IMG/VR virus record: IMGVR_UViG_3300047284_000516
Location: 1-64,000 of that record
Origin: a virus
Direction: 5' to 3' (one strand)
Length of the DNA stretch: 64,000 nt
In this document: in pieces, positions 1-64,000 of the stretch
How the letters are laid out: each line of letters begins with the position of its first letter
Position numbering within the stretch: the first letter of the stretch is position 1
Translations under genes and position numbers: made by a program
Notes under the pieces: model-generated
Databases searched by the model: none
What the model was told of the DNA's origin: nothing
Seen by the model: the letters and a program-made list of their open reading frames with translations, nothing else

Positions 1-150
1 CCTGTCATATCGTTGAAAGAGACAGGGGAACTCAATCTATGCCCATATGGTAATAAAATCATAGTAGGGGATGGAGGAATAGAATATGCAAATGGAGCTC
101 CCTTCAATGCATTAGCTGTATATGATGTTGATGGTAATAGACTATTATGA
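1..150 (+). CDS. 3' end of an unidentified gene (partial)
   Basis: An open frame enters from the left edge and stops with TGA at 148-150, giving 49 residues that end in YDVDGNRLL. The stop overlaps the ATG of the next gene as ATGA, so the two are probably translationally coupled. The fragment has no motif I recognise. Its position before a lectin-like gene and the neck genes suggests a tail-fibre or other virion protein, but that is inference from neighbours only. Confidence 0.6.
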   Translation, partial: PVISLKETGELNLCPYGNKIIVGDGGIEYANGAPFNALAVYDVDGNRLL

Positions 151-935
151 TAACATGTGGCCCAGCAACTGTAACAGATAATCTTGTTACCCTACTAGAT
201 TGGGCAAATAAGAGATGTTACCAGCAAGGAAATACTACCTTTACTAATTTAGTTGGTACCAACACTGGCTATCTTAAGAATGGTGCTACATACTCTAACC
301 TCTATCCATCCGATCATATTGTTATGGATAATTTTTTTAATCCTGGACTACAGACAATCAATGATAGGATTGATATTAATACAAGAGGGGATGGGATTGA
401 TCGGTTTGACAAAACGGACAGCTTCTCTTTTTGTATTTGGATATACACAACTTCAAGTACTCTTTCTAGAATTGTTTCATCCGGAAACTCTGGTACTGCA
501 TTGGATAGTGATGGAGTGGCAATTCCCTTTGTATTCTTGGATAGAAACTCCTTTGGATGGTGGAATGAATATGGATCAGGTGATAACAGTCTCACCGTGT
601 ATTATCCGGATCTAGTATCCCTAGGTGAGTGGACCCACGTTGGGGTAACATACAAATATAATGAAGGGAACTCCAACGTAGTACGACTGTATAAGAATGG
701 AATTCTAGTTGCTACTAATCAGATAAGTACTTCATCCCATTCAGCTGCATCTGTGAAAACCCTAGATAGCTTCCAGTGGACTTTAGGTGGTGGACACTAT
801 GCATCTAACTATAATGCTAGTCTTGGATGTAAGATTGGTATGTTTTGGATGTATAATAAGATGCTGACTAATGAAGAAGTTTATAGAGTATATAAGGGCC
901 ATGAAAGACGTTTTAAACCTAATATCGTACAGTAA
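147..935 (+). CDS. LamG/concanavalin A-like structural protein
   Basis: This 262-residue protein looks like a LamG or concanavalin A-like jelly-roll domain over roughly residues 85-250. Typical signs are SFSFCIWIYTTS, then GEWTHVGVTYKY followed by VVRLYKNGILVAT, and a late stretch with IGMFWMYNKMLTNEEV. In phages such domains usually sit on tail fibres, whiskers or decoration proteins and bind host surface glycans. It starts at the ATGA overlap with the upstream partial gene and ends just before gene 13. No chaperone or fibre shaft is visible, so it may be a distal fibre or attachment subunit. The fold call is good; the exact virion location is unknown. Confidence 0.7.
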   Translation: MITCGPATVTDNLVTLLDWANKRCYQQGNTTFTNLVGTNTGYLKNGATYSNLYPSDHIVMDNFFNPGLQTINDRIDINTRGDGIDRFDKTDSFSFCIWIYTTSSTLSRIVSSGNSGTALDSDGVAIPFVFLDRNSFGWWNEYGSGDNSLTVYYPDLVSLGEWTHVGVTYKYNEGNSNVVRLYKNGILVATNQISTSSHSAASVKTLDSFQWTLGGGHYASNYNASLGCKIGMFWMYNKMLTNEEVYRVYKGHERRFKPNIVQ

Positions 936-945
936 GGAATAACTA

Positions 946-1689
946 ATGGCTATCCCAACCACAAGACAAGAATTCAAACAATATTGCCTACGTAAATTAG
1001 GGGCTCCAGTTATTGAAATTAATGTGGATGATGATCAGGTAGAAGATCGTATTGATGAGTCGCTCAAATACTATTGGGACTATCACTTTGATGGTACAGA
1101 GCATATTTACTACAAACATCAGGTTACAGAACAAAATAAGACTGATGGATTTATTACACTTCCTGACAACATTATTGGTGCAGTAAGAATATTTCCAATT
1201 GGGGATCCATCTATAAGAAACGATGAACTTTTTAATATTCAGTATCAGATTGCCTTGAATGATCTGTATACACTTACATCTGTATCAATGATACCCTATT
1301 TTACCACAAGAATGCACCTCTCTTTGATCCAAGAGATGTTGGTTGGTCAGCAACCTATCAGATATAACCGACATACTAATAAACTCTACGTAGATATGGA
1401 TTGGGACAAATACAAAGTAGGGGAATATCTCTTAGTAGAGGCCTACAAGGTTATAGATCCCGATACGTATACGGACGCGTGGGGCGATAGATGGCTTCAA
1501 GAATATGCAGCTGCTAAAATCAAATATCAGTGGGGTACCAACCTTACTAAATTTACCGGACTGCAGCTTCCTGGTGGTGTACAATTTAACGGTGAAAAGA
1601 TACTTGATGATGCTAAAGCAGAACTGGATAAATTAGAGCAGGAAATGATATCATCCTATTCCTTGCCAGTAATGGATATGATAGGTTAA
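946..1689 (+). CDS. 13: Neck protein gp13 (head completion)
   Basis: The 247-residue product begins MAIPTTRQEFKQYCLRKLG and continues with a VIEINVDDDQVEDRID segment that I recognise from gp13 of T4-like cyanophages and related myophages. In T4, gp13 joins gp14 in the neck, closing the DNA-filled head and preparing it for tail attachment. It sits first in the order 13-14-15-16-17, which is the T4 order. The stop is directly followed by the ATG of gene 14. The assignment rests on this N-terminal signature and strict synteny. Confidence 0.92.
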   Translation: MAIPTTRQEFKQYCLRKLGAPVIEINVDDDQVEDRIDESLKYYWDYHFDGTEHIYYKHQVTEQNKTDGFITLPDNIIGAVRIFPIGDPSIRNDELFNIQYQIALNDLYTLTSVSMIPYFTTRMHLSLIQEMLVGQQPIRYNRHTNKLYVDMDWDKYKVGEYLLVEAYKVIDPDTYTDAWGDRWLQEYAAAKIKYQWGTNLTKFTGLQLPGGVQFNGEKILDDAKAELDKLEQEMISSYSLPVMDMIG

Positions 1690-2421
1690 ATGTCTACCAA
1701 TCTATTTTTTAATAATTTTAAAAACAGTCAGGAGCAAACCCTGATTGAGGATCTGATTGTTGAGTCCATCAAAATCTATGGTATGGATTTAATCTATGTT
1801 CCTAGAACACTTCAAGCCTATGATGCTGTGTATGGAGAGGATCCCATACCCCTATATGAATCTCCATATGAGATTGAGATGTATATTAAGAATGTAGAAG
1901 GGTTTGAAGGAGAGGGAGATTTCTTATCAAAATTTAATCTTCAAATTAGAGATCAAATAACCTTTACTGTAGCAAGACGATCATTTGAAATTGCTATTAC
2001 CGATAATAATAATGAGGTAACACGTCCAAGAGAAGGGGATTTAATATATTTTCCCCTCAATGGAAAGGTGTTTGAGATTAAGTTTGTTGAGCACGAAGCT
2101 ATTTTTTATCAACTAGGTTCTTTACAAACATATGATATACAATGTGAGCTGCTAGAATACAGTAACCAGATCCTTAATACAGGTATAGCAGACATTGATA
2201 ATATAGAAAGAAATTTCTCTCTCTCAATGAACAACTACGCTTTAATTACAGAAGATTTGTATTTGTTGGTAGATGAAGATGGCTATACTATAACCCAGGA
2301 GGCATATAGTACAGAAACGGCAGCGGGAGATGACTTTTCTGACAACGAGGAGATACAAACAGAGAGTGATGAGTTTGTTGACTTCACAGAACTAGATCCT
2401 TTTAGTGAGGGGCGATATTAA
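1690..2421 (+). CDS. 14: Neck protein gp14 (head completion)
   Basis: A 243-residue protein starting MSTNLFFNNFKNSQEQTL, matching gp14 of T4-like phages, with a conserved YGMDLIYVPR segment near residue 35. gp14 forms a neck ring with gp13 and connects the head to the tail. The C-terminal 40 residues are strongly acidic (Asp/Glu rich), apparently a variable tail. It begins immediately after gene 13 and its stop overlaps the start of gene 15 by one base, so the three genes look co-translated. Confidence 0.92.
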   Translation: MSTNLFFNNFKNSQEQTLIEDLIVESIKIYGMDLIYVPRTLQAYDAVYGEDPIPLYESPYEIEMYIKNVEGFEGEGDFLSKFNLQIRDQITFTVARRSFEIAITDNNNEVTRPREGDLIYFPLNGKVFEIKFVEHEAIFYQLGSLQTYDIQCELLEYSNQILNTGIADIDNIERNFSLSMNNYALITEDLYLLVDEDGYTITQEAYSTETAAGDDFSDNEEIQTESDEFVDFTELDPFSEGRY

Positions 2422-3284
2422 TGTTCGGTCACGTTTTCTATCACAACACAATTCGTAAGTATGTTATTCTTTTTGGGACCCTATTTAATGATATCTATAT
2501 TAACAGGTCAATTCCAAACAGCGATGAAATTGTAACTACTAAAATTCCAATATCCTATGGTCCAAAGGAAAAGACGCTCTCACGAGTCTTAGGTGATCCT
2601 GAGCTCAATAGAGATGTTGCTATTAGCCTTCCAAGAATGTCGTTTGAGTTGCTATCTCTCAACTATGCTCCTACACGTAAACTAGTCACTACCAATCGCA
2701 ATGTGAATATTGATGTGGATAGTAATAAACTTTTATATCAGTATAATCCCGTACCATACGATTTAATTTTTGAGCTTGACATTATGGTAAAGAATGCGGA
2801 CGATGGTACGAGAATTATAGAACAGATTCTTCCATTCTTCACTCCAGAATGGAATACCACTATCAATTTAATTCCGGAAATGGATTTGTTATTTGATATA
2901 CCAGTAATTTTAAACTCTGTTGATAGTACGGATACATATGAGGGTGATTATCAAACTAGAAGAGCCTTAATATGGACATTGACCTTTACTTTGAAGGGAT
3001 ACATATTTGGTCCTATCAAGCGTCAAGAGGTAATTAAAGAGGCCATTACCAATGCCCTAGCAGCATCTGGTGACTTGGATTTTGAAACGTTTATTTTTGG
3101 AGATACGGTTAATAGTACGGAAATTAGTACTGAAGTTGAGGGTGCTGAACCATCAGCATTGGTTAGTATACAACCAGGATTAACATCCAATGGCACCCCT
3201 ACATCCAACTCAACTCTCAGCATAGATCCCGATCTAATACCGGCAAATAGTGAATATGGATACATCATCACAAAGCAACAATGA
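2421..3284 (+). CDS. 15: Tail sheath stabiliser / tail completion gp15
   Basis: The 287-residue product opens MFGHVFYHNTIRKYVILFG, a clear gp15 signature. In T4, gp15 is a hexameric ring capping the tail tube and sheath and providing the head-joining surface. The middle (residues about 100-200) has the predicted beta-rich body with YNPVPYDLIFEL and a TPEWNTTINLIPEMD segment typical of gp15. The last 60 residues are Ser/Thr/Pro rich and look like a poorly conserved extension. The gene overlaps gene 16 by 29 bases. Confidence 0.92.
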   Translation: MFGHVFYHNTIRKYVILFGTLFNDIYINRSIPNSDEIVTTKIPISYGPKEKTLSRVLGDPELNRDVAISLPRMSFELLSLNYAPTRKLVTTNRNVNIDVDSNKLLYQYNPVPYDLIFELDIMVKNADDGTRIIEQILPFFTPEWNTTINLIPEMDLLFDIPVILNSVDSTDTYEGDYQTRRALIWTLTFTLKGYIFGPIKRQEVIKEAITNALAASGDLDFETFIFGDTVNSTEISTEVEGAEPSALVSIQPGLTSNGTPTSNSTLSIDPDLIPANSEYGYIITKQQ

Positions 3285-3666
3285 TCCAATTGCGGACATA
3301 CTAGATATTACACCCATTTCACATCACCGAGCTGCTGATGTAGTTATTCTAGATGAGGTTGCTAATAATGTTAGCACTGACTATGAGTATGCACGAGGGA
3401 ATATCATTAATATTTTGGAAAAGGGTAATGAGGCTCTTTCCGATATGATTCAATTTGCTCAACAATCTCAACATCCTCGAGGTTATGAAGTTGTTGCAAC
3501 ATTAATCAAGACCCTCTCTGAAACTAATAAAGATCTGCTGGAACTTATCAAAAAGAAAAAAGACCTAGAAACAACACAAGAAGGTCCCACAAATGTTCAG
3601 AACAATTTGTTTGTTGGATCTACAAATGAGTTGTTAAAGTTGTTGAAGAATAATGGCAAGCAATAA
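3256..3666 (+). CDS. 16: Small terminase subunit gp16
   Basis: A 136-residue, largely helical protein. The likely start is ATG at 3256 (MDTSSQSNND); a GTG six bases upstream is in frame and possible. The central helices (YEYARGNIINILEKGNEAL and LIKTLSETNKDLLEL) form the coiled-coil oligomerisation core found in T4 gp16. The small subunit recognises viral DNA and regulates the gp17 motor during packaging. It sits between 15 and 17 and overlaps both, as in other T4 relatives. Length is shorter than T4 gp16 (about 164 residues) but usual for the cyanophage-like branch. Confidence 0.88.
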   Translation: MDTSSQSNNDPIADILDITPISHHRAADVVILDEVANNVSTDYEYARGNIINILEKGNEALSDMIQFAQQSQHPRGYEVVATLIKTLSETNKDLLELIKKKKDLETTQEGPTNVQNNLFVGSTNELLKLLKNNGKQ

Positions 3667-5287
3667 TAAAGAATATTATCTTGGCAATGCAAACCTAAAG
3701 AAAACAAGAGTTCGGATTGAATATACTCCCGAACAAATTTTGGAATTTCAAAGGTGTGCTGAAGATCCAATCTATTTTATTAAAAAATATGTCAAGATTG
3801 TTAACGTAGATCTTGGTGTAATTAATTTTGATCTCTGGGCATTCCAAGAGCAGCTAGTTAAAAAAGCCATTCAAGAGAGATTCGTAATATGTAAGATGCC
3901 TCGACAGGTTGGTAAAACTACCACTGTTGCGGCACTTATACTACACAACGTCTTATTTGCAGAGAACTTCTCTGTAGCTATTCTAGCCAATAAAGAAAAG
4001 CAAGCAAGAGAAATCCTTTCCAGAATTCAAATGGCATATGAAAACTTGCCAAAATGGTTACAGCAAGGAATTGTGGAATGGAATAAAGGGAATATAGAAC
4101 TAGAAAATGGATCTAAAATTCTAGCTTCAGCAACATCCGCAAGTGCTATTCGAGGTACGTCTCAAAATTTAATCTACTTGGATGAGTTTGCATTTGTTCC
4201 ATCAAACATGCAAGAGGAATTCTTTGCATCCGTTTACCCCACCATATCTTCTGGTAAAACAACAAAAGTTCTAATTACATCCACACCCAATGGCTTAAAT
4301 ATGTTTTATAAGCTATGGGTAGATAGTGAGCAAGGGAACAATAGCTATACAAGAGTGGATGTGCATTGGAGTGATGTTCCGGGTAGAGATGAGGAATGGA
4401 AGAAGGAAACTATCCGAAATACCTCTGAAGAACAATTCAGACAAGAGTATGAATGTGAGTTCTTAGGATCATCCAACACTTTACTATCACCTAGTACTTT
4501 GAAGAGACTAGTGTTTAGACACCCCGTCAAGATGTCTCCTGAAGGATTAAAGGTGTATTATGAACCTCTACAGGAGGGACTATACTGCATAGTAGTGGAC
4601 ACGTCAAGAGGTAAGGGTCTCGATTATTCTGCTTTTGTGGTATTTGATTGTACAGAGTTTCCCTATAAGGCAGTGGCAACATTTAAGAACAATGAAATAT
4701 CACCTCTAATATACCCAACCATTATTGAGCAAACAGGTAGATATTATAACAATGCGTTCATTCTAATCGAAACAAATGATATAGGCCAACAAGTAGCAGA
4801 TATAGTATATCAAGATTTGGAATATGAAAATGTTGTTTTCTGCGAAACAATTGGTAAAGGTGGTCAAGTTGTATCTAGCGGCTTCTCAAATTCTAAATAT
4901 GTGGGTGTTCGAACAACTAAACAAGTAAAGCGTATTGGTTGTGGAAATATCAAGTCCTTAATTGAGGAGGACAAACTAATTATTTGTGATTATGATACTA
5001 TTCAAGAATTTTCTAGGTTTAGTCTCAAGAGAACAAGTTATGAGGCAGAAGAGGGGAACGATGATCTGGTTATGTGTCACGTGTTGTTTGGGTGGCTTTC
5101 ATCCCAACCCTTTTTTAAAGAATTAACAAATAACGACATAAGAAAAAAGTTGTTTTTTGAGAAACAAAAAATGATTGAGGAGCAAATGCTTCCATTTCCA
5201 ATAGTAGAAGATGGTCATCAAGATCAGAGCGAGTTTGAGATTGTAGATTTAGAAAATCAAAGCTTCGATCAGTGGATGAGGAACTAA
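3653..5287 (+). CDS. 17: Large terminase subunit gp17 (packaging ATPase-nuclease)
   Basis: The 544-residue protein has both terminase domains. The N-terminal ATPase carries a Walker A motif MPRQVGKTT around residues 82-90 and Walker B LIYLDEF near residue 175. The C-terminal RNase H-like nuclease begins with VVDTSRGKGLDYSAF near residue 315, giving a catalytic aspartate. The enzyme cuts concatemeric DNA and pumps it into the prohead through the gp20 portal. It overlaps gene 16 by 14 bases and is followed by a late promoter for the sheath gene. The coding sequence is intact, with no intron or intein. Confidence 0.97.
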   Translation: MASNNKEYYLGNANLKKTRVRIEYTPEQILEFQRCAEDPIYFIKKYVKIVNVDLGVINFDLWAFQEQLVKKAIQERFVICKMPRQVGKTTTVAALILHNVLFAENFSVAILANKEKQAREILSRIQMAYENLPKWLQQGIVEWNKGNIELENGSKILASATSASAIRGTSQNLIYLDEFAFVPSNMQEEFFASVYPTISSGKTTKVLITSTPNGLNMFYKLWVDSEQGNNSYTRVDVHWSDVPGRDEEWKKETIRNTSEEQFRQEYECEFLGSSNTLLSPSTLKRLVFRHPVKMSPEGLKVYYEPLQEGLYCIVVDTSRGKGLDYSAFVVFDCTEFPYKAVATFKNNEISPLIYPTIIEQTGRYYNNAFILIETNDIGQQVADIVYQDLEYENVVFCETIGKGGQVVSSGFSNSKYVGVRTTKQVKRIGCGNIKSLIEEDKLIICDYDTIQEFSRFSLKRTSYEAEEGNDDLVMCHVLFGWLSSQPFFKELTNNDIRKKLFFEKQKMIEEQMLPFPIVEDGHQDQSEFEIVDLENQSFDQWMRN

Positions 5288-5298
5288 AATGAAAATTT

Positions 5299-5306
5299 TA
5301 TAAATA
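5299..5306 (+). promoter_or_regulatory. T4-type late promoter before gene 18
   Basis: A perfect TATAAATA lies between the gene 17 stop and the sheath gene, 43 bases before its ATG. This is the -10 element read by gp55-containing RNA polymerase with gp45 and gp33 in T4. Gene 55 is encoded in this window. Confidence 0.85.
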
Positions 5307-5349
5307 TGAATAACCGTCTCTACACAACTACTCTGAGGGGAGAATAAAC

Positions 5350-7458
5350 ATGCCATTCCAAGTTAGTCCTGGCGTAAATGTTTCTGAAATTGATCTGACC
5401 ACAGTGGTCCCAGCTGTATCTTCAACGGAAGGTGCAATCGCTGGTGTTTTCCGTTGGGGTCCTGTTAATGAGCGCGTGCTTGTCGATTCCGAGCTCGCAC
5501 TTGTTAATAGATTTGGTCGACCAACAACATTAAACGCTGAAACCTTTTTCACAGCAGCAAACTTTTTAGCATATGGCAATAAGCTGTATGTTGTTCGTGC
5601 TGCCAATACAACCTCTACCGATGTCTCCATTCTGGCTAGAAATGCTGTTGCTAACGTAGCAGCTATTACAAGTTTTGCCAATGGAGAGGTCAATGCACCA
5701 GCTCTGGTTATCAAGAATGAAGCACATTATGATGAAGTAGGTGCTTCTGCTGCTCTTGTGGATACAGATGTTCTGTATGCAGCTAGATATCCTGGATTGC
5801 TTGGCAACTCGCTTAAGATCTCAGTTTGCGATTCCACGGATGCATATTCGTCTGCTACAACCTTAACAGGTGGCGATGCCAACATTGAATCCTCTACAGC
5901 TAGAACATTTGTTTCTGGTGAAATTGGTAACAATACAGTTCGTGTTTATGTTGCTCCTTCATCTACTGGTACAGTAGGAGAAGCCAATACTCGCGCTACA
6001 TCGTTGATATCGCTTCTGTCGGTCGGTGATTATATCGAGTTGGGTAACACAACAATTGGTAAACAGAAGATGAAAGTTGTTGCATTTGATGCGGATGCCA
6101 CAACCGACACATCAAATGGTTCCAACACATTTGCTTTCTTTGATATTACAACAGATAGCCCATACAACTTGTCGCAAGAGATTGCAAATGATACGTTGAC
6201 ACGTTACTGGGAATATCATAATGTTGTTGATGCTGCTCCAGGTACTTCAATTTATCAAGCTGCTAATGGTAACTCTGCCATCAAAGATGAACTGCATGTG
6301 GTGGTTGCTGACGAAGATGGTCAGATCACTGGTGCTCCTGGAACAATTCTGGAGGTGTATGCTGCAGTATCTCGTGTGGTGGAATCCAAAACACCAGAGG
6401 GCGCATCCAACTACTTCAAGAATGTTATTAATCAGAATTCCAGATATGCTTGGTATCTGAATGATAGATCTGGTGCTGCATCTGGTACCATTGCTTCAAT
6501 TGCTACATCTTCCAATGCTAAACCTCTGACACTTTCTTTCCAAGGGGGTCTAGATGGTAAAGATGAGAGTACAATTGCTCTAGCAGCTCTTCTTCCTGCA
6601 TATGATCTTTACAGATCAGCCGAGGAAATAGACATTTCCCTGGTTCTGCAAGGTAAAGCCAGAGGATCTCAATTGGCTAACTATCTGATTGACAACTTAG
6701 CAGAAGTCAGAAAAGATTGTGTTGTATTCATCTCTCCAGAAAAGGAAGATGTAGTTTACAACGAAGGTAGCGAGTCTACAGATGTTGTGGCCTTCCGCAA
6801 CGAGCTGAGAAGCACTTCCTACGCTGTTCTTGATTCTGGATACAAATATCAGTATGACAAATATAATGACCTCTACCGCTGGGTTCCATTAAATGGTGAT
6901 ACAGCAGGTCTCTGTGTTCGTACAGATGATGTTCGTGATCCATGGTTCTCTCCTGCTGGTTTTAACAGAGGTCAGATAAAGAATATTGTCAAACTAGCAT
7001 ACAATCCCCAGAAAGCAGCTAGAGACATTCTCTACAAAGCTGGTGTCAATCCGGTTGTTACTTTCCCTGGTCAAGGAACAGTTCTGTTTGGTGATAAGAC
7101 TCTGTTAGCAAAACCAAGTGCTTTCGATCGAATCAACGTTAGACGTTTGTTCATTGTTCTTGAGAAAGCAATTGCAACGGCTGCTAAATTTACATTGTTT
7201 GAATTTAACGACGACTTTACTCGTGCGCAATTCCGTAACCTGGTAGAGCCATTCCTCCGTGATGTTCAGGGTAGACGAGGAATTTACGACTTCAAGGTTG
7301 TTTGTGATGGAACAAATAACACTGGAGAAGTTATCGACAGAAACGAGTTTGTTGGAGACATCTATATCAAACCAGCAAAGAGCATCAACTTCATTCAGTT
7401 GAACTTTGTTGCTGTAAGAACTGGTGTTGAATTCTCCGAGGTCGTAGGTCAGGCTTAA
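5350..7458 (+). CDS. 18: Tail sheath protein gp18
   Basis: The 702-residue product starts MPFQVSPGVNVSEIDLTT, the classic opening of contractile tail sheath proteins, followed by GAIAGVFRWGPVNE. The conserved C-terminal domain includes FSPAGFNRGQIKNI and the ending VAVRTGVEFSEVVG. It polymerises around the gp19 tube and contracts to drive the tube through the cell envelope. It is slightly longer than T4 gp18 (659 residues), the extra length lying in the variable surface domains (roughly residues 150-350). A strong ribosome site (GAGGGGAG) and a late promoter precede it, as expected for a protein made in many copies. Confidence 0.97.
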   Translation: MPFQVSPGVNVSEIDLTTVVPAVSSTEGAIAGVFRWGPVNERVLVDSELALVNRFGRPTTLNAETFFTAANFLAYGNKLYVVRAANTTSTDVSILARNAVANVAAITSFANGEVNAPALVIKNEAHYDEVGASAALVDTDVLYAARYPGLLGNSLKISVCDSTDAYSSATTLTGGDANIESSTARTFVSGEIGNNTVRVYVAPSSTGTVGEANTRATSLISLLSVGDYIELGNTTIGKQKMKVVAFDADATTDTSNGSNTFAFFDITTDSPYNLSQEIANDTLTRYWEYHNVVDAAPGTSIYQAANGNSAIKDELHVVVADEDGQITGAPGTILEVYAAVSRVVESKTPEGASNYFKNVINQNSRYAWYLNDRSGAASGTIASIATSSNAKPLTLSFQGGLDGKDESTIALAALLPAYDLYRSAEEIDISLVLQGKARGSQLANYLIDNLAEVRKDCVVFISPEKEDVVYNEGSESTDVVAFRNELRSTSYAVLDSGYKYQYDKYNDLYRWVPLNGDTAGLCVRTDDVRDPWFSPAGFNRGQIKNIVKLAYNPQKAARDILYKAGVNPVVTFPGQGTVLFGDKTLLAKPSAFDRINVRRLFIVLEKAIATAAKFTLFEFNDDFTRAQFRNLVEPFLRDVQGRRGIYDFKVVCDGTNNTGEVIDRNEFVGDIYIKPAKSINFIQLNFVAVRTGVEFSEVVGQA

Positions 7459-7484
7459 TCAAATAACTAACGGGAGAACAACAA

Positions 7485-8036
7485 ATGGCATTTGATATCA
7501 ACGAAATTAGAAGTCAGTTAACTTTTGGGGGAGCTCGTAGTTCCCTCTTCCAAGTTACTATCACTAACCCAGCAACGTCAGCTGCTGATTTGAAGGTTCC
7601 TTTTCTGGTTAAAGCTTCCCAGGTTCCTTCTTCTTCATTGGGTCTGATTGAAGTTCCATACTTCGGTCGTAAAGTTAAGCTTGCCGGTGACCGTGTATTT
7701 GGTGACTGGACAGTTACAGTAATCAATGACGAAGACTTCCTGATCAGAAATGCAATGGAGACCTGGTCCAACCAGATTAACTCTCTTGCTGGTAACCTGA
7801 GAGGATTTGGCTCGTCTAGCCCTCTTCTATATAAAGCAACAGCTGAAGTTACTCAGTTCTCTAAGACTGGTGTACCTATCAGAACATATAAGTTTAACGG
7901 AATCTATCCTTCTGAGATTGCACCAATGGATCTTAGCTGGGAAGCTACTGATTCCATTCAAGAGTTTACCGTGACTTTCCAGTACGACTGGTGGGAAGTT
8001 AGTGGCGGTAATACTGGTAACGCAGGCGGTATTTAA
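7485..8036 (+). CDS. 19: Tail tube protein gp19
   Basis: A 183-residue protein with the gp19 tail-tube fold: MAFDINEIRSQLTFGGARS at the start, KASQVPSSSLGLIEVPYFGR and FGDWTVTVINDEDFLIRNAME in the middle, and FTVTFQYDWWEV at the C-terminus. It stacks in hexameric rings to form the inner tube through which DNA passes. It follows gene 18 by 26 bases with a GGGAG ribosome site, and a strong terminator lies just after it, so tube and sheath probably form one late transcript. Confidence 0.96.
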   Translation: MAFDINEIRSQLTFGGARSSLFQVTITNPATSAADLKVPFLVKASQVPSSSLGLIEVPYFGRKVKLAGDRVFGDWTVTVINDEDFLIRNAMETWSNQINSLAGNLRGFGSSSPLLYKATAEVTQFSKTGVPIRTYKFNGIYPSEIAPMDLSWEATDSIQEFTVTFQYDWWEVSGGNTGNAGGI

Positions 8037-8047
8037 TTGATGTAATA

Positions 8048-8076
8048 GGACGGGCTCCACTGCCCGTCCTTCTTCT
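8048..8076 (+). terminator. Rho-independent terminator after gene 19
   Basis: GGACGGGC (8048-8055) pairs perfectly with GCCCGTCC (8062-8069) around the six-base loop TCCACT, followed by TTCTTCT. This is a strong intrinsic terminator ending the 18-19 transcript; it lies 12 bases before gene 20. Confidence 0.88.
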
Positions 8077-8087
8077 AAGGTTATAAT

Positions 8088-9665
8088 ATGGAATTATTTG
8101 GTTTCGAGATACGAAAAAAATCCCAAGAACAAGAACAGCAGACCCAACCTTCCTTTGCTCCAAAGATTGAGGAAGATGGTGCTGTTGTTGTAGCTGCTGG
8201 TGGTGTATATGGCACCTATGTTGATTTGGAAGGCTCTGTAAAAACTGAAGCTGAATTGATTGATCGATATAGGGAGATGTCAAGTCATCCAGAAGTGGAT
8301 GGTGCTATTGATGATATTGTCAATGATGCGATAACGGTCAATGAAGACCGAAAGATTGTAGATCTCAATCTTGATGATACAAAGCTTTCAGCTGCTATTA
8401 AAAAAACAATAGATCAGGAGTTTCAAAATATCCTTGAGATGTTAAACTTCAGCACTCAGGCATATGATATTTTTAGAAGATGGTATATTGATGGTAGATT
8501 ATACTATCATGCAATTATAGATGTGGAGAATCCATCCGATGGTATCAAAGAAATACGGTATCTGGATGCAAGAAAGATCCGCAAAGTCAGAGAAGTGACA
8601 AAAAAGAAAAGACCAGGAGTACCTATTCCTGTAGCAGATACAATACAGGAGTATTTCATATACAATGATAAAGGATTTAAGACTGCTACTGGGTTTACTA
8701 ATTCTGGTAGTGCAACTGGTGTAAAGATTGCTAAGGATAGCATTCTTCATGTTACATCCGGTTTATTGGATAGTAGCAGCACAACCGTACTTTCCCATCT
8801 ACATAAAGCCATTAAACCATTGAACCAACTTCGTACATTGGAAGATGCAACTGTAATTTATAGAATATCTAGAGCACCTGAGCGTAGAATTTTTTATATT
8901 GATGTTGGTAATCTGCCAAAAATGAAGGCTGAACAATATTTAAGAGATATGATGGCACGTCATAAAAATAAAGTTGTCTATGATTCCCAAACGGGAGAAT
9001 TGAGAGATGATAGAAAGTTTATGACAATGTTGGAAGACTACTGGCTCCCTAGAAGAGAGGGTAGCAGAGGTACAGAAATAACTACTTTACCAGCTGGCCA
9101 AAATCTTGGCGAATTGCAGGATGTAGAGTACTTTCAACGTAAACTATTCCAGGCTTTGAATGTTCCTGTTACGCGTTTGGAAAAGGACAATACGTTCACC
9201 CTAGGAGAGTCAAATCAAATTTCTAGGGATGAGATTAAATTCTCTAAATTTATTGATCGCCTTCGCTCCAAGTTCAACTTCTTATTCCTATCAGCTCTCG
9301 AGAAACAATTGATTCTTAAGGGCGTGATGACCAAAGATGAATGGAAAGAACTTAGCTCAAAGATTCGATTTGATTACTCTACAGATAATCATTTTGAAGA
9401 GATGAAAAATGCGGAGATACTACGAACAAGAGCTCAGACACTTCAACTTCTTGAACCATTTGCTGGTAAGTATTTCTCACACACTTGGATTCGAAAAAAT
9501 GTACTTATGCAATCCGATAAAGAGATTGAGGAGCATGATCAGGAGATTGCTGATGAACAGGATATGGATCAGTATCAAGATATGGATCAATTTATGGCAA
9601 ATCAGCAAGCAGCTGCTCAGGGCAACTTCCCCTCTCAGCCCCCACCCAATAATAGTGATGAATAA
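8088..9665 (+). CDS. 20: Portal protein gp20
   Basis: The 525-residue product matches T4 gp20 in size (524). It carries the portal signatures ELIDRYREMSSHPEVDGAID near residue 55, RFMTMLEDYWLPRREG-like text (KFMTMLEDYWLPRREG) near 310 and DNTFTLGESNQISRDEIKF near 365. Twelve copies form the portal through which DNA is packaged and to which the neck is joined; it also nucleates head assembly. The C-terminal 40 residues are Gln/Asp/Met rich. It starts right after a terminator, so it may need its own promoter or readthrough. Confidence 0.97.
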   Translation: MELFGFEIRKKSQEQEQQTQPSFAPKIEEDGAVVVAAGGVYGTYVDLEGSVKTEAELIDRYREMSSHPEVDGAIDDIVNDAITVNEDRKIVDLNLDDTKLSAAIKKTIDQEFQNILEMLNFSTQAYDIFRRWYIDGRLYYHAIIDVENPSDGIKEIRYLDARKIRKVREVTKKKRPGVPIPVADTIQEYFIYNDKGFKTATGFTNSGSATGVKIAKDSILHVTSGLLDSSSTTVLSHLHKAIKPLNQLRTLEDATVIYRISRAPERRIFYIDVGNLPKMKAEQYLRDMMARHKNKVVYDSQTGELRDDRKFMTMLEDYWLPRREGSRGTEITTLPAGQNLGELQDVEYFQRKLFQALNVPVTRLEKDNTFTLGESNQISRDEIKFSKFIDRLRSKFNFLFLSALEKQLILKGVMTKDEWKELSSKIRFDYSTDNHFEEMKNAEILRTRAQTLQLLEPFAGKYFSHTWIRKNVLMQSDKEIEEHDQEIADEQDMDQYQDMDQFMANQQAAAQGNFPSQPPPNNSDE

Positions 9666-9678
9666 ATAGGAGTATGGA

Positions 9679-9867
9679 ATGGATAATGTAATGGCATTGG
9701 TTCAGTTTGCTAAACAACAAGATGCAGTATCGTTTAAAGATACCTTTGATCAAATCATGGCTGCAAAAGTTTCTGATGCTGTGATGGCCCACCGTGAAGT
9801 GGTTGGCAAGGATATGTTTACAACACCAAATACAGATAGTCAAGAGGATACAGATGAAGACTCTTAA
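9679..9867 (+). CDS. 67: Prohead core protein, gp67-like
   Basis: A 62-residue protein with a helical N-terminal half (MDNVMALVQFAKQQDAVSF) and an acidic tail ending EDTDEDS. Size, helix-then-acid layout and position between genes 20 and 21 match T4 gp67, an internal scaffold protein later cut into small peptides. It has a GGAG ribosome site and overlaps the next gene by 14 bases. Sequence similarity is too short to be decisive, so synteny carries much of the call. Confidence 0.7.
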   Translation: MDNVMALVQFAKQQDAVSFKDTFDQIMAAKVSDAVMAHREVVGKDMFTTPNTDSQEDTDEDS

Positions 9868-10531
9868 ACAAATATTACAAGCTGGCTTAACACCCAGTAC
9901 AGAAGATGGAAAGCGTTTTGTTAGAAAGCACGTTGTCCAGGTTCAAGATGACATTGCAGGTAATGGAGATGATGTATACAATGCCTCCAATATCAAAAAA
10001 GCTAGTGCAGATGAGCCTAATCATGGTCATGAGCCTGGGGTAGATGAGCTGTACTATGAGGGCGTTGAACGGGATGAGGTAAGATCGGCAGACTATAAAT
10101 ATAAGCTCGAGCCATCAGGTCAATTGCGTAAAGTACCAGCAAAGACAGCAGTGTTTGGTAAGGACGAAAAGTCTGAGCTAGCTCGTAGATCTAAATTAAT
10201 GCATCAGCAGGATGAAGAGGTAGATTTGGAAGAAAAAACTCTCACCCCTGCTGAGAAAAAGAAAAGAGAAGAGGTCGCTCAGGCTATTGAGAGAGATAAT
10301 CCAGATATGCCCATGGCTAAAAAAATGGCTATTGCAACTTCCACAGCTAAAAAAGTAGCTGAGGAAGTGGATTTAAATACCCAACAATTTATCGATTCCA
10401 TCATGGCTGAGTTGGATGAGGAAGGTCAACAAATTCTTCAGAGTATTCTGGATGAAGAAGGTATTGAATCAGCAGTATCTCTTATTCAAGAAGCTTTAGA
10501 GGAAGATGATGGAGATCGGGAAAATGGCTGA
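9854..10531 (+). CDS. Uncharacterised protein at the gene 68 position
   Basis: A 225-residue hydrophilic protein, starting at ATG 9854 (MKTLKQILQAGLTPS). It holds YKYKLEPSGQLRKVPAKTAV near the middle and a helical segment with DNPDMPMAKKMAIATSTAKK, a motif I have seen in other large phages without a known function. The C-terminus is acidic and helical. Its place between the gp67-like gene and the prohead protease corresponds to T4 gene 68, a prohead core protein, but I see no direct similarity to gp68. A perfect TATAAATA at 10094-10101 lies inside the frame and may be chance. Confidence 0.72.
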   Translation: MKTLKQILQAGLTPSTEDGKRFVRKHVVQVQDDIAGNGDDVYNASNIKKASADEPNHGHEPGVDELYYEGVERDEVRSADYKYKLEPSGQLRKVPAKTAVFGKDEKSELARRSKLMHQQDEEVDLEEKTLTPAEKKKREEVAQAIERDNPDMPMAKKMAIATSTAKKVAEEVDLNTQQFIDSIMAELDEEGQQILQSILDEEGIESAVSLIQEALEEDDGDRENG

Positions 10532-10778
10532 ATTGGTAAAAATAGTTGGTGAAGAAATCACTCTTAGCGCAGCTAATGATGTAGCAACTGCCACAGTGGT
10601 TCGTATATACAATAATAATGCTGGTGCAGTTTTAATTACAAGACGTGATGAAGATACTAATATCCTTGGTACCATGACAACAGCTCCTGGTGAAGTTTTG
10701 TATCTAGTTAAAACCGCTACCGATACCTTATCTACTAATACTGGTTCGGTCCTTGCAACTCCTACTGCATACCTATAA
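10524..10778 (+). CDS. Small conserved structural-type protein
   Basis: An 84-residue, beta-rich protein starting MAELVKIVGEEITLSAAND. The ATG at 10524 overlaps the preceding stop by eight bases and has GGAG upstream. Alternating hydrophobic strands (TVVRIYNN, AVLITRRD, VLYLVKTATDTL) and its small size suggest a capsid or head-decoration type beta domain. Similar small proteins lie in the head gene cluster of marine T4-like phages. Function is unknown; the position between core proteins and the protease supports a head role. Confidence 0.7.
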   Translation: MAELVKIVGEEITLSAANDVATATVVRIYNNNAGAVLITRRDEDTNILGTMTTAPGEVLYLVKTATDTLSTNTGSVLATPTAYL

Positions 10779-10782
10779 CGCC

Positions 10783-11439
10783 ATGAAACTATTTACAGAG
10801 ATTACAGAAGAAGTTCAATGTATAGTAGAGGAAAAGGATGGAAAGAGAAATCTTTTTATTCAAGGTCCTTTCATACAAACCGAAAAGGTCAACAGAAACA
10901 ATCGTATCTATAGAAAGCATATCGTAGAAAAGGAAGTTGGTCGATATGTTCAGAATTATATTAATGCAAACAGAGCACTTGGTGAACTAGGCCATCCAGA
11001 AGGACCTTCTATAAATCTAGACCGAGTAAGTCATAAGATTGTTAGTCTTGTTCCCGAGGGAAATGACTATATTGGTAAAGCTCAAATTTTGGATACCCCT
11101 ATGGGTAACATTGCTCGTAATCTAATTGAAAGTGATGTGGTAGTTGGAGTGTCCACTCGCGGATTAGGATCAATCAGAGAAAAGAATGGTATTATGGAAG
11201 TTCAGGATGACTTCTTTTTAGCTACGGCTGCGGACATTGTTGCTGATCCATCTGCACCTGATGCATTTGTTCAAGGCATTATGGAAGGTGTGGAATGGAT
11301 TTGGGAAAACAATCGCCTCAAAGCAAAACAGCTTGAGGAAATCAGAGATGAAATTAAGGCTACTAGCAAGAGAAATCTTGAAGAAGCAAAGATTAAAGCC
11401 TTCCATAGTTTCATGAATTTAATATCAAAACAACACTGA
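10783..11439 (+). CDS. 21: Prohead maturation protease gp21
   Basis: A 218-residue serine protease of the herpesvirus-assemblin-like fold. The start chosen is ATG 10783 (MKLFTEITEEVQ). Candidate catalytic residues are His71 in ELGHPEGP and Ser124 in VVGVSTRGLGS, the two blocks conserved in T4 gp21. It sits inside the prohead, cuts scaffold proteins and trims the capsid protein. It is placed just before scaffold gene 22 and capsid gene 23, as in T4. It follows the small structural gene by four bases. Confidence 0.94.
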   Translation: MKLFTEITEEVQCIVEEKDGKRNLFIQGPFIQTEKVNRNNRIYRKHIVEKEVGRYVQNYINANRALGELGHPEGPSINLDRVSHKIVSLVPEGNDYIGKAQILDTPMGNIARNLIESDVVVGVSTRGLGSIREKNGIMEVQDDFFLATAADIVADPSAPDAFVQGIMEGVEWIWENNRLKAKQLEEIRDEIKATSKRNLEEAKIKAFHSFMNLISKQH

Positions 11440-11440
11440 T

Positions 11441-11448
11441 TATAAATA
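11441..11448 (+). promoter_or_regulatory. T4-type late promoter before gene 22
   Basis: Perfect TATAAATA directly after the gene 21 stop and 29 bases before the ATG of gene 22. Between them lies the ribosome site AAAGGAG. It would drive high late expression of scaffold and capsid. Confidence 0.85.
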
Positions 11449-11477
11449 ATCACGTTATTTACTAAAGGAGTAATAGC

Positions 11478-12476
11478 ATGTCCAAAAAACAATTAGATGA
11501 AAAGCTGGTTTCTGGTGGTGGCGAGACAGGTGTTTCTCACACTGCTGATCCTGCTGATAAGTCTGCTACTCTCCCAGCATCTAAACTTGGTAATGGTGAG
11601 CCAATGAAGAAGATTGATGATCCATCGAATACAGGTGTTGAGGAAACAGATCCTGCTTCCAATTGCAAGGCTACAGGTGATAACTCAGCTTCTAACAGAG
11701 ATTCTGTTGATATGAAGGGAAGTGCTGCAAGTGCAAAGATTCCTTCTATGAAAGAAGATGTTGATGCGCTGTTTCATGGTGAGGAGCTCTCTGAGGAGTT
11801 TAGAGAGAAAGCAACAACAATTTTTGAAGCAGCAGTTACAGCAAGAGTTACGGAAGCTATTGAAGCTTACGAGCAACAAATTGAAGCAACATTGCAAGAA
11901 GCAAAAGCAGCATATGAAGCTGACCTTTCAGAGAAGCTTAGCTCATATATTGACTATGTTGTTGAGCAGTGGATGGAAGAGAATCAAGTTGCTATCGAGT
12001 CTTCCTTAAAAACTGAAATGACAAACGATTTTATTCAGAAACTCCACACATTATTTGTTGAGAGCTATGTAGAAGTTCCTGAAGATAAAGTTGACGTTCT
12101 AGGTGAAATGGCCTCAAAGGTTGAAGAACTAGAAGCAAAATTAAACGAAGCCCTTAATGAAAACATCCAGTTGACAAATCAACTTCATGAAACCGCTCGT
12201 GATAAAATCCTCAAGCATGTGTCTGAAGGTCTTACAATGACTCAGGTCGAGAAGTTTACGACACTTGCCGAAAGCGTTGAGTTTGACTCAGCAGAAACCT
12301 TTGAAAAGAAACTCCTCATTGTCAAGGAGAATTATTTTCCTGCAGTCAAAACTACAACATCCCTTAACGAAGAAATGCTAGTTGAGGATGAGGGTGGTGA
12401 AGAGGATGTTAAGAAGGTGTCTTCTGGTTCAATGGCTAACTATGTCGCAGCTATTTCTAGAACACTGAAAAAATAA
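11478..12476 (+). CDS. 22: Prohead scaffold protein gp22
   Basis: The 332-residue product is Glu/Lys/Ala rich and mostly coiled coil, for example EEFREKATTIFEAAVTARVT and MASKVEELEAKLNEALNENI, ending SMANYVAAISRTLKK. These are the properties of T4 gp22, the main internal scaffold of the prohead, which gp21 later digests. The N-terminal 95 residues are low-complexity and Ser/Asp/Gly rich. It lies between the protease and the capsid gene, and has its own late promoter and a strong ribosome site. Confidence 0.92.
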   Translation: MSKKQLDEKLVSGGGETGVSHTADPADKSATLPASKLGNGEPMKKIDDPSNTGVEETDPASNCKATGDNSASNRDSVDMKGSAASAKIPSMKEDVDALFHGEELSEEFREKATTIFEAAVTARVTEAIEAYEQQIEATLQEAKAAYEADLSEKLSSYIDYVVEQWMEENQVAIESSLKTEMTNDFIQKLHTLFVESYVEVPEDKVDVLGEMASKVEELEAKLNEALNENIQLTNQLHETARDKILKHVSEGLTMTQVEKFTTLAESVEFDSAETFEKKLLIVKENYFPAVKTTTSLNEEMLVEDEGGEEDVKKVSSGSMANYVAAISRTLKK

Positions 12477-12480
12477 CATT

Positions 12481-12488
12481 TATAAATA
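12481..12488 (+). promoter_or_regulatory. T4-type late promoter before gene 23
   Basis: Perfect TATAAATA four bases after the gene 22 stop and 39 bases before the capsid ATG. A strong ribosome site (AGGAGAGGGG) follows at about 12510. This fits a dedicated promoter for the most abundant virion protein. Confidence 0.88.
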
Positions 12489-12527
12489 AAAATAACCCAA
12501 ATTTTACTAGGAGAGGGGAAACCAACC

Positions 12528-13850
12528 ATGTACTTAAACGAAGAAATCCAAAACAAGTGGGCTCCTGTACTGGATCATAATGATCTCGGTGCAATTAAGG
12601 ACTCACACAAGCGTGCTGTTACAGCCGTTATTCTTGAGAACACAGAGCGCGCTCTGAGAGAATCTGCTGGTCTTGGCGCACAGCAATCTCTGCTTGAGAC
12701 ATCGTCTATCGTTCCTGCTAATGCTACAGGCAGCGCAATCGACAACTTCGATCCAGTTCTTATTTCGCTGGTTCGTCGTTCGATGCCTAACTTGATTGCT
12801 TATGACATCTGCGGCGTTCAGCCAATGACAGGTCCTACAGGTCTGATTTTCGCAATGCGTGCTCGTTACGGTAACCAAACAGGTACAGAGACATTCTATA
12901 ACGAAGTTAACACAGCATACAGCTCTGTTGTTTCTGGTGCTAACACACTGGGTCAAAAGCATGTTGGTGGCGTTCCTACAACTGCTAACAATGCTGAAGC
13001 AGGTGTTTATAACTTCGGTTCCGGCATGTCTACTGCTCAAGCAGAAGCACTCGGTACAGACAGTAACACAGACTTTGCTCAGATGGCATTCTCGATTGAG
13101 AAGGTTACTGTTACAGCTAAGTCCCGTGCTCTGAAAGCTGAGTACACAATGGAACTTGCTCAGGATCTGAAAGCAATTCATGGTCTTGACGCTGAGACAG
13201 AACTCTCTAACATTCTGTCTGCTGAAATTCTTGCTGAGATCAACCGTGAAGTTGTTCGCACAATCAACGTTACAGCTGTCCGTGGTGCTGCAGAAGGCAC
13301 AACAACTGCTGGTATCTTCGATCTGGATACAGATTCGAATGGTCGTTGGTCGGTTGAGAAGTTCAAGGGTCTGATGTTCCAAATCGAGCGTGAAGCTAAT
13401 GCAATTGCTAAAGCAACACGTCGTGGTAAAGGTAACCTGCTGATCTGCTCATCGGATGTTGCGTCCGCTCTGCAGATGGCTGGTGTTCTTGACTACACTC
13501 CTGCTCTTAACAGCAACAACCTCAACGTCGATGACACAGGTGCCACATTTGCTGGCGTTCTGAATGGCCGTATGCGTGTTTACATCGATCCATATGCAAC
13601 AGGTAACTATATGACAGTTGGCTACAAGGGCTCGTCTGCCTTTGATGCTGGTCTCTTCTACTGCCCATATGTTCCTCTTCAGATGGTTCGTGCAGTTGAT
13701 CAAGGCTCCTTCCAGCCAAAGATCGGCTTCAAGACACGTTATGGCATGGTTGCAAACCCATTTGCTGAAGGTGCTGCAGAAGGTCTTGGCGCTCTCACAA
13801 AGGACAGCAACGTTTACTACAGACGCGTTCTTGTTAACAACCTGATGTAA
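12528..13850 (+). CDS. 23: Major capsid protein gp23
   Basis: The 440-residue protein shows the gp23 marks: RRSMPNLIAYDICGVQPMTGPTG near residue 85 (seen in pieces), ALKAEYTMELAQDLKAIHGLD near 205, and PKIGFKTRYGMVANPF near the C-terminus. It adopts the HK97 fold and builds the head. An L-x-E site near residue 43 (ALRES) could be cut by gp21, as the N-terminal peptide of T4 gp23 is. Length is typical of the cyanophage-like branch, shorter than T4 (521). Codon use is clearly more GC-rich and biased than in its neighbours, as expected of a very highly expressed gene. A strong terminator follows. Confidence 0.97.
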   Translation: MYLNEEIQNKWAPVLDHNDLGAIKDSHKRAVTAVILENTERALRESAGLGAQQSLLETSSIVPANATGSAIDNFDPVLISLVRRSMPNLIAYDICGVQPMTGPTGLIFAMRARYGNQTGTETFYNEVNTAYSSVVSGANTLGQKHVGGVPTTANNAEAGVYNFGSGMSTAQAEALGTDSNTDFAQMAFSIEKVTVTAKSRALKAEYTMELAQDLKAIHGLDAETELSNILSAEILAEINREVVRTINVTAVRGAAEGTTTAGIFDLDTDSNGRWSVEKFKGLMFQIEREANAIAKATRRGKGNLLICSSDVASALQMAGVLDYTPALNSNNLNVDDTGATFAGVLNGRMRVYIDPYATGNYMTVGYKGSSAFDAGLFYCPYVPLQMVRAVDQGSFQPKIGFKTRYGMVANPFAEGAAEGLGALTKDSNVYYRRVLVNNLM

Positions 13851-13900
13851 TAAAGGTTGACCTGCACAACTATAATTACTATAATAGTGCGCAGAACTTT

Positions 13901-13928
13901 AAGGGGGCCTAGTGCCCCCTTTTTTATT
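13901..13928 (+). terminator. Rho-independent terminator after gene 23
   Basis: AAGGGGGC (13901-13908) pairs with GCCCCCTT (13914-13921) around CTAGT, running into a T stretch (13920-13925). It ends the capsid transcript, 20 bases before the next gene's ribosome site. Confidence 0.9.
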
Positions 13929-13941
13929 ATAGGAGAAGAAC

Positions 13942-14457
13942 ATGTCAGCATATGATCTACAACCAGTCAACAAGAACTTCTTATCTCCATTGGGATTCAG
14001 CTTCAAGATTAAGAAGGCTCCTAATGTAAACTACTTTGTTCAGTCTGCAAATATACCCTCGGTATCAATAGAAACGGCTGAGGTATACAATCCGTTTGTC
14101 AAGGTTCCCTTTGCTGGATCAATGCTTCAGTATAGTACTTTATCTGTTACATTTAAAATAGATGAGGATATGAAAAACTATTTGGAGATTATGGCGTGGT
14201 TGGAGGGAATTGGATTTCCGGAGAAGTTTCAGCAGTATCAGGACATTGCATCAAGATCGTTTGGAGATGGTCTAACCTCTGATGTATCCTTATTCGTATT
14301 AACAAGTGGTAAGAATCCTAACAGAGAAGTAGTATTTTATGATGCCTTTCCTATTGACCTTTCAGAGGTTATGTTTGATACTACTCAGTCAGATGTGGAG
14401 TATCTTACAGCTACTGCATCTTTCCGATATAGGCAATTTAAAATACAGAACATATAG
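13942..14457 (+). CDS. Tail-tube-fold tail protein (gp3- or gp54-like)
   Basis: A 171-residue protein beginning MSAYDLQPVNKNFLSPLGF with KIKKAPNVNYFVQSANIPSV, KVPFAGSMLQYSTLSVTFK and MKNYLEIMAWLEGIGFP. These blocks resemble the gp19-like tube fold shared by tail tube, tube initiator and tail-tip proteins. In cyanophage-like genomes a tail completion gene annotated gp3 lies exactly here, between 23 and uvsY. It probably caps or starts the tail tube. I cannot tell gp3-like from gp54-like by eye. A good ribosome site (AGGAG) precedes it. Confidence 0.75.
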   Translation: MSAYDLQPVNKNFLSPLGFSFKIKKAPNVNYFVQSANIPSVSIETAEVYNPFVKVPFAGSMLQYSTLSVTFKIDEDMKNYLEIMAWLEGIGFPEKFQQYQDIASRSFGDGLTSDVSLFVLTSGKNPNREVVFYDAFPIDLSEVMFDTTQSDVEYLTATASFRYRQFKIQNI

Positions 14458-14460
14458 CAT

Positions 14461-14895
14461 ATGAAACTTGAAGATATTTTTACATTATGGAAGCAAGATA
14501 CCCAGATAGATCGATCGGAGTTGGGTCTTGAGAGTCTAAAAATCCCCCAACTCCACGAAAAGTATTTCAGCATACTTTCCACAGAGCGAATGATCTTGAA
14601 AAAGTTGGAAAAGGAATTCAAACAACTTTATAGAGCTAAGATAGAATACTATAGTGGTACAATTAGCGAAGAAGAGCTCGCTGAGTGGGGTTGGCAACCA
14701 TTCACCCTTAAAGTAATCAAGAGTGACATTTCTATCTACACAAGTGCCGATAAGGATCTGAGTGCTGCGGAGCTCAAGATAGATCTTCAAAACGAAAAGG
14801 TACAACTACTCGAATCTATTATTAAAAGCATTACCAATAGAGGGTTTGCGATTAAAAATGCAATAGATTGGGAGAAATTTAAGATGGGTGCATGA
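14461..14895 (+). CDS. uvsY: Recombination mediator UvsY
   Basis: A 144-residue protein (T4 UvsY has 137) starting MKLEDIFTLWKQDTQID, with LHEKYFSILSTERMILKKLE and the C-terminal helix SITNRGFAIKNAIDWEKFK, all typical of UvsY. It forms hexamers that load the UvsX recombinase on gp32-coated single-stranded DNA. It is followed by uvsW with an ATGA overlap, the same pairing as in T4, and so belongs to a recombination operon running to gene 46. Confidence 0.93.
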   Translation: MKLEDIFTLWKQDTQIDRSELGLESLKIPQLHEKYFSILSTERMILKKLEKEFKQLYRAKIEYYSGTISEEELAEWGWQPFTLKVIKSDISIYTSADKDLSAAELKIDLQNEKVQLLESIIKSITNRGFAIKNAIDWEKFKMGA

Positions 14896-16352
14896 CAGAC
14901 AAGCTAATTATTGAGAAGTTAAATGATGTGTATATGAGGATACAATCCGATGCTAGTGTAGCAATGGAGCTCTCGGAGCATTTTACATTCTCAGTACCAA
15001 ATGCAAGATTCTCACCACAGTTTCGTAATAAGGTGTGGGATGGGAAGATACGTTTGTTTGCGCTCGCTGGCCGGACCTTGTACCTCGGTTTGATACCCTA
15101 TGTGGAGGAGTTTGCTAAACAACGAAATTATCAAATTGAATATGTTAATCGAAATGACTTTTGCTCAGAGTCTTTTTCTATTCAAGAAGCAAATGATTTT
15201 GCTTCAACCCTTTCCCTACCTCTGTCCCCAAGAGACTATCAGATAGCAGCCTTTACGCATGCAGTAAGAAATAGAAGGGCTCTATTACTTTCTCCTACAG
15301 CTTCAGGTAAGTCCTTGATCATATATCTTCTGACCAGATATTATGAATCTAAAAAGAAGACTCTAATCATTGTACCAACAACTTCTTTGGTTCATCAGAT
15401 GGCATCAGACTTTGAAAGCTATGGTGCAGCAAAGGATTGGAGTCATAAAATATTTTCTGGAGAGGAGAAAATTACTGATCGTCAGGTAATCATAACGACA
15501 TGGCAATCAATTTACAAGCTGCCAAAGCCATGGTTTGCTAAATTTGATACAGTAATAGGAGATGAGGCGCATCTATTTAAAGCCAAGTCATTGATATCCA
15601 TCATGAGCAAGCTAGAATCGTGTTCTAACAGGTTTGGATTCACTGGGACATTGGATGGCACTCATACAAACAAACTCGTCTTAGAGGGGCTATTTGGCGC
15701 CGTAAAACAGGTAACAACAACAGCTGAGCTAATTGAACAGAAACACCTCTCTGCTTTTAAAATCAAGGCTATCATTCTCAAGCATCCAGATGGTATATGC
15801 GAGCAATACAAAAAGAGCACCTATGATGAGGAGATCAACTATCTTTTTACATCGCAAAGTAGAACAAACTTTATTGTAAACTTGATTATTTCTTTAAAAG
15901 GTAATACACTACTGCTGTTTAAGACTATTGATCATGGCCAAAGATTGTATAGAGAGATAGGGGATCAAATAGAAGATGGTAGAAAGATTTTCTATGTTGA
16001 TGGTGGTGTTGATGGAGTAGTAAGAGAGGAAACAAGGAAGGCAATAGAACAGGAGGAGAATTCCGTTATTGTTGCATCACTTGGTACTTTCAGCACAGGA
16101 ATCAATATTAGAAACCTACATAATATTGTGTTTGCTAGTCCCAGTAAGTCGAGAGTGAAGACTCTTCAATCCATAGGCAGAGGTCTTAGAAAAAGTGACA
16201 CAAAAACATTAGCTGTTTTGTATGATATTGCTGATGATATGTCATGGAAATCACGTAACAACTTTACATTACTTCATTTTGCAGAGAGAATAAAAATGTA
16301 TAATGAGGAGATGTTCGATTATAAGACATATAATGTCAAACTAAAGGAGTAG
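14892..16352 (+). CDS. uvsW: Superfamily 2 DNA/RNA helicase UvsW
   Basis: The 486-residue product has superfamily 2 helicase motifs: SPTASGKS near residue 135 (motif I), IGDEAH near 222 (motif II), FGFTGTLDG near 250 (motif III) and LQSIGRGLRK near 425 (motif VI). In T4, UvsW unwinds R-loops and branched recombination intermediates and helps switch from origin- to recombination-driven replication. The N-terminal 100 residues match the UvsW DNA-binding region (RFSPQFRNKVWDGKIRLF). Start codon overlaps uvsY by four bases. Confidence 0.95.
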   Translation: MTDKLIIEKLNDVYMRIQSDASVAMELSEHFTFSVPNARFSPQFRNKVWDGKIRLFALAGRTLYLGLIPYVEEFAKQRNYQIEYVNRNDFCSESFSIQEANDFASTLSLPLSPRDYQIAAFTHAVRNRRALLLSPTASGKSLIIYLLTRYYESKKKTLIIVPTTSLVHQMASDFESYGAAKDWSHKIFSGEEKITDRQVIITTWQSIYKLPKPWFAKFDTVIGDEAHLFKAKSLISIMSKLESCSNRFGFTGTLDGTHTNKLVLEGLFGAVKQVTTTAELIEQKHLSAFKIKAIILKHPDGICEQYKKSTYDEEINYLFTSQSRTNFIVNLIISLKGNTLLLFKTIDHGQRLYREIGDQIEDGRKIFYVDGGVDGVVREETRKAIEQEENSVIVASLGTFSTGINIRNLHNIVFASPSKSRVKTLQSIGRGLRKSDTKTLAVLYDIADDMSWKSRNNFTLLHFAERIKMYNEEMFDYKTYNVKLKE

Positions 16353-16356
16353 GACC

Positions 16357-16749
16357 ATGACAGTCACAATCCTTAAACTAGTTAACGGTGTTGAGGTCAT
16401 CGGGGAGAATATAGAAATGACGTCAACATTTATAGTACTTAAGCATCCTATGCAGGTACTATATAAAATGGGATATGGGAATCTTCCCAATATTTCCTTG
16501 GTTAAGTATAGCGTGTTTGCTGATGGAGAAGATATAACCTTTCCATTTACACACATTATCAATGTCATTACACCAAGGACAAAGTTTGTAGATTTTTATA
16601 AGACAGCAGTGAATACATTACTTACAGAATATGAAGGGGTAATTGATGATCAACTTGATAAAGCTATTGACCGAGAACAATCCAATGAAGATCTCAGCGA
16701 ATACATGAGCAGCGTTCTAGAAAATTTTGACTCAACGACCCAACATTAA
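16357..16749 (+). CDS. Conserved phage protein, possible LSm-like fold
   Basis: A 130-residue protein starting MTVTILKLVNGVEVIGENIE, with VLKHPMQVLYK and FPFTHIINVITPRTKFVDFY. The layout (N-terminal strand with NG-x-E-V-I-G, then short strands) resembles LSm/Hfq-like phage proteins that sit between uvsW and gene 55 in marine T4 relatives. The last 40 residues are acidic and helical. Function is unknown. It has a strong ribosome site (AAAGGAG) and lies one base from the chosen start of gene 55. Confidence 0.75.
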   Translation: MTVTILKLVNGVEVIGENIEMTSTFIVLKHPMQVLYKMGYGNLPNISLVKYSVFADGEDITFPFTHIINVITPRTKFVDFYKTAVNTLLTEYEGVIDDQLDKAIDREQSNEDLSEYMSSVLENFDSTTQH

Positions 16750-16750
16750 T

Positions 16751-17314
16751 ATGACAACACACTACGTAGACAACAGTAAACTATTTGAAGAGATCAAGAT
16801 CTACAGAATAGGGGTATTGGAATTCAAAGCTGGCACACGGAAGGTAAAACCTAAGATTCCGGAATACATTGGTACTTGTATCCTTCTAATAGCAAATAGA
16901 TTATCTCATAAACCCAATTTCATTAACTACTCATACCGTGAAGAAATGATTAGTGATGGAATTGAAAATTGTATCAGCTATATTGATAACTTTGATCCCG
17001 AAAAGTCAGATAATCCATTTGCATATTTTACACAGATCATTTACTATGCTTTCCTGCGAAGAATTGCCAAGGAAAGAAAGCAATTATATATTAAGCACAA
17101 AACACTAGAAAATAATATGCTGATGAATATTTTGGTGGAACAGCATGGAAGCGATGAGAATGAATTCCAGCTTGATCTACAAGATATGGATTTTGAAAAT
17201 ATGAATGAATTCATCAGATCATTTGAACAAAACATTGATAAGAGAAAGACCAAGAGACAAAAGGGTCTTGATCAGTTTCTAGAGGATGATAATGAAGATA
17301 GCAATACTGGGTGA
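16751..17314 (+). CDS. 55: Late-transcription sigma factor gp55
   Basis: A 187-residue protein, almost the length of T4 gp55 (185). Start taken at ATG 16751 (MTTHYVDNSKLFEEIK); an in-frame TTG lies 24 bases upstream inside the previous gene. Sigma region 2 marks include YSYREEMISDGIENCISYID and NPFAYFTQIIYYAFLRRI near residues 65-105. gp55 directs host RNA polymerase to TATAAATA late promoters together with the gp45 clamp; four perfect copies precede structural genes in this window. It overlaps gene 47 by 23 bases. Confidence 0.94.
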   Translation: MTTHYVDNSKLFEEIKIYRIGVLEFKAGTRKVKPKIPEYIGTCILLIANRLSHKPNFINYSYREEMISDGIENCISYIDNFDPEKSDNPFAYFTQIIYYAFLRRIAKERKQLYIKHKTLENNMLMNILVEQHGSDENEFQLDLQDMDFENMNEFIRSFEQNIDKRKTKRQKGLDQFLEDDNEDSNTG

Positions 17315-18356
17315 TGTTCACTTTGGAGCACGTAATGATAGTGTACACTTCTCAAAATTTTTCGAGAAGTTCTATCTAGATATATTCTTTCCCTATCTCG
17401 ACAAACATAAGATCACTACTATCTTTCAATTGGGAGATGTGTTTGATCGTCGCAAATACATCAACTTTGCATCTCTCCATGCATGTCGACAGTATTTTTT
17501 TGAACAGGTACAATCTCGCGGCATCGATACCTACATTTTAGCTGGGAATCATGATGTGTTCTATAAAAATACCAACGATGTAAACTCGTTAGAACTCCTT
17601 ACAAAGGAATACGATCGGGTTAAAATCATTGCATCACGCCCAAAGGAGGTGGAATTAGCCAACAACTCTTTCCTTTTTGTCCCCTGGATATGCGAAGATA
17701 ATTACGATCAGACGATCAGAACTTTAAAAACAACGCAGTCACCTGTAGTTTTAGGTCATCTGGAGCTAGCAGGATTTGAGATGACCAAGGGTCATATGAT
17801 TGAAGAAGGCATGGATCCTTCGCTGTTCTGTAGATTTGAGCATGTGTTTTCTGGACACTATCATCACAGATCATCAGCATACAACATAACATATGTGGGT
17901 ACACCATATGAAATAACATGGTCTGATTATGGTGATCAAAAAGGCTTCCATATCTTTGATACCGATACCAGAGAAGCAACCTTCATTACAAATCCGTTTT
18001 CTATATTCAAGAAGTTGTATTATAATGATAAGGATAAGGGCTCCGACTACATTGCATCAATAGGACTGGAGAACTATGTGGGTTGCTATGCAAAAGTTAT
18101 CGTTAAGGAACGTACAAATCAGTTCATGTTGGAAAGCTTAATTGATCAAATGGAGAAGATTGGTGTTGTTGATCTTCAGGTTGTCGAGGAGACAGCGTTT
18201 AGTGATAATTTAACTGAAGAGCAGATCATTAATGAAGCAGAGGATACGTTAACCATTCTTACAAAGTATACCGATCAGCTGGATGTTGGGGTGGACAATA
18301 AAAAACTGCAAGCATTGCTTACAGACCTTTATAATGAAGCGTTGAGTATTGAATGA
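17292..18356 (+). CDS. 47: Recombination endonuclease subunit gp47 (Mre11-like)
   Basis: The 354-residue protein is a calcineurin-like phosphoesterase with the Mre11 motifs LGDVHFG (residues 6-12), LGDVFDRR, AGNHD near 90 and GHYHH near 195. With gp46 it resects DNA ends for recombination-dependent replication. ATG 17292 has AGAGG six bases upstream, so I prefer it to the ATG at 17286. The stop overlaps the gene 46 start by four bases, consistent with a 1:1 complex. Confidence 0.95.
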   Translation: MKIAILGDVHFGARNDSVHFSKFFEKFYLDIFFPYLDKHKITTIFQLGDVFDRRKYINFASLHACRQYFFEQVQSRGIDTYILAGNHDVFYKNTNDVNSLELLTKEYDRVKIIASRPKEVELANNSFLFVPWICEDNYDQTIRTLKTTQSPVVLGHLELAGFEMTKGHMIEEGMDPSLFCRFEHVFSGHYHHRSSAYNITYVGTPYEITWSDYGDQKGFHIFDTDTREATFITNPFSIFKKLYYNDKDKGSDYIASIGLENYVGCYAKVIVKERTNQFMLESLIDQMEKIGVVDLQVVEETAFSDNLTEEQIINEAEDTLTILTKYTDQLDVGVDNKKLQALLTDLYNEALSIE

Positions 18357-20071
18357 TTACATTTAACACCATCAAGTGGAAGAATTTTCTCTCGACGGGC
18401 AATGCTTTTACGGAAATAAATTTAAATTCACATCGAACATCATTAATTGTTGGTAATAATGGAGCAGGTAAGTCCACTATTTTAGATGCTTTGTGCTTTG
18501 CCCTATATGGTAAACCGTTTAGAAAGATTAACAAACCACAACTCCTCAATTCCATCAATGGAAAAGAATGTGTGGTTGAAATTGAATTTAGTGCTCACAA
18601 TAAAACATTTAAGGTTGTTCGTGGAATAAAGCCCAATATATTCAAGATCTTCCAGAATGGGGAAGTTATTAATCAACATGCTGATATGAAAGATTATCAA
18701 GAGTATTTGGAAAAGCAAGTACTGAAGATGAATTTCAAATCGTTTTCACAAATTGTGATTCTTGGAAGTGCATCCTTCGTTCCATTTATGCAGTTGTCTG
18801 CTGCCAATCGTAGAGAGATTATCGAAGATCTTTTGGATATTCAAATCTTTACTACAATGAATATTCTATTGAAGGAAAAGCTATCCCTTCACAAGGAACA
18901 TCTAACGAGTCTAGAATATAAGATTAAAAATCTCGAAGATCAAATAGAGATTGAAAAAAGGCATAACGACGATATTAAGGAATCAAAGGATGCCTCGATT
19001 AGTCAGAAGCAAAAGCAGATAGGGGATTTGCTAGCAGATAATCAGCTACTTTCAACTAAGGTTCAGGAGTTAATTGATCAGGTCAATCAATACAATCAGC
19101 AGCTCACACAAGAGACAGAAGCTGAAGATAAGCTAGACAAGTATGATAAAATGCATAGGACATGCATCACCAAATATACGCACCTCAAAAAAGAATTGAC
19201 GTTCTTTGAGGAGCATGATCAGTGTCCTTCGTGCAAGCAACCTATTCTCTCTGCATACAAAGATACTATTTTAGAAAACGATCGGGAGCAATTGAAGCAG
19301 TATGCTGAGGCAAAGCAAAAGCTGGAGCAGAAAAAGGCTAAAGTGGAGCAGCTAATTGATAGTTTTGCAGCCTTGCATAAGAAAATCAATCATCTACAGC
19401 AACAGATAGCTGACTATAATAACAAATCAACTCTCAACAATCGAATGATCGATATGATTAATAAGGATATCGAATCGTTAAAAGTTAACGAAGACCATCA
19501 TCAAAAAAATCAAAAGACAATAAAGGCACTACAAATTCAGCTTCGCAGTGTTGGAAATGAACGAGAGGATGCAGGAGAGCACAAGCGTATGCTTGATCTA
19601 GCTGCTACACTTCTCAGAGATGGTGGTATAAAGACTAAAATTATTAAGCAATATGTTCCAATTATCAATCAGTTGATTAATAAGTATCTAACATCAATGG
19701 ATTTCTTTGTCAATTTTGAATTGGATGAGAATTTCAATGAAACAATTAAGTCCAGATTTAGAGATGATTTTAGTTATGAGTCTTTTTCAGAGGGGGAAAA
19801 ATCAAGATTGGATCTAGCATTGCTGTTTACTTGGAGAGCAATTGCAAAGATGAGAAACTCGGCGAGTACCAATCTTCTAATATTGGATGAGGTATTTGAT
19901 GGTTCGTTGGATGGAACCGGTAATGATGAACTCTTGAAGATTTTAGACAGTCTGTCTCATGGTAACAACGTATTTGTTATCTCTCATAGAACCGATGCAA
20001 TGTTGGATAAGTTTGAGAGAGTTCTCAAGTTTGAAAAGCATAAAAATTTCTCTAGGATTGTTGAAGCATGA
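18353..20071 (+). CDS. 46: Recombination endonuclease subunit gp46 (Rad50-like)
   Basis: A 572-residue SMC-type ATPase. It has the Walker A motif VGNNGAGKST near residue 35, two long coiled coils (about 180-270 and 310-400) joined by a zinc hook CPSC near residue 290, the signature SFSEGEKSRLDLAL near 480, and Walker B LLILDEVFDGSLD near 510. It powers the gp47 nuclease. It is joined to genes 47 and def by ATGA overlaps on both sides. Confidence 0.96.
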   Translation: MITFNTIKWKNFLSTGNAFTEINLNSHRTSLIVGNNGAGKSTILDALCFALYGKPFRKINKPQLLNSINGKECVVEIEFSAHNKTFKVVRGIKPNIFKIFQNGEVINQHADMKDYQEYLEKQVLKMNFKSFSQIVILGSASFVPFMQLSAANRREIIEDLLDIQIFTTMNILLKEKLSLHKEHLTSLEYKIKNLEDQIEIEKRHNDDIKESKDASISQKQKQIGDLLADNQLLSTKVQELIDQVNQYNQQLTQETEAEDKLDKYDKMHRTCITKYTHLKKELTFFEEHDQCPSCKQPILSAYKDTILENDREQLKQYAEAKQKLEQKKAKVEQLIDSFAALHKKINHLQQQIADYNNKSTLNNRMIDMINKDIESLKVNEDHHQKNQKTIKALQIQLRSVGNEREDAGEHKRMLDLAATLLRDGGIKTKIIKQYVPIINQLINKYLTSMDFFVNFELDENFNETIKSRFRDDFSYESFSEGEKSRLDLALLFTWRAIAKMRNSASTNLLILDEVFDGSLDGTGNDELLKILDSLSHGNNVFVISHRTDAMLDKFERVLKFEKHKNFSRIVEA

Positions 20072-20571
20072 CTTTTAAAATTGTACATCACACGCACCCA
20101 CTACTATCACAGAAACTTGAGTCATTTGACTTTCTCGATCCTCCTGTAGATCCAATAGAATTTGCAAAGGAACTATTTGAAACAATGATTGAAAGTGAAG
20201 CTATTGGCCTTGCAGCTAATCAATGTGGGTTCCCCTATAGGGTGTTCTGTATTAAATCCAATCCCGGTATTGTTTGTTATAATCCTAGGATAGTAGATTC
20301 TTCTACAAAAGAGGTCTTGTTGGATGAGGGGTGCGTATCCTATCCCAAATTATTTTTAAAGGTTAAACGACCACAAACTATTAAGGTTAGATACGATGAA
20401 CCGAATGGTAATACTGTAACAACAAAGTTTACTGGAATTACAGCAAGAGTATTTCTCCACGAGTATGATCATCTTGAGGGGATCAATTTCACAAGACGTT
20501 CAAATCGAATTCACTTGGACAGAGCACTTCGCCAGCAAAAATGGTTACTCCGTCACACTAAGCATGCTTAA
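20068..20571 (+). CDS. def: Peptide deformylase
   Basis: A 167-residue enzyme with all three deformylase motifs: GLAANQ (residues about 48-53), EGCVS (about 87-91) and HEYDHLEG (about 131-138), giving the Cys and two His metal ligands and the catalytic Glu. It removes the formyl group from new proteins. Phage deformylases are known from marine T4-like phages, where they are shorter at the C-terminus like this one. The ATGA overlap with gene 46 ties it to the recombination operon. It is probably active. Confidence 0.95.
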   Translation: MTFKIVHHTHPLLSQKLESFDFLDPPVDPIEFAKELFETMIESEAIGLAANQCGFPYRVFCIKSNPGIVCYNPRIVDSSTKEVLLDEGCVSYPKLFLKVKRPQTIKVRYDEPNGNTVTTKFTGITARVFLHEYDHLEGINFTRRSNRIHLDRALRQQKWLLRHTKHA

Positions 20572-20725
20572 AGCGGCATGGAGGTTATGGGCAAAGGCTT
20601 TGGGAGAGAAGGCATCCCCAGATAATAAAGAAGCAGACCTTGTTGCTTGTATTAGAACAATAATTGTAGTAACATATCTTATGACTAACATTGTTATTGT
20701 AGCAGGGGTCATACATCATTGGTAA
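20564..20725 (+). CDS. Small membrane protein
   Basis: A 53-residue protein starting MLKAAWRLWAKALGEKA, with one transmembrane helix at residues about 28-50 (IRTIIVVTYLMTNIVIVAGV) and ending IHHW. Start at ATG 20564 overlaps the deformylase stop by eight bases. I have the impression that closely similar proteins occur in marine T4-like phages, always unannotated. The amphipathic Trp-rich N-terminus may lie on the membrane surface. Function unknown. Confidence 0.68.
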   Translation: MLKAAWRLWAKALGEKASPDNKEADLVACIRTIIVVTYLMTNIVIVAGVIHHW

Positions 20726-20735
20726 GGAACAAAAA

Positions 20736-21584
20736 ATGGCTAAACTAAAAGTATCAGAGTTGTTTTACTCTTTGCAGGGCGAGGGAAGATATATGGGTAT
20801 CCCCTCTATCTTCCTCAGAACATATGGATGCAACTTCACGTGCTCTGGATTTGGTATGGGTCTTGGAGAGAAAAGTGAAGAGCGATTGCAAATTGTAGCA
20901 GAAAATTATAAATCATATAAAGATTTACCACTTGTTCATACTGGCTGTGACAGCTATGCTTCATGGGATCCAAGGTTCAAACATCTATCACCAATGTTGG
21001 AAACTTCTGCAGTAGTGGATAGTATTAAGCAGATACTTCCTGGTAATCGTTGGGGAGACGTTCATTTGGTGATTACTGGTGGCGAGCCTCTTTTAGGTTG
21101 GCAACGCTCATATCCTGAGCTTTTGGATGACCCGAGAAACAAAGATCTACAAGAGATCACATTTGAGACGAACGGTTCACAATATCTTACACCAGAATTT
21201 GAGAAGTATCTTTTCGAAGAATGGACTCGCCACGGTAGAGATTACCAGAAGTTGACATTCTCCGTATCTCCTAAACTATCTGTATCAGGGGAACGGTGGG
21301 AGGATGCTATCAAGCCAGAAGTTATTAAACAGTATGAGACGGTTGGATACACATACTTGAAGTTTGTTGTAGCTAGTAAGTATGATGTATCTGAAGCGGA
21401 AAATGCAGTGAATGAATATCGCAAAGTTGGCTTTGGTGGTCCAGTTTATCTCATGCCCTGCGGTGGCACTGAGCAACTTTATGAACTCAATAAAACACAA
21501 GTAGCTGAACATGCAATGAAGTTGGGATGGCGATATTCCGATAGACTACAGATTCCACTCTTTAAAAATGCATGGGGTACATGA
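20736..21584 (+). CDS. queE: QueE: 7-carboxy-7-deazaguanine synthase (radical SAM)
   Basis: A 282-residue radical SAM enzyme that converts 6-carboxytetrahydropterin to 7-carboxy-7-deazaguanine. It opens with SELFYSLQGEGRYMGIPSIF, standard for QueE. The cluster cysteines appear as C32-x3-C36 and then C71 in HTGCDSYASW after a 34-residue insert, the layout of phage QueE. ITGGEPLLGWQ (SAM-binding GGEP) lies near residue 110 and ETNGS near 145. First gene of the 7-deazaguanine cluster; its stop overlaps the phosphoribosyltransferase start. Confidence 0.93.
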   Translation: MAKLKVSELFYSLQGEGRYMGIPSIFLRTYGCNFTCSGFGMGLGEKSEERLQIVAENYKSYKDLPLVHTGCDSYASWDPRFKHLSPMLETSAVVDSIKQILPGNRWGDVHLVITGGEPLLGWQRSYPELLDDPRNKDLQEITFETNGSQYLTPEFEKYLFEEWTRHGRDYQKLTFSVSPKLSVSGERWEDAIKPEVIKQYETVGYTYLKFVVASKYDVSEAENAVNEYRKVGFGGPVYLMPCGGTEQLYELNKTQVAEHAMKLGWRYSDRLQIPLFKNAWGT

Positions 21585-22018
21585 TGGCATACAAATATTC
21601 ATTTCATGACTATAGTAATGATATTTTAAATCTTTACAGAAAGATTGTGGACTCTGGAACAAAATACGATTTGGTGGTTGGGGTTGCCCGAGGAGGCGTT
21701 ATTCCAGCAGTGCATTTATCCCATCTTCTTGAGGTTCCATATGCTACTCTTCAGTGGTCTACAGCAAAGGATCGGGTACAGGAGAGGAGTAATCCGCATA
21801 TTATGTGTGCTAAAGGTCCTGTTCTGATTGTCGATGATATTGTAGATGATGGTGGCACAATGAGAGGTATTATGGAGTCATATCCCCAATGTGATACCGC
21901 TTCTTTGTTACTGAATGTAACCAATAGATATAATGTGGTTCCGACATTCACATCATGGAGTTTTAGTAGAGAGGATGTTCCTCAATGGATTGATTTTTGG
22001 TGGGAGACTATTGCATGA
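21581..22018 (+). CDS. Xanthine/guanine-type phosphoribosyltransferase
   Basis: A 145-residue type I phosphoribosyltransferase. The PRPP-binding loop VLIVDDIVDDGGTM is at about residues 83-96 and the early loop GVARGGVIPAVHLS at about 36-49, as in Gpt-type enzymes. Such enzymes attach purine bases to PRPP. Between QueE and QueD it could salvage guanine or act on a deazapurine base, which is inference. Two ATGs (21581, 21584) compete; the first gives the ATGA overlap used throughout this operon. Confidence 0.82.
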   Translation: MMAYKYSFHDYSNDILNLYRKIVDSGTKYDLVVGVARGGVIPAVHLSHLLEVPYATLQWSTAKDRVQERSNPHIMCAKGPVLIVDDIVDDGGTMRGIMESYPQCDTASLLLNVTNRYNVVPTFTSWSFSREDVPQWIDFWWETIA

Positions 22019-22521
22019 CAACAAAAGTAACAAGGCATTACAAGTACGTTTCAACAAAAGAATATCATGACGCATTTCCATGTGCATATAGGCAGTGGAG
22101 AGCGGATAGTCATTGCAACTTGATTCATGGATATAGTTTTTCCATGAAGTTCTTTTTTGGTACGGATGATTTGGATGTGCGTAACTGGGCAGCAGATTAT
22201 GGGGGTCTAAAGGAGTTGAAAAAGATCCTTGAGGATCAGTTTGATCATACCCTTTTAGTATCGGAAGATGATCCAGAGCTCGAGACATACAAATTATTGC
22301 AGCAAAAGAATATGGCAAAGCTAACAATTCTTCCAAAGCTCGGATGCGAGGGTCTAGCAGATATGCTATACAAATATGTTAATGGTGTATACATTCCAGA
22401 TATGTGGGGTCCGGGTGAAGCAGAGCGTCTCTGGTGCTTCAGAGTAGAGGTTAGAGAGACGCAGACCAATATGGCTTTCAGACAGGGTCATAGAGAATGG
22501 GGGGAAAACCTTCTTGATTGA
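22015..22521 (+). CDS. queD: QueD-like 6-carboxytetrahydropterin synthase
   Basis: A 168-residue T-fold protein beginning MTTKVTRHYKYVSTKEYHD. The catalytic-Cys block reads SHCNLIHGYSF, and FDHTLLVSEDDPE gives the usual Asp-His pair. QueD turns dihydroneopterin triphosphate into 6-carboxytetrahydropterin. Compared with E. coli QueD, the first zinc His (AAHRL) appears as Tyr in PCAYRQW and HGH reads HGYS, so metal binding looks altered. HGY is, I believe, normal for this subfamily, while the CAY is less clear. ATGA overlap with the phosphoribosyltransferase. Confidence 0.85.
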   Translation: MTTKVTRHYKYVSTKEYHDAFPCAYRQWRADSHCNLIHGYSFSMKFFFGTDDLDVRNWAADYGGLKELKKILEDQFDHTLLVSEDDPELETYKLLQQKNMAKLTILPKLGCEGLADMLYKYVNGVYIPDMWGPGEAERLWCFRVEVRETQTNMAFRQGHREWGENLLD

Positions 22522-22534
22522 TTGTAAGGCGTTT

Positions 22535-23197
22535 ATGATTGTTGTAAAAGACAATCACGTCTCGCAATTCTATTCAAAGGTATGTATTCCTTCTTGGGAG
22601 AACAGGGGTGTGGATGTGCAGCTGTGGCAGGCCTCTACACCCCTTACTATAGACAAACGTCTTAGATTTGCTCCCATGACTACAATCAAGTACAGATCAC
22701 TTGGTATATCAAAAGAACTCACACCCACAGAACGGGCAGTATGGTCAAGCCACTTTAGAATGTGGGAACACTGCATTAATATCAATCAACCAATACTCGT
22801 ATTAGAGCATGATAGTTTTTGCATCAACATCGATCATTTAACCATACAACCACAAGCGTTTGTAACATATGATAAGGGAGCAATGGGCTGCTATATCATA
22901 CGACCGGAGTTTGCTAGGGTGTTAGTTGAGGATGCTATCAAGATTAGAATAGATTGTGGACCACTGGGATATGTAAAGTGGCGATCAGAAATACACAAAA
23001 TACCGATTATTACAGCCGAACACCCCTCATACAAAATGGTTTCGAACCAAGTATATTGTCCAGACTATGGACGTACTGTTGATCACTACACGGGAACAGA
23101 CGCTAAGAATCATATGCATCGATTCAATAAATTTGGATATCTTTTTGTAGATAGAAAAGGAAATGTTGACCTTAACCGAGTGATTGAGGTATTATGA
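22535..23197 (+). CDS. GT25-like glycosyltransferase
   Basis: A 220-residue protein resembling LPS-type glycosyltransferase family 25. MIVVKDNHVSQFYSKVCIPSW opens like the GT25 N-terminus (seen in parts), and LTPTERAVWSSHFRMWEHC with ILVLEHDSF is the core signature. Start taken at ATG 22535, which has AAGG seven bases upstream; an in-frame TTG lies at 22514. It sits between queD and folE, so it may belong to the DNA-modification cluster rather than to surface sugar synthesis. The donor and acceptor are unknown. Confidence 0.75.
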   Translation: MIVVKDNHVSQFYSKVCIPSWENRGVDVQLWQASTPLTIDKRLRFAPMTTIKYRSLGISKELTPTERAVWSSHFRMWEHCININQPILVLEHDSFCINIDHLTIQPQAFVTYDKGAMGCYIIRPEFARVLVEDAIKIRIDCGPLGYVKWRSEIHKIPIITAEHPSYKMVSNQVYCPDYGRTVDHYTGTDAKNHMHRFNKFGYLFVDRKGNVDLNRVIEVL

Positions 23198-23218
23198 GTT
23201 ATATTTTATGGAGGTAGT

Positions 23219-23902
23219 ATGGAAAAACACTTGTCGGAAGTAATTAGAGATCGTCTCAAGCAAAACAATAAGAGATACTTTGCTAGCGACAATATTTCTG
23301 ATTATATCACTGAAGATGAACAGAAGCAATTGGTTGAGGAGCTAACAGTAAAGTTTGAAGGGGTATTAGACTCGTTGATTATCGATAGAGAGAATGATCC
23401 CAATAGTCACGGCACTGCAAAGCGTCTCGCTAAAATGTATGTCTATGAACTAATGGAGGGTCGTTATTCTCCAATGCCTGATGTTACAGCGTTTCCAAAT
23501 CAAGGAGCGGATCGCTTTGAGGGAATGCTGGTAGTGAGGGCAGAGCTTGTGTCTATGTGTAGCCATCACCATCAGCCAGTTAAGGGGGTAGCAATTATCG
23601 GTATCATTCCTACAGGAGAAGTGATTGGCCTGTCCAAGTATGCGAGGATTGCTCAGTGGTGTGCTCGTAGAGGAACACTGCAAGAAGAGCTTGCCAATCA
23701 GATTGCTAAAGAAATTATGAATGCAACGGATACAGAGAATGTGGCTGTCCACTTAGACATGATTCATGGGTGTATGGAGAACCGAGGAGTGATGGCTCAT
23801 TCTAGCCAGACTCAAGCTACTGTGGTTCATGGGTTGTTTCACAACGATTCGGTCAAGGCTGAGTTTTTATCTCACGTCGATCGGCAGCTTTTAAGACGAT
23901 AA
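23219..23902 (+). CDS. folE: GTP cyclohydrolase I FolE
   Basis: A 227-residue enzyme making dihydroneopterin triphosphate from GTP, the first step toward 7-deazaguanines. Zinc-site blocks are visible: SMCSHHHQPVKG near residue 110 and HGCMENRGVMAHSSQT near 180, with IGLSKYARIAQWCARR between. The ribosome site GGAGG is strong. The 3' end overlaps by 50 bases the 3' end of the HNH gene on the other strand. This is the phage-type FolE with CSHHH in place of the bacterial CEHH block. Confidence 0.94.
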   Translation: MEKHLSEVIRDRLKQNNKRYFASDNISDYITEDEQKQLVEELTVKFEGVLDSLIIDRENDPNSHGTAKRLAKMYVYELMEGRYSPMPDVTAFPNQGADRFEGMLVVRAELVSMCSHHHQPVKGVAIIGIIPTGEVIGLSKYARIAQWCARRGTLQEELANQIAKEIMNATDTENVAVHLDMIHGCMENRGVMAHSSQTQATVVHGLFHNDSVKAEFLSHVDRQLLRR

Positions 23903-24485
23903 AGGAGCCATCCTCGCATGAGCTTATCATTTTTTTCATTTCGTAATCGGATAGTTGATAAGCTCTTGCTGCAGCTCTTAATGAATAAAAATAGCCATTA
24001 GGTGTTTTGACGTGGTTGGAATGTGGTCTGTTTTTAAGGTATTTTTCTTTTGATTCTTTTCTAAACATTGGATTGTGTTCTGTCATTCTTTTCTTTACTA
24101 TTTGTTTAACCTTTTCAGAAGCAAAAATATTATCCTTACCTTTTTTATATGTCCCTTTGCGTTTTCTTGTTTGAACACCTTTAAAATGGCTTTCTTTGCT
24201 CCAGCCCGGAGGAGGAACATGAAAGGATTTATCAAATAATTTATAAGCCCACATCATTTTGTGTTTATTTTGGCCTTCAGTAAATTTTATAAGTAAAAGA
24301 TGTGCTAGTTTGTGTTCTCGGAATGTTAACAGTACGATATTTTCTTCATCGTCGTTGCCACCCAGTGACCTTGGAATTATGTGGTGGAATTGCTGGTCGT
24401 CACCTTTAACTTTAACACGTCGTTGACTTTTAGCTCTTTCTATTAGAAGATTGTAGTGTTTTAGATATTTGTTTGTTGTGAACAT
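23853..24485 (-). CDS. HNH homing endonuclease (free-standing)
   Basis: The only clear minus-strand gene. The 210-residue protein starts at ATG 24485 (MFTTNKYLKHYNLLIERA); an in-frame TTG lies 15 bases upstream. The HNH core is FHHIIPRSLGGNDDEENIVLL, here in two parts, followed by FREHKLAHLLL. The middle is Lys-rich, and the C-terminus (YFYSLRAAARAYQLSDYEM) resembles NUMOD-type DNA-binding modules. Such genes are mobile and spread by cutting phages that lack them. Only a weak ribosome site is seen. Its tail overlaps folE by 50 bases. Confidence 0.88.
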   Translation of the reverse strand: MFTTNKYLKHYNLLIERAKSQRRVKVKGDDQQFHHIIPRSLGGNDDEENIVLLTFREHKLAHLLLIKFTEGQNKHKMMWAYKLFDKSFHVPPPGWSKESHFKGVQTRKRKGTYKKGKDNIFASEKVKQIVKKRMTEHNPMFRKESKEKYLKNRPHSNHVKTPNGYFYSLRAAARAYQLSDYEMKKMISSCEDGSFIVLKAADRREIKTQP

Positions 24486-24539
24486 AATGGCTGCATCCAA
24501 AAGGTTGTATGTAAACTATTTATAAAAAGAGGTGTTAAG

Positions 24540-24899
24540 ATGCAAATCGCTAACAAAAAATTTATTTGGGTTACGTTTCAACGAGAAGGTATACACAACT
24601 ATCCTATGGCTCCAGAGGGAGTGGAGTTTCTTAAATACCCACATCGTCATATATTTCATTTCAGAGTAGAACTGGAAGTATTTCATGATGATCGTGATGT
24701 GGAGTTTATTTTATTTAAACGAGAATTGGAAGCCATGTTTAATCAAAAGGGCATGCAGTTTGACTTTAAATCATGTGAAATGCTAGCAGATGATATCGCC
24801 AAGTATGTAAAGGAGCATTATCCTAATCGGGATTTAGTTGTCGAAGTCAGTGAAGATGGGGAAAATGGATGTCGTAACTACTATCAAGGAGTACAGTGA
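24540..24899 (+). CDS. Conserved phage protein, T-fold/QueD-like
   Basis: A 119-residue protein: KFIWVTFQREGIHNYP, HRHIFHFRVELEVFHDDRD, MQFDFKSCEMLADDIAKYV and VVEVSEDGENGC. I recognise this as a protein often found near nucleotide-modification genes in phages, always unnamed. Its length and strand-His-rich-strand layout resemble the T-fold of QueD and pterin synthases, which is my inference. It sits just before the dpdA-like gene and is joined to it by TGATG. A late-promoter-like TATAAAAA (24521) precedes it, with only weak support. Confidence 0.72.
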   Translation: MQIANKKFIWVTFQREGIHNYPMAPEGVEFLKYPHRHIFHFRVELEVFHDDRDVEFILFKRELEAMFNQKGMQFDFKSCEMLADDIAKYVKEHYPNRDLVVEVSEDGENGCRNYYQGVQ

Positions 24900-25741
24900 T
24901 GGCTTCGCCAATTAATTTCTGTCATATCGCACCTATTCCTCATTTGAAGGATTTTGTATCAACGAACAATGTTCATCTTACTCTTGCTCATTTAGTAGAA
25001 ACCAGTGATGAATATGCAGATTTCTATCATAACCGAAAGTCTGGCCAGGTTATTATGGATAATAGTGCATTTGAAATGTACAAGCAAGGTCGACCAATGT
25101 ATGATCCAAGTAAGCTGATTGATATGGCCCGAAGGTGTCGAGCAGATTATATTGTTATGTCAGATTATCCGGGAGAGTCTTGGCTAAAGACTAAGCACGC
25201 AGCTCAAGAATTAATTCCTCAGATCAAACAAGCTGGATTCAAGACATTCTATGTTCCTCAAAGTGAGCCAGGGCATCTCGAAGGGTACATTGCTTCTTTA
25301 GTCTGGGCGTTAGAAGATGGTGATGTGGATATGATTGGTCTTTCAATTCTCGGTGTACCTATGGCTATGGGAATCAAGCAGGATCACAACAAAGCATATT
25401 TTGCTCAAAGATTCCTCAGTCGTTGGCGATTGTTTCAGATTCTTGATCAGCGTGGGTATCTCTCACACACTGAAAGAGCAACTAAGCGCTTTCATTGCCT
25501 TGGAATGCAGGATGGACCCAATGAGATCTTGCTGCTGAAGCCATGGGCTCAGCACATCTACTCTTGGGATTCTAGTGCTGCTGTATGGGCAGGATTGAAT
25601 TATATTAAGTTTGATAGTTCACCTACGGGCTTGATGCATGGAAAGTATGAAGCGGAGGTTGATTTTAACTTCAAAGCAAGTCCAGCAACCATTAAACATG
25701 TGATGCGTAACATTAATTACATTAACAGTCTATGCGCATAA
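24899..25741 (+). CDS. dpdA: DpdA-like DNA guanine transglycosylase
   Basis: A 280-residue TIM-barrel protein resembling tRNA-guanine transglycosylases and the phage DpdA family, which swaps guanine in DNA for a 7-deazaguanine. Candidate active-site aspartates are D54 in IMDNSAFE, D89 in VMSDYPGE and D224 in HIYSWDSSAAVW, the last matching the TGT nucleophile. RFHCLGMQDGPNEI precedes it as in the TGT GxG region. It lacks the TGT C-terminal zinc site. Context with FolE, QueD and QueE strongly supports the role. ATG 24899 preferred over GTG 24896. Confidence 0.78.
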   Translation: MASPINFCHIAPIPHLKDFVSTNNVHLTLAHLVETSDEYADFYHNRKSGQVIMDNSAFEMYKQGRPMYDPSKLIDMARRCRADYIVMSDYPGESWLKTKHAAQELIPQIKQAGFKTFYVPQSEPGHLEGYIASLVWALEDGDVDMIGLSILGVPMAMGIKQDHNKAYFAQRFLSRWRLFQILDQRGYLSHTERATKRFHCLGMQDGPNEILLLKPWAQHIYSWDSSAAVWAGLNYIKFDSSPTGLMHGKYEAEVDFNFKASPATIKHVMRNINYINSLCA

Positions 25742-26292
25742 TTGCTCTCTCCGGTCCCAAAGGTTCTGGGAAAGATACTATTGGTCGTCTACTAATGGAC
25801 ATGTATCCCGGTACACGAACGGTGGCATTTGCTGACCCCATTAAGAAGAAGATCCAGCAGTTTTTTGAACTCAATAGTGATGATCAAGAACAGTATGATT
25901 TGTTTAAGCGTACACGAATCTCATATCAGCTGCCAGGTTACCTAACACACACTATTGAAGGTAGACATCTAGTACGGGAGATTGGTATGCTGATGAGATC
26001 ATATGATCCAGATCAGTTTACAACATATGTGCGAGCCCAGATCATGCAATATCCAGATACATTATGGGTTATCACAGATCTACGGTTTGATAATGAGATT
26101 GCAATGCTTACGGAAATGAATGCAAAGTTTGTAAGAGTGATTCGTAAGCATTACGAATATGATGGCCATATAACGGAACAGCCTATACTATCGCAAGATA
26201 ATTGTGATTATATTATTAACAATAACTCAAACATTGAAGCAATGAAATTTCAGCTTCGTGAGATGGTTGAGTCCTTTTGGGAGACAGAATGA
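25732..26292 (+). CDS. Deoxynucleoside monophosphate kinase
   Basis: A 186-residue P-loop kinase with GPKGSGKDTIGRLL at residues about 8-21 and the adenylate-kinase-like VAFADPIKKKIQ. The Asp-containing strand is VITDLRFDNE near 120. It resembles T4 gene 1 dNMP kinase, which phosphorylates dTMP, dGMP and hydroxymethyl-dCMP. Placed after dpdA and before the dUTPase-like gene, it serves nucleotide supply or handles modified nucleotides. It overlaps dpdA by ten bases. Confidence 0.85.
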   Translation: MRIIALSGPKGSGKDTIGRLLMDMYPGTRTVAFADPIKKKIQQFFELNSDDQEQYDLFKRTRISYQLPGYLTHTIEGRHLVREIGMLMRSYDPDQFTTYVRAQIMQYPDTLWVITDLRFDNEIAMLTEMNAKFVRVIRKHYEYDGHITEQPILSQDNCDYIINNNSNIEAMKFQLREMVESFWETE

Positions 26293-26792
26293 AACATATT
26301 TTAGGACCTAATTCACGAAGCTCGCTGACAAATGTGGCAAGCGGTGACTCACAGCCCAATGCTGTAGATCTTCGTCTTAGCAAAGTGTTCCAAATGAAGA
26401 ATGCTATTTTTCAGCTAAGCAATGAGCAGAAACAACATAGAGGGATTGAGCATGAGATTGTACCGGATGAGGAGGGATACTTTAATCTTTCAGTTGGAAG
26501 CTATGAGGTCGTTATGGAAAACATTATCCGTGTGGGGGAGAATGAAGCAGGTTGGGTTATCACTCGCTCTACTCTCAATCGTAACGGTTGTTTCCTTACT
26601 AGCGGTCTCTACGATAGTGGTTATCATGGTGCTATGGCTGGTGTATTGCATGTTACAACCGGTCCAGCAAGAATTAAGCAAGGCACACGGATCGGACAGT
26701 ACCTGAGTTTTGAGGCAGAGTCTCTTAGCAGCTATGATGGGGATTATGGTATTAATAAACAGCATGATAAAAAATATGGAGAAGTTAAATGA
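26289..26792 (+). CDS. dUTPase / dCTP deaminase-family protein
   Basis: A 167-residue protein of the trimeric dUTPase/dCTP deaminase fold. Visible motifs are NAVDLRLSKVF near residue 22, WVITRSTLNRNG near 88, SGLYDSGYHGAMAG near 105 (motif III of dUTPase) and GTRIGQYLSFEAES near 135. It would remove dUTP or deaminate dCTP, keeping uracil out of DNA. I cannot separate the two activities by eye. ATGA overlap with the kinase. Confidence 0.83.
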   Translation: MKHILGPNSRSSLTNVASGDSQPNAVDLRLSKVFQMKNAIFQLSNEQKQHRGIEHEIVPDEEGYFNLSVGSYEVVMENIIRVGENEAGWVITRSTLNRNGCFLTSGLYDSGYHGAMAGVLHVTTGPARIKQGTRIGQYLSFEAESLSSYDGDYGINKQHDKKYGEVK

Positions 26793-27640
26793 GTTTTGAA
26801 ATTAAGATCTCGCTAGAGGAACTACAGAAACGTAAGTTGTTTGTTGCAACCCCAATGTATGGTGGCCAATGTGCTGGAATGTATGCTCGCTCCATTGCCG
26901 ATCTTTCTGCTACATGCGCAAAGAATGGTATTCAGCTGCAGCTGTATTTTTTGTTCAATGAGTCTTTGATTACAAGAGCACGTAACTATTGTGTTGATGA
27001 ATTTTTGCGTAGCGAAGCTACGCATATGATGTTCATTGATAGTGATATTGGATTTAACCCACAAGACGTATTGGCTCTACTTGCATTGCAAGATGATGAG
27101 AGCCCATATGATGTGATTGGTGGACCATATCCTAAGAAATGTATTTCCTGGGAAAAGATCAAACAAGCGGTGGATAAAGGTGTAGCCGATGAGAACCCCA
27201 ATGTCCTGGAGCGCTTTGTGGGAGACTATGTGTTTAATCCTAAGTCTGATCAGCGTGAGATTCCAATTGGGAAGCCAGTGGAAGTTCGTGAACTTGGTAC
27301 AGGTTTTATGATGATCCGTCGATCTGCATTTGAAAAATACCGTGAGGCATTTCCTCACCTTAGCTATAAGCCTGACCATGTACGAACGGAACACTTTGAT
27401 GGTAGCCGCGAGATTCACGCATACTTTGATTGTATTATTGATCCGGAGAGCAAGCGTTACTTGTCCGAGGATTATATGTTCTGTTACAACATGGCTAAGA
27501 TCGGTGGCGGTGTATGGCTGTGCCCCTGGATGAAGATGAACCACGTGGGGTCCTATGTGTTTGGTGGTAGTCTGGCTGACTTAGCTTCTATTGGAGCATC
27601 TGCTACTGCTGATGTGAATAAAATCAAGAAGAAGGGTTAA
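26789..27640 (+). CDS. GT-A type glycosyltransferase
   Basis: A 283-residue protein with the DxD-type motif MMFIDSDIGFNPQDVL near residue 75, preceded by LYFLFNESLITRARN. YLSEDYMFCYNMAKIGGGVW near 230 looks like the acceptor-side acidic block of GT2-like enzymes. It is coded between the nucleotide genes and clamp gene 45, with ATGA overlap upstream, so it is expressed with replication genes. Its target (DNA base, protein or host glycan) is unknown; a DNA-modifying role is possible. Confidence 0.78.
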   Translation: MSFEIKISLEELQKRKLFVATPMYGGQCAGMYARSIADLSATCAKNGIQLQLYFLFNESLITRARNYCVDEFLRSEATHMMFIDSDIGFNPQDVLALLALQDDESPYDVIGGPYPKKCISWEKIKQAVDKGVADENPNVLERFVGDYVFNPKSDQREIPIGKPVEVRELGTGFMMIRRSAFEKYREAFPHLSYKPDHVRTEHFDGSREIHAYFDCIIDPESKRYLSEDYMFCYNMAKIGGGVWLCPWMKMNHVGSYVFGGSLADLASIGASATADVNKIKKKG

Positions 27641-27642
27641 TT

Positions 27643-28299
27643 ATGAAACTGAGTACGAGAACCATTCAGATTCTAAAAAATTTCTCGACCATCAACCAAT
27701 CTCTGCTGTTTAGGCAGGGTGATGTGTTGAGAACGACGACACCCAGTAAAACAATCATGGCAAAGGCAACAATTGCGGAGAATTTTGATACAGAGTTTGC
27801 CATCTATGACCTCTCACGTCTAATCAATACACTTTCTTTGTTTGGGGATCCTGAAATCCACCCACTCGATGGTTATCTGCAGATTTCTGAAGGATCACAG
27901 TGTGTAAAATATAATTACACCGATGTTGATTCTATTGTTACACCCTCAAAGGAGATTAAGCTGCCACAATGTGAGATTAATTTTCGTATGACGAGTGCCA
28001 ATCTTTCATCTGTCCTAAAGGGGATGAATGTTCTTGGTCTACCTGAACTGATGGTCGTCGGGGATGGGAAGAATATTTTCCTGTCTGCTGGTAATGTAAA
28101 GCAAAGTTCTGGTGATAACTACAAGATCAATGTTGGCGACACAGAGCACGAATTCAATATTGTCTTCCGTGCAGAGAATGTAAAGATGATGGCAGAGGAC
28201 TATGAAGTACAGATCTCGTCCAAAGGGATTGCTCATTTGAAAGCATCAGATGTAGAATACTGGATTGCAGCAGAGAGTAGTTCAACATTCTACAATTAA
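27643..28299 (+). CDS. 45: Sliding clamp gp45
   Basis: The 218-residue protein (T4 gp45 has 228) starts MKLSTRTIQILKNFSTINQS, a clear gp45 opening, and contains TEFAIYDLSRLINTLSLF and the ending EYWIAAESSSTFYN. As a trimer it encircles DNA, tethers polymerase gp43 and activates late transcription with gp55. It heads the order 45-44-(two extra genes)-62-regA, close to T4 order. Confidence 0.95.
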   Translation: MKLSTRTIQILKNFSTINQSLLFRQGDVLRTTTPSKTIMAKATIAENFDTEFAIYDLSRLINTLSLFGDPEIHPLDGYLQISEGSQCVKYNYTDVDSIVTPSKEIKLPQCEINFRMTSANLSSVLKGMNVLGLPELMVVGDGKNIFLSAGNVKQSSGDNYKINVGDTEHEFNIVFRAENVKMMAEDYEVQISSKGIAHLKASDVEYWIAAESSSTFYN

Positions 28300-28307
28300 G
28301 GAATAAC

Positions 28308-29246
28308 ATGAGGGAAGAATTTCTATGGGTAGAGAAGTATCGTCCACATAAAGTGGAGGACACAATTCTACCAGAACATCTGAAAAGTATATTTCAGAAA
28401 TTTGTTGATGATAAAAATGTTCCTAATTTGTTGCTTGCCGGTGGACCAGGAGTAGGAAAGACTACAATTGCAAAGGCTATGTTGGATGAGCTGGAATGTG
28501 ATTACATTGTCATTAATGGCTCTTTGAACGGCAACATTGATACCCTTCGTAATGAAATTCTGATGTTTGCCTCTTCCATCTCCTTTAAAGATACCAGAAA
28601 GTATGTTATCATTGATGAGGCAGATTATTTAAATCCCAATAGTACGCAGCCAGCTCTTCGTAACTTTATTGAGGAGTTTAGTAAGAATTGTGGGTTTATC
28701 TTCACCTGCAACTATAAAAATAAGATTATCGACCCCCTTCATTCTCGCTGCAGCGTGGTGGATTTTAAGATTCCAAAAGACGAAAAGGTAATGATGGGTA
28801 AAGGATTTCATCGTCGCGCTATGGAAATCCTTGATAAGGAATCGGTAGAGTATGAACCAAAAGCAGTGGCAGCAGTAATTCAGAAGCACTTTCCAGACTT
28901 CCGTCGCATTGTTAATGAGCTGCAGCGCTATGCTGCTACAGGTAAAATTGATACTGGAATCCTCGTTGACTTTGCAGATGAGAAGTTTGACCAACTTGTT
29001 GATTATATGAAAAGTAAGAACTATAGTAATGTTCGCAAGTGGGTACACGAAAACATTGATATGGATTCTGCTGTTCTTTATCGACGAATCTACGATAAAC
29101 TTAGTGCACTTGTTACACCCAACAGTATCCCTGCTATTGTTGTTCATTTAGCAGAATATCAACATAAGGCTGCGTTTGTTGCAGATATGGAAATTAATAA
29201 TGCAGCATGCCTGGCAGAAATAATGGTGACAGCACAGTGGCAGTAA
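28308..29246 (+). CDS. 44: Clamp loader large subunit gp44
   Basis: A 312-residue AAA+ ATPase with WVEKYRPHKVEDTILP at the start, Walker A AGGPGVGKTT near residue 46, Walker B VIIDEADYLN near 103 and sensor 1 FIFTCNYKNKI near 130. Four copies with one gp62 load the clamp. The 3' end is overlapped for 40 bases by a small gene, and gene 62 does not follow directly as it does in T4. Confidence 0.96.
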   Translation: MREEFLWVEKYRPHKVEDTILPEHLKSIFQKFVDDKNVPNLLLAGGPGVGKTTIAKAMLDELECDYIVINGSLNGNIDTLRNEILMFASSISFKDTRKYVIIDEADYLNPNSTQPALRNFIEEFSKNCGFIFTCNYKNKIIDPLHSRCSVVDFKIPKDEKVMMGKGFHRRAMEILDKESVEYEPKAVAAVIQKHFPDFRRIVNELQRYAATGKIDTGILVDFADEKFDQLVDYMKSKNYSNVRKWVHENIDMDSAVLYRRIYDKLSALVTPNSIPAIVVHLAEYQHKAAFVADMEINNAACLAEIMVTAQWQ

Positions 29247-29449
29247 AATACAAGAATCGGGTTGGAGATATTGCTGTTCTTAAGAATGGTCGATATGGTG
29301 TCTATAATGGTTTTAATGGCAGATTCCATAGAGTTGTGGAGAGTCAGGGAGACTGGCCATTTCCTATCATTCACTTCCTAGAAACTAATCAGTTTAGTCT
29401 GGTAACAAAATCCAAACTAATAGATGATCTTGAACCAGCCCTCTTTTAG
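29207..29449 (+). CDS. Small hypothetical protein between genes 44 and 62
   Basis: An 80-residue protein. ATG 29207 gives MPGRNNGDSTVAVKYKNRVG; a GTG at 29237 would shorten the overlap with gene 44. The core VGDIAVLKNGRYGVYNGFNG and FPIIHFLETNQFSLVTKSKL suggests a small SH3-like beta barrel, though I recognise no family. It is translated in the replication operon and overlaps the following oxygenase gene by 26 bases. Confidence 0.6.
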   Translation: MPGRNNGDSTVAVKYKNRVGDIAVLKNGRYGVYNGFNGRFHRVVESQGDWPFPIIHFLETNQFSLVTKSKLIDDLEPALF

Positions 29450-30011
29450 CTTACATCGTAATGTTGTACATGTTAGATCGTATGAAGAGGATAGCGCTAG
29501 AAGCTTTCTAGAGCGTCATAGAGACGATAACTTTCATCGCAGTCAAATCTATCGTACCGATACTAAAGCGGCTCTTATAGACGATTCTAGAACGTCCAAA
29601 CAAGCTGATATACATCCTAGCGATCAACATATGCAGCGATTGGCTGAGTTAACACGTAAGGTCAACCATAGCATATTTGTAGCTTCTGTTGATCGATATT
29701 GTTTTGAAACTAATTTTCTAAGATACGACAAAGGAGATCAGTTTACTAAACACAATGATATGATCCTTCCCAAGGATCCTTCTAGGATTGATAGGCATCC
29801 AATTAGAAAGCTTACAACTATCCAATTAATCTCGGATCCTGATCAATTCATGGGAGGAGAATTGAGATTCTTCTATGGGGAAGTCAGATTTAGGATGGAG
29901 ATGGGCTTTGCAGATGTGTTTATTTTTCCCTCATATGTCAATCATGTTGTGGAACCTCTTCAATCAGGCACAAGATACAGTATCGTATCTTGGTCACACG
30001 GACGATTCTAA
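29424..30011 (+). CDS. 2OG-Fe(II) oxygenase (prolyl-hydroxylase-like)
   Basis: A 195-residue 2-oxoglutarate- and iron-dependent oxygenase. The iron ligands read H110-x-D112 in FTKHNDM and H174 in FPSYVNHVVEP, and R184 in SGTRYSIVSW binds 2-oxoglutarate. All key residues are present, so it should be active. T4-like marine phages carry several such enzymes, with unknown substrates (protein, nucleic acid or glycan). It is inserted between clamp-loader genes 44 and 62. Confidence 0.87.
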   Translation: MILNQPSFSLHRNVVHVRSYEEDSARSFLERHRDDNFHRSQIYRTDTKAALIDDSRTSKQADIHPSDQHMQRLAELTRKVNHSIFVASVDRYCFETNFLRYDKGDQFTKHNDMILPKDPSRIDRHPIRKLTTIQLISDPDQFMGGELRFFYGEVRFRMEMGFADVFIFPSYVNHVVEPLQSGTRYSIVSWSHGRF

Positions 30012-30428
30012 ATGAACCCATACGATTTTGTTAAAACCATTAATAATAAATCTTTAGATTTAATGAAGGACAAGCAAGCAGAGCGTCACTATGTGCCGTT
30101 TATTACCAATAGATTTTATTCACTTTTCCCTGAAACGTTAGTATATGCCCAAATACTAAATCAGTATCATACTATTGACAATAAGCTGCAATATCACTTT
30201 TTACTAAATACTGTTCGTCGAGGTAATCGATTTTCTAAGCAAACCAAAAACGAGGTTGACGGTGATATTGAAGTTGTAAAGTTATATTATGGCTACAATA
30301 ATGAAAAGGCCTATCAAGCTCTTCAACTATTAACCAAAAAACAATTAGAACAACTGAGGTTGAAAGTTCAACAGGGTGGGATAAATGGGAATCATAGAAA
30401 CACTAGTGGAAGTCAAATTACAGAATGA
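30012..30428 (+). CDS. 62: Clamp loader small subunit gp62
   Basis: A 138-residue protein starting MNPYDFVKTINNKSLDLM, with YVPFITNRFYSLFPETLVYA near residue 30 and the ending KKQLEQLRLKVQQGG; these are gp62 features. It is shorter than T4 gp62 (187). It forms the fifth subunit of the 44/62 clamp loader. The 3' end overlaps regA by 44 bases, so the repressor's start lies within gene 62. Confidence 0.88.
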   Translation: MNPYDFVKTINNKSLDLMKDKQAERHYVPFITNRFYSLFPETLVYAQILNQYHTIDNKLQYHFLLNTVRRGNRFSKQTKNEVDGDIEVVKLYYGYNNEKAYQALQLLTKKQLEQLRLKVQQGGINGNHRNTSGSQITE

Positions 30429-30780
30429 AGATGACTTTTTAAAGATAAGAGAGACACTAACGCGTATTGGTGTACCCTCAAAAAAAGAAAATAAATTATT
30501 TCAGTCTTGCCATATTCTACACAAACAAGGTAAGTATTACATAGTACACTTCAAAGAATTGTTTGCGTTAGATGGTAAACCTTCAAGTCTTTCAGATGAT
30601 GATGTTGCTAGACGAAACACTATTGCAAATTTGCTGGCAGAATGGGGATTACTAATTTTAGTAAAATCCGAGCGTACAGAACAACCAGTGGCTTCATTAT
30701 CACAGATAAAGATTCTTCCATATGGTGAGAAGGATGAATGGGAACTAGTAGCAAAATATAATATAGGAAGAAAACGCTAA
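30385..30780 (+). CDS. regA: Translational repressor RegA
   Basis: A 131-residue protein clearly matching T4 RegA (122): EDDFLKIRETLTRIGVPSKK, LFQSCHILHKQGKYYIVHFK (a near copy of the T4 segment) and the end ELVAKYNIGRKR. RegA binds the start regions of early phage mRNAs, including its own and clamp genes in T4, and blocks ribosomes. Here it follows gene 62 as in T4, with a longer overlap. The helix-loop RNA-binding region appears intact. Confidence 0.95.
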   Translation: MGIIETLVEVKLQNEDDFLKIRETLTRIGVPSKKENKLFQSCHILHKQGKYYIVHFKELFALDGKPSSLSDDDVARRNTIANLLAEWGLLILVKSERTEQPVASLSQIKILPYGEKDEWELVAKYNIGRKR

Positions 30781-30823
30781 ATGTCTGTTTGGATTTTTAT
30801 CATGAACCTTTTAGGAGTTAACC

Positions 30824-31357
30824 ATGATAGATCCAATCACAGCACTATCTCTAGCAACAGCCGCATTCAATGGTATCAAGAAAGCTGTTGAGTTAGGTAA
30901 AGAGGTACAAGATGTTTATTCACAACTCAGTCAATGGGCAGGTCACATTGACGATCTCCGAGACGCACTTTCTCAGATAGAGAAACAAGAAGCTCGTCCA
31001 AGCATATTTAAAAAAATTACATTTGAAAAAAGTGCTACGGCAGAAGCATTCGACAAATATGCTGCCGAGCAAAGAATTGTGGAAATGGAGAAAGAAATAT
31101 TTCACATGTTTATCTATGGTGAACTCCAAGACCTTGGTATTGATGGCTATCGACGCTTTAAACAGATGAGAGAAGAGATCAGACAGAAACGTCAAAAGAT
31201 GATTCTTGATCAGATTAGAGCAAAACGAGATTTTGTGGATTCTGTTAAACTGTGGTCTGCAATCGGCTTAGCATTATTGGTAGGGATTACAACCATATGG
31301 ATAACTGTTGATGTGATTCTTGATCATGGGGTACAATCGGGAAAGATAAAGAAATGA
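30824..31357 (+). CDS. Conserved helical protein with C-terminal membrane anchor
   Basis: A 177-residue protein starting MIDPITALSLATAAFNGIKK, with a charged helical centre (KQMREEIRQKRQKMILDQI) and one transmembrane helix near residues 145-168 (LWSAIGLALLVGITTIWITV). Proteins with this same opening and a C-terminal helix are common in marine T4-like phages, often next to two tiny genes, as here. Function unknown; it may act at the inner membrane. A good ribosome site (AGGAG) lies nine bases upstream. Confidence 0.76.
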   Translation: MIDPITALSLATAAFNGIKKAVELGKEVQDVYSQLSQWAGHIDDLRDALSQIEKQEARPSIFKKITFEKSATAEAFDKYAAEQRIVEMEKEIFHMFIYGELQDLGIDGYRRFKQMREEIRQKRQKMILDQIRAKRDFVDSVKLWSAIGLALLVGITTIWITVDVILDHGVQSGKIKK

Positions 31358-31461
31358 AATATGAACAGTTATTTGATATAGGGGTTATGTGGTATATCTT
31401 AATTTGGTTCACCCCATATGCAATGATTCCTCAACCTAAAAAAGGAGAAAGAAAATGCTAG
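31354..31461 (+). CDS. 35-residue membrane peptide
   Basis: A short frame (MKYEQLFDIGVMWYILIWF start) that overlaps the preceding stop as ATGA. It has one hydrophobic stretch, MWYILIWFTPYAM, and a basic tail ending KKGERKC. The following small gene begins inside its last codons, and its AAAGGAG serves as that gene's ribosome site. Tight packing supports real translation, but no family is recognised. Confidence 0.5.
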   Translation: MKYEQLFDIGVMWYILIWFTPYAMIPQPKKGERKC

Positions 31462-31568
31462 AAGCACTTTTTTGGATTTTAATTGGTGCATTTATTGGAT
31501 GGCATGTTCCCCAGCCACTTTGGGCTAAAGCTCTTCAAGAAAAAGCTCTTGCACTTTTCAAAAAGTAA
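31455..31568 (+). CDS. 37-residue conserved phage membrane peptide
   Basis: A 37-residue frame, MLEALFWILIGAFIGWHVPQ followed by PLWAKALQEKALALFKK. The pattern (short transmembrane helix, GW-x-x-PQP-x-WAK) recurs in many T4-like marine phages next to the preceding helical protein. It has a strong ribosome site (AAAGGAG) and its stop overlaps the dCMP deaminase start as TAATG. Function unknown. Confidence 0.65.
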   Translation: MLEALFWILIGAFIGWHVPQPLWAKALQEKALALFKK

Positions 31569-32008
31569 TGGAAAAGTGGAATAACAGATTTATTGATTTG
31601 GCCCACCACATATCGGCTTGGTCTAAAGATCCACGTACGAAGGTAGGTGCGGTTGTGGTCAATGACTTAAGACAGGTTGTTGGTCTTGGTTATAATGGGT
31701 TTCCCCGAGGTGTAGAAGATACGGAAGAACGCTATAACGATAGAGTTACCAAATTACTTTTTGTAGCTCATGCAGAACAAAATGCCTTGGACAGTTGCTA
31801 CGGAGAGACAAAAGGAGGTACACTATACTCTACCCTATTTCCTTGTTGTAATTGTGCTAAAAGCATCATTCAACGTGGGATTAAAAAAGTGGTAACTTAT
31901 CCTATTGATCAGGATAAAACAGATACACACCATTTTGGAGTATCTTTAATGATGTTTGAAGAAGCAGGAGTTCATGTTGAGTATGTGGAAGATGCCAGTA
32001 ACATTTAA
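31568..32008 (+). CDS. dCMP deaminase
   Basis: A 146-residue zinc deaminase turning dCMP into dUMP for thymidylate synthesis. Zinc-site motifs are HAEQNAL at about residue 67 (His plus catalytic Glu) and PCCNCAKSII near 97. TKVGAVVVNDLRQVVGLGYN and GFPRG are standard. It matches T4 gene cd in kind but is shorter (193 in T4), lacking the zinc insert. The start overlaps the upstream stop. Confidence 0.93.
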   Translation: MEKWNNRFIDLAHHISAWSKDPRTKVGAVVVNDLRQVVGLGYNGFPRGVEDTEERYNDRVTKLLFVAHAEQNALDSCYGETKGGTLYSTLFPCCNCAKSIIQRGIKKVVTYPIDQDKTDTHHFGVSLMMFEEAGVHVEYVEDASNI

Positions 32009-32174
32009 TCAAGATGGTAGCATTGTGGTTTTTAACAGAAATGATCAATGTGTGGGAATGGGAGAATATCTCGATCAAAAATTTGTTTTGATTGAGGAAG
32101 GTGAAGTTAAGAATTTTGCTAATGCAGTGCAAGCTTTTTCATATTTGAATACTAAATATCGTACAGCGGCATGA
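31992..32174 (+). CDS. Small hypothetical protein after dCMP deaminase
   Basis: A 60-residue protein, MPVTFNQDGSIVVFNRNDQC onward. Earlier in-frame starts exist at 31974 and 31983; AGGAG at 31966 would suit one of those, so the start is uncertain. Residues suggest a few beta strands (SIVVFNRND, KFVLIEEGEV) and a helix at the end. It overlaps dCMP deaminase by 17 bases and is followed by a terminator. No family recognised. Confidence 0.55.
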   Translation: MPVTFNQDGSIVVFNRNDQCVGMGEYLDQKFVLIEEGEVKNFANAVQAFSYLNTKYRTAA

Positions 32175-32181
32175 GCTGCTA

Positions 32182-32207
32182 ACCTATGCCTTCGGGGTAG
32201 GTCTTTT
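32182..32207 (+). terminator. Rho-independent terminator with UUCG loop
   Basis: ACCTATGCC (32182-32190) pairs with GGGTAGGT (32195-32202) around the stable tetraloop TTCG with one bulged G, followed by CTTTT. It closes the 45-to-deaminase transcript ahead of the Hsp20 gene. Confidence 0.82.
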
Positions 32208-32233
32208 AAACTCGCTTAATTAAGGAGCACAAA

Positions 32234-32758
32234 ATGACATATATTAAAGATGTGTTTGGCCGAGATTTGTTCAAAGATTTTGATCGTTTTTATGTTGGTT
32301 TCGATGATCAGTTTAATCGCCTAGCTAAAATGCATGACGATATTGCCAAAAATATTCCCAACTATCCTCCATACAATATCAAGAAGACTGACGATAACAA
32401 ATACACAATTGAGCTTGCGGTTGCTGGTTTCGCAAAGTCGAACATTGATATCTCCTTCGAAGATGATAAGCTAATCGTCAAAGGATTTACAACTGACGAT
32501 GATCAAGCTGGTAAAAATTACCTGTATCAAGGAATTGCTAACCGAGCATTTACAAGAATGTTTGCGCTCAATGATCAGGTTGAGGTTCAGAGTGCTGAGC
32601 TCGTAAATGGTATGCTTAAGATTTTTCTGGAGCGCATTATTCCAGAGCACAAAAAGCCAAAGAAAATTGAAGTTAGTGATGAGCCATCCACGGTTTCTTC
32701 CTATGCAGCTAACAACAAAACGCTGTTGATGGAGGATCAAGATGTTGAGCACAATTAG
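32234..32758 (+). CDS. Small heat-shock protein (Hsp20/IbpA)
   Basis: A 174-residue alpha-crystallin-domain chaperone. YPPYNIKKTDDNKYTIELAV starts the crystallin domain near residue 44, followed by VAGFAKSNIDISFEDDKLIV, and GMLKIFLERIIPEHKKPKKI is the usual C-terminal strand with an I-x-I-like tail. These proteins hold unfolded proteins for refolding and are common in marine T4-like phages, where they may aid scaffold or capsid folding. Good ribosome site (AAGGAG). Confidence 0.93.
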   Translation: MTYIKDVFGRDLFKDFDRFYVGFDDQFNRLAKMHDDIAKNIPNYPPYNIKKTDDNKYTIELAVAGFAKSNIDISFEDDKLIVKGFTTDDDQAGKNYLYQGIANRAFTRMFALNDQVEVQSAELVNGMLKIFLERIIPEHKKPKKIEVSDEPSTVSSYAANNKTLLMEDQDVEHN

Positions 32759-32846
32759 GATTTTCTTCAATAATTTGTTAGAAGCTATACAAGAAGCACA
32801 GCTACAACGTGCTAAGCATTTAATAAAATATCATCATTGGGAGTAA
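32742..32846 (+). CDS. 34-residue conserved phage peptide
   Basis: A 34-residue frame, MLSTIRIFFNNLLEAIQEAQ then LQRAKHLIKYHHWE, with GGAGG six bases upstream. The amphipathic helix with QEAQ-x-x-RA and the aromatic end recalls small peptides in many T4-like marine phages. It overlaps the Hsp20 gene by 17 bases and precedes a hairpin. Function unknown. Confidence 0.6.
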   Translation: MLSTIRIFFNNLLEAIQEAQLQRAKHLIKYHHWE

Positions 32847-32851
32847 TATAG

Positions 32852-32868
32852 GGCGGCCATGTGCCGCC
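32852..32868 (+). terminator. GC-rich hairpin, probable terminator
   Basis: GGCGGC (32852-32857) pairs with GCCGCC (32863-32868) around CATGT, flanked by TATA and TTATA that may lengthen the stem. There is no real T tract, so termination may be weak or the hairpin may protect the end of an mRNA. Confidence 0.55.
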
Positions 32869-32903
32869 TTATACATACCTGGGTTGCATAAAAAGGAGCC
32901 CGT

Positions 32904-33518
32904 ATGTACACTTTAGAATTATTTCAACAACTTTTTCCTAAGACAAATGTGGAGACTTTAGAAACATTTGTTGGTCCACTCAATGACACTGCAAACAACT
33001 ATGAGATAAGTGAGAGCCCTCTAAGAGAGGCAGCGTTTATCGCTCAGGTTGGTCACGAGTCTGGGGATCTCAGATTTACCAAAGAAAATTTAAATTATTC
33101 AGCGGAATCATTAATGAAGGTGTTCCGCAAATACTTCAATCCACAACTCGCAGCACAGTATGCAAGAAATCCTGAAATGATTGCCAATCGTGTATATGGT
33201 AATCGTATGGGTAATGGTCCTGAAGAATCGGGCGATGGATGGAAGTATAGAGGTCGAGGTCTAATACAGCTAACTGGTAAAAATAATTATTCCCGTTTAG
33301 CTAGTGCTTGGGAACTCGAGATGGATATCCTAATAGATTACTTGGAAACCCCATTTGGAGCAGCTATGAGTGCTGGCTGGTTTTGGGATACAAATAAATT
33401 AAACAGAATTGCAGATAGTCAGGACTTTGTACTGTTGACAAAACGCATTAATGGTGGTACTATAGGCTTAGAGCATAGACAAAAGCTGTATGACAAAGCT
33501 ATGTCACTACTGACATAA
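32904..33518 (+). CDS. Endolysin, GH19 chitinase/lysozyme family
   Basis: A 204-residue GH19 enzyme. AAFIAQVGHESGDLRFTKEN near residue 47 holds the catalytic Glu, and GDGWKYRGRGLIQLTGKNNY near 112 is the GH19 signature. GH19 enzymes of phages cut peptidoglycan to release progeny. There is no signal peptide, so it needs a holin; a holin-like gene lies at 63485. It stands between Hsp20 and DNA polymerase genes, away from the tail cluster. Confidence 0.92.
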   Translation: MYTLELFQQLFPKTNVETLETFVGPLNDTANNYEISESPLREAAFIAQVGHESGDLRFTKENLNYSAESLMKVFRKYFNPQLAAQYARNPEMIANRVYGNRMGNGPEESGDGWKYRGRGLIQLTGKNNYSRLASAWELEMDILIDYLETPFGAAMSAGWFWDTNKLNRIADSQDFVLLTKRINGGTIGLEHRQKLYDKAMSLLT

Positions 33519-33534
33519 TATATTATGGAGTTTT

Positions 33535-36117
33535 ATGAGATTTTATACAACCGTACAGCAGTATGGTAACAATATCTTTGTTCGTGGATATGAGCACGGT
33601 AAACGGTTTCAGCGAAAGATCCCCTACCAGCCGTACTTATTTGTAAGAGGTGGCAATTCCGTCAAGAGCGAGTTTAAAACCCTTGATGGTCACTTTGTTA
33701 GTAAGATTCAATTTGAAGATATTGACAGTGCAAGACGATATGTAAAGAATTATGAAGACGTGGAAGGCCATACAATATATGGTCTCGATCGTTGGATATA
33801 TCCGTTTATCAACGATTTCTATCCAGGTAAGATTGAATATGATGCGTCTCTGATCTCCGTCCTTTCAATAGACATTGAGACAGATTCGGAGAGTGGATTC
33901 CCCAATATTGAGACGGCCGATAAAGCTATTATTTCGATTGCTATGAAGTGTCGAGGTAATATGACGGTATTGGGTTTGAAACCATACACTGCTACCGATG
34001 ATGTTGAATACATTCATTGTTCCACCGAACAAGTGCTCCTTGAGAAGTTTCTAGAGCTTTGGAATTCAGAGAAATATTCACCTGATATTGTTACGGGTTG
34101 GAACGTAGAGTTTTTCGATATGCCTTATATCGTTAACCGTATTCGTCGCATACTTAGTGACAAGCACGTCAAAATGCTCTCACCATACAACATCATGGTT
34201 GTAAGGAAGTTTAGCATTGCTGGTCGAGATTACGAAAACGAACATCCTGTGGGGATCAATGTCCTTGACTATCTAAGTCTCTACAAAAAGTTTACATTTG
34301 CGCAGCAAGAGAGCTTTAAACTAGATCATATTGCATTTATCGAGCTTGGGGAAAAGAAGTTGGATTACTACTCCCTTGGATATGAAAGTCTAGATGATCT
34401 ATACAAACGAGATCACCAAACGTTTATTGATTATAACATACGAGATGTCTTGCTTGTGGATAAGCTTGACAAGAAACTTGGCTTGTTGGACCAAGTGTAT
34501 GCCCTAGCTTATGATGGTAAAGTTAACATGATTGATACACTGACTACAGTAACAATGTGGGATGTTATCATTCACAACTATCTCCTCACCCAAGGGACAG
34601 TAATTCCGATGCCCAAACGAAGTGAGAAGAAACGTAAGATCGAGGGAGCATATGTTAAAGATCCTCAGGTGGGTAAGCATGATTGGGTAGTATCATTTGA
34701 CCTTAACAGTCTTTACCCTCATCTCATCATGCAATACAATATTAGTCCTGACACTCTAGTGCATCAGATTGATCGATATGCTAATGTTGAGGCACTGGAT
34801 GAGCAAGGTGAGCTTACAGACTTCAGAATCACTGATAGTATTGGTATGTTTATTGAGGATCGGGAACTGGATAAGGAAACCATAAGAAAGTTTCTTGCTG
34901 ACAACAATTGCACCATTACTCCCACAGGCTGTTTGTTCACAAAAGAAAAGCAAGGATTTCTACCAAAGCTGATGGAAGCCATGTATGAAGATCGATCAGC
35001 TTGGAAAAAGAAGATGATTGAAGCCAAGAAGCAATATGAGGTGACTCCTTCTGCTGCTCTGGAATCAGAGATTGCACGATGCCACAATATGCAGCTTGCA
35101 AAGAAGATTCAGCTGAATAGTGCTTATGGTGCTTTGGGTAACAACTTCTTTCGGTGGTTTGATCCACGTATTGCTGAGTCGATTACTAAAGCAGGCCAGC
35201 TATCCATCCGATGGATAGAAAAGAAGATGAACTTATATTTAAACAATCTTCTTAAAACAGAGTCAGTCGATTATGTCATTGCATGTGATACGGACTCCAT
35301 GTATCTGAACCTCGGTCCTTTGGTAACAAAGTTTATTGGGGATCTACCTGTTGAGAAGATTGTACCAAAGCTCGATAAGGTCTGTAGTGAAAAGTTTGAA
35401 CCTTTCATTGACAAGTGCTATGAAGAACTTGCGGAATATGTAAATGCATATGCACAGAAAATGAAGATGAAGCGAGAGGCGATCGCCAATAAGGGGATCT
35501 GGACAGGTAAAAAGCATTACATCCTTAATGTGTGGAATAATGAGGGTGTTGCATATAAGGAGCCTAAACTAAAGATGATGGGCATTGAAGCTGTTAAGAG
35601 CTCCACTCCTCCAGCTTGTAAGGAAAGCATTAAAGAAGCACTTGGTATTATTATGAATCAGAACCAAGATGACTTGATCGAGTATATCGAAAACCTTAGA
35701 TGTAAGTTCAACACACTACCCTTCGAAGAGATTGCCTTTCCTCGAAGCGTGAAAGAGATGAATAAGTATTATGATCCTGCGATGGGATACAAGAAGATTA
35801 GTAGATCTGGAGTGCCTATCCATGTTCGTGGAGCGTTGGTTTTCAACCATATGATTATGAAGCGCAAACTCCAACATCTTCATCAGCTGATCGGAGATGG
35901 TGATAAAATTAGATACTGCTACTTACTAGTACCCAATCATCTCCAAGAAAACGTTATTGCGACACCAGGTAAGCTGCCCACAGAACTAAACTTGAATCAA
36001 TTTATAGACTATGATCAGCAGTTTCAGAAAGGATTCTTGGAACCCATTAACGCCATTGCTCAGGTTATTGGTTGGCAGACTGAACGAAGAGCATCATTAG
36101 AAGACTTTTTTGCATAG
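33535..36117 (+). CDS. 43: Family B DNA polymerase gp43
   Basis: The 860-residue replicative polymerase. 3'-5' exonuclease motifs: LSIDIETDSESG near residue 108, VTGWNVEFFDMPY near 187 and YNIRDVLLVDKL near 300. Polymerase motifs: VVSFDLNSLYPHLI near 388, KKIQLNSAYGALGNN near 525 and IACDTDSMYLN near 583. It ends RRASLEDFFA, a clamp-binding-like tail. It works with gp45 and 44/62. A single intact frame without intein or split, shorter than T4 gp43 (898) as in the cyanophage-like branch. Confidence 0.97.
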   Translation: MRFYTTVQQYGNNIFVRGYEHGKRFQRKIPYQPYLFVRGGNSVKSEFKTLDGHFVSKIQFEDIDSARRYVKNYEDVEGHTIYGLDRWIYPFINDFYPGKIEYDASLISVLSIDIETDSESGFPNIETADKAIISIAMKCRGNMTVLGLKPYTATDDVEYIHCSTEQVLLEKFLELWNSEKYSPDIVTGWNVEFFDMPYIVNRIRRILSDKHVKMLSPYNIMVVRKFSIAGRDYENEHPVGINVLDYLSLYKKFTFAQQESFKLDHIAFIELGEKKLDYYSLGYESLDDLYKRDHQTFIDYNIRDVLLVDKLDKKLGLLDQVYALAYDGKVNMIDTLTTVTMWDVIIHNYLLTQGTVIPMPKRSEKKRKIEGAYVKDPQVGKHDWVVSFDLNSLYPHLIMQYNISPDTLVHQIDRYANVEALDEQGELTDFRITDSIGMFIEDRELDKETIRKFLADNNCTITPTGCLFTKEKQGFLPKLMEAMYEDRSAWKKKMIEAKKQYEVTPSAALESEIARCHNMQLAKKIQLNSAYGALGNNFFRWFDPRIAESITKAGQLSIRWIEKKMNLYLNNLLKTESVDYVIACDTDSMYLNLGPLVTKFIGDLPVEKIVPKLDKVCSEKFEPFIDKCYEELAEYVNAYAQKMKMKREAIANKGIWTGKKHYILNVWNNEGVAYKEPKLKMMGIEAVKSSTPPACKESIKEALGIIMNQNQDDLIEYIENLRCKFNTLPFEEIAFPRSVKEMNKYYDPAMGYKKISRSGVPIHVRGALVFNHMIMKRKLQHLHQLIGDGDKIRYCYLLVPNHLQENVIATPGKLPTELNLNQFIDYDQQFQKGFLEPINAIAQVIGWQTERRASLEDFFA

Positions 36118-36126
36118 GAGAAATAA

Positions 36127-36399
36127 ATGGCTTTTGAGATTAGCGACGATGATTTTGGATTCTCGGCAGTAAGTGAGGATGAGCTTAAACAGCTCGAGCG
36201 AGAGCTTCAACAAGTTGCAGAAAAAAACAGTGAAACAGCAATGGTAGCAGAAAGTAAACTGGATGCAATCTACAAAGCAGTTATCCCGCTTCTGAATAAC
36301 CTAATGAAGAATCCGGAAAAGGAATACATCTATTGGCCAGACCGCCAAGTCAAAGTGAAGGCCTTCATGGAAAAACTGGAGAAAATATACAACTCATGA
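36127..36399 (+). CDS. Conserved small protein downstream of gene 43
   Basis: A 90-residue protein, MAFEISDDDFGFSAVSEDEL, with a helical centre and the conserved-looking end EYIYWPDRQVKVKAFMEKLE. I recognise this arrangement (acidic start, IYWP-x-R end) from small proteins of marine T4-like phages, without function. It has an AGGAG ribosome site and overlaps the next membrane protein gene as ATGA. Confidence 0.72.
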   Translation: MAFEISDDDFGFSAVSEDELKQLERELQQVAEKNSETAMVAESKLDAIYKAVIPLLNNLMKNPEKEYIYWPDRQVKVKAFMEKLEKIYNS

Positions 36400-37232
36400 A
36401 ATACGTAGCCTTTGTTTCTGGAATATCTCTCTCTGCTGTAGCTGCTTTTTATTCGGTCCTTGGTCTCACAAGTATCTTTGCAGGAGCATTTTGGGCAGTG
36501 GTGGTAATGGGAGCAACACTAGAAGTATCAAAAGTAGTGGCAACATCATGGCTGTTTCGTAACTGGTCAAAGGCATCTAAGTGGCTTAGAAATTATCTTA
36601 TGGGAGCAGTGATTGTTCTGTCCCTAATTACCTCTCTCGGTATCTTTGGGTTTCTCTCAAAGGCTCATAGCAATCAAACTATGTTGACGTCGGATCAGTA
36701 TGGACAGATACTGATTCTTGACGAGCAAATTCTCATAGCAAAGGACGATATTGAACGCACAAAGAAAGCACTTAGACAGTTAGATGTTAATGTGGAGCAA
36801 TTACAGACAAAGGGACCTGAGTTCGCTGATCAGGCAAATAAATTGCAGTTATCTCAGCGTCGGCAACAGACCGGTCTTGTTAACAATTTAAAGCAATCTC
36901 AATCCAGTTTGATAGATTTACAAAAGCAGCGTGCTTTGCTAAAAAGTGATGTAAAAGGTATAGAAGCTGAGGTTGGACCAATAAAATATATTGCAAGTTT
37001 TATTTACGGGGAAACAAGCCAAGATGTGTTGGAAAAGTCTGTAACATGGCTTATAATCATTATCATATTTGTCTTTGATCCTATGGCTCTTGCTTTGATC
37101 ATGATTTCCAATATGAAAACCACCAAAACATACTATAAACGAAAGACAGGTATTATTAATAAAGTTAAGAAAACGATAGCAAAGAAGAAGAATGTTGTTG
37201 AGGTAGGTAAAAATTCTATTATGAGGATGTAA
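36396..37232 (+). CDS. Membrane protein with coiled-coil domain
   Basis: A 278-residue protein starting [18 protein letters not shown]. Three transmembrane helices lie at about residues 3-22, 25-50 and 67-88, then a long coiled coil (about 105-190: [20 protein letters not shown] and similar), and a fourth helix near 215-240 ([19 protein letters not shown]), ending in a Lys-rich tail. Unknown function. Between gp43 and uvsX it may tie replication to the membrane, an inference from position only. Confidence 0.74.
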
Positions 37233-37233
37233 C

Positions 37234-38256
37234 ATGACCGACTTTTTTAGAGATATAGTAAAAGAAATTAAAGATGAAAACACTTCTATAGTGGCAGATG
37301 GAGAATCAAGTGCTGAATTTACTGGGTTTATCGACACAGGATCTTATATCCTTAATGCTGTTCTTAGTGGATCTATTTACGGTGGAGTCCCTAATAATAA
37401 AATCACTGCTTTTGCTGGGGAGTCTGCTACTGGTAAAACGTTTTTTGTTCTAGGAATTGTTAAACAATTTCTAATAGACAATCCTACCGGAGGAGTAATT
37501 TATTACGATACGGAGGCTGCAGTTACAAAAGAGATGATGGAGAAGAGAGATATTGATACCCGAAGGGTAATTGTGGCAGAACCTGATACGATTCAGAAGT
37601 TTAAGACCCATGCTCTAAAGGTATTGGAAGCATATCAAAAAAAGCCAAAAGAACAGCGACCTCCGATGTTAATGGTACTTGATAGTCTAGGACTTCTCTC
37701 CTCTGCAAAGGAAATGGAGGATAGTCTGGATGGTAAGGATGTGCGAGACATGACAAAGTCTCAGTTGATTAAAGGGGTTTTCAGGGTACTAACTCTCAAA
37801 CTTGCGCAGGTACAAGTTCCAATGCTTGTTACCAATCACGTGTATGAGTTGGTAGGTTCATATGTTCCAACAAAAGAAATGGGTGGAGGATCAGGGTTAA
37901 AATATGCTGCCAGTACTATTGCTTTCCTCAGCAAAAAGAAGGAAAAGGATGGGGATGGAGACGTTATCGGAAATATCGTCAAAGTCAAAATGCACAAGTC
38001 CAGACTCTCTAGGGAAAACCAAGACGTCAGTGTGTTACTTACTTATGAAAAAGGCCTCGACCGATACTACGGTCTCCTCGACCTAGCAGAAAAATATAGT
38101 ATCTTTAAAAAGGTCTCGACGAGATATGAACTTCCGGATGGTAAAACAGCCTTTGGTAAGCAGATTAATGCTGATCCAGAAAAGTATTTTACTGAGGAGG
38201 TGATGAAGAAATTGGACGAAGCAGCTAAACAAGAATTCAGTTATGGAGGTAGTTAA
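37234..38256 (+). CDS. uvsX: RecA-like recombinase UvsX
   Basis: The 340-residue strand-exchange protein has Walker [11 protein letters not shown] near residue 63, [12 protein letters not shown] near 92, Walker [14 protein letters not shown] near 145 and [19 protein letters not shown] near 210 (loop L2 region). It coats single-stranded DNA with help of UvsY and starts recombination-driven replication. The stop and the next start overlap as TAATG. Confidence 0.96.
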
Positions 38257-38975
38257 TGGTACGTAAAACTGTGAAAAGAGAGTTGTCTCCTGGTACGGTG
38301 GTGGAGGAGGTTCTTCCTGCGGGTACAGAGATTACTGGGGAACAATCTAGTAAGGTTGTTCAATTTGATGGACTGTTTCCAACCTTGTTTGGAGAGATCA
38401 AGGTAAATGAGATTAATCTGCAAGCAATGGGGAAGGATATTCTAGCTTTAGCAGACGGTAAAGAAAACTATCAAGGAGGATGGACTTCATTCTTCGATCA
38501 GACAGATATCAGTGGGGTTACTGGTATGAATCTGCTCGCACAAATAGTTCTTGGAGTTGCTGCAGCTATGGTCAGGGAACAGAAAATTGCGGCAGATCTT
38601 GAAAAACCCAGTCTTCAAATGTGGGCTAGTGTGATTCGCAAAGATGGTTTTCATGGTATTCATAACCATGCGGGAAGTGTGGTATCGGGGACTTTTTATG
38701 TTAAGGTTGATGAGAACTCCTCTCCAATTACTTTCATGAATCCTACCCGCAATCTTCGCATGCATGAGCCAAAACCTAGAAGCAGAGAGGACCTCGGTCC
38801 CTTTAATAGTGAGATTGCTGTTATGCAACCTACACCAGGTCAAATGTATGTTTGGCCATCTTGGTTAGAGCATTTTGTGGACAAGCATCGTGGATCTGAA
38901 CCACGTATTGCAGTATCATTTAATGTTGACTATCCATGGGACGTAGGTAATGCTGACCAAACAGATTCTCAGTAA
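38256..38975 (+). CDS. Putative 2OG-Fe(II) oxygenase
   Basis: A 239-residue protein of the putative 2OG-Fe(II) oxygenase family with WASVIRKDGFHGIHNHAGSV near residue 125. Candidate iron ligands are H136 or H138, with a late His in WLEHFVDKH and an Arg in PRIAVSFNVDYPW for 2-oxoglutarate. WTSFFDQTD and MYVWPSWLEHF are further family-like blocks. Substrate unknown. It is placed between recombinase and helicase genes and overlaps gene 41 by 26 bases. Confidence 0.82.
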   Translation: MVRKTVKRELSPGTVVEEVLPAGTEITGEQSSKVVQFDGLFPTLFGEIKVNEINLQAMGKDILALADGKENYQGGWTSFFDQTDISGVTGMNLLAQIVLGVAAAMVREQKIAADLEKPSLQMWASVIRKDGFHGIHNHAGSVVSGTFYVKVDENSSPITFMNPTRNLRMHEPKPRSREDLGPFNSEIAVMQPTPGQMYVWPSWLEHFVDKHRGSEPRIAVSFNVDYPWDVGNADQTDSQ

Positions 38976-40326
38976 TTTACTGCAGAATGAGGATTACCTA
39001 CGAAAGGTAATCCCCTTCCTAAAGGAACTATACTTTCAAACTCGAGTCGAGAGTAAACTCTACACCTGCATTGAAAATTACATCCAAAAGTATAATCATG
39101 CTCCTTCTAAAATAGCGCTTACTATTGAGCTTGATCAGATACGAGGTGTTTCTGAGGAAGAGTTTAAGGATCTAAAGCAATTAGTCGATGAAGTATATCT
39201 GGAGGGAGTGGATAAACAAGATACAGACTGGCTGGTAGATCAGACAGAGAAGTTTTGTAAGGATAGGGCTCTCTACAATGGTATTATGGAGTGTGTTGGA
39301 ATTCTAAACGGTAAAGAGCAACGTTCTCCTGGAGAAATGCCGGATATCCTAGCCAATGCCCTAGCAGTTTCCTTTGATAATCATATTGGCCACGACTTCT
39401 TCGATGATGCTACTGATCGATATGAATTCTATCACCACAAAGAAAATCGTATACCATTTGACCTCGATTACTTTAATAAGATTACTGCCGGAGGGCTACC
39501 AAATAAAACCCTCAGCGTGGTTCTAGCTGGTACTGGTGTTGGAAAGTCTCTCTTCATGTGTCACTGCGCAGCTGCTCATTTATTAAAGGGATTCAATGTT
39601 CTCTACATTACGATGGAAATGGCAGAGCAAAAGATTGCAGAACGTATTGATGCAAATACGCTAAATGTAGCGTTAGATGAGCTGAAAGAGCTTCCTAAAG
39701 AAACGTATATGAAAAGGATCGAAAAAGCTCAATCGAGATCTAACGGAAAGCTGGTAATTAAGGAGTATCCGACAGCATCAGCAAACTCTTCACACTTTCG
39801 ACATCTCTTAAACGAACTCCGTTTGAAGAAGAAATTTAGACCAGATATCATATACATTGACTATCTTAACATTTGTGCTTCTTCAAGAATGAAGCATGGA
39901 GCAGGGGTTAATTCATATACATACATTAAAGCAATTGCAGAGGAATTGAGAGGATTAGCTGTTGAGTATAATGTTCCTATTGTAACGGCAACACAGACTA
40001 CAAGAAGTGGATTTAGCAATACTGATATTGGTTTGGAGGATACTTCAGAATCATTTGGATTGCCAGCTACTGCGGATTTAATGTTTGCGTTGATCACAAC
40101 AGAAGAACTGCAAGCTCTTAATCAAGTTATGGTAAAGCAGCTAAAGAACCGTCATAGCGATCCAACAATCTACAAGAAGTTTGTTATTGGTATTGATAGA
40201 TCGAGAATGAAGCTTTATGATGTAGAACAGTCAGCTCAAGATGATTTGATAGGAGAGGATCAGGATGATGAACCATTATTTGATCGCTCCAAACCTATCA
40301 GTCAAAAATTTCAAGGATTTGCATGA
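38950..40326 (+). CDS. 41: Replicative DNA helicase gp41 (DnaB-like)
   Basis: A 458-residue hexameric helicase. MLTKQILSNLLQNEDYLRKV opens it; the RecA-like core has Walker A LAGTGVGKSLFM near residue 197, YITMEMAEQKIAERID near 220, Walker B DIIYIDYLNICASS near 300 and TATQTTRSGF near 345. It unwinds DNA ahead of gp43 and recruits primase. No primase gene (61) is recognised in the window. Confidence 0.94.
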   Translation: MLTKQILSNLLQNEDYLRKVIPFLKELYFQTRVESKLYTCIENYIQKYNHAPSKIALTIELDQIRGVSEEEFKDLKQLVDEVYLEGVDKQDTDWLVDQTEKFCKDRALYNGIMECVGILNGKEQRSPGEMPDILANALAVSFDNHIGHDFFDDATDRYEFYHHKENRIPFDLDYFNKITAGGLPNKTLSVVLAGTGVGKSLFMCHCAAAHLLKGFNVLYITMEMAEQKIAERIDANTLNVALDELKELPKETYMKRIEKAQSRSNGKLVIKEYPTASANSSHFRHLLNELRLKKKFRPDIIYIDYLNICASSRMKHGAGVNSYTYIKAIAEELRGLAVEYNVPIVTATQTTRSGFSNTDIGLEDTSESFGLPATADLMFALITTEELQALNQVMVKQLKNRHSDPTIYKKFVIGIDRSRMKLYDVEQSAQDDLIGEDQDDEPLFDRSKPISQKFQGFA

Positions 40327-40520
40327 CATTTTACTTAAAAACGTTTAGTCTATGGTTGCTATTGTTTCCTTGTCTTCTACTGTTCAACATTGGTAAAGTA
40401 GTTGTTCATTTTTTAATTTGGGTTTTCGATTTGCCAACTCGTGTATGGATTCTCTGCATGGCTTTACTATCTGAGTTCTCGGAAGAAGATGAGGAAGATG
40501 AGGATGAATCTAACATTTGA
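40323..40520 (+). CDS. Small two-helix membrane protein with acidic tail
   Basis: A 65-residue protein, MTFYLKTFSLWLLLFPCLLL then a second hydrophobic run VVVHFLIWVF and MALLSEFSEEDEEDEDESNI. It starts at an ATGA overlap with gene 41 and its acidic 3' end overlaps the metalloprotease gene. No family is recognised; size and topology would allow a membrane-acting peptide. Confidence 0.62.
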   Translation: MTFYLKTFSLWLLLFPCLLLFNIGKVVVHFLIWVFDLPTRVWILCMALLSEFSEEDEEDEDESNI

Positions 40521-40974
40521 GGGATGTGGAACAGAAGCGCAAATAAAACTGTTAACTTTAGCAACAAATTACTTTGCTTCAGAACTTCTTTCAAGAAAAA
40601 TTACAAACCATATGACCGTAAATATTATTGTGAGATCAAATATTAGAGAGCATGGCCTATGTGTTCCCGTTGGGTTTAACACCAAGAATATAGCGAGAGA
40701 TTTTGATATTGAAATACGAAAGAAGAAAAGTATTAAGTCAATGATATCAACTCTTGCCCATGAGATGGTTCATGTTAAGCAATATGCACTGGGTGAAATG
40801 TGTGAGTTGGGTAGCCACTGGAAGGGTAGAAAGGTTGATACTCGAAAAACTGGGTATTATGATTTACCATGGGAAATAGAGGCCTTTGAAAAGGAGGCTA
40901 CTTTATATAAGAAGTTTGTTGAGAAATACGGAAAGCCCAAAATCCATGAACATCGTGTCCACATGGGTATTTGA
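40504..40974 (+). CDS. SprT-like zinc metalloprotease (first copy)
   Basis: A 156-residue protein with the zinc motif STLAHEMVHVKQYALGEM near residue 82 (HExxH). A likely third contact is the Glu in DLPWEIEAFEKEA near 125. It resembles SprT/WSS1-like proteases that cut DNA-bound proteins. Start at ATG 40504 (MNLTFEGCG) is chosen for its conserved-looking frame; ATGs at 40489 and 40498 are possible. It overlaps the following glycosyltransferase-like gene by 29 bases. A second protein of this type lies at 47005. Confidence 0.78.
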   Translation: MNLTFEGCGTEAQIKLLTLATNYFASELLSRKITNHMTVNIIVRSNIREHGLCVPVGFNTKNIARDFDIEIRKKKSIKSMISTLAHEMVHVKQYALGEMCELGSHWKGRKVDTRKTGYYDLPWEIEAFEKEATLYKKFVEKYGKPKIHEHRVHMGI

Positions 40975-41821
40975 ACCCTGGTTACATTCCAAAGGCAGTA
41001 GTCACAGTTGGGCAGTAGTTTCGGAAATGCTGGCGTGTATGAAGTGTTCATCACAACAAATACGCAAGTTTTATGGTAATCATATCATTTATACTGATAA
41101 ACAAAGTTACCAATTTCTTTCGAGATTTATTGATAGTGACTTTGAAATTGTTCATGATGAGGTGTTCAAAAAGTATTCTTCCCATTTTTGGATTCTACCA
41201 AAAATAGCAACATACAAACTGCAAAGGTCTCCTTTCGTACATATAGACCTGGATTTCATTCCTCTTCAGTCTCTTTCCGAAAGAAAATTACGAGCAGATA
41301 TCCTTTGTCAGGGATATGAGGATGTATCGGAAGATATAGCTAGCAATAAGGCATACACGCTATACCGACACAAAGATAAATTCATCCTCCCCTCATACAT
41401 GTCGCGATATGATATAGGAAAGTTTCCATCTGTTAATGTTGGTCTTCTCTACATGCAGGATCTGGGATTTCGAGATTTATATGTTAATGAAGTAGAAAAA
41501 TTCATTGATAGGAACCATCAAGCTATTGTGGAATGTGATATAGAAATGTGTGTAATAGAACAGCACATTCTTTCTTTTTTAATCAGAGAGCGTAATATGA
41601 GGGTGGAGACTCTCATTCCAATGAGATGGGATTTAGCAATTGATAACCCATGGTTTATTCATTTTGTGGGATACACATATAAGGGTAACCACTATCCACA
41701 AATGAAGGATATAAGGAATGAGATAATAGGTCCCTATATTGATCAGAATATTAGAGAAATTTCGCGAGAGTTGTGTGAATTGAAAGGTAATTATGCGCTG
41801 CGTAGCAACATGGAGCTTTGA
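40946..41821 (+). CDS. Glycosyltransferase-like protein (DUF6734 type), copy 1
   Basis: A 291-residue protein starting MNIVSTWVFEPWLHSKGSSH. FVHIDLDFIPLQ near residue 97 looks like a DxD nucleotide-sugar site, and IIYTDKQSYQFL earlier is a typical strand of this GT-like family. Near residue 210, MCVIEQHILSFL is shared with the next gene. The two adjacent proteins are clearly paralogous. Probably transfers a sugar, acceptor unknown. Start from ATG 40946 by comparison with copy 2. Confidence 0.72.
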   Translation: MNIVSTWVFEPWLHSKGSSHSWAVVSEMLACMKCSSQQIRKFYGNHIIYTDKQSYQFLSRFIDSDFEIVHDEVFKKYSSHFWILPKIATYKLQRSPFVHIDLDFIPLQSLSERKLRADILCQGYEDVSEDIASNKAYTLYRHKDKFILPSYMSRYDIGKFPSVNVGLLYMQDLGFRDLYVNEVEKFIDRNHQAIVECDIEMCVIEQHILSFLIRERNMRVETLIPMRWDLAIDNPWFIHFVGYTYKGNHYPQMKDIRNEIIGPYIDQNIREISRELCELKGNYALRSNMEL

Positions 41822-42638
41822 ACCATGGTTACAAAATAAAGGCAGTGTATGGAAGGATACAAAAGCCTTTCTTACGTGTGCAAAAATTGCTATAGAGCAG
41901 ATCCATGACCTCTATGATAAACCGGTTATATACACGGATAGACTGGGTGTTGAGGTATTTACGGAGCTTACCTCTAAATGCACACCTATCGACACATATA
42001 CTAATGTATTCGATGGAGTGCCTCTAAATCTCTGGGCTTATCCAAAGCTACTCACATATAATCAACAAGAAACTTCATTTTTTCATTTCGACTTAGACTT
42101 CCTCCTTCTCCATCCCATACCACCATCATACTGGAAAGCTGATATAGTAATACAGAACTACGAGGACTTAAAGCCTCAGCATATGAGGGAATACTATAAC
42201 CTCGATCAGTATGGCGATCAATACCATCTTCCGAATGTACTGCGTAAAAATGATCTGGAGCTGATTCCTGCTGTCAATATGGGATTTGTTTATTTTCGGG
42301 ATCCTGTTTTAGCTAAATTCTACTCCGATCTTGCTATTGAATTTATTACAGAAAACAGAAGCATACTGCAAACAGATAAGGCAGTACATATGTGTGTAAT
42401 AGAGCAGCAAATCCTAGGTAATATTATCCATGATATGCGTTTAAAAACTATGGAGTTAATTAATTGGAAAGAACCAGACGATGCGTGGAGTCAAAATTTT
42501 GCTCATATATTTGGCAAAGAAAAGTTAACAGATCACTGGTCCAATGTCCTTAATTTAGCCAAACAGACCGGTAATATGTCAAATGTTGACTATATAGCTT
42601 CAATGCTGGATGATAGGAAAAGTTATGAAATTAACTAA
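41793..42638 (+). CDS. Glycosyltransferase-like protein (DUF6734 type), copy 2
   Basis: A 281-residue paralogue of the preceding gene: MRCVATWSFEPWLQNKGSV against the STWVFEPWLHSKGS of copy 1, FFHFDLDFLLLHPIP near residue 95 (DxD), and MCVIEQQILGNI near 208. The C-terminal 60 residues (after SQNFAHIFGKEKLTDHW) differ. It overlaps copy 1 by 29 bases. The pair looks like an old tandem duplication with divergence, suggesting two linked sugar-transfer steps. Confidence 0.72.
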   Translation: MRCVATWSFEPWLQNKGSVWKDTKAFLTCAKIAIEQIHDLYDKPVIYTDRLGVEVFTELTSKCTPIDTYTNVFDGVPLNLWAYPKLLTYNQQETSFFHFDLDFLLLHPIPPSYWKADIVIQNYEDLKPQHMREYYNLDQYGDQYHLPNVLRKNDLELIPAVNMGFVYFRDPVLAKFYSDLAIEFITENRSILQTDKAVHMCVIEQQILGNIIHDMRLKTMELINWKEPDDAWSQNFAHIFGKEKLTDHWSNVLNLAKQTGNMSNVDYIASMLDDRKSYEIN

Positions 42639-42756
42639 ATTACTCAAGAAATATTATATCGCATGCCTTAGTCACAAGAAAAAGGCAGAACGGAATATCT
42701 TTAACAAATTACTACGCAAGTCCTTAAAACAAAAACGCACCCATAGTGCACAGTGA
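42625..42756 (+). CDS. 43-residue basic peptide
   Basis: A short frame starting MKLTKLLKKYYIACLSHKKK and ending RTHSAQ, with about one third Lys/Arg. It overlaps the glycosyltransferase-like gene by 14 bases and has GGAAA upstream. It may bind nucleic acid because of its charge, but that is only composition. It ends directly before the secreted-protein gene. Confidence 0.5.
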   Translation: MKLTKLLKKYYIACLSHKKKAERNIFNKLLRKSLKQKRTHSAQ

Positions 42757-42762
42757 GTGGAT

Positions 42763-43065
42763 ATGAAAAAAATACTTTTTAGTCTCTTGTTCGTCTCTCT
42801 ACCAGTATTTGCTGCTCCTTTTGATGTTACCCTAAGGCATCCATGTGACACAACACAGATAGTTGCAGACTCTTTACTCAATAAGCACAATGAGTTGCCT
42901 ATTGTATATTCGGAGATAATGGGGGACAATCAGCAACTAATTCAAATTACAGTTTGGTATAACAAAGATAAACGAACAGTTTCAGTGGTTCAGACATCCA
43001 AAACAGCAAAGGTGAGCTGTATCATTGCTGTGGGTGAGCAAGCAGAAGTAGTAAGTATTAAATAA
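42763..43065 (+). CDS. Secreted/periplasmic small protein
   Basis: A 100-residue protein with a classical signal peptide, MKKILFSLLFVSLPVFA, and a likely cut before APFDVTLRH. The mature part has two cysteines (HPCDTTQ and KVSCIIAVG) that could form a periplasmic disulphide, and beta-like stretches (LIQITVWYNKDKRTVSVVQ). Unknown function; exported phage proteins often act in superinfection exclusion or envelope changes. Its stop touches the first base of the tRNA remnant. Confidence 0.7.
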   Translation: MKKILFSLLFVSLPVFAAPFDVTLRHPCDTTQIVADSLLNKHNELPIVYSEIMGDNQQLIQITVWYNKDKRTVSVVQTSKTAKVSCIIAVGEQAEVVSIK

Positions 43066-43241
43066 CTCGGTGTCGCCTAGCCTGGTAGCGCATCTGAGTA
43101 TAATAAAGGAAATTCTCTCTGTGGCGTAACCTGGCAGCGTACTACGTTTGGGGCGTAGTGGTTCTGGTTCAAATCCAGACAGGGAGACCAATATGTAATG
43201 GTAGCAGAGGGTCCAAGGTTCAAATCCTACCATCGAGACCA
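43066..43241 (+). pseudogene. Split tRNA remnant flanking tRNA-Pro
   Basis: Two tRNA-like halves surround an intact tRNA-Pro. The 5' half (43066-43097) starts CTCGGTG and has a D-loop AGCCTGGTA. The 3' half (about 43205-43241) has TTCAAAT and ends CATCGAG plus ACCA. CTCGGTG pairs over seven bases with CATCGAG (one G-T), and TCTG (43093) can pair with CAGA (43205), so together they fit one tRNA interrupted in the anticodon loop. The D-stem (one mismatch) and T-stem (two mismatches) are decayed, so it is probably dead. Confidence 0.6.
43115..43190 (+). tRNA. tRNA-Pro (anticodon TGG)
   Basis: Complete cloverleaf: acceptor CTCTCTG/CAGGGAG (one T-G), D-stem GCGT/GCGT with loop AACCTGGCA, anticodon stem CTACG/CGTAG with loop TTTGGGG (TGG), T-stem TCTGG/CCAGA with TTCAAAT, and encoded CCA. 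Reads CCA proline codons. It lies inside a broken tRNA. Confidence 0.9.
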
Positions 43242-43248
43242 CTTTGAA

Positions 43249-43322
43249 GCCCCTATAGTTAAATGGTATAACATCGGTTTTGTAATCCGAGGTTCGCAGT
43301 TCGATTCTGTGTAGGGGCACCA
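43249..43322 (+). tRNA. tRNA-Thr (anticodon TGT)
   Basis: Acceptor GCCCCTA/TAGGGGC is perfect. D-stem GTT/AAC, anticodon loop TTTGTAA (TGT) on stem TCGGT/TCCGA with one T-T at the loop edge, T-stem CGCAG/CTGTG with TTCGATT, and encoded CCA after discriminator A. It reads ACA codons. Confidence 0.9.
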
Positions 43323-43335
43323 TATAAAACTCTTT

Positions 43336-43413
43336 GTAGTAGCTACAGCGGAACAACTGAAATGCTTGCCATTTCCGGAAAAAGCAAGTACCAGCCGTGA
43401 AGAGTAGGGCTAC
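43336..43413 (+). ncRNA. Candidate structured RNA after tRNA-Thr
   Basis: A 153-base gap before the next gene can fold into three nested stems: GTAGC (43339-43343) with GCTAC (43409-43413); CAGCGG (43346-43351) with CCGTG (43395-43399), one bulged G; and TGCTTGC (43363-43369) with GCAAGTA (43384-43390), capped by the self-complementary TTTCCGGAAA. It has no tRNA shape. It could be a small phage RNA or a 5' leader structure for the gene at 43476. Folding is by eye only. Confidence 0.4.
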
Positions 43414-43475
43414 CATGGATTCAAGCGCCGTACAGAGAGCTTTTATGAGTTTCCTTCAAGCAACTAAATATCTAC

Positions 43476-44078
43476 ATGGAATATATCTCCGATGTCGATG
43501 TTTATCATAATATCGACCTAAACCATCTGTGGATCTATGATAAACTGATCCTCTCTAAGAAGTTGGGCTACCTCTGCGGTCCTTCTGGTATACCTGTGCC
43601 TACAGATGCTTGGTATATTGTGAGACCAATAACAAATATTCATATGATGGGAAAGGGTGCATACCGAGCGTTTTTGACTCCCACATCTTGTAATATTCCA
43701 GATGGATATTTTTGGTGTGAGATGTTTGAGGGTAGACATTTTTCAATTGATTATTTTTGGGGTGTACAGCATCTAACGGTAGAGGGAATAAAGCGTACTG
43801 ATAGATTAGACAGATTTTATAAATGGACGAAGATAGATTTCAATTTCACTCTACCAGACTGTTTAAAAGAGGTGGCTGTTGTCAACAAGTGGTTGAATAT
43901 AGAAATGATTGATGGTAATATTATTGAAGCTCATATGAGATTTAATGATGATTTTCGAAATCACAATGGAAGTGAAATCTTTCCAGTGTGGAAAGATGAT
44001 CCCAGCTTTGTTGTTCCAGGAGCGGAATGGTATGAAAGCAAAGCTGCTGATCGATTGGGCTTCTGGGTAATGTCATAG
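43476..44078 (+). CDS. Uncharacterised protein among tRNA genes
   Basis: A 200-residue protein, MEYISDVDVYHNIDLNHLWI, with PVPTDAWYIVRPITNIHMMG near residue 40 and GYFWCEMFEGRHFSIDYFWG near 77. The VRPITN-x-x-x-MG block faintly recalls ATP-grasp proteins but no full set of motifs is visible, so I give no function. No clear ribosome site precedes the ATG; the leader may be structured. It lies between tRNA-Thr and tRNA-Arg. Confidence 0.7.
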   Translation: MEYISDVDVYHNIDLNHLWIYDKLILSKKLGYLCGPSGIPVPTDAWYIVRPITNIHMMGKGAYRAFLTPTSCNIPDGYFWCEMFEGRHFSIDYFWGVQHLTVEGIKRTDRLDRFYKWTKIDFNFTLPDCLKEVAVVNKWLNIEMIDGNIIEAHMRFNDDFRNHNGSEIFPVWKDDPSFVVPGAEWYESKAADRLGFWVMS

Positions 44079-44115
44079 AAAAATACATTCAGGAAGAATA
44101 GCAGTACCAAATAAT

Positions 44116-44192
44116 ACCACCGTGGTCTAATCGAATAAGGCAACGCTCTTCTAAAGCGTACGATGGGGGTTTGAATCCCTCCGGTGGTGCCA
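44116..44192 (+). tRNA. tRNA-Arg (anticodon TCT)
   Basis: Acceptor ACCACCG/CGGTGGT is perfect, D-stem GTC/GGC, anticodon stem ACGCT/AGCGT with loop CTTCTAA (TCT), T-stem GGGGG/CCCTC (one G-T) with TTTGAAT, discriminator G and encoded CCA. It reads AGA, a codon this phage uses often. Confidence 0.92.
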
Positions 44193-44214
44193 AACAACTT
44201 TAGGTGAACTTTTG

Positions 44215-44433
44215 ATGGTTACTCGCTACAACGAAGACGGAAGTATTACTGATGGTACGTTTGATGATGTTAAAACAAGCTGCCGTGAGAGATTTGCAAA
44301 TGGCATCCACAAATACACTATTAGCAAGATGTGGATAGAAACAACCAATCAAGAATTCCTATCAAGACTGGAGGACTGGATGAAAGAGCCTTGGGGCACA
44401 TATCCACCTCTCCCTCCTAGAATGAAAAAATAA
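44215..44433 (+). CDS. Small hypothetical protein between tRNAs
   Basis: A 72-residue protein, MVTRYNEDGSITDGTFDDVK, ending in a Pro-rich PPLPPRMKK. ATG 44215 is preferred to the TTG just before it. The stop TAA is immediately followed by the first base of tRNA-Leu, so mRNA and tRNA must be separated by processing. No family recognised. Confidence 0.6.
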   Translation: MVTRYNEDGSITDGTFDDVKTSCRERFANGIHKYTISKMWIETTNQEFLSRLEDWMKEPWGTYPPLPPRMKK

Positions 44434-44518
44434 GCGATTGTGGTGGAATTGGTAGACACAGCAGACTTAAAATCTGCCGGCGCAAGCTGTGCGGGTTCGA
44501 CTCCCGCCTTTCGCACCA
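44434..44518 (+). tRNA. tRNA-Leu (anticodon TAA)
   Basis: A class II tRNA with long variable arm (CGGCGCAAGCTGT). Anticodon stem GCAGA/TCTGC with loop CTTAAAA (TAA), T-stem GCGGG/CCCGC, encoded CCA. The acceptor GCGATTG/CTTTCGC has two adjacent T-T mismatches (pairs 5-68 and 6-67), which is unusual. It reads TTA codons. Confidence 0.85.
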
Positions 44519-44535
44519 ATAATAAAGGATAACAA

Positions 44536-45015
44536 ATGTTTAAACTAGATTTAGATGAAGTCAAAGAGTTCATTCAAAATACCTCCCCTTCCTCTAAAAT
44601 CTATTTGGGATGCGATTCAGAAAGAATCCTCCATAAGAACATTTGGTACGCTGACTACACTGTAGCAGTAGTAATCCACAAAGATGGTAAACATGGCTGC
44701 AAACTATTTGGTGAAGTAATCAGAGAAAAAGACTTTGACCAAAAGGAAAATAAACCAAGATTTAGACTTATGAATGAAGTGTATAAAGTATCGGAACTAT
44801 ACCTAAACTTAGCAGAATGCTTTGGCAATAGGCATGTAGAAGTTCACCTTGACATTAACCCAAATGAGATGTATGGTTCTAGTTGTGTAATCAATGAGGC
44901 AATTGGATATATTAGAGGCACTTGTAATGTAATTCCAATGGTAAAGCCAAAAGCATTTGCTGCTACTTGTGCTGCCGATCGCTACAAGGAAGTTAGAAAT
45001 ATCCGATCGGTGTGA
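44536..45015 (+). CDS. RNase H-like protein (DUF458/YkuK-like)
   Basis: A 159-residue protein: KIYLGCDSERILHKNIWYAD near residue 21, VEVHLDINPNEMYGSSCVIN near 101 and KAFAATCAADRY near the end. These acidic strands (CDSE, HLDIN, CAAD) suggest a ribonuclease H-like fold of the DUF458 type known from phages and Bacillus YkuK. Nuclease activity is inferred from the fold, not shown. It follows tRNA-Leu by 17 bases and has AAAGGA upstream. Confidence 0.78.
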   Translation: MFKLDLDEVKEFIQNTSPSSKIYLGCDSERILHKNIWYADYTVAVVIHKDGKHGCKLFGEVIREKDFDQKENKPRFRLMNEVYKVSELYLNLAECFGNRHVEVHLDINPNEMYGSSCVINEAIGYIRGTCNVIPMVKPKAFAATCAADRYKEVRNIRSV

Positions 45016-45028
45016 TAGAAATATAATA

Positions 45029-45044
45029 ATGGATTAAAATCCAT
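45029..45044 (+). promoter_or_regulatory. Inverted repeat upstream of ahpC
   Basis: ATGGATT (45029-45035) and AATCCAT (45038-45044) form a 7-base inverted repeat with a two-base centre, just after a TATAAT-like box at 45022-45027. It lies in the 95-base gap before ahpC and could be an operator. No convincing -35 element is seen. Confidence 0.35.
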
Positions 45045-45110
45045 AATTCAGGGAAACTATTGATAAGTATCCATGCGGTACTTAACTCCTCAACATGAAA
45101 AGGAAGAAAA

Positions 45111-45659
45111 ATGAAAACAGTAGGTGATAAGATTAGTGAATTTGTAGTAACTGGTGTCAATCCTGGTAGCGACCAATTCTTTGACATCACAGAAAAGTCT
45201 TTTGAAGGTAAATGGAAAGTTATTGTATTCTATCCAAAAGATTTCACATTTGTATGCCCAACTGAGATCGTTGCATATGATAAGTTGTTCCAAGACTTTG
45301 CAGATCGCGATGCCGTCCTTCTGACAGGTTCTACAGATAACGAATTCTGTAAACTTGCTTGGCAGCGTCATCATGAGGATCTCTCCAAGATCAAACATAT
45401 TCAGTTTGCTGACACTCAGCGTCGTAATGCAGATTACGATACTCTGAGTCTTGCTGATCAACTTGGTGTATTCTTTGCACCTGCAGGCGCAGCACTTCGC
45501 GCAACATTTATTGTTGATCCTGATAATGTGATTCAGCACGTAACAGTTAATAACCTCAACGTTGGTCGCAGTCCAGATGAAACATTGCGTATTCTCGACG
45601 CACTTCAGACTGGCGAACTCTGCGCATGTAACCGTGCTGTGGGTGGAGAGACCCTATAA
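45111..45659 (+). CDS. ahpC: Peroxiredoxin AhpC
   Basis: A 182-residue two-cysteine peroxiredoxin that reduces hydrogen peroxide and organic peroxides. The peroxidatic Cys49 is in KDFTFVCPTEIVAY; the C-terminal GELCACNRAVGG gives Cys171 and Cys173. This C-x-C end is the pattern of the Mycobacterium AhpC that is recycled by AhpD, not AhpF, and an AhpD gene lies two genes downstream. The start has AGGAAG upstream. An inverted repeat lies in the leader. Confidence 0.95.
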   Translation: MKTVGDKISEFVVTGVNPGSDQFFDITEKSFEGKWKVIVFYPKDFTFVCPTEIVAYDKLFQDFADRDAVLLTGSTDNEFCKLAWQRHHEDLSKIKHIQFADTQRRNADYDTLSLADQLGVFFAPAGAALRATFIVDPDNVIQHVTVNNLNVGRSPDETLRILDALQTGELCACNRAVGGETL

Positions 45660-45661
45660 TC

Positions 45662-46327
45662 ATGTTAGAGACCATCTGTGATACAATGGTCGAAGCTTAC
45701 CGTCGCAATTGGATTACTAGTCGCGACGGTAACGTAAGCATTCGGCATCATGATAGAGACCATTTTTACATCACTCCATCTGGTGTGCGGAAACAGACTT
45801 TGCAACCGGATCAGTTCAAGAAGATCGGCATTGTAGAAGGATTTTATGGTCAACCTCCTCGTTTAGAGCATAATTATGAAGTACGTGATTACACAGACAT
45901 TAGTAAAAATCTGAAACCTAGTGGTGAGATTCCATTGCATTTTGGATTGCAAAAAGAGTTGGGGCAGCACTCTAGTGATGTGAGGGTTGTAATGCATTTT
46001 CATCCAACTTACTGTGTAGCTGCGATGCATGCTGGGATTGAGCTTGCAGACCTAACAAAAGATTTCCCCGAGCTATCGCGGTATACGAAGGTTGCTTCAA
46101 ATGTAGGAGATGTTCCTCCAATCAGTCAAGAACTTGCCGATCGCTGTTTTGAAAATCTTAAATTGGATAAAAATGGCTTCGTAAAATATGATATTGTTGG
46201 AATCAAAGGTCACGGTGTAGTGAGTATCGATACTTCACCGTGGAGGGCTTTTGAACACATTGAACGGCTTGAGCATATTTGTCAAATAGTACTAGTTTCG
46301 AAAGGATACACAAATGCAGTGGGTTGA
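45662..46327 (+). CDS. Class II aldolase/adducin-family protein
   Basis: A 221-residue zinc aldolase-like protein. SRDGNVSIRHHDRDHFYITP and SGVRKQTL form the usual N-terminal phosphate-binding part; SGEIPLHFGL near residue 87 carries the catalytic Glu, and VVMHFHPTYCVAAMHAG near 110 and IVGIKGHGVVSI near 180 supply zinc His residues. Relatives are fuculose- or ribulose-phosphate aldolases/epimerases. Its substrate is unknown. It is locked between ahpC and ahpD (two-base gap, 14-base overlap). Confidence 0.87.
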   Translation: MLETICDTMVEAYRRNWITSRDGNVSIRHHDRDHFYITPSGVRKQTLQPDQFKKIGIVEGFYGQPPRLEHNYEVRDYTDISKNLKPSGEIPLHFGLQKELGQHSSDVRVVMHFHPTYCVAAMHAGIELADLTKDFPELSRYTKVASNVGDVPPISQELADRCFENLKLDKNGFVKYDIVGIKGHGVVSIDTSPWRAFEHIERLEHICQIVLVSKGYTNAVG

Positions 46328-46823
46328 TACACTTAAAGAAGGGTTACCAGATTATGCAAAGGACACCCGCCTTAATATCGATGCAGTAATTAAACGTAGT
46401 GCGCTTGATCCAGAGATGGTTGAGTATGTGGCACTAGCTGCAACATTTGCTACTGGTAATACAAAGCTCTGGACATGGATTGCTAGTCAACTTACCAACG
46501 AGACCGAAAAGAATGCCGCACTCACAGCAGCTTCTTTAATGGGTATGAATAATGTGTGGTATCCGTATGTCGAGATGGCAGAAGATGAGCAATTAACAGG
46601 TCTACCTGCTCAGCTTCGTATGAATGCTATTGCTACGCATGGCGGTACAACAAAGGCTAGATTCGAAGCTTACAGTCTAGCTGCATCAATTGTTGGTAAA
46701 TGTCACTTCTGTGTCAAAGCTCACTACAATACTTTGAAAAAAGAAGGGTACACTGTTGAACAATTGAGAGATTTAGGTAGAATATCATCAGTGATTGCAG
46801 CAGTATCTAAGATCATGGTTTAA
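46314..46823 (+). CDS. ahpD: AhpD-like alkylhydroperoxidase
   Basis: A 169-residue protein of the AhpD/carboxymuconolactone decarboxylase family. The active site GKCHFCVKAHY gives Cys130-x-x-Cys133 and His137, with Glu118 in RFEAYSLAAS; these positions coincide with the catalytic residues of Mycobacterium AhpD as I remember them. Full two-domain helical length is present. It would reduce AhpC or peroxides using host lipoyl proteins. It overlaps the aldolase gene and is followed at once by a tRNA and terminator. Confidence 0.93.
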   Translation: MQWVDTLKEGLPDYAKDTRLNIDAVIKRSALDPEMVEYVALAATFATGNTKLWTWIASQLTNETEKNAALTAASLMGMNNVWYPYVEMAEDEQLTGLPAQLRMNAIATHGGTTKARFEAYSLAASIVGKCHFCVKAHYNTLKKEGYTVEQLRDLGRISSVIAAVSKIMV

Positions 46824-46827
46824 TCAT

Positions 46828-46904
46828 GCCCTGGTAGCTCAGTTGGTCAGAGCAGGCGACTCATAATCGCTTGGTCGGGGGTTCAAGTCCCTCCCGGGGT
46901 ACCA
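46828..46904 (+). tRNA. tRNA-Ile2 (anticodon CAT, lysidine type)
   Basis: Acceptor GCCCTGG/CCGGGGT, D-stem GCTC/GAGC, anticodon stem GGCGA/TCGCT with loop CTCATAA (CAT), T-stem GGGGG/CCCTC, encoded CCA. The segment GAGCAGGCGACTCATAAT matches E. coli ileX, so this is the isoleucine tRNA whose C34 becomes lysidine and reads ATA, not a methionine tRNA. Confidence 0.88.
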
Positions 46905-46910
46905 AACACT

Positions 46911-46935
46911 AGTCCCTCCTAGCGAGGGACTTTTC
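46911..46935 (+). terminator. Rho-independent terminator after tRNA-Ile2
   Basis: AGTCCCTC (46911-46918) pairs perfectly with GAGGGACT (46924-46931) around CTAGC, followed by TTT (T-run 46931-46934). It ends the ahpC-tRNA transcript. Confidence 0.9.
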
Positions 46936-46950
46936 ATATGACCTTAATGG

Positions 46951-46978
46951 TTGACTATTTACTTATTTGTGGTATAAT
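46951..46978 (+). promoter_or_regulatory. Sigma-70-type early promoter
   Basis: TTGACT (46951) and TATAAT (46973) are separated by 16 bases, directly after a terminator and 26 bases before the next ATG. This is the best host-type promoter in the window and should start an early transcript into the sugar-tailoring island. Confidence 0.85.
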
Positions 46979-47004
46979 AATCATATGAACCGTGAGGAAT
47001 CAAT

Positions 47005-47511
47005 ATGATTAAAAATACTGATGTTAGAGTAAAAAGTAGAGAGACCATATTTGTTTCACGCCAACTTCTATATGGGCGCAGTAAGCGTATTAGTTATGTA
47101 AAGACAGCGATCGCTCTGATAGATAGGTCATTACCTGAATTCCGTAAACTACTCAATCTTCCTGATCTGTTGGTTTTTAGGATCAGTAGAATGAAAGGTA
47201 AATATGCAGGGAAGTATTGTAGTGGAGATAATGTGGTATGGCTTTCACCTCTCGCTAAGTGGGAGCAGTTACTAGAAACTATTGCCCATGAGCTTGTCCA
47301 TGCTGAACAATATCATCAGAAACGATTATCTTCTGTTTTCCTAGATCGTACAGGTTGGGTGCTTCAGTGGAATGGAGATCTTAATTATTCTAAGGGTACT
47401 ACATATAATTCATATCGTAAACAGCCTTGGGAAATAGAAGCTTTTGATCGGCAGGGGCCTCTTGCAGATCAGATCAAACAATACTTTGAAAGAGAAGGAA
47501 TTACACTATGA
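47005..47511 (+). CDS. SprT-like zinc metalloprotease (second copy)
   Basis: A 168-residue protein with ETIAHELVHAEQYHQKRLSS near residue 92 (HExxH zinc site) and KQPWEIEAFDRQGPLA near 140, where PWEIEAF is shared with the protease at 40504. GKYCSGDNVVWLSPL lies upstream. SprT-like proteins degrade DNA-crosslinked proteins or unfold them. It is the first gene after the host-type promoter, so expressed early. GAGGA ribosome site. Confidence 0.8.
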   Translation: MIKNTDVRVKSRETIFVSRQLLYGRSKRISYVKTAIALIDRSLPEFRKLLNLPDLLVFRISRMKGKYAGKYCSGDNVVWLSPLAKWEQLLETIAHELVHAEQYHQKRLSSVFLDRTGWVLQWNGDLNYSKGTTYNSYRKQPWEIEAFDRQGPLADQIKQYFEREGITL

Positions 47512-47939
47512 AATACACAGTAGCATTGGAAGAAAATGAGGACGGTGAGCTTGTACTGCCTGTTACCCAAGCAATCCTCGATGAGGTAGGTTGGAAAGAG
47601 GGAGATACGCTAGTGTGGTCAGATAATGGGGATGGCACATTTACGTTGACCCGCAAACCTCAGGAAACAGAGCTTGTGATGGTGGAAGCAATATCTCAGT
47701 TTCGTATGAGATATTGCGTAGAGGTTCCCAAAGGAAAACGTGAATATGCGCTTGATACTGTGGTGATGGAAGAGGCTAAGGAATTCTCACAGTTGTCTCT
47801 TGGGGAAACTATTGTTTCCGATCGTATCGTTTCATTAGAAGATGCAATCCAATTGTTCAGAGAGGAACACAATTATCTTACATCGTGGTCTGATGAACAG
47901 ATTATCGGCTTCTGCATTACCAAAATCAATGGCAGTTGA
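47508..47939 (+). CDS. AbrB/SpoVT-domain protein with C-terminal phage domain
   Basis: A 143-residue protein. The N-terminal 52 residues read like an AbrB/MazE swapped-hairpin DNA-binding domain (LVLPVTQAILDEVGWKEGDT, then DGTFTLTRK). The C-terminal part (FRMRYCVEVPKGKREYALDT onward) resembles DpnD/PcfM-like small phage domains. It could be a transcription regulator of the early operon. ATGA overlap with the protease gene; 11-base overlap with the oxygenase. Confidence 0.75.
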   Translation: MKYTVALEENEDGELVLPVTQAILDEVGWKEGDTLVWSDNGDGTFTLTRKPQETELVMVEAISQFRMRYCVEVPKGKREYALDTVVMEEAKEFSQLSLGETIVSDRIVSLEDAIQLFREEHNYLTSWSDEQIIGFCITKINGS

Positions 47940-48426
47940 AATATACGAGAATTTTTTGGAGATCAAGCTGCTAGATGAGTTGAGGAGATATCAAACAAAC
48001 CTTCTCAAATCTAAGCAGCATAGTTTATTTACTAATATGACCTGGGAGCAGACGATAGTTCTTGAAAGTGCTCCGGTTTTAATTCATACTTTGGCCAGCG
48101 ACACCACTTTATATGAACAAATACATCAAACAATTACAACAAAGATTGAAATGCTGCCAAAGCATATCATGCTCTACACATGGACTCGATTTAGCTATAT
48201 TCCATGGCATAATGATTGGACCCACAAAGCAGGTCTTACAGTATATTTAAATAAATCCAAAACTGTTAATTCAGGTGGTATTTTCTTGTATAAAGAAGAT
48301 GAACAAATTAAAGGAATTGCTCCGGAAGGAAATCAAGCAGTCCTAGTACGAGGTGGTGTTGAACATTGTGTTACCCCAGTTATAAGTACAGGAGTACTTC
48401 GTAATACACTACAAGTGTTCTTTTAA
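47929..48426 (+). CDS. 2OG-Fe(II) oxygenase
   Basis: A 165-residue oxygenase. Start ATG 47929 (MAVEIYENFLEIKLLDEL). Iron ligands appear as H-x-D in YIPWHNDWTHKAG near residue 86 and His in RGGVEHCVTPVIS near 145; the Arg in GVLRNTLQVFF near the end fits the 2-oxoglutarate contact. All key residues are present. It opens the sugar-tailoring island and touches the next gene without a gap. Confidence 0.82.
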   Translation: MAVEIYENFLEIKLLDELRRYQTNLLKSKQHSLFTNMTWEQTIVLESAPVLIHTLASDTTLYEQIHQTITTKIEMLPKHIMLYTWTRFSYIPWHNDWTHKAGLTVYLNKSKTVNSGGIFLYKEDEQIKGIAPEGNQAVLVRGGVEHCVTPVISTGVLRNTLQVFF

Positions 48427-50103
48427 ATGAAAAATAATGTAACCTTTGTAACCGGTATTTGGGACATGGGTCGTGATCAGCTTACGGATGGGTTTGGTCG
48501 ACCTTTCTCACATTATCTTGAGCGTTTTGAGCGCCTTCTCAATCTGAATATCAACTTAGTGGTCTTTGGGCCCAAACAGTTGGAAAATATAGTTTTGGCA
48601 AGGAGCTCTCGCAACAGAACTTTCTTCAAGCAAAAAGAACTTTCTGACTTCGATTCTTGGTTTCCTTTCTTCGATAAGGTGGATCAGCTCCGCACAAGCA
48701 GCGAGTGGCTATATGATCAGCCGACATGGCTATACCAATCCCCTCAAGCAGCTCTGAAGTATTACAATCCCGTTATCATGTCTAAGTTTTTTATGTTGAA
48801 TGATGCAATGTATTTTGATGGACATGCATCAGATTATTATTTTTGGATAGATGGTGGATTAATTAATACTGTCCCAGCAGAGAAAATAGTAAATGCTAAT
48901 TATACTCCTGAATATCTAAAAGCCAATAATGCTGAGGATAAACTTCTATTCCTCAGCTTTGATTATCAAGGTAGTCATGAGATTCACGGATTTAAACGAG
49001 AGGGATTGGAAACCTTCTGTGGGAAGAAGACAACGAGAGTTCCTCGAGGAGGATTTTTTGGTGGTAGAAAGGATATTGTTAGATCATTTAATCCACGATA
49101 CTATGATCACCTAAGTCAGTCTCTTCATGCTGGTTATATGGGAACTGAAGAGAGCGTGTTTTGTATTCTTGATGCAAAATATCCAGAAGACATCCACCAT
49201 TTTAATGTGGATGGGGGAGCATTGTATCCCTTTTTTAATCATTTGCAGCAACACCAAGTACCAGAAGAAACGGTCAAAGTGTATGATCGTTCCTTTGATC
49301 AATTGAAGACCGCAATCTATATTCTCACATTCAATAGTCCAGAACAAACAGAGTGGTTGCTAAGATCATTTGAGTTGGCAGATCCCAATTTTATTATCAA
49401 ACCAGATATTTTTCTTATCGATAATTCAACGAATAAAAATACTACCCTTTCCTATCAAAAGCTTTGTAAACAGTATGGGATCACATATCTAAAGCAAAAG
49501 GAAAACATAGGAATTACTGGGGGCAGACTATTTGCAGCAAAGCATTTTCATCAAAATGACTATGACTATTATCTATTTTTTGAAGATGATATGATGCTCC
49601 ATGCACCATCATATACTACTTGTAATGCAGGATATCCTTCTTACAAAACTAATCTGTTTAACAAGACACTACACATCATCCATGAGGAAAAATATGATTT
49701 TTTGAAGCTGAGTTTTTCCGAATTTTATGGAACAAACAAGAAGCAATGGGCATGGTATAATATCGATGATCATATTAGAGAGAAGTGGTTTCCAGACCAT
49801 CCAACCAAACACAACTATGCCGAGGCTCCAGAAACGATCTTTGGACCGAAAAAATCCTACCAAGATGTTGACTATATGGAGGGAGAGTGCTATTATTGTA
49901 ATTGGCCTTTGTGGTTTTCAAGAGAGGGTAATTATAAGGTCTTCATTGAACCTGGTAACAGTTATCCATCCGAACAATGGGTTATGAAGAATACATTCTA
50001 CTTGCAACGAGAGGGATATGTTAAAGCAGCAATACTACAACTGTCTCCCATCAATCATTATAGATTTGCTCACTATGAGCAAGAAGAGAGGAAAGAAGTA
50101 TGA
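48427..50103 (+). CDS. Two-domain glycosyltransferase (HtrL/YibB + GT2)
   Basis: A 558-residue fusion. The N-terminal 280 residues resemble HtrL/YibB-type proteins (VTFVTGIWDMGRDQL, YYFWIDGGLINTVPA, GFFGGRKDIVRSF). From about residue 297 a GT2 domain starts (AIYILTFNSPEQTEWLLRSF), with LIDNSTNKN and YYLFFEDDMMLHAPS giving the acidic metal site near 385. Likely a bifunctional transferase building a two-sugar unit. The 3' end overlaps the next gene by four bases. Confidence 0.8.
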   Translation: MKNNVTFVTGIWDMGRDQLTDGFGRPFSHYLERFERLLNLNINLVVFGPKQLENIVLARSSRNRTFFKQKELSDFDSWFPFFDKVDQLRTSSEWLYDQPTWLYQSPQAALKYYNPVIMSKFFMLNDAMYFDGHASDYYFWIDGGLINTVPAEKIVNANYTPEYLKANNAEDKLLFLSFDYQGSHEIHGFKREGLETFCGKKTTRVPRGGFFGGRKDIVRSFNPRYYDHLSQSLHAGYMGTEESVFCILDAKYPEDIHHFNVDGGALYPFFNHLQQHQVPEETVKVYDRSFDQLKTAIYILTFNSPEQTEWLLRSFELADPNFIIKPDIFLIDNSTNKNTTLSYQKLCKQYGITYLKQKENIGITGGRLFAAKHFHQNDYDYYLFFEDDMMLHAPSYTTCNAGYPSYKTNLFNKTLHIIHEEKYDFLKLSFSEFYGTNKKQWAWYNIDDHIREKWFPDHPTKHNYAEAPETIFGPKKSYQDVDYMEGECYYCNWPLWFSREGNYKVFIEPGNSYPSEQWVMKNTFYLQREGYVKAAILQLSPINHYRFAHYEQEERKEV

Positions 50104-50717
50104 CGTGGACCTTTGATTTTGAAATGCCTACAACAAAGCTGAAGGATCAAGATCTTACGGATTTTAATATCCATGAATGTTTTCTGTGGAAAGAGGCAAC
50201 AACGGAAGATGATTTAAAATTTGCAGCTGATCTGATTATAGATCAACATGCAACAATTGGTAATGATAATACTGTGAAAAAGGATATTCGCAATCACCTT
50301 ATAGGGGAAGAAATAGAGATTGATGCAAAAAGTGGGTCCTTTTTCATGTTGCTCAAGGAAAGGATCAACTCGGTAAATTTCTTTCACTATAATTATCGTC
50401 TGTGGTCTGTAGAAGCACTCCTACCCTGTAAATATGATGAAAATCATTTTTATAAGATGCATAGTGATCGTATTATGCAAAAATCTAACGTTGAACGAAA
50501 AATGACGGTTTTGATAGGTCTTACTAATGAGTCAGCATATCAGGGTGGCGAGGTAATTGTCTCAGCTTCGGGGAATGATAAATATTCCACGATTGTAAGG
50601 TTAAATCGGGGCGATATGCTTTTTATTCCATCGTTTGTTCCTTACAGTGTCTCTAAAATAAAAAGTGGCAGCAATCAAATGTTAATATCTTGGGTACTAG
50701 GTCCCAAGTTTGTATAA
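50100..50717 (+). CDS. 2OG-Fe(II) oxygenase-like protein, active site degenerate
   Basis: A 205-residue protein with the prolyl-hydroxylase-like fold: FYKMHSDR gives H121-x-D123, and RLNRGDMLFIPSFVPYSVSK matches the distal region. At the expected distal iron His there is Tyr182, and the expected 2-oxoglutarate Arg is Asn192 (SGSNQMLISW). The intact family member at 29424 has His and Arg at the same spacing. So the protein may be inactive or changed in chemistry. ATGA overlap upstream. Confidence 0.75.
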   Translation: MTWTFDFEMPTTKLKDQDLTDFNIHECFLWKEATTEDDLKFAADLIIDQHATIGNDNTVKKDIRNHLIGEEIEIDAKSGSFFMLLKERINSVNFFHYNYRLWSVEALLPCKYDENHFYKMHSDRIMQKSNVERKMTVLIGLTNESAYQGGEVIVSASGNDKYSTIVRLNRGDMLFIPSFVPYSVSKIKSGSNQMLISWVLGPKFV

Positions 50718-50730
50718 AATAGGAGCAACC

Positions 50731-51375
50731 ATGGACGCAGGATTAATTGCAAGCGCCTTTGATGAATTTAATACAACAAAGGGAAACGGCCCAACAGCCG
50801 AAGATGGCAGTATTCTTACTGGCCACATGTATCACAATGCATATTCACGAGTACTGGCTACACGATATCCAGCCTCTTTGCTTGAAGTTGGGGTAACGAG
50901 AGGACGATCAATTGCCGCTTGGAAAAAACTTCTTCCAGAGGCTCAAATTGCTGGTATTGACAAAGTTGATCCTTTAACCATTGATGATGGCTATGTTGGT
51001 CTTTTCCCAAGAGCACCAGATACTTCTACCTGGGACCTGTTTGTTGGTGACGCTACTCGTCGCTCCTTCACATCAACGATTCCCAATACATATGATATTA
51101 TTGTTGATGATACCAACGCCACGTGGGAAGAGCGTTGTGCAATTTTCGATAACCTGATTGACAAATGCAACAACATTTATGTGTTGGAGAGTATTCAGGG
51201 TGCCCGCCATGAGCGATTTATTCGCAATATGGTTAAAGCTAAAGGTTATACTAATATTCTAACATTTGATTCTCGTTTGCAGGGAATGATTGCATACAGT
51301 GGTGGTCCAGAAGAGTCGTTTACATATATGATGATGGTGGTGATTAAAGATGATTCTGTGCAATTGGCGGGGTAA
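50731..51375 (+). CDS. SAM-dependent methyltransferase (class I)
   Basis: A 214-residue protein starting MDAGLIASAFDEFNTTKGNG with AGGAG upstream. SLLEVGVTRGRSIAAWKKLL near residue 51 is the SAM-binding motif I and AGIDKVDPL the following acidic strand; TYDIIVDDTNATWEE near 125 is motif IV-like. It resembles cephalosporin-hydroxylase/sugar O-methyltransferase types found in glycan clusters. Overlaps the next gene by 26 bases. Confidence 0.82.
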   Translation: MDAGLIASAFDEFNTTKGNGPTAEDGSILTGHMYHNAYSRVLATRYPASLLEVGVTRGRSIAAWKKLLPEAQIAGIDKVDPLTIDDGYVGLFPRAPDTSTWDLFVGDATRRSFTSTIPNTYDIIVDDTNATWEERCAIFDNLIDKCNNIYVLESIQGARHERFIRNMVKAKGYTNILTFDSRLQGMIAYSGGPEESFTYMMMVVIKDDSVQLAG

Positions 51376-52126
51376 GATTGGATATGGTGATATAATTTCG
51401 CCAATTTGTTATGCGCATAACATTGCATCTAGACTAGAAACACCTTTTTATCTGAACTTTCACTGGCCCTTTTCTAAGGGCCATAAAATTAATCAGCACG
51501 ATCCTGAGACCCTATATGATCGTGCTGATATTGTTGCATCTTACTGTGTTCCAGCTGATGTAAAAATCAATCATATCTTCAATTCTTCTCTCCCCTACAA
51601 TCACAATGCTTACAGCTTTGTCGATGGGTTACATAATCATTGGTACTCTAAAATTACCAATCTACCAGTCAATCAATATAAAATAGTGGTTTGTGGCACA
51701 CATCATAATGAAATTCCGTTAGATCAATATGGTAAGCCATGGAAGGATCCAGTAGGTCCTAAGGAATGGAGAAAGTTGGTAACTGATCTTTCAGTGGATC
51801 ATCTACCTGTAGAGGTCAGCTATCGGACACCACTAAAAGATCTAATAGAGGAGCTTTCCACATCATCGTTGTATATTGGGTATCATGGATCTGCTGCATG
51901 GGTAGCAAGATTCATTGGAATTCCATCTATCATCTTTTCTTCCAACACCGACCTCACTCGAATGAGTTTTATGGGGGCTTTAGTCAAAGCAACAATGGAA
52001 AGCACATTTGTTCATTCTATAAATCAATATCGAACCATTAGTTTAGAAAAACTCAATACCTTTCAAAGGCAGTTTATGAATTATCAAATACCTTCCAAAT
52101 TAATTAAAGAGCTGAGAACAACATGA
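51350..52126 (+). CDS. Glycosyltransferase (GT-B-like, heptosyltransferase type)
   Basis: A 258-residue protein: MILCNWRGKIGYGDIISPIC at the start resembles GT9-like enzymes (GxGD), KIVVCGTHHNEIPLDQYGK is the middle, and SLYIGYHGSAAWVARFIGIP near 192 is the donor-binding block of ADP-heptose-type transferases. Shorter than usual GT9 (about 330), so one domain may be reduced. Overlaps both neighbours. Acceptor unknown. Confidence 0.7.
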   Translation: MILCNWRGKIGYGDIISPICYAHNIASRLETPFYLNFHWPFSKGHKINQHDPETLYDRADIVASYCVPADVKINHIFNSSLPYNHNAYSFVDGLHNHWYSKITNLPVNQYKIVVCGTHHNEIPLDQYGKPWKDPVGPKEWRKLVTDLSVDHLPVEVSYRTPLKDLIEELSTSSLYIGYHGSAAWVARFIGIPSIIFSSNTDLTRMSFMGALVKATMESTFVHSINQYRTISLEKLNTFQRQFMNYQIPSKLIKELRTT

Positions 52127-52797
52127 AAATTTTTATTGGTTATGATTCTCGTGAGCATATAGCAGCAGAAGTCTGTAGGTTTTCAATTCTTAGAAAAAAT
52201 CCTAATTTGGATGTAACATTCCTTAAGACGGATTCCATACCCGAATACACTCGGCCTCGTGAGTTGCAGCAATCAACGGATTTTACATATACAAGATTTC
52301 TAGTTCCATACTTATCCAACTTCAAAGGATATTCCTTATTTGTTGATTGTGATTTCCTATTTCTTGATGATCCGGAAGAGTTATTAAAATACATAACCAC
52401 CGACCACGCTATTGCAGTTTGTAAGCATCCCTCCTATGTTCCCAGAACAGCTATGAAGATGGATGGTATCAAACAAACAAATATTAACCGTAAGAATTGG
52501 GCAAGCTTGATATTGTATAACAACGAGCACAGTTTTAATAGAATTCTTACTCCTGATTATATTAACACAATAAAACCAGGAAGATTGCTGCATCAGCTGT
52601 TCTGGTTGAGAGATGAGTTGATATCATCAATTCCACTAGATTGGAACTGTTTGGATGATTATTATTACTTGGAGCAACCCAAAGCAATCCATTATACAGA
52701 TGGAGGACCATGGTTTCCAAATTATCAAAAGACGTGCTACTCATCACTATGGAAAGCAGTTTATGACCTCTACAAACACGATACTGAATTTAACTGA
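52123..52797 (+). CDS. Glycosyltransferase, GT8-like
   Basis: A 224-residue protein: MKIFIGYDSREHIAAEVCRF opening, FTYTRFLVPYLSNFKGYSLF then VDCDFLFLDDPEELL near 85, giving a DxD metal site in CDFLF context, and AIHYTDGGPWFPNY near 193, typical of GT8 ends. It transfers hexoses in other systems. ATGA overlap upstream; overlaps the next gene by 35 bases. Confidence 0.82.
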   Translation: MKIFIGYDSREHIAAEVCRFSILRKNPNLDVTFLKTDSIPEYTRPRELQQSTDFTYTRFLVPYLSNFKGYSLFVDCDFLFLDDPEELLKYITTDHAIAVCKHPSYVPRTAMKMDGIKQTNINRKNWASLILYNNEHSFNRILTPDYINTIKPGRLLHQLFWLRDELISSIPLDWNCLDDYYYLEQPKAIHYTDGGPWFPNYQKTCYSSLWKAVYDLYKHDTEFN

Positions 52798-53269
52798 TCA
52801 ATACACACAGCTACATAAAGATCCTTCTATTTTTAGAGGATATTCACTATCCGAACATATCCCAGCAATTCAAACCATAGTACAAAATAGCAATATCAAG
52901 ACGTTGTTGGATTATGGCTGCGGTAAAGCTGAGATGTATGATCTTCATAGATTAAGACAATTGTGGAAATTGGATTCCATTTCATTATATGATATTGGAG
53001 TTCCCAAGTACACCTCAAAGCCTGTGGGACGGTTTGATATGACGGTTTGTGTAGATGTTCTTGAGCATATTCCATTGGAGCTTTTAGATCAGACAATGGA
53101 TGAGTTGAATAAATATACCAGCAAAGTTCTATATCTTTGTGTCAGTTGCCACCCTGCATCAAAGAAACTTCCTGATGGAAGGAATGCACATCTGAATGTA
53201 CAAACAAAGGAGTGGTGGAAGCAAAGAATTAAACAAATGGATGTTTACACCAAACTCACCTTTTCATGA
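52763..53269 (+). CDS. SAM-dependent methyltransferase (small)
   Basis: A 168-residue protein, start ATG 52763 (MTSTNTILNLTDQYTQLHKD). KTLLDYGCGKAEMYDL near residue 47 is the SAM-binding loop and MTVCVDVLEHIPLELLDQ near 92 is the usual motif III region. Likely an O- or N-methyltransferase for a sugar made by the neighbouring transferases. A longer frame upstream overlaps the GT8-like gene and is less likely. Confidence 0.78.
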   Translation: MTSTNTILNLTDQYTQLHKDPSIFRGYSLSEHIPAIQTIVQNSNIKTLLDYGCGKAEMYDLHRLRQLWKLDSISLYDIGVPKYTSKPVGRFDMTVCVDVLEHIPLELLDQTMDELNKYTSKVLYLCVSCHPASKKLPDGRNAHLNVQTKEWWKQRIKQMDVYTKLTFS

Positions 53270-54015
53270 TCAATATCATCCTCACATATTATAATGAACC
53301 TCACTTCCTTAAGTGGTGGCATTATAAAATAAATCAGTATAACGAGCATGTTCCAAACAGCTGTATGCTGACAATTGTTGATGATGGATCTATGGAGCAG
53401 CCTGCATCTAATTTCTTCAACAATGTATCCAAAGCCCATTGCAGTCTCTATCGAATCACCGAAGATATAGGCTTTAATAGCCATGGAGCTCGTAACCTCG
53501 CTATGAGATTGACTGATACCAAATGGAACTTCCTATCTGATATTGATAGACGGTATTATGATGAATCAATGTATGATATCTTTCGCAAAGTGAAGGAGGA
53601 TTCCCTCGATCCATCCATCTACTATCGTTTCGTTCCAGTTAATGAAAGGTGGCCCACATCTATTAACGACTTTATTGTAGCTAAGGAATTATTTTGGAAG
53701 ACTGGTGGGTATGATGAGGAGTTTGCCAATTGTCATTGGGGAGATAGATTATTTTTTGAGAATTTAGATCAATTTGCACAGCCATCTTTGGATCAAAAAT
53801 GGGTTATCAAATATATGAGGAATGCGAGACACGTGGAGTATTCAGATACATTTAAGACTCTATATCCAGACGATAATACTCTTATTCATCCTAATGTATG
53901 GAAAAATGATAGGTTAAGAACTGGTTTAGTAAACTATGTTTCTGAGAGAAATAAATACGAGCACATGAGACAAAGAAAACCCATTATCCAATACTCTTGG
54001 GAAAGAATATTCTAG
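53266..54015 (+). CDS. Glycosyltransferase family 2
   Basis: A 249-residue GT-A enzyme. MINIILTYYNEPHFLKWWHY opens it, LTIVDDGSMEQPA near residue 35 is the nucleotide-binding DDGS, NFLSDIDRRYYDESM near 87 is the DxD site, and GGYDEEFANCHWGDRLFFEN near 147 holds the catalytic-type acid block (ED replaced by GD). ATGA overlap upstream; the next gene starts right after its stop. Confidence 0.85.
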   Translation: MINIILTYYNEPHFLKWWHYKINQYNEHVPNSCMLTIVDDGSMEQPASNFFNNVSKAHCSLYRITEDIGFNSHGARNLAMRLTDTKWNFLSDIDRRYYDESMYDIFRKVKEDSLDPSIYYRFVPVNERWPTSINDFIVAKELFWKTGGYDEEFANCHWGDRLFFENLDQFAQPSLDQKWVIKYMRNARHVEYSDTFKTLYPDDNTLIHPNVWKNDRLRTGLVNYVSERNKYEHMRQRKPIIQYSWERIF

Positions 54016-55776
54016 ATGTACTTAGAAGAAAAACTAACACCAGAATCCAAACTCACCCACCTCGAGCATGTTGAGGATCACTTCTTGAATAGTGGCCATA
54101 GCGGCTATCATCATGGGGTTAACAACCTACAATCGGTTAAGGATCACCTTCAAGGTAAGCAATCAGCTGCAACCATCTCAACGAAATACGATGGTAGTCC
54201 TTCTATAGTTTTTGGTCGTCATCCAGATACTGGTAGATTTTTTGTTGGATCCAAATCTGTGTTTAATGTGGAACCTAAAATCAACTACAGTGAAGAGGAT
54301 ATTGACAGAAATCATGGCCATGCCCCTGGATTAGCACAAAAGCTGAAACATGCTCTTAGACATCTACCAAAAGTAACCCCGCCCACTGGAGTGTTCCAGG
54401 GGGATGTGATGTATTCGAGAGAAAAGGAAGGAGATGATGTTACTGAAAAGGATGGAAAATATCACTTCACTCCAAATACCATCACATACTCAACAGATAA
54501 AAATTCCGAACATGGTAAGGCTATCAAAAAAGCTAAATTTGGTGTTGTGGTGCATACGGCCTATAAGGGTAAAAGTTTTGATAAGTTGGAGGCGGAATAT
54601 AATCCAGAGATTCGAGATTTCCAATCGCATCCAGATGTTCATGTCATTTCGTCAGCGTTCAAACCATCGAAAAAGCTTTCTCCTCAAAAGTCAAAACAAG
54701 TTGAATCGCATATTGCCGAGGCTGATAAAGCAATAGGGAAGTTTGATGTAAATCCACATCCGAGCGTCTCAGATCATCACAGCGACCTCAAATCATATAT
54801 CAATCAGCAGATTGTTGCTAGTGCAAAGCCAACAGTAGAAGGCTACAAGAAGTGGGCCACTGACAAAGCGATCAAAGAGGCTTCAAAGGTCAAGACTCCA
54901 GCAGTAAAGGCTGCAAAGTTGGCAAAGCATCAAACAAGAATGAATGTTGTGGATCAGAACAGAGGACACTTTCAAGCTGCCATTGATACTCACCATCATC
55001 TCCAACAAGCAAAGGGGATTTTGGTCGATCATATGTCTTCATCTTCAGAGTTTGAAACATCAGTGAATGGTAAAAAAGTAAAACCAGAGGGCTTTGTTAG
55101 TGTTATTAACAATAGACCAACCAAGCTCGTGGATAGGGAAGAGTTTAGTAGAACTAACGCTTTGATATCAAAGAATAGAAAAGAGCAAGCCCCAGAAGAG
55201 ACAAGAAAGGGAAGGCATATTACGATCAGCTACGGTCGGATGAATCCCCCACATACAGGTCATCAGCTTCTTGCAAAGAAATTAATCGACAATGCTAATG
55301 AAGAGGGCGGAGATCATCTTCTCGTTCTTTCTCACTCAACTGATCCCAAAAAGAATCCACTAACTCCTGAACAGAAGCTAAAGCACGCAAAGAGACTGTT
55401 CCCGGAAAACAATATCAAGGTATCGGACAGTAATAGTCCTACTCTTCTCCATCATCTAGCAAATCTGCATGCAAAAGGATATGAACATGCTACTGTGGTA
55501 GCTGGATCCGATAGAGTACCAGAGTTCGAAAAGCTAGTTAATAAATACAATGGAGTGAAGGGATCGCATGGATTCTACAACTTCAAAACAATCAAGATTG
55601 CTAGCAGTGGAGAAAGAGATCCAGATTCAGATGAAGCAGAAGGTAACTCTGCTTCTAAGATGAGAGGGCATGTCACAAATAATGACTTCCCCAAGTTCAA
55701 AAAAGGTTTACCTTCCCACGTATCAGATCAACACGCTAAAGAACTTTATAATGATGTAAAGAATGGCATGAAGTAA
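54016..55776 (+). CDS. RNA-ligase-like plus nucleotidyltransferase fusion
   Basis: A 586-residue two-domain protein. The N-terminal domain carries TISTKYDGSPSIVFG with the ligase/capping nucleotidyltransferase motif K57-x-D-G60, followed by VFQGDVMYSREK. The C-terminal domain has TISYGRMNPPHTGHQLLAKK with HTGH at residues about 413-416, the adenylyl/cytidylyltransferase signature. Similar fusions occur in cyanophage-type myophages (DUF6267). It may join or cap RNA, or activate a precursor for the sugar island. Confidence 0.8.
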   Translation: MYLEEKLTPESKLTHLEHVEDHFLNSGHSGYHHGVNNLQSVKDHLQGKQSAATISTKYDGSPSIVFGRHPDTGRFFVGSKSVFNVEPKINYSEEDIDRNHGHAPGLAQKLKHALRHLPKVTPPTGVFQGDVMYSREKEGDDVTEKDGKYHFTPNTITYSTDKNSEHGKAIKKAKFGVVVHTAYKGKSFDKLEAEYNPEIRDFQSHPDVHVISSAFKPSKKLSPQKSKQVESHIAEADKAIGKFDVNPHPSVSDHHSDLKSYINQQIVASAKPTVEGYKKWATDKAIKEASKVKTPAVKAAKLAKHQTRMNVVDQNRGHFQAAIDTHHHLQQAKGILVDHMSSSSEFETSVNGKKVKPEGFVSVINNRPTKLVDREEFSRTNALISKNRKEQAPEETRKGRHITISYGRMNPPHTGHQLLAKKLIDNANEEGGDHLLVLSHSTDPKKNPLTPEQKLKHAKRLFPENNIKVSDSNSPTLLHHLANLHAKGYEHATVVAGSDRVPEFEKLVNKYNGVKGSHGFYNFKTIKIASSGERDPDSDEAEGNSASKMRGHVTNNDFPKFKKGLPSHVSDQHAKELYNDVKNGMK

Positions 55777-55787
55777 TTGGAGATTTA

Positions 55788-57455
55788 ATGAATTATGCAA
55801 ATGTGACGTGGGGGAATTCTCACCGTTTCCCTAACTATATTGGTAGATCCTATCCCCCCTTAAAAGATACAGACTTCACTCTGGCATTTTATGGAAGCCA
55901 TAATGCCTCCTTTACAATTGCAAAGGGTGGTCAGATTTTAGAGGTACTGGAGTTCGAGCGCTTTATTAACTACAAAAATGCTGGTGCTGCCCAGTATAAA
56001 ACCCCATTACAGGAAAATATTATTCCTCTTGTAGATGGTGTGCAGAAATACTTTGAAAACAAGTACCAAGCCTTTACATACAAATATGTTCTCTATCAAA
56101 ATACTTCCGTAATTATAGATGGTATTGTGGTGGATGTACATAATATATTTCCTACATCCCATTATATCGACTGTCTCCACCACTACTCCCATGCAGCAGG
56201 ATGTTTCTATCAATCACCCTTCGAAGCTGCTCTTACGATCACTAGCGATGGAGGTGGAAATGATGGGGTGTTTAATGTGTTTTATTGTGAACGCGGTGAA
56301 GAACCTAAGTTCATAACTGAATATCCATTAGACCTAGGTTTCCCATACATGAGCTTTGGTGAATACTTGGGGGACATCAAGAGGGAATCCACTCTTGCTG
56401 ATGGTAATCTCGTATATTCTGGTAAAATCATGGGTCTTGTATCATATGGTAAAGTTAGAGAGGAGTGGGTTGAACCCATGAAGAAATATTATCTCTCGCT
56501 TCCAAGTGGAGAGACATATGCAGATTTAATCCAGCTGCTTGGTAAGCAGATGGGAATAGTATTTGATACTGAGAATAGATTATCTGGCCGAACAGCTTAC
56601 GATGTTGCCGCTACATCACAGTTTGTGTTCGAAACTATTTTGTTTGAATGTATTGATCAGCATGTAGAAGGATATCCTAATCTTCCCCTATGCTTTGCTG
56701 GGGGTTGTGCTCTCAATATTCTAGCAAATACCGCAATGTCAACTAGATATGGTAGAGAGGTATTTGTTGGACCTAACCCCAATGATTGTGGTCTTTCGTT
56801 GGGAATGATGCTAAGTGTCCTAAAACCAGAACAACCCTTTAATGCAACCTACAGTGGCCCCATGTTATTTGATACTCAGATGCTGCCCTACTATATCCAC
56901 GAACGACCCTATACTCTTCAAAATCTCAATGTTGAATATCTTGCAGAAAAGATTGCTGACGGTAAAATAGTGGGAGTAGCTAGAGGTCGTGCTGAGCATG
57001 GACCAAGAGCTCTGGGTAATAGAAGTATTCTTTGTAATCCTGCTATAGCAGATATGAAAGACATTCTTAATAAGAAAATAAAAAATAGGGAATGGTATAG
57101 ACCGTTTGCTCCGGTAGTTCGTATTGAGGATGTCAGTAAGTATTTTGAATGGGATAAGGAATGTAAATGGATGTCATTTGCTCCAATGGTCAGAGAGGAA
57201 TATAGGAACAAATTACCATCTATTACACATGTAGATGGTACTGCAAGAGTACAGACCGTCCGCAGAGAAGATAATCCTTTCCTCTATGATTTGATAACTG
57301 CAGTAGGTAATCGTACGGGTTACTATGTCCTCTTAAATACCTCCTTTAACGTTGATGGCAAACCTATCCTTTCCACCATAAAAGATGCATTAACTATTTT
57401 TGATAACAAGGAAATGGATGTGTTGGTGATAGAGGATCAGCTGATCAGTAAATAA
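55788..57455 (+). CDS. Carbamoyltransferase, NodU/CmcH family (full length)
   Basis: A 555-residue enzyme. The N-terminal Kae1-like domain has FYGSHNASFTIAKGG near residue 34, the metal-binding HHYSHAAGCFYQSPF near 130 and TSDGGGNDGVFNV near 152. The C-terminal YrdC-like domain has GVARGRAEHGPRALGNRSIL near 397 and YVLLNTSFNVDGKPI near 515. Such enzymes transfer a carbamoyl group from carbamoyl phosphate, through carbamoyl-AMP, to sugar hydroxyls. GGAG ribosome site. Confidence 0.93.
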   Translation: MNYANVTWGNSHRFPNYIGRSYPPLKDTDFTLAFYGSHNASFTIAKGGQILEVLEFERFINYKNAGAAQYKTPLQENIIPLVDGVQKYFENKYQAFTYKYVLYQNTSVIIDGIVVDVHNIFPTSHYIDCLHHYSHAAGCFYQSPFEAALTITSDGGGNDGVFNVFYCERGEEPKFITEYPLDLGFPYMSFGEYLGDIKRESTLADGNLVYSGKIMGLVSYGKVREEWVEPMKKYYLSLPSGETYADLIQLLGKQMGIVFDTENRLSGRTAYDVAATSQFVFETILFECIDQHVEGYPNLPLCFAGGCALNILANTAMSTRYGREVFVGPNPNDCGLSLGMMLSVLKPEQPFNATYSGPMLFDTQMLPYYIHERPYTLQNLNVEYLAEKIADGKIVGVARGRAEHGPRALGNRSILCNPAIADMKDILNKKIKNREWYRPFAPVVRIEDVSKYFEWDKECKWMSFAPMVREEYRNKLPSITHVDGTARVQTVRREDNPFLYDLITAVGNRTGYYVLLNTSFNVDGKPILSTIKDALTIFDNKEMDVLVIEDQLISK

Positions 57456-57456
57456 A

Positions 57457-58566
57457 ATGGCCATCAGATTACCTTCTGATATTCCATTTTTCTATAGTCC
57501 ATATTATTGGCCTCAAGAGCTTCCAAAGCCAGAGGCTAATAAATTCTATCTTGCTGTCAATGGTTGTCATAATGGTTCAATAGTAATAGCCAAAGGTAGT
57601 ACAATTATTGAGCATCTAGAATTTGAAAGACTGCTGGGTATCAAAAACGTAGGTATAGCTGATTATCTTACCCCACCAAACAATCTCATCTTTCCTATAT
57701 GGAAACGGATTATGCAGTTCCTCATGAACAAGCATAACATAGAGCTCTTTGATATCTGTTTCTATAATGCCACCTACAACATACTGACGGACAAGAAGCA
57801 TTCAATACTTGATCTGATTCCCATTACACAAAGAATAGAGATACAGCATCACGTTGCTCATGCCATGGGTAGTCTCTACCAATCCCCATATAATGAAGCT
57901 TTATGTGTCACAGCAGATGGAGGTGGTAATGATGGTATATTCTATGTGTACAGGTGCTCTAAAGGTCACAATCCAAAGATGATTGTAGGAAGTCCATTAG
58001 ATTTAGGACTTACATATGCTGCACTGGCGCACTATCTAAAGGAAATAAAACAAAAAGATTGGTTGAACGGTAACTTAGAATATCCAGGTAAGTTGATGGG
58101 GTTAGCGGCATATGGTACTGTAGTACAGCAGTGGATCCCAGAAATTAGAAAGTATGTATGTAACAAACCGGGAATGAGAACATACTATGATTATCACGTA
58201 ATAGAGCAGCATATTGCGGAATTAGGAAAGCGGATAGGTATAACATTTGATAAAAACCGGAGAATAGAAGGTCAAATGTCATATGATCTAGCAGCTACAT
58301 TTCAGCATGTATTGGAGCAAGTGTTCATGGAGATAATTTCTCCAATTGTAGAATATCATCAACTTCCTGTTTGCTTTTCAGGTGGGGTTGCATTAAACGT
58401 GTTACTAAATACGAAGCTAGCAAAGGTTTGTGATTTGTTTGTTGGACCAGCTCCTAACGATAGTGGGATAGCTCTTGGTGCAATGCTTCATTTCATTAAA
58501 CCTCTGGAACCGTTTGACGGAACCTATAGTACTCTCGATCTACTAGATGATTACTTTTATAAATAA
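57457..58566 (+). CDS. Carbamoyltransferase paralogue lacking C-terminal domain
   Basis: A 369-residue protein paralogous to the N-terminal part of the preceding gene: LAVNGCHNGSIVIAKGS, the metal-site HHVAHAMGSLYQSPYNEAL, TADGGGNDGIFYV and LPVCFSGGVALNVLLNTKLA. It stops before the ARGRAEHGPRALGNRS domain that makes carbamoyl-AMP. The end (LDLLDDYFYK) overlaps a late promoter rather than showing a frameshift. It may depend on the full-length partner's second domain. One base separates the two genes. Confidence 0.85.
   Translation: MAIRLPSDIPFFYSPYYWPQELPKPEANKFYLAVNGCHNGSIVIAKGSTIIEHLEFERLLGIKNVGIADYLTPPNNLIFPIWKRIMQFLMNKHNIELFDICFYNATYNILTDKKHSILDLIPITQRIEIQHHVAHAMGSLYQSPYNEALCVTADGGGNDGIFYVYRCSKGHNPKMIVGSPLDLGLTYAALAHYLKEIKQKDWLNGNLEYPGKLMGLAAYGTVVQQWIPEIRKYVCNKPGMRTYYDYHVIEQHIAELGKRIGITFDKNRRIEGQMSYDLAATFQHVLEQVFMEIISPIVEYHQLPVCFSGGVALNVLLNTKLAKVCDLFVGPAPNDSGIALGAMLHFIKPLEPFDGTYSTLDLLDDYFYK
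58558..58565 (+). promoter_or_regulatory. T4-type late promoter at 58.6 kb
   Basis: Perfect TATAAATA, formed by the last codons and stop of the truncated carbamoyltransferase, 40 bases before the next ATG. It should start a late transcript of the following virion-type genes. Confidence 0.85.
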
Positions 58567-58605
58567 AGTTGCAGTAAGGCTACGGTAAACCTGCATGGAG
58601 AAAAC

Positions 58606-59637
58606 ATGGAGTCAACAGAAAAAAAAGTAGAACCTAAAAAGGTTGCTACCAAAAAGAAATCTACTAAGGATGATATCGTCCTTAACCCCACTTACAAATC
58701 AGAACTTTCTTCTGTGAATGAGCGAGTACTGTCAGTAGTACAACGTCTTCAGAGAGCAAGAAGCTTGAAAAGAAGAGAGCCCATTCTCCTTCTTAAAAAG
58801 CAAATAGCAAAGTTCAGACCTCATACAAAAAAACAACTAAAATTAAAAGCTTCGCAGATTGCAAAGAGCGCAGTTAGAGCTCGCTTTGCAGGATCGAGAG
58901 GTAAATCATACAGCACTCTTTCACTTGCTGATAGAGCAAGTGTTGATCGCCTAGTAGAGCCAAAAAAACAACTGGTAAGTCTTATCAAGCAACGCCTTGC
59001 TCCAAAACTCAGAGCTGCAGATATGAAGCGTCTATCTGCTGTACGATCTGGAAAACCAGCAAAAGGCATTAAAGCGTATATTAGCGGAACCATTAGTCAA
59101 TCATATGAACCAAAGCTTCTGGATTCACTGTTTGAGAAATCAGAAGCTTCAGGAATTCCTTTTGAGTTTTTAGAAGAAGTATTCCTACGTGAAATGTATT
59201 CGTCTAATGATCAGGAAGTAGCGTTCAACAGAGTAAACTCCTTCATTAGAATGGGCAAATCATATTTGGAAACAGATGTTGATCTGGCAGAAAAACTAAG
59301 GGAGTTTACAGTTAAAGAAGAAGTGACGATAGAGAAACAATACTTCTTTGTCGAAGATGAGGAAATTGGAATGGCAGACTTCAATCAGTTCAGTGAAGCA
59401 ACCTACCAAGGAAGAGAAGTATCTCTCAACAAACCTTCTGCTGGAGATGTAAAAAAATCTAAAGTATTTGTTCGTCATCCAGAAACTGGTAATGTTGTTA
59501 AAGTTAATTTTGGTGATAAGAATATGACGATTAAGAAGGACAATCCAGCAAGACGTAGATCGTTTAGAGCTCGCCACAACTGCGATAATCCTGGTCCCAA
59601 ACATAAAGCACGGTATTGGTCGTGCAAGGCATGGTAA
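58606..59637 (+). CDS. Conserved late protein, probably virion-associated
   Basis: A 343-residue basic protein. Residues 35-160 form helices rich in Arg/Lys (VLSVVQRLQRARSLKRREPI, YSTLSLADRASVDRLVEPKK). The C-terminal 75 residues (KVFVRHPETGNVVKVNFGD, RRSFRARHNCDNPGPKHKAR, ending YWSCKAW) form a conserved domain that I recall from cyanophage-like myophages, with two Cys and two His that might bind metal. A late promoter and GGAG precede it. Function unknown; a DNA-contacting capsid or core role is plausible. Confidence 0.75.
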   Translation: MESTEKKVEPKKVATKKKSTKDDIVLNPTYKSELSSVNERVLSVVQRLQRARSLKRREPILLLKKQIAKFRPHTKKQLKLKASQIAKSAVRARFAGSRGKSYSTLSLADRASVDRLVEPKKQLVSLIKQRLAPKLRAADMKRLSAVRSGKPAKGIKAYISGTISQSYEPKLLDSLFEKSEASGIPFEFLEEVFLREMYSSNDQEVAFNRVNSFIRMGKSYLETDVDLAEKLREFTVKEEVTIEKQYFFVEDEEIGMADFNQFSEATYQGREVSLNKPSAGDVKKSKVFVRHPETGNVVKVNFGDKNMTIKKDNPARRRSFRARHNCDNPGPKHKARYWSCKAW

Positions 59638-59640
59638 AAA

Positions 59641-60027
59641 ATGGCTCAAAAACATATTCTTAAGCTAACGGAAACAGAAGCAGTATTGAAGTGCTACATT
59701 ACCAACCCAGCTGGAGGTACTATTGATATTAGTCTGCAAACAGATCTAACTGGAGACGATGAGACGTTTATAGGTGATCCAATTGTAACAATTCAAGAAA
59801 TATTTTGGGGTGCTAAGAAGGATAAGCAGATTGATCTCACTCGAATCGTTCCTTCTGATCCAACTGGAGTTCATGGTCACTATTATCTTACAAATTCTGG
59901 ATCCTATGATTTTGTAGGATTTGTGGATAGCACCTATGCTAGTAAAGACATCAGAATAATTGGCGATGGAGCATTCCATGTCATTATCAAGCTTCGTAAA
60001 GTTCAAGGTTGGTCACATAATAATTAA
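59641..60027 (+). CDS. Conserved beta-rich late protein
   Basis: A 128-residue protein, MAQKHILKLTETEAVLKCYI, of mostly beta strands (GTIDISLQTDL, IVTIQEIFWGAKK, GSYDFVGFVDSTY, HVIIKLRKVQGWSHN). It follows the preceding gene by three bases and belongs to the late block. Similar proteins occur in marine T4-like phages in the same place. A small structural or decoration protein is likely by context. Confidence 0.7.
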   Translation: MAQKHILKLTETEAVLKCYITNPAGGTIDISLQTDLTGDDETFIGDPIVTIQEIFWGAKKDKQIDLTRIVPSDPTGVHGHYYLTNSGSYDFVGFVDSTYASKDIRIIGDGAFHVIIKLRKVQGWSHNN

Positions 60028-60028
60028 C

Positions 60029-60036
60029 TCTAAATA
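60029..60036 (+). promoter_or_regulatory. Possible variant late promoter
   Basis: TCTAAATA matches the late consensus TATAAATA in seven of eight bases and lies in a 32-base gap, 23 bases before the ATG at 60060 with GGAG between. Weaker than the perfect copies. Confidence 0.4.
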
Positions 60037-60059
60037 CTAAAACCACAAAGGAGAAGTAA

Positions 60060-60929
60060 ATGATCAAAGATATTCCCCCAGGTCTCGCTCACACAGTTAG
60101 AGACATCCTCAAGCAATCTACCGAAAAGTTCTTAGAGCAAAAGGCCGATGAGCAAGCTCGTTTGGCTGCTATTAGAGAGGGTAAGGCTCACACTGTTCCT
60201 ACAACCGACAAAGAAAAAAAACTAGCTGCGCTTGCTGAACCCAAAGATAAAATCACCCATGCTGATGTTATGGTTGGTCGTGGCGTTAAAAGGGAAGAAG
60301 TTGAAGAGCTTGATGAATTATCAAAAGATACATTAACAAATTATAAAGATAGAGCAACCAAAGTCGCAAAACAATTAAAATGGGCTGCTCATTATAATTC
60401 TGGTGATGACTGGGAGGCAGCAGATAAATCGTATGATAAGCACCTCAAGCGTATGAAAGGTGTTAAAGCAGCAACAGCAAGACTTGCTAAAGAAGAAGTT
60501 GAAGAGATTGATGAAGCTGGTAACAAAATGTTCCCAGGTACACCAGAGTATGAGAAGAAGTTTGGTAAAGTTCCTCAGGAAATGAAAGCTGGCGAAAAGA
60601 AAAAGACATCTCAGGGTGAAATGAAGAAGACGGAGAAGGGTGTCCAGCATACACGTGCCTACGAAGAAGCAGAGGCTACTGAAGCTAATGTTGAGGAAGA
60701 GACCGATACACCAGGTAACTCGACACACCAATGCGCTGTTCATGTCAAACATGCAACATTTGGTGAAGGAAAGACACTATTCAGTCAGCATGCAGAACCC
60801 GATTGGAATGCTAATGGATATATTTCGTGGTACGATGTTATGTTTGAAGAGGGAATCAAGCGCGTAGAGACAACGGATCTGGACATCCTAGTCTCTGAAT
60901 CGCACATGAGTCATAAGAAAAAGAAATAA
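60060..60929 (+). CDS. Lys/Glu-rich late protein with conserved C-terminal domain
   Basis: A 289-residue hydrophilic protein. Residues 1-210 are low complexity and helical, with repeated acidic modules EEVEELDELSKDTL (near 80) and EEVEEIDEAGNKM (near 142), then FPGTPEYEKKFGKVP. The C-terminal 60 residues (HQCAVHVKHATFGEGKTLFS, DWNANGYISWYDVMFEEGI) form a compact domain. The repeat-plus-domain layout resembles phage proteins of unknown role that may be internal or decoration proteins. Confidence 0.72.
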   Translation: MIKDIPPGLAHTVRDILKQSTEKFLEQKADEQARLAAIREGKAHTVPTTDKEKKLAALAEPKDKITHADVMVGRGVKREEVEELDELSKDTLTNYKDRATKVAKQLKWAAHYNSGDDWEAADKSYDKHLKRMKGVKAATARLAKEEVEEIDEAGNKMFPGTPEYEKKFGKVPQEMKAGEKKKTSQGEMKKTEKGVQHTRAYEEAEATEANVEEETDTPGNSTHQCAVHVKHATFGEGKTLFSQHAEPDWNANGYISWYDVMFEEGIKRVETTDLDILVSESHMSHKKKK

Positions 60930-60945
60930 AATTCAGGAGCTCTAA

Positions 60946-61629
60946 ATGAGTAAACCATTTGGGTACGAAAAGTTTGTAAAGAATTACCAAAAGATCACTG
61001 GTAAGACGCCTGACCAGCGTGTGAAGGAGTTGGACGACTTTCAGAAAAAACTAGCCCAACAAAAAGCTGAGTTCGAAGCAAGACATGCTAAGAGTGAGCT
61101 TAAAGAATCCTATAATGATAATGACCTTTATTCTATCCATAAGGATACTAAAAAAGTAAAACATCTAGGCAACCCTTATCGTAACCCTGCTGCTAAGATG
61201 CACAAACAAAAACATGAAGCAGAAGGTCATAAGGTCGTAACTGGCAACGATCTTAACATGAAGAGAGTGTCATTTTCTGAAGAGAAGATGAAAGGTGAAG
61301 ATCCTTGCTGGAAAGACTATGAGATGGTTGGCCACAAAATGAAGAACGGTAAGAAAGTTCCTAACTGTGTTCCAAAAGAGGAAACCTCGATGATTAAATT
61401 TAAATCCCATCTAAAAATAGAAGAGGCTGTTAGTTCTATTGAAAAAGCATTGCAGGATACTCCAAAAGGTCTTGAAATACACATGAAGCACAAGGAGACA
61501 GGTAAGATACAAAAGACTACTTTCCTGGGTACCCATAGTGCTGTTAAGGCTGCACATGATCACATTAAGCAAATGGGCAAGAAGGGTTATGAGTTCCATT
61601 CTCATAAACTAATCGAAGAAGCAGAATAA
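60946..61629 (+). CDS. Late-block protein with Cys-containing phage motif
   Basis: A 227-residue protein, MSKPFGYEKFVKNYQKITGK. It contains DPCWKDYEMVGHKMKNGKKV followed by PNCVPKE near residues 122-145, a short motif that recurs in many phage proteins and often sits at domain joints. The C-terminal part (EIHMKHKETGKIQKTTFLGT) resembles a beta-hairpin domain. GGAG lies upstream. Function unknown. Confidence 0.7.
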   Translation: MSKPFGYEKFVKNYQKITGKTPDQRVKELDDFQKKLAQQKAEFEARHAKSELKESYNDNDLYSIHKDTKKVKHLGNPYRNPAAKMHKQKHEAEGHKVVTGNDLNMKRVSFSEEKMKGEDPCWKDYEMVGHKMKNGKKVPNCVPKEETSMIKFKSHLKIEEAVSSIEKALQDTPKGLEIHMKHKETGKIQKTTFLGTHSAVKAAHDHIKQMGKKGYEFHSHKLIEEAE

Positions 61630-61630
61630 A

Positions 61631-61948
61631 ATGCCAATAAAAGCGGGTAATGTCAAGGTTGGTACTAATAAGGAGCTGGAACATGAGCAGCCTCCTGAGC
61701 CAATCAATCGATCTAGTATAAGAGCTGGATCAATTGTTAGGAGAGCTCCCAAAGAAGTTGCTCCCCCTCCCGCTGAGCAGCCTCCAGTACCTCAACCAAC
61801 AATTAGACCTGGACCTCCTCCAAAACCTAAACGTGTGCGGAGCGTAGCAGCAGATCCTAGAGAGGCGGTATTGGTAGTGAACGGTAAACAAATGAAGATT
61901 GGTAAGAAATCTAAATACCTACTCGACATGCTTTCATTGGATGAATAA
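61631..61948 (+). CDS. Proline-rich small protein
   Basis: A 105-residue protein. The centre is Pro-rich (PPPAEQPPVPQPTIRPGPPP) and the C-terminus ends with EAVLVVNGKQMKIGKKSKYL and LDMLSLDE, probably a small beta hairpin. The disordered, basic-proline make-up suggests a linker or virion-internal peptide. One base separates it from the preceding stop and no strong ribosome site is seen, so it may be translationally coupled. Confidence 0.62.
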   Translation: MPIKAGNVKVGTNKELEHEQPPEPINRSSIRAGSIVRRAPKEVAPPPAEQPPVPQPTIRPGPPPKPKRVRSVAADPREAVLVVNGKQMKIGKKSKYLLDMLSLDE

Positions 61949-61968
61949 CTTTTTAAAGGAGCAAAAAA

Positions 61969-62289
61969 ATGGCACTATGGGGTAAAAACGATCAATACAG
62001 TGATGCACCTAAGTTTGTAGTAGATGCAGCTACTGGACAAGATGGACAGGATCAATTTGGTAACACAGTATTTGGTGTAGACACAACAGAAGCTGGTGTT
62101 ACACCTGTTACCCATGCTGGATGGGTAAGACGGGTGGAAGGTACTGGAGGTCGTGCTGGTCGTATTCAGTATGAGACTCTCGTAGCTACTGGAACTATTG
62201 CTGGGGATGCTACAGGTGGTGCAGGTAACACAACAGCTACAGCTAATAGCACTGGTACAGCTGACGATACATTATTCCCTGATTCCTAA
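61969..62289 (+). CDS. Conserved small structural-type protein
   Basis: A 106-residue protein, MALWGKNDQYSDAPKFVVDA, with HAGWVRRVEGTGGRAGRIQY near the middle and a Thr/Gly/Ala-rich end. The opening ALWGK-x-D and the GWV-RR block are familiar from small structural proteins of T4-like cyanophages, where they are often annotated as virion proteins. Good ribosome site (AAAGGAG). Confidence 0.72.
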   Translation: MALWGKNDQYSDAPKFVVDAATGQDGQDQFGNTVFGVDTTEAGVTPVTHAGWVRRVEGTGGRAGRIQYETLVATGTIAGDATGGAGNTTATANSTGTADDTLFPDS

Positions 62290-62291
62290 TT

Positions 62292-62612
62292 ATGGCTGAT
62301 AGAGCAAAAAAGATTTCTGAGCTTACGTCTCTGGCTGCTGCGGCTACTAATGATGTTGTAATCATTCTAGACTCGTCAGAGTCGGAGACTAAGTCTATAT
62401 CTGTTGCTTCGTTGTTTGGCAGTGTCCCATCTAATACCACATTTGGTAACGCCGCTATCGTTTCTGCTAACACACTCGTTGTAAGAAACAAAACAACCCC
62501 AGCAAATAATTCGGTTACTGTGACTGAGGGAACAATTTTTTATGATGAAAACTATCTCTATGTTGCAATAGCTAACAATACCATTAGACGAGTGGCACTG
62601 AGTACATTTTAA
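62292..62612 (+). CDS. Phage structural-type protein (fibre or decoration)
   Basis: A 106-residue protein: MADRAKKISELTSLAAAATN, VVIILDSSESETKSISVASL, then a beta end VTEGTIFYDENYLYVAIANN and RRVALSTF. The KISELT-x-L-A-A opening is widespread in phage tail-fibre and structural proteins, where it precedes receptor or head-binding parts. It lies two bases after the previous gene and overlaps the next by one base. Confidence 0.72.
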   Translation: MADRAKKISELTSLAAAATNDVVIILDSSESETKSISVASLFGSVPSNTTFGNAAIVSANTLVVRNKTTPANNSVTVTEGTIFYDENYLYVAIANNTIRRVALSTF

Positions 62613-63004
62613 TGCACGACAAACTTGACGAAACAAATTTTTTATTGTATGCAGCAAAGCACTATGATAATCCTCAGTATTTTGATACTGTTGAGTTTTA
62701 TGAAGACCTTAGCAGATTTAAATACATTAAGAGGTTATTAAACAAGTATGAGGAAACTGGGGATCTTAAGGAACGTTTAATTATTAATCATCTAGTGGTT
62801 TTATACAATGTGTTTGGTGCGGAGGCATGTACTCGTTTGCTTTTTCTTAAATTGAATGATCAGCTGCATCTGATAAAGCCCTTTTTGTTGATGATGGGAA
62901 CGCTTCCAAATGTAGTAAGAAATATAGGTTTAACTGGTAGTGACATAACAACAGATGATATAGTTTCAGATACAACCATAGAAGAGATACTAAGACAATT
63001 ATGA
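62612..63004 (+). CDS. Conserved phage protein (DUF7207-like)
   Basis: A 130-residue helical protein: NFLLYAAKHYDNPQYFDTVE, FYEDLSRFKYIKRLLNKYEE and RLIINHLVVLYNVFGAEACT. I recognise this as a family found in most cyanophage-like T4 relatives, without known function. Its start and stop overlap both neighbours (TAATG, ATGA), marking a coupled set of three. Confidence 0.75.
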   Translation: MHDKLDETNFLLYAAKHYDNPQYFDTVEFYEDLSRFKYIKRLLNKYEETGDLKERLIINHLVVLYNVFGAEACTRLLFLKLNDQLHLIKPFLLMMGTLPNVVRNIGLTGSDITTDDIVSDTTIEEILRQL

Positions 63005-63501
63005 TCGATCCTAAATTAGATTCCCATTATGTTCATATGATGCTACAAAGGCTATCTACTCCCTTTAAGGATTGGCCAGCATATCAAATGGGTATTATTG
63101 ATATCAAAGGCAATATTCTAAAGGAGCGTGACGAACTGTCGGATGAGCAGCTAAAGAATTGGACATTATTGGATCTCCTTGCTTGTAATTTAAGAAGAGA
63201 TCTTTATAAAGTAGCTGGAGCAAAACAAAAATTATCGTCTATGCAAATGGCCCTCAGCTATTTAAAACAAACAACAACCAAGGCAGCATCATCAGAAGTG
63301 GGATTGAAAAGACAGCAAGGACAACTCTTCAAATTCACTAAATACAACCCAGTGAAAGAAGATATTGCTAATGCAGTAGGAGGAGGTAATGTGGCAGGAT
63401 TGGGTGTTGGTCCACAAGGTGAACCTCCAGTTTCAAAGGCAGCACTAATAAAAAGATCAATCCTCAATAAAAAGAAAAAGAACAATGGGGAAACAAAATA
63501 G
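63001..63501 (+). CDS. Conserved late protein with Gly-rich C-terminus
   Basis: A 166-residue protein. Residues 1-100 are mixed helix (MIDPKLDSHYVHMMLQRLST, SMQMALSYLKQTTTKAASSE). The C-terminal NAVGGGNVAGLGVGPQGEPP is a motif I recall from several proteins of T4-like marine phages, perhaps a recognition or protease-cut linker. The end is Lys-rich. Function unknown. ATGA overlap with the preceding gene. Confidence 0.72.
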   Translation: MIDPKLDSHYVHMMLQRLSTPFKDWPAYQMGIIDIKGNILKERDELSDEQLKNWTLLDLLACNLRRDLYKVAGAKQKLSSMQMALSYLKQTTTKAASSEVGLKRQQGQLFKFTKYNPVKEDIANAVGGGNVAGLGVGPQGEPPVSKAALIKRSILNKKKKNNGETK

Positions 63502-63922
63502 TAGTGAGTCGTGGATAAATCGTAAATGGCGTCCAGCTATGGGCTGGATGTACATGACGGTTTGCATCTTTGACTTTATCTTATTTCCAATTATGTTTAC
63601 AATAGTGCAGTTTTGGGAGTTCGAAGCTGCTAATGATGCATTTCGCCAATGGGAACCTATCACCATGACTGGTGCAGGTCTCTTTCATTTAGCGATGGGT
63701 GCTGTGCTTGGCATTACAGCATGGTCGAGAGGTCAGGAAAAGATGACCTCGTCTTCGTTTGGACCTATGGGAATGGGTATGTCTCATAATCATTCATATA
63801 ACAATGAGTATGTAAGTCAAACCCCAATTAAAAACAATAAACCCAAACATCAACCAAGACCTTCTCGCGACGATGATGATGAGGAAGCTGGGTTTGATCG
63901 CTTTGGGAACCCAATAGATTAA
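63485..63922 (+). CDS. Holin-like membrane protein
   Basis: A 145-residue protein with NRKWRPAMGWMYMTVCIFDF near the start, the signature of the three-helix holin family linked to phage and gene-transfer-agent release. Hydrophobic segments lie at about residues 17-45 and 60-80 (GAGLFHLAMGAVLGITAW). The tail is Met/His/Asp rich and acidic (SRDDDDEEAGFD). It could release the GH19 endolysin at 32904. It overlaps the previous gene by 17 bases. Confidence 0.8.
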   Translation: MGKQNSSESWINRKWRPAMGWMYMTVCIFDFILFPIMFTIVQFWEFEAANDAFRQWEPITMTGAGLFHLAMGAVLGITAWSRGQEKMTSSSFGPMGMGMSHNHSYNNEYVSQTPIKNNKPKHQPRPSRDDDDEEAGFDRFGNPID

Positions 63923-63934
63923 AGGAAGATACAT

Positions 63935-64000
63935 ATGGAACAATTCGACACAATAGCGAGGATAGCCGTGTTAGAAAATGAAGTTAAAAACATTGCCAAG
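63935..64000 (+). CDS. Start of a further gene (partial)
   Basis: An ATG at 63935 with AAAGGAAG upstream opens a frame to the window end, MEQFDTIARIAVLENEVKN and three more residues. The heptad-like pattern suggests a coiled coil. Such short coiled-coil proteins often follow holin genes as accessory lysis or spanin-type proteins, which is only a guess here. Confidence 0.55.
   Translation, partial: MEQFDTIARIAVLENEVKNIAK

Follow-up and report, generated by a model that had tools for sequence, protein, structure and literature searches.

An ahpC-ahpD pair common in uncultured aquatic phages and a probably mobile class II aldolase

Introduction

Peroxide defence by AhpC and AhpD is known from bacteria. 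In B. thailandensis, the pair runs on NADH through the chain Lpd-SucB-AhpD-AhpC; Cys57 is the peroxidatic residue of AhpC, Cys171 and Cys173 are resolving, and the Cys-X-X-Cys motif of AhpD is required (PMC6626918). A more distant counterpart is the M. tuberculosis AhpC-AhpD-SucB-Lpd peroxidase, which supplies the best PDB relatives of the proteins described here. One RNA phage formed no plaques on a host that had lost ahpB, and its plating fell to ~2%, a cut of about fifty-fold, when katB was lost (PMC7452160). Among class II aldolases, DrdA prefers acetaldehyde as a substrate, with condensation favored at equilibrium (PMC6079011). Here, we describe a phage locus in which a class II aldolase gene lies between ahpC and ahpD. 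Like known phage auxiliary metabolic genes, the three are host-type metabolic genes under purifying selection in phages; unlike for those genes, no report of AhpC-AhpD or of a class II aldolase in phages was found in the open-licence literature.

Results

Three overlapping or abutting genes in a T4-like phage

The window analyzed here is a 64-kb stretch of DNA that forms part of the 79.9-kb IMG/VR virus record IMGVR_UViG_3300047284_000516. The features of the locus are as follows.

45111..45659, plus strand: AhpC, a C-x-C type 2-Cys peroxiredoxin (182-aa ORF)
45662..46327, plus strand: class II aldolase (Aldolase_II) of a divergent subfamily (221-aa ORF)
46314..46823, plus strand: AhpD-like protein (169-aa ORF)
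46828..46904, plus strand: tRNA gene with anticodon CAT, directly 3' of AhpD
46911..46931, plus strand: terminator-like hairpin AGTCCCTC-CTAGC-GAGGGACT, then TTT (consensus match only)
46951..46978, plus strand: sigma-70-like promoter match, 11/12, with an extended -10 (consensus match only)

The first-pass annotation of this DNA had placed the three protein-coding genes at 45111-46823; the ORFs proved exact, all on the plus strand, and the families were confirmed. Only 2 nt separate the AhpC gene from the aldolase gene, and the aldolase and AhpD frames overlap by 14 nt. Judging from this spacing and from terminator and promoter consensus scans, the three genes and the tRNA gene probably form one transcription unit, with the hairpin as its probable end; the promoter-like site, which would serve the next unit, supports an end before it. 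The anticodon arm of the tRNA resembles that of E. coli tRNA-Ile2, which reads AUA.

The contig that carries the trio also codes for a T4-type terminase, a helicase, an SbcC-like nuclease, a DNA polymerase, a portal, a tail sheath and a major head protein, and its DNA polymerase is ~50% identical to those of T4-like cyanomyoviruses. These head, tail and replication genes, together with the kinship of the polymerase, identify the contig, on its gene content, as that of a T4-like myophage, so the trio is phage-borne, as first proposed. The host is an aquatic, probably Gram-negative bacterium.

The AhpC and AhpD-like proteins retain their catalytic residues and are under purifying selection

The first protein matches the AhpC-TSA family (4e-22), and its best PDB relative is M. 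tuberculosis AhpC (2bmx, 1e-38). The other matches the CMD family (1e-11) and the TIGR00777 model (2e-33), and its best PDB relative is M. tuberculosis AhpD (1gu9, 1e-23). Against the TIGR03137 equivalog, AhpC scored 116.4 bits, below the cut-off of 272, and AhpD scored 115.4 bits over the full length of TIGR00777, below the cut-off of 191.95; for this reason, the proteins are described here as AhpC- and AhpD-like in their working and not as members of those two models. The AhpD-like protein does belong to the AhpD core-domain family TIGR00778 (31.4 bits; cut-off, 27.8).

The peroxidatic cysteine of AhpC is Cys49, within the motif FTFVCPTE, and the C-terminal C-x-C takes the form CAC (Cys171 and Cys173) within ELCACN. 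The codons of the catalytic residues are as follows.

45255-45257, plus strand: AhpC Cys49
45621-45623, plus strand: AhpC Cys171
45627-45629, plus strand: AhpC Cys173
46665-46667, plus strand: AhpD Glu118
46701-46703, plus strand: AhpD Cys130
46710-46712, plus strand: AhpD Cys133
46722-46724, plus strand: AhpD His137

Both the peroxidatic Cys49 and the resolving Cys171 and Cys173 are kept in 132/134 phage AhpC sequences, and all four AhpD residues are invariant across 136 phage sequences. The catalytic residues are the same as in the M. tuberculosis proteins, which bears out the earlier description of a C-x-C of the Mycobacterium type and of an AhpD with its four residues in place. One difference from M. 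tuberculosis, which the first-pass annotation did not mention, is that His132 of the C-S-H-C motif is replaced by Phe132 in the phage protein, giving CHFC. The Burkholderiaceae AhpD proteins examined (L260 and L263) share this motif, and Phe132 is therefore a trait of the lineage rather than damage. Median dN/dS values were 0.077 (AhpC), 0.051 (aldolase) and 0.062 (AhpD); together with the conservation of residues, these low values rule out dead proteins.

The pair is widespread in uncultured phages

At least 595 confirmed relatives were found in each of three scans of viral contigs. Linkage was counted on the contigs of the closest relatives only, with genes called by a simple longest-ORF script. 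Of the 173 contigs bearing either gene, 164 carry both in the order ahpC-ahpD on a single strand; in the 9 exceptions, less than 1.6 kb of contig is left where the partner gene is expected. The gap between the two genes is shorter than 30 nt in 84 contigs, 30 to 500 nt in 33, 0.5 to 2 kb in 41, and 2 to 3 kb in 6. Some contigs with ahpC or ahpD relatives exceed 300 kb. In two loci, a second, degenerate AhpC-like gene lies downstream of AhpD (L194:4335-4835 and L209:1749-2249); His replaces the peroxidatic Cys, and the C-terminal C-x-C is absent, so that the product is perhaps a non-catalytic partner.

Among 50,697 cultured-phage records, none matched the AhpD of the window, and the AhpC matches that spanned most of the query were ~25 to 35% identical, at most ~35%. 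The one AhpC match examined further, in Microcystis phage MaAM05 (MW495066.1), was rejected as a phage gene because genes for a ribosomal protein, nusG and secE surround its peroxiredoxin gene, so the record looks bacterial. The pair is common in uncultured aquatic phages and undescribed in the literature searched. The first annotator knew of no such three-gene phage cassette; no paper on one was found, but uncultured phages with the trio are not rare.

The pair has its nearest bacterial kin in Burkholderiaceae

An AhpD match was present in 18/401 Burkholderiaceae genomes, and AhpC adjoined it in all 18. In these loci, AhpC is ~60 to 71% identical to the phage protein where it is complete or nearly so, and AhpD is mostly 53 to 63% identical, with one outlier at 38%; the aldolase is absent within ~1.5 kb of AhpC/AhpD in all of them. 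The bacterial and phage pairs share gene order, adjacency, the C-terminal C-x-C and, in the AhpD proteins examined, CHFC. They differ in that the phage AhpC has CAC whereas the bacterial AhpC proteins examined have CPC, and in that the phage pair resides in a lytic-type phage genome, here with an aldolase inserted. In a quick tree, the sampled phage AhpC sequences form a clade of their own beside Burkholderiaceae AhpC (SH-aLRT 100). The corresponding AhpD tree, likewise a quick one, is less clear-cut. By sequence, the bacterial genes closest to the phage pair are the adjoining ahpC and ahpD of Burkholderiaceae; the M. tuberculosis pair is more distant.

At least one AhpC match in the cultured-phage collection comes from a bacterial-looking record, which raises the concern that the trio could be bacterial contamination or a set of decaying host genes. 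Conversely, the trio lies within an 80-kb contig bearing head, tail and replication genes, ahpC/ahpD genes occur in very many viral contigs, the phage AhpC proteins fall in one clade, and dN/dS is low. Contamination is already refuted by the genomic context, and we give this explanation practically no credence.

A candidate phage-resident peroxidase

The genes, residues, linkage, selection and kinship of the pair are all evident at the level of sequence, and from them we infer its electron flow, expression and benefit. The reading that we consider probable is a captured, phage-resident NADH-lipoyl-AhpD-AhpC peroxidase joined by a separately mobile aldolase. Electrons would pass from host NADH through host dihydrolipoamide dehydrogenase to a lipoylated E2 subunit (SucB), assuming that matching lipoyl partners are present in the host, and from SucB to the Cys130-Cys133 pair of AhpD. 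AhpD would then reduce the Cys49-Cys171/173 disulfide of AhpC, which in turn would reduce H2O2 and organic hydroperoxides, and peroxide removal would let the infected cell, along with phage enzymes sensitive to oxygen, keep working. The earlier claim that both partners of one redox system are present is upheld by the key residues, the purifying selection, the strict linkage in phages and the proven betaproteobacterial counterpart.

Some 2-Cys peroxiredoxins are known to act as chaperones or sensors, and Hsp20 genes lie near AhpC/AhpD in 22 loci, as might be expected if the phage AhpC were a redox-regulated chaperone or a peroxide sensor rather than a bulk peroxidase. Its strict pairing with the reductant AhpD points to turnover, however, and we regard such a role as very unlikely. 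Strong purifying selection on a matched pair in a great many uncultured aquatic phage contigs suggests that peroxide limits lytic phage growth in these waters.

The aldolase retains a class II active site

The aldolase matches Aldolase_II (PF00596) with 96.3 bits (3e-27; cut-off, 22.2) and falls below the cut-off of every named NCBIfam subfamily, the best being MtnB (TIGR03328; 43.4 bits against a cut-off of 137). Glu89, His112, His114 and His184 are invariant in 78 sequences, and all four align with those of the solved sugar-phosphate aldolase 1pvt. Compared with a list of FucA residues taken from PMC11841055, the majority of phosphate-site residues are retained, as placed by motif rather than by structure; an AlphaFold model (mean pLDDT, 44) was too poor for use. 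The phage enzyme thus shares with FucA, DrdA and MtnB the Pfam domain, the three His ligands, the catalytic Glu and most of the phosphate site. It differs from FucA in that the phosphate ligand Ser72 is replaced by an invariant Gly88 (SGE instead of SSE), and from all three in its RNR and AhpC/AhpD gene contexts, which are not known for those enzymes. Pyruvic oxime dioxygenase has an N-terminal extension of 20 to 30 residues and lacks a counterpart of FucA Glu73 (PMC11841055); this identity was ruled out, since the phage protein has no such extension and retains Glu89. The aldolase is read as a metal-dependent class II enzyme that probably has a sugar phosphate as its substrate or couples a small aldehyde with dihydroxyacetone phosphate.

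The second of these activities would permit removal of small aldehydes by condensation with dihydroxyacetone phosphate, complementing peroxide removal. The metal-binding, catalytic and most phosphate-site residues are kept, and some aldolase relatives adjoin a gene of the PTPS family, whose QueD-type members release acetaldehyde. DrdA can favor condensation with acetaldehyde (PMC6079011), and the phage enzyme might act likewise. Against it, the aldolase often lies in an RNR operon, a setting in which no aldehyde arises, and an invariant Gly occupies the position of Ser72; we consider aldehyde removal unlikely. The peroxide half of the originally proposed function is well supported, whereas its other half, a tie of the aldolase to the disposal of a reactive carbonyl compound, found no direct support and is conjectural.

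The aldolase has two preferred genomic homes

Aldolase contexts were counted in the 80 loci closest to the query and so describe near relatives. Among these best 80, the aldolase is within three genes of NrdA/NrdB in 42 and of AhpC/AhpD in 26, with 7 more close to a gene of the PTPS family and 5 in other places. At RNR, a recurrent order is nrdA-aldolase-nrdB-glutaredoxin, with frames mostly abutting or overlapping; it occurs in many aquatic phages (e.g., L104:7239-11751 and L099:7659-11752), and no description of it was found in the open-licence literature. The aldolase tree implies several switches between the RNR and AhpC/AhpD homes. On long contigs, the aldolase can be 19 to 124 kb away from ahpCD, and either may occur alone, though such contigs are possibly incomplete. 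The aldolase is locked between AhpC and AhpD, as first described, in the genome of the window, but most ahpCD relatives are without it and its more frequent position is at nrdA-nrdB, so that a trio behaving as one locked unit is not supported. The best reading of these distributions is that the aldolase is a separately mobile accessory, kept beside AhpC/AhpD or among RNR genes, and its two strongly preferred homes offer a concrete way into what may be a new enzyme function.

Genes for a GDSL-hydrolase, TerC and uncharacterized proteins also occur between ahpC and ahpD in relatives, which makes a permissive gap a reasonable rival: the space could be a tolerated insertion slot in an accessory region, and the aldolase, without any tie to peroxide, could serve RNR or nucleotide metabolism. 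The absence of the aldolase from most ahpCD pairs, its prevalence at nrdA/nrdB in often overlapping frames and its occasional great distance from ahpCD all fit this explanation. Less easily accommodated are the concentration of 93% of the best 80 aldolase loci in just three contexts, two of them oxygen- or thiol-linked, and the redox- or light-related neighbors of several bacterial copies, variable as these are. An insertion slot is thus a serious contender, although on balance we lean against it.

Aldolase-bearing bacterial genomes show no matching AhpD

Copies of the aldolase that are 66 to 74% identical were found in genomes of freshwater betaproteobacteria (Polynucleobacter, Limnohabitans and others), including 6/151 genomes of the Polynucleobacter group. 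A matching AhpD was present in 0/9 aldolase-bearing betaproteobacterial genomes. Within the Polynucleobacter group, AhpD of the type in the window was found in 0/151 genomes, although the same query gave the Burkholderiaceae matches above, and a close AhpC in 0/101. The proposed search for the gene order across bacteria and phages found all three genes together in phages alone; the bacterial loci tested lack the trio. Some neighbors of the bacterial copies are redox- or light-related but vary between genomes: they include a glutathione-reductase-like flavoprotein, DoxX, a 1-Cys peroxiredoxin, a photolyase-related protein, a MerR regulator and rhodopsin. The bacterial copies nest inside the phage sequences in a quick tree; a tree in which all phage aldolases were constrained to a single clade could not be rejected (AU p 0.715), and no direction of transfer is therefore claimed. 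One betaproteobacterial copy (L279; G006, contig 1, 288465-289082) has an in-frame TAG and is perhaps a pseudogene.

More speculatively, the aldolase may be a new functional partner of both O2-dependent dNTP synthesis and peroxide removal, coupled by aquatic phages to class I ribonucleotide reductase or to AhpC/AhpD because it disposes of a metabolite of oxidative load. The genes would then make up a phage stress module that is widespread, as yet undescribed and shared by exchange with freshwater betaproteobacteria. We hold this only tentatively and think it improbable.

Other genes of the phage

The nrdA and nrdB genes of this phage lie past the window, at 66431-72111 of the contig (L237:2932-8612), several genes apart and with no aldolase between them. 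Within the window, positions 20736-25741 hold a PTPS-family gene, GTP cyclohydrolase I and a frame that is QueE-like by motif only, which suggest a pterin or 7-deazaguanine pathway; this PTPS is 80% identical to the PTPS adjoining the aldolase in other phages. Three genes resemble 2OG-Fe(II) oxygenases, which are oxygen-using enzymes (29424-30011, 50100-50717 and 47842-48426, the last scoring below the Pfam cut-off). Finally, two adjacent genes at 55788-58566 share a match to phrog_1601, a Nol-like carbamoyltransferase family.
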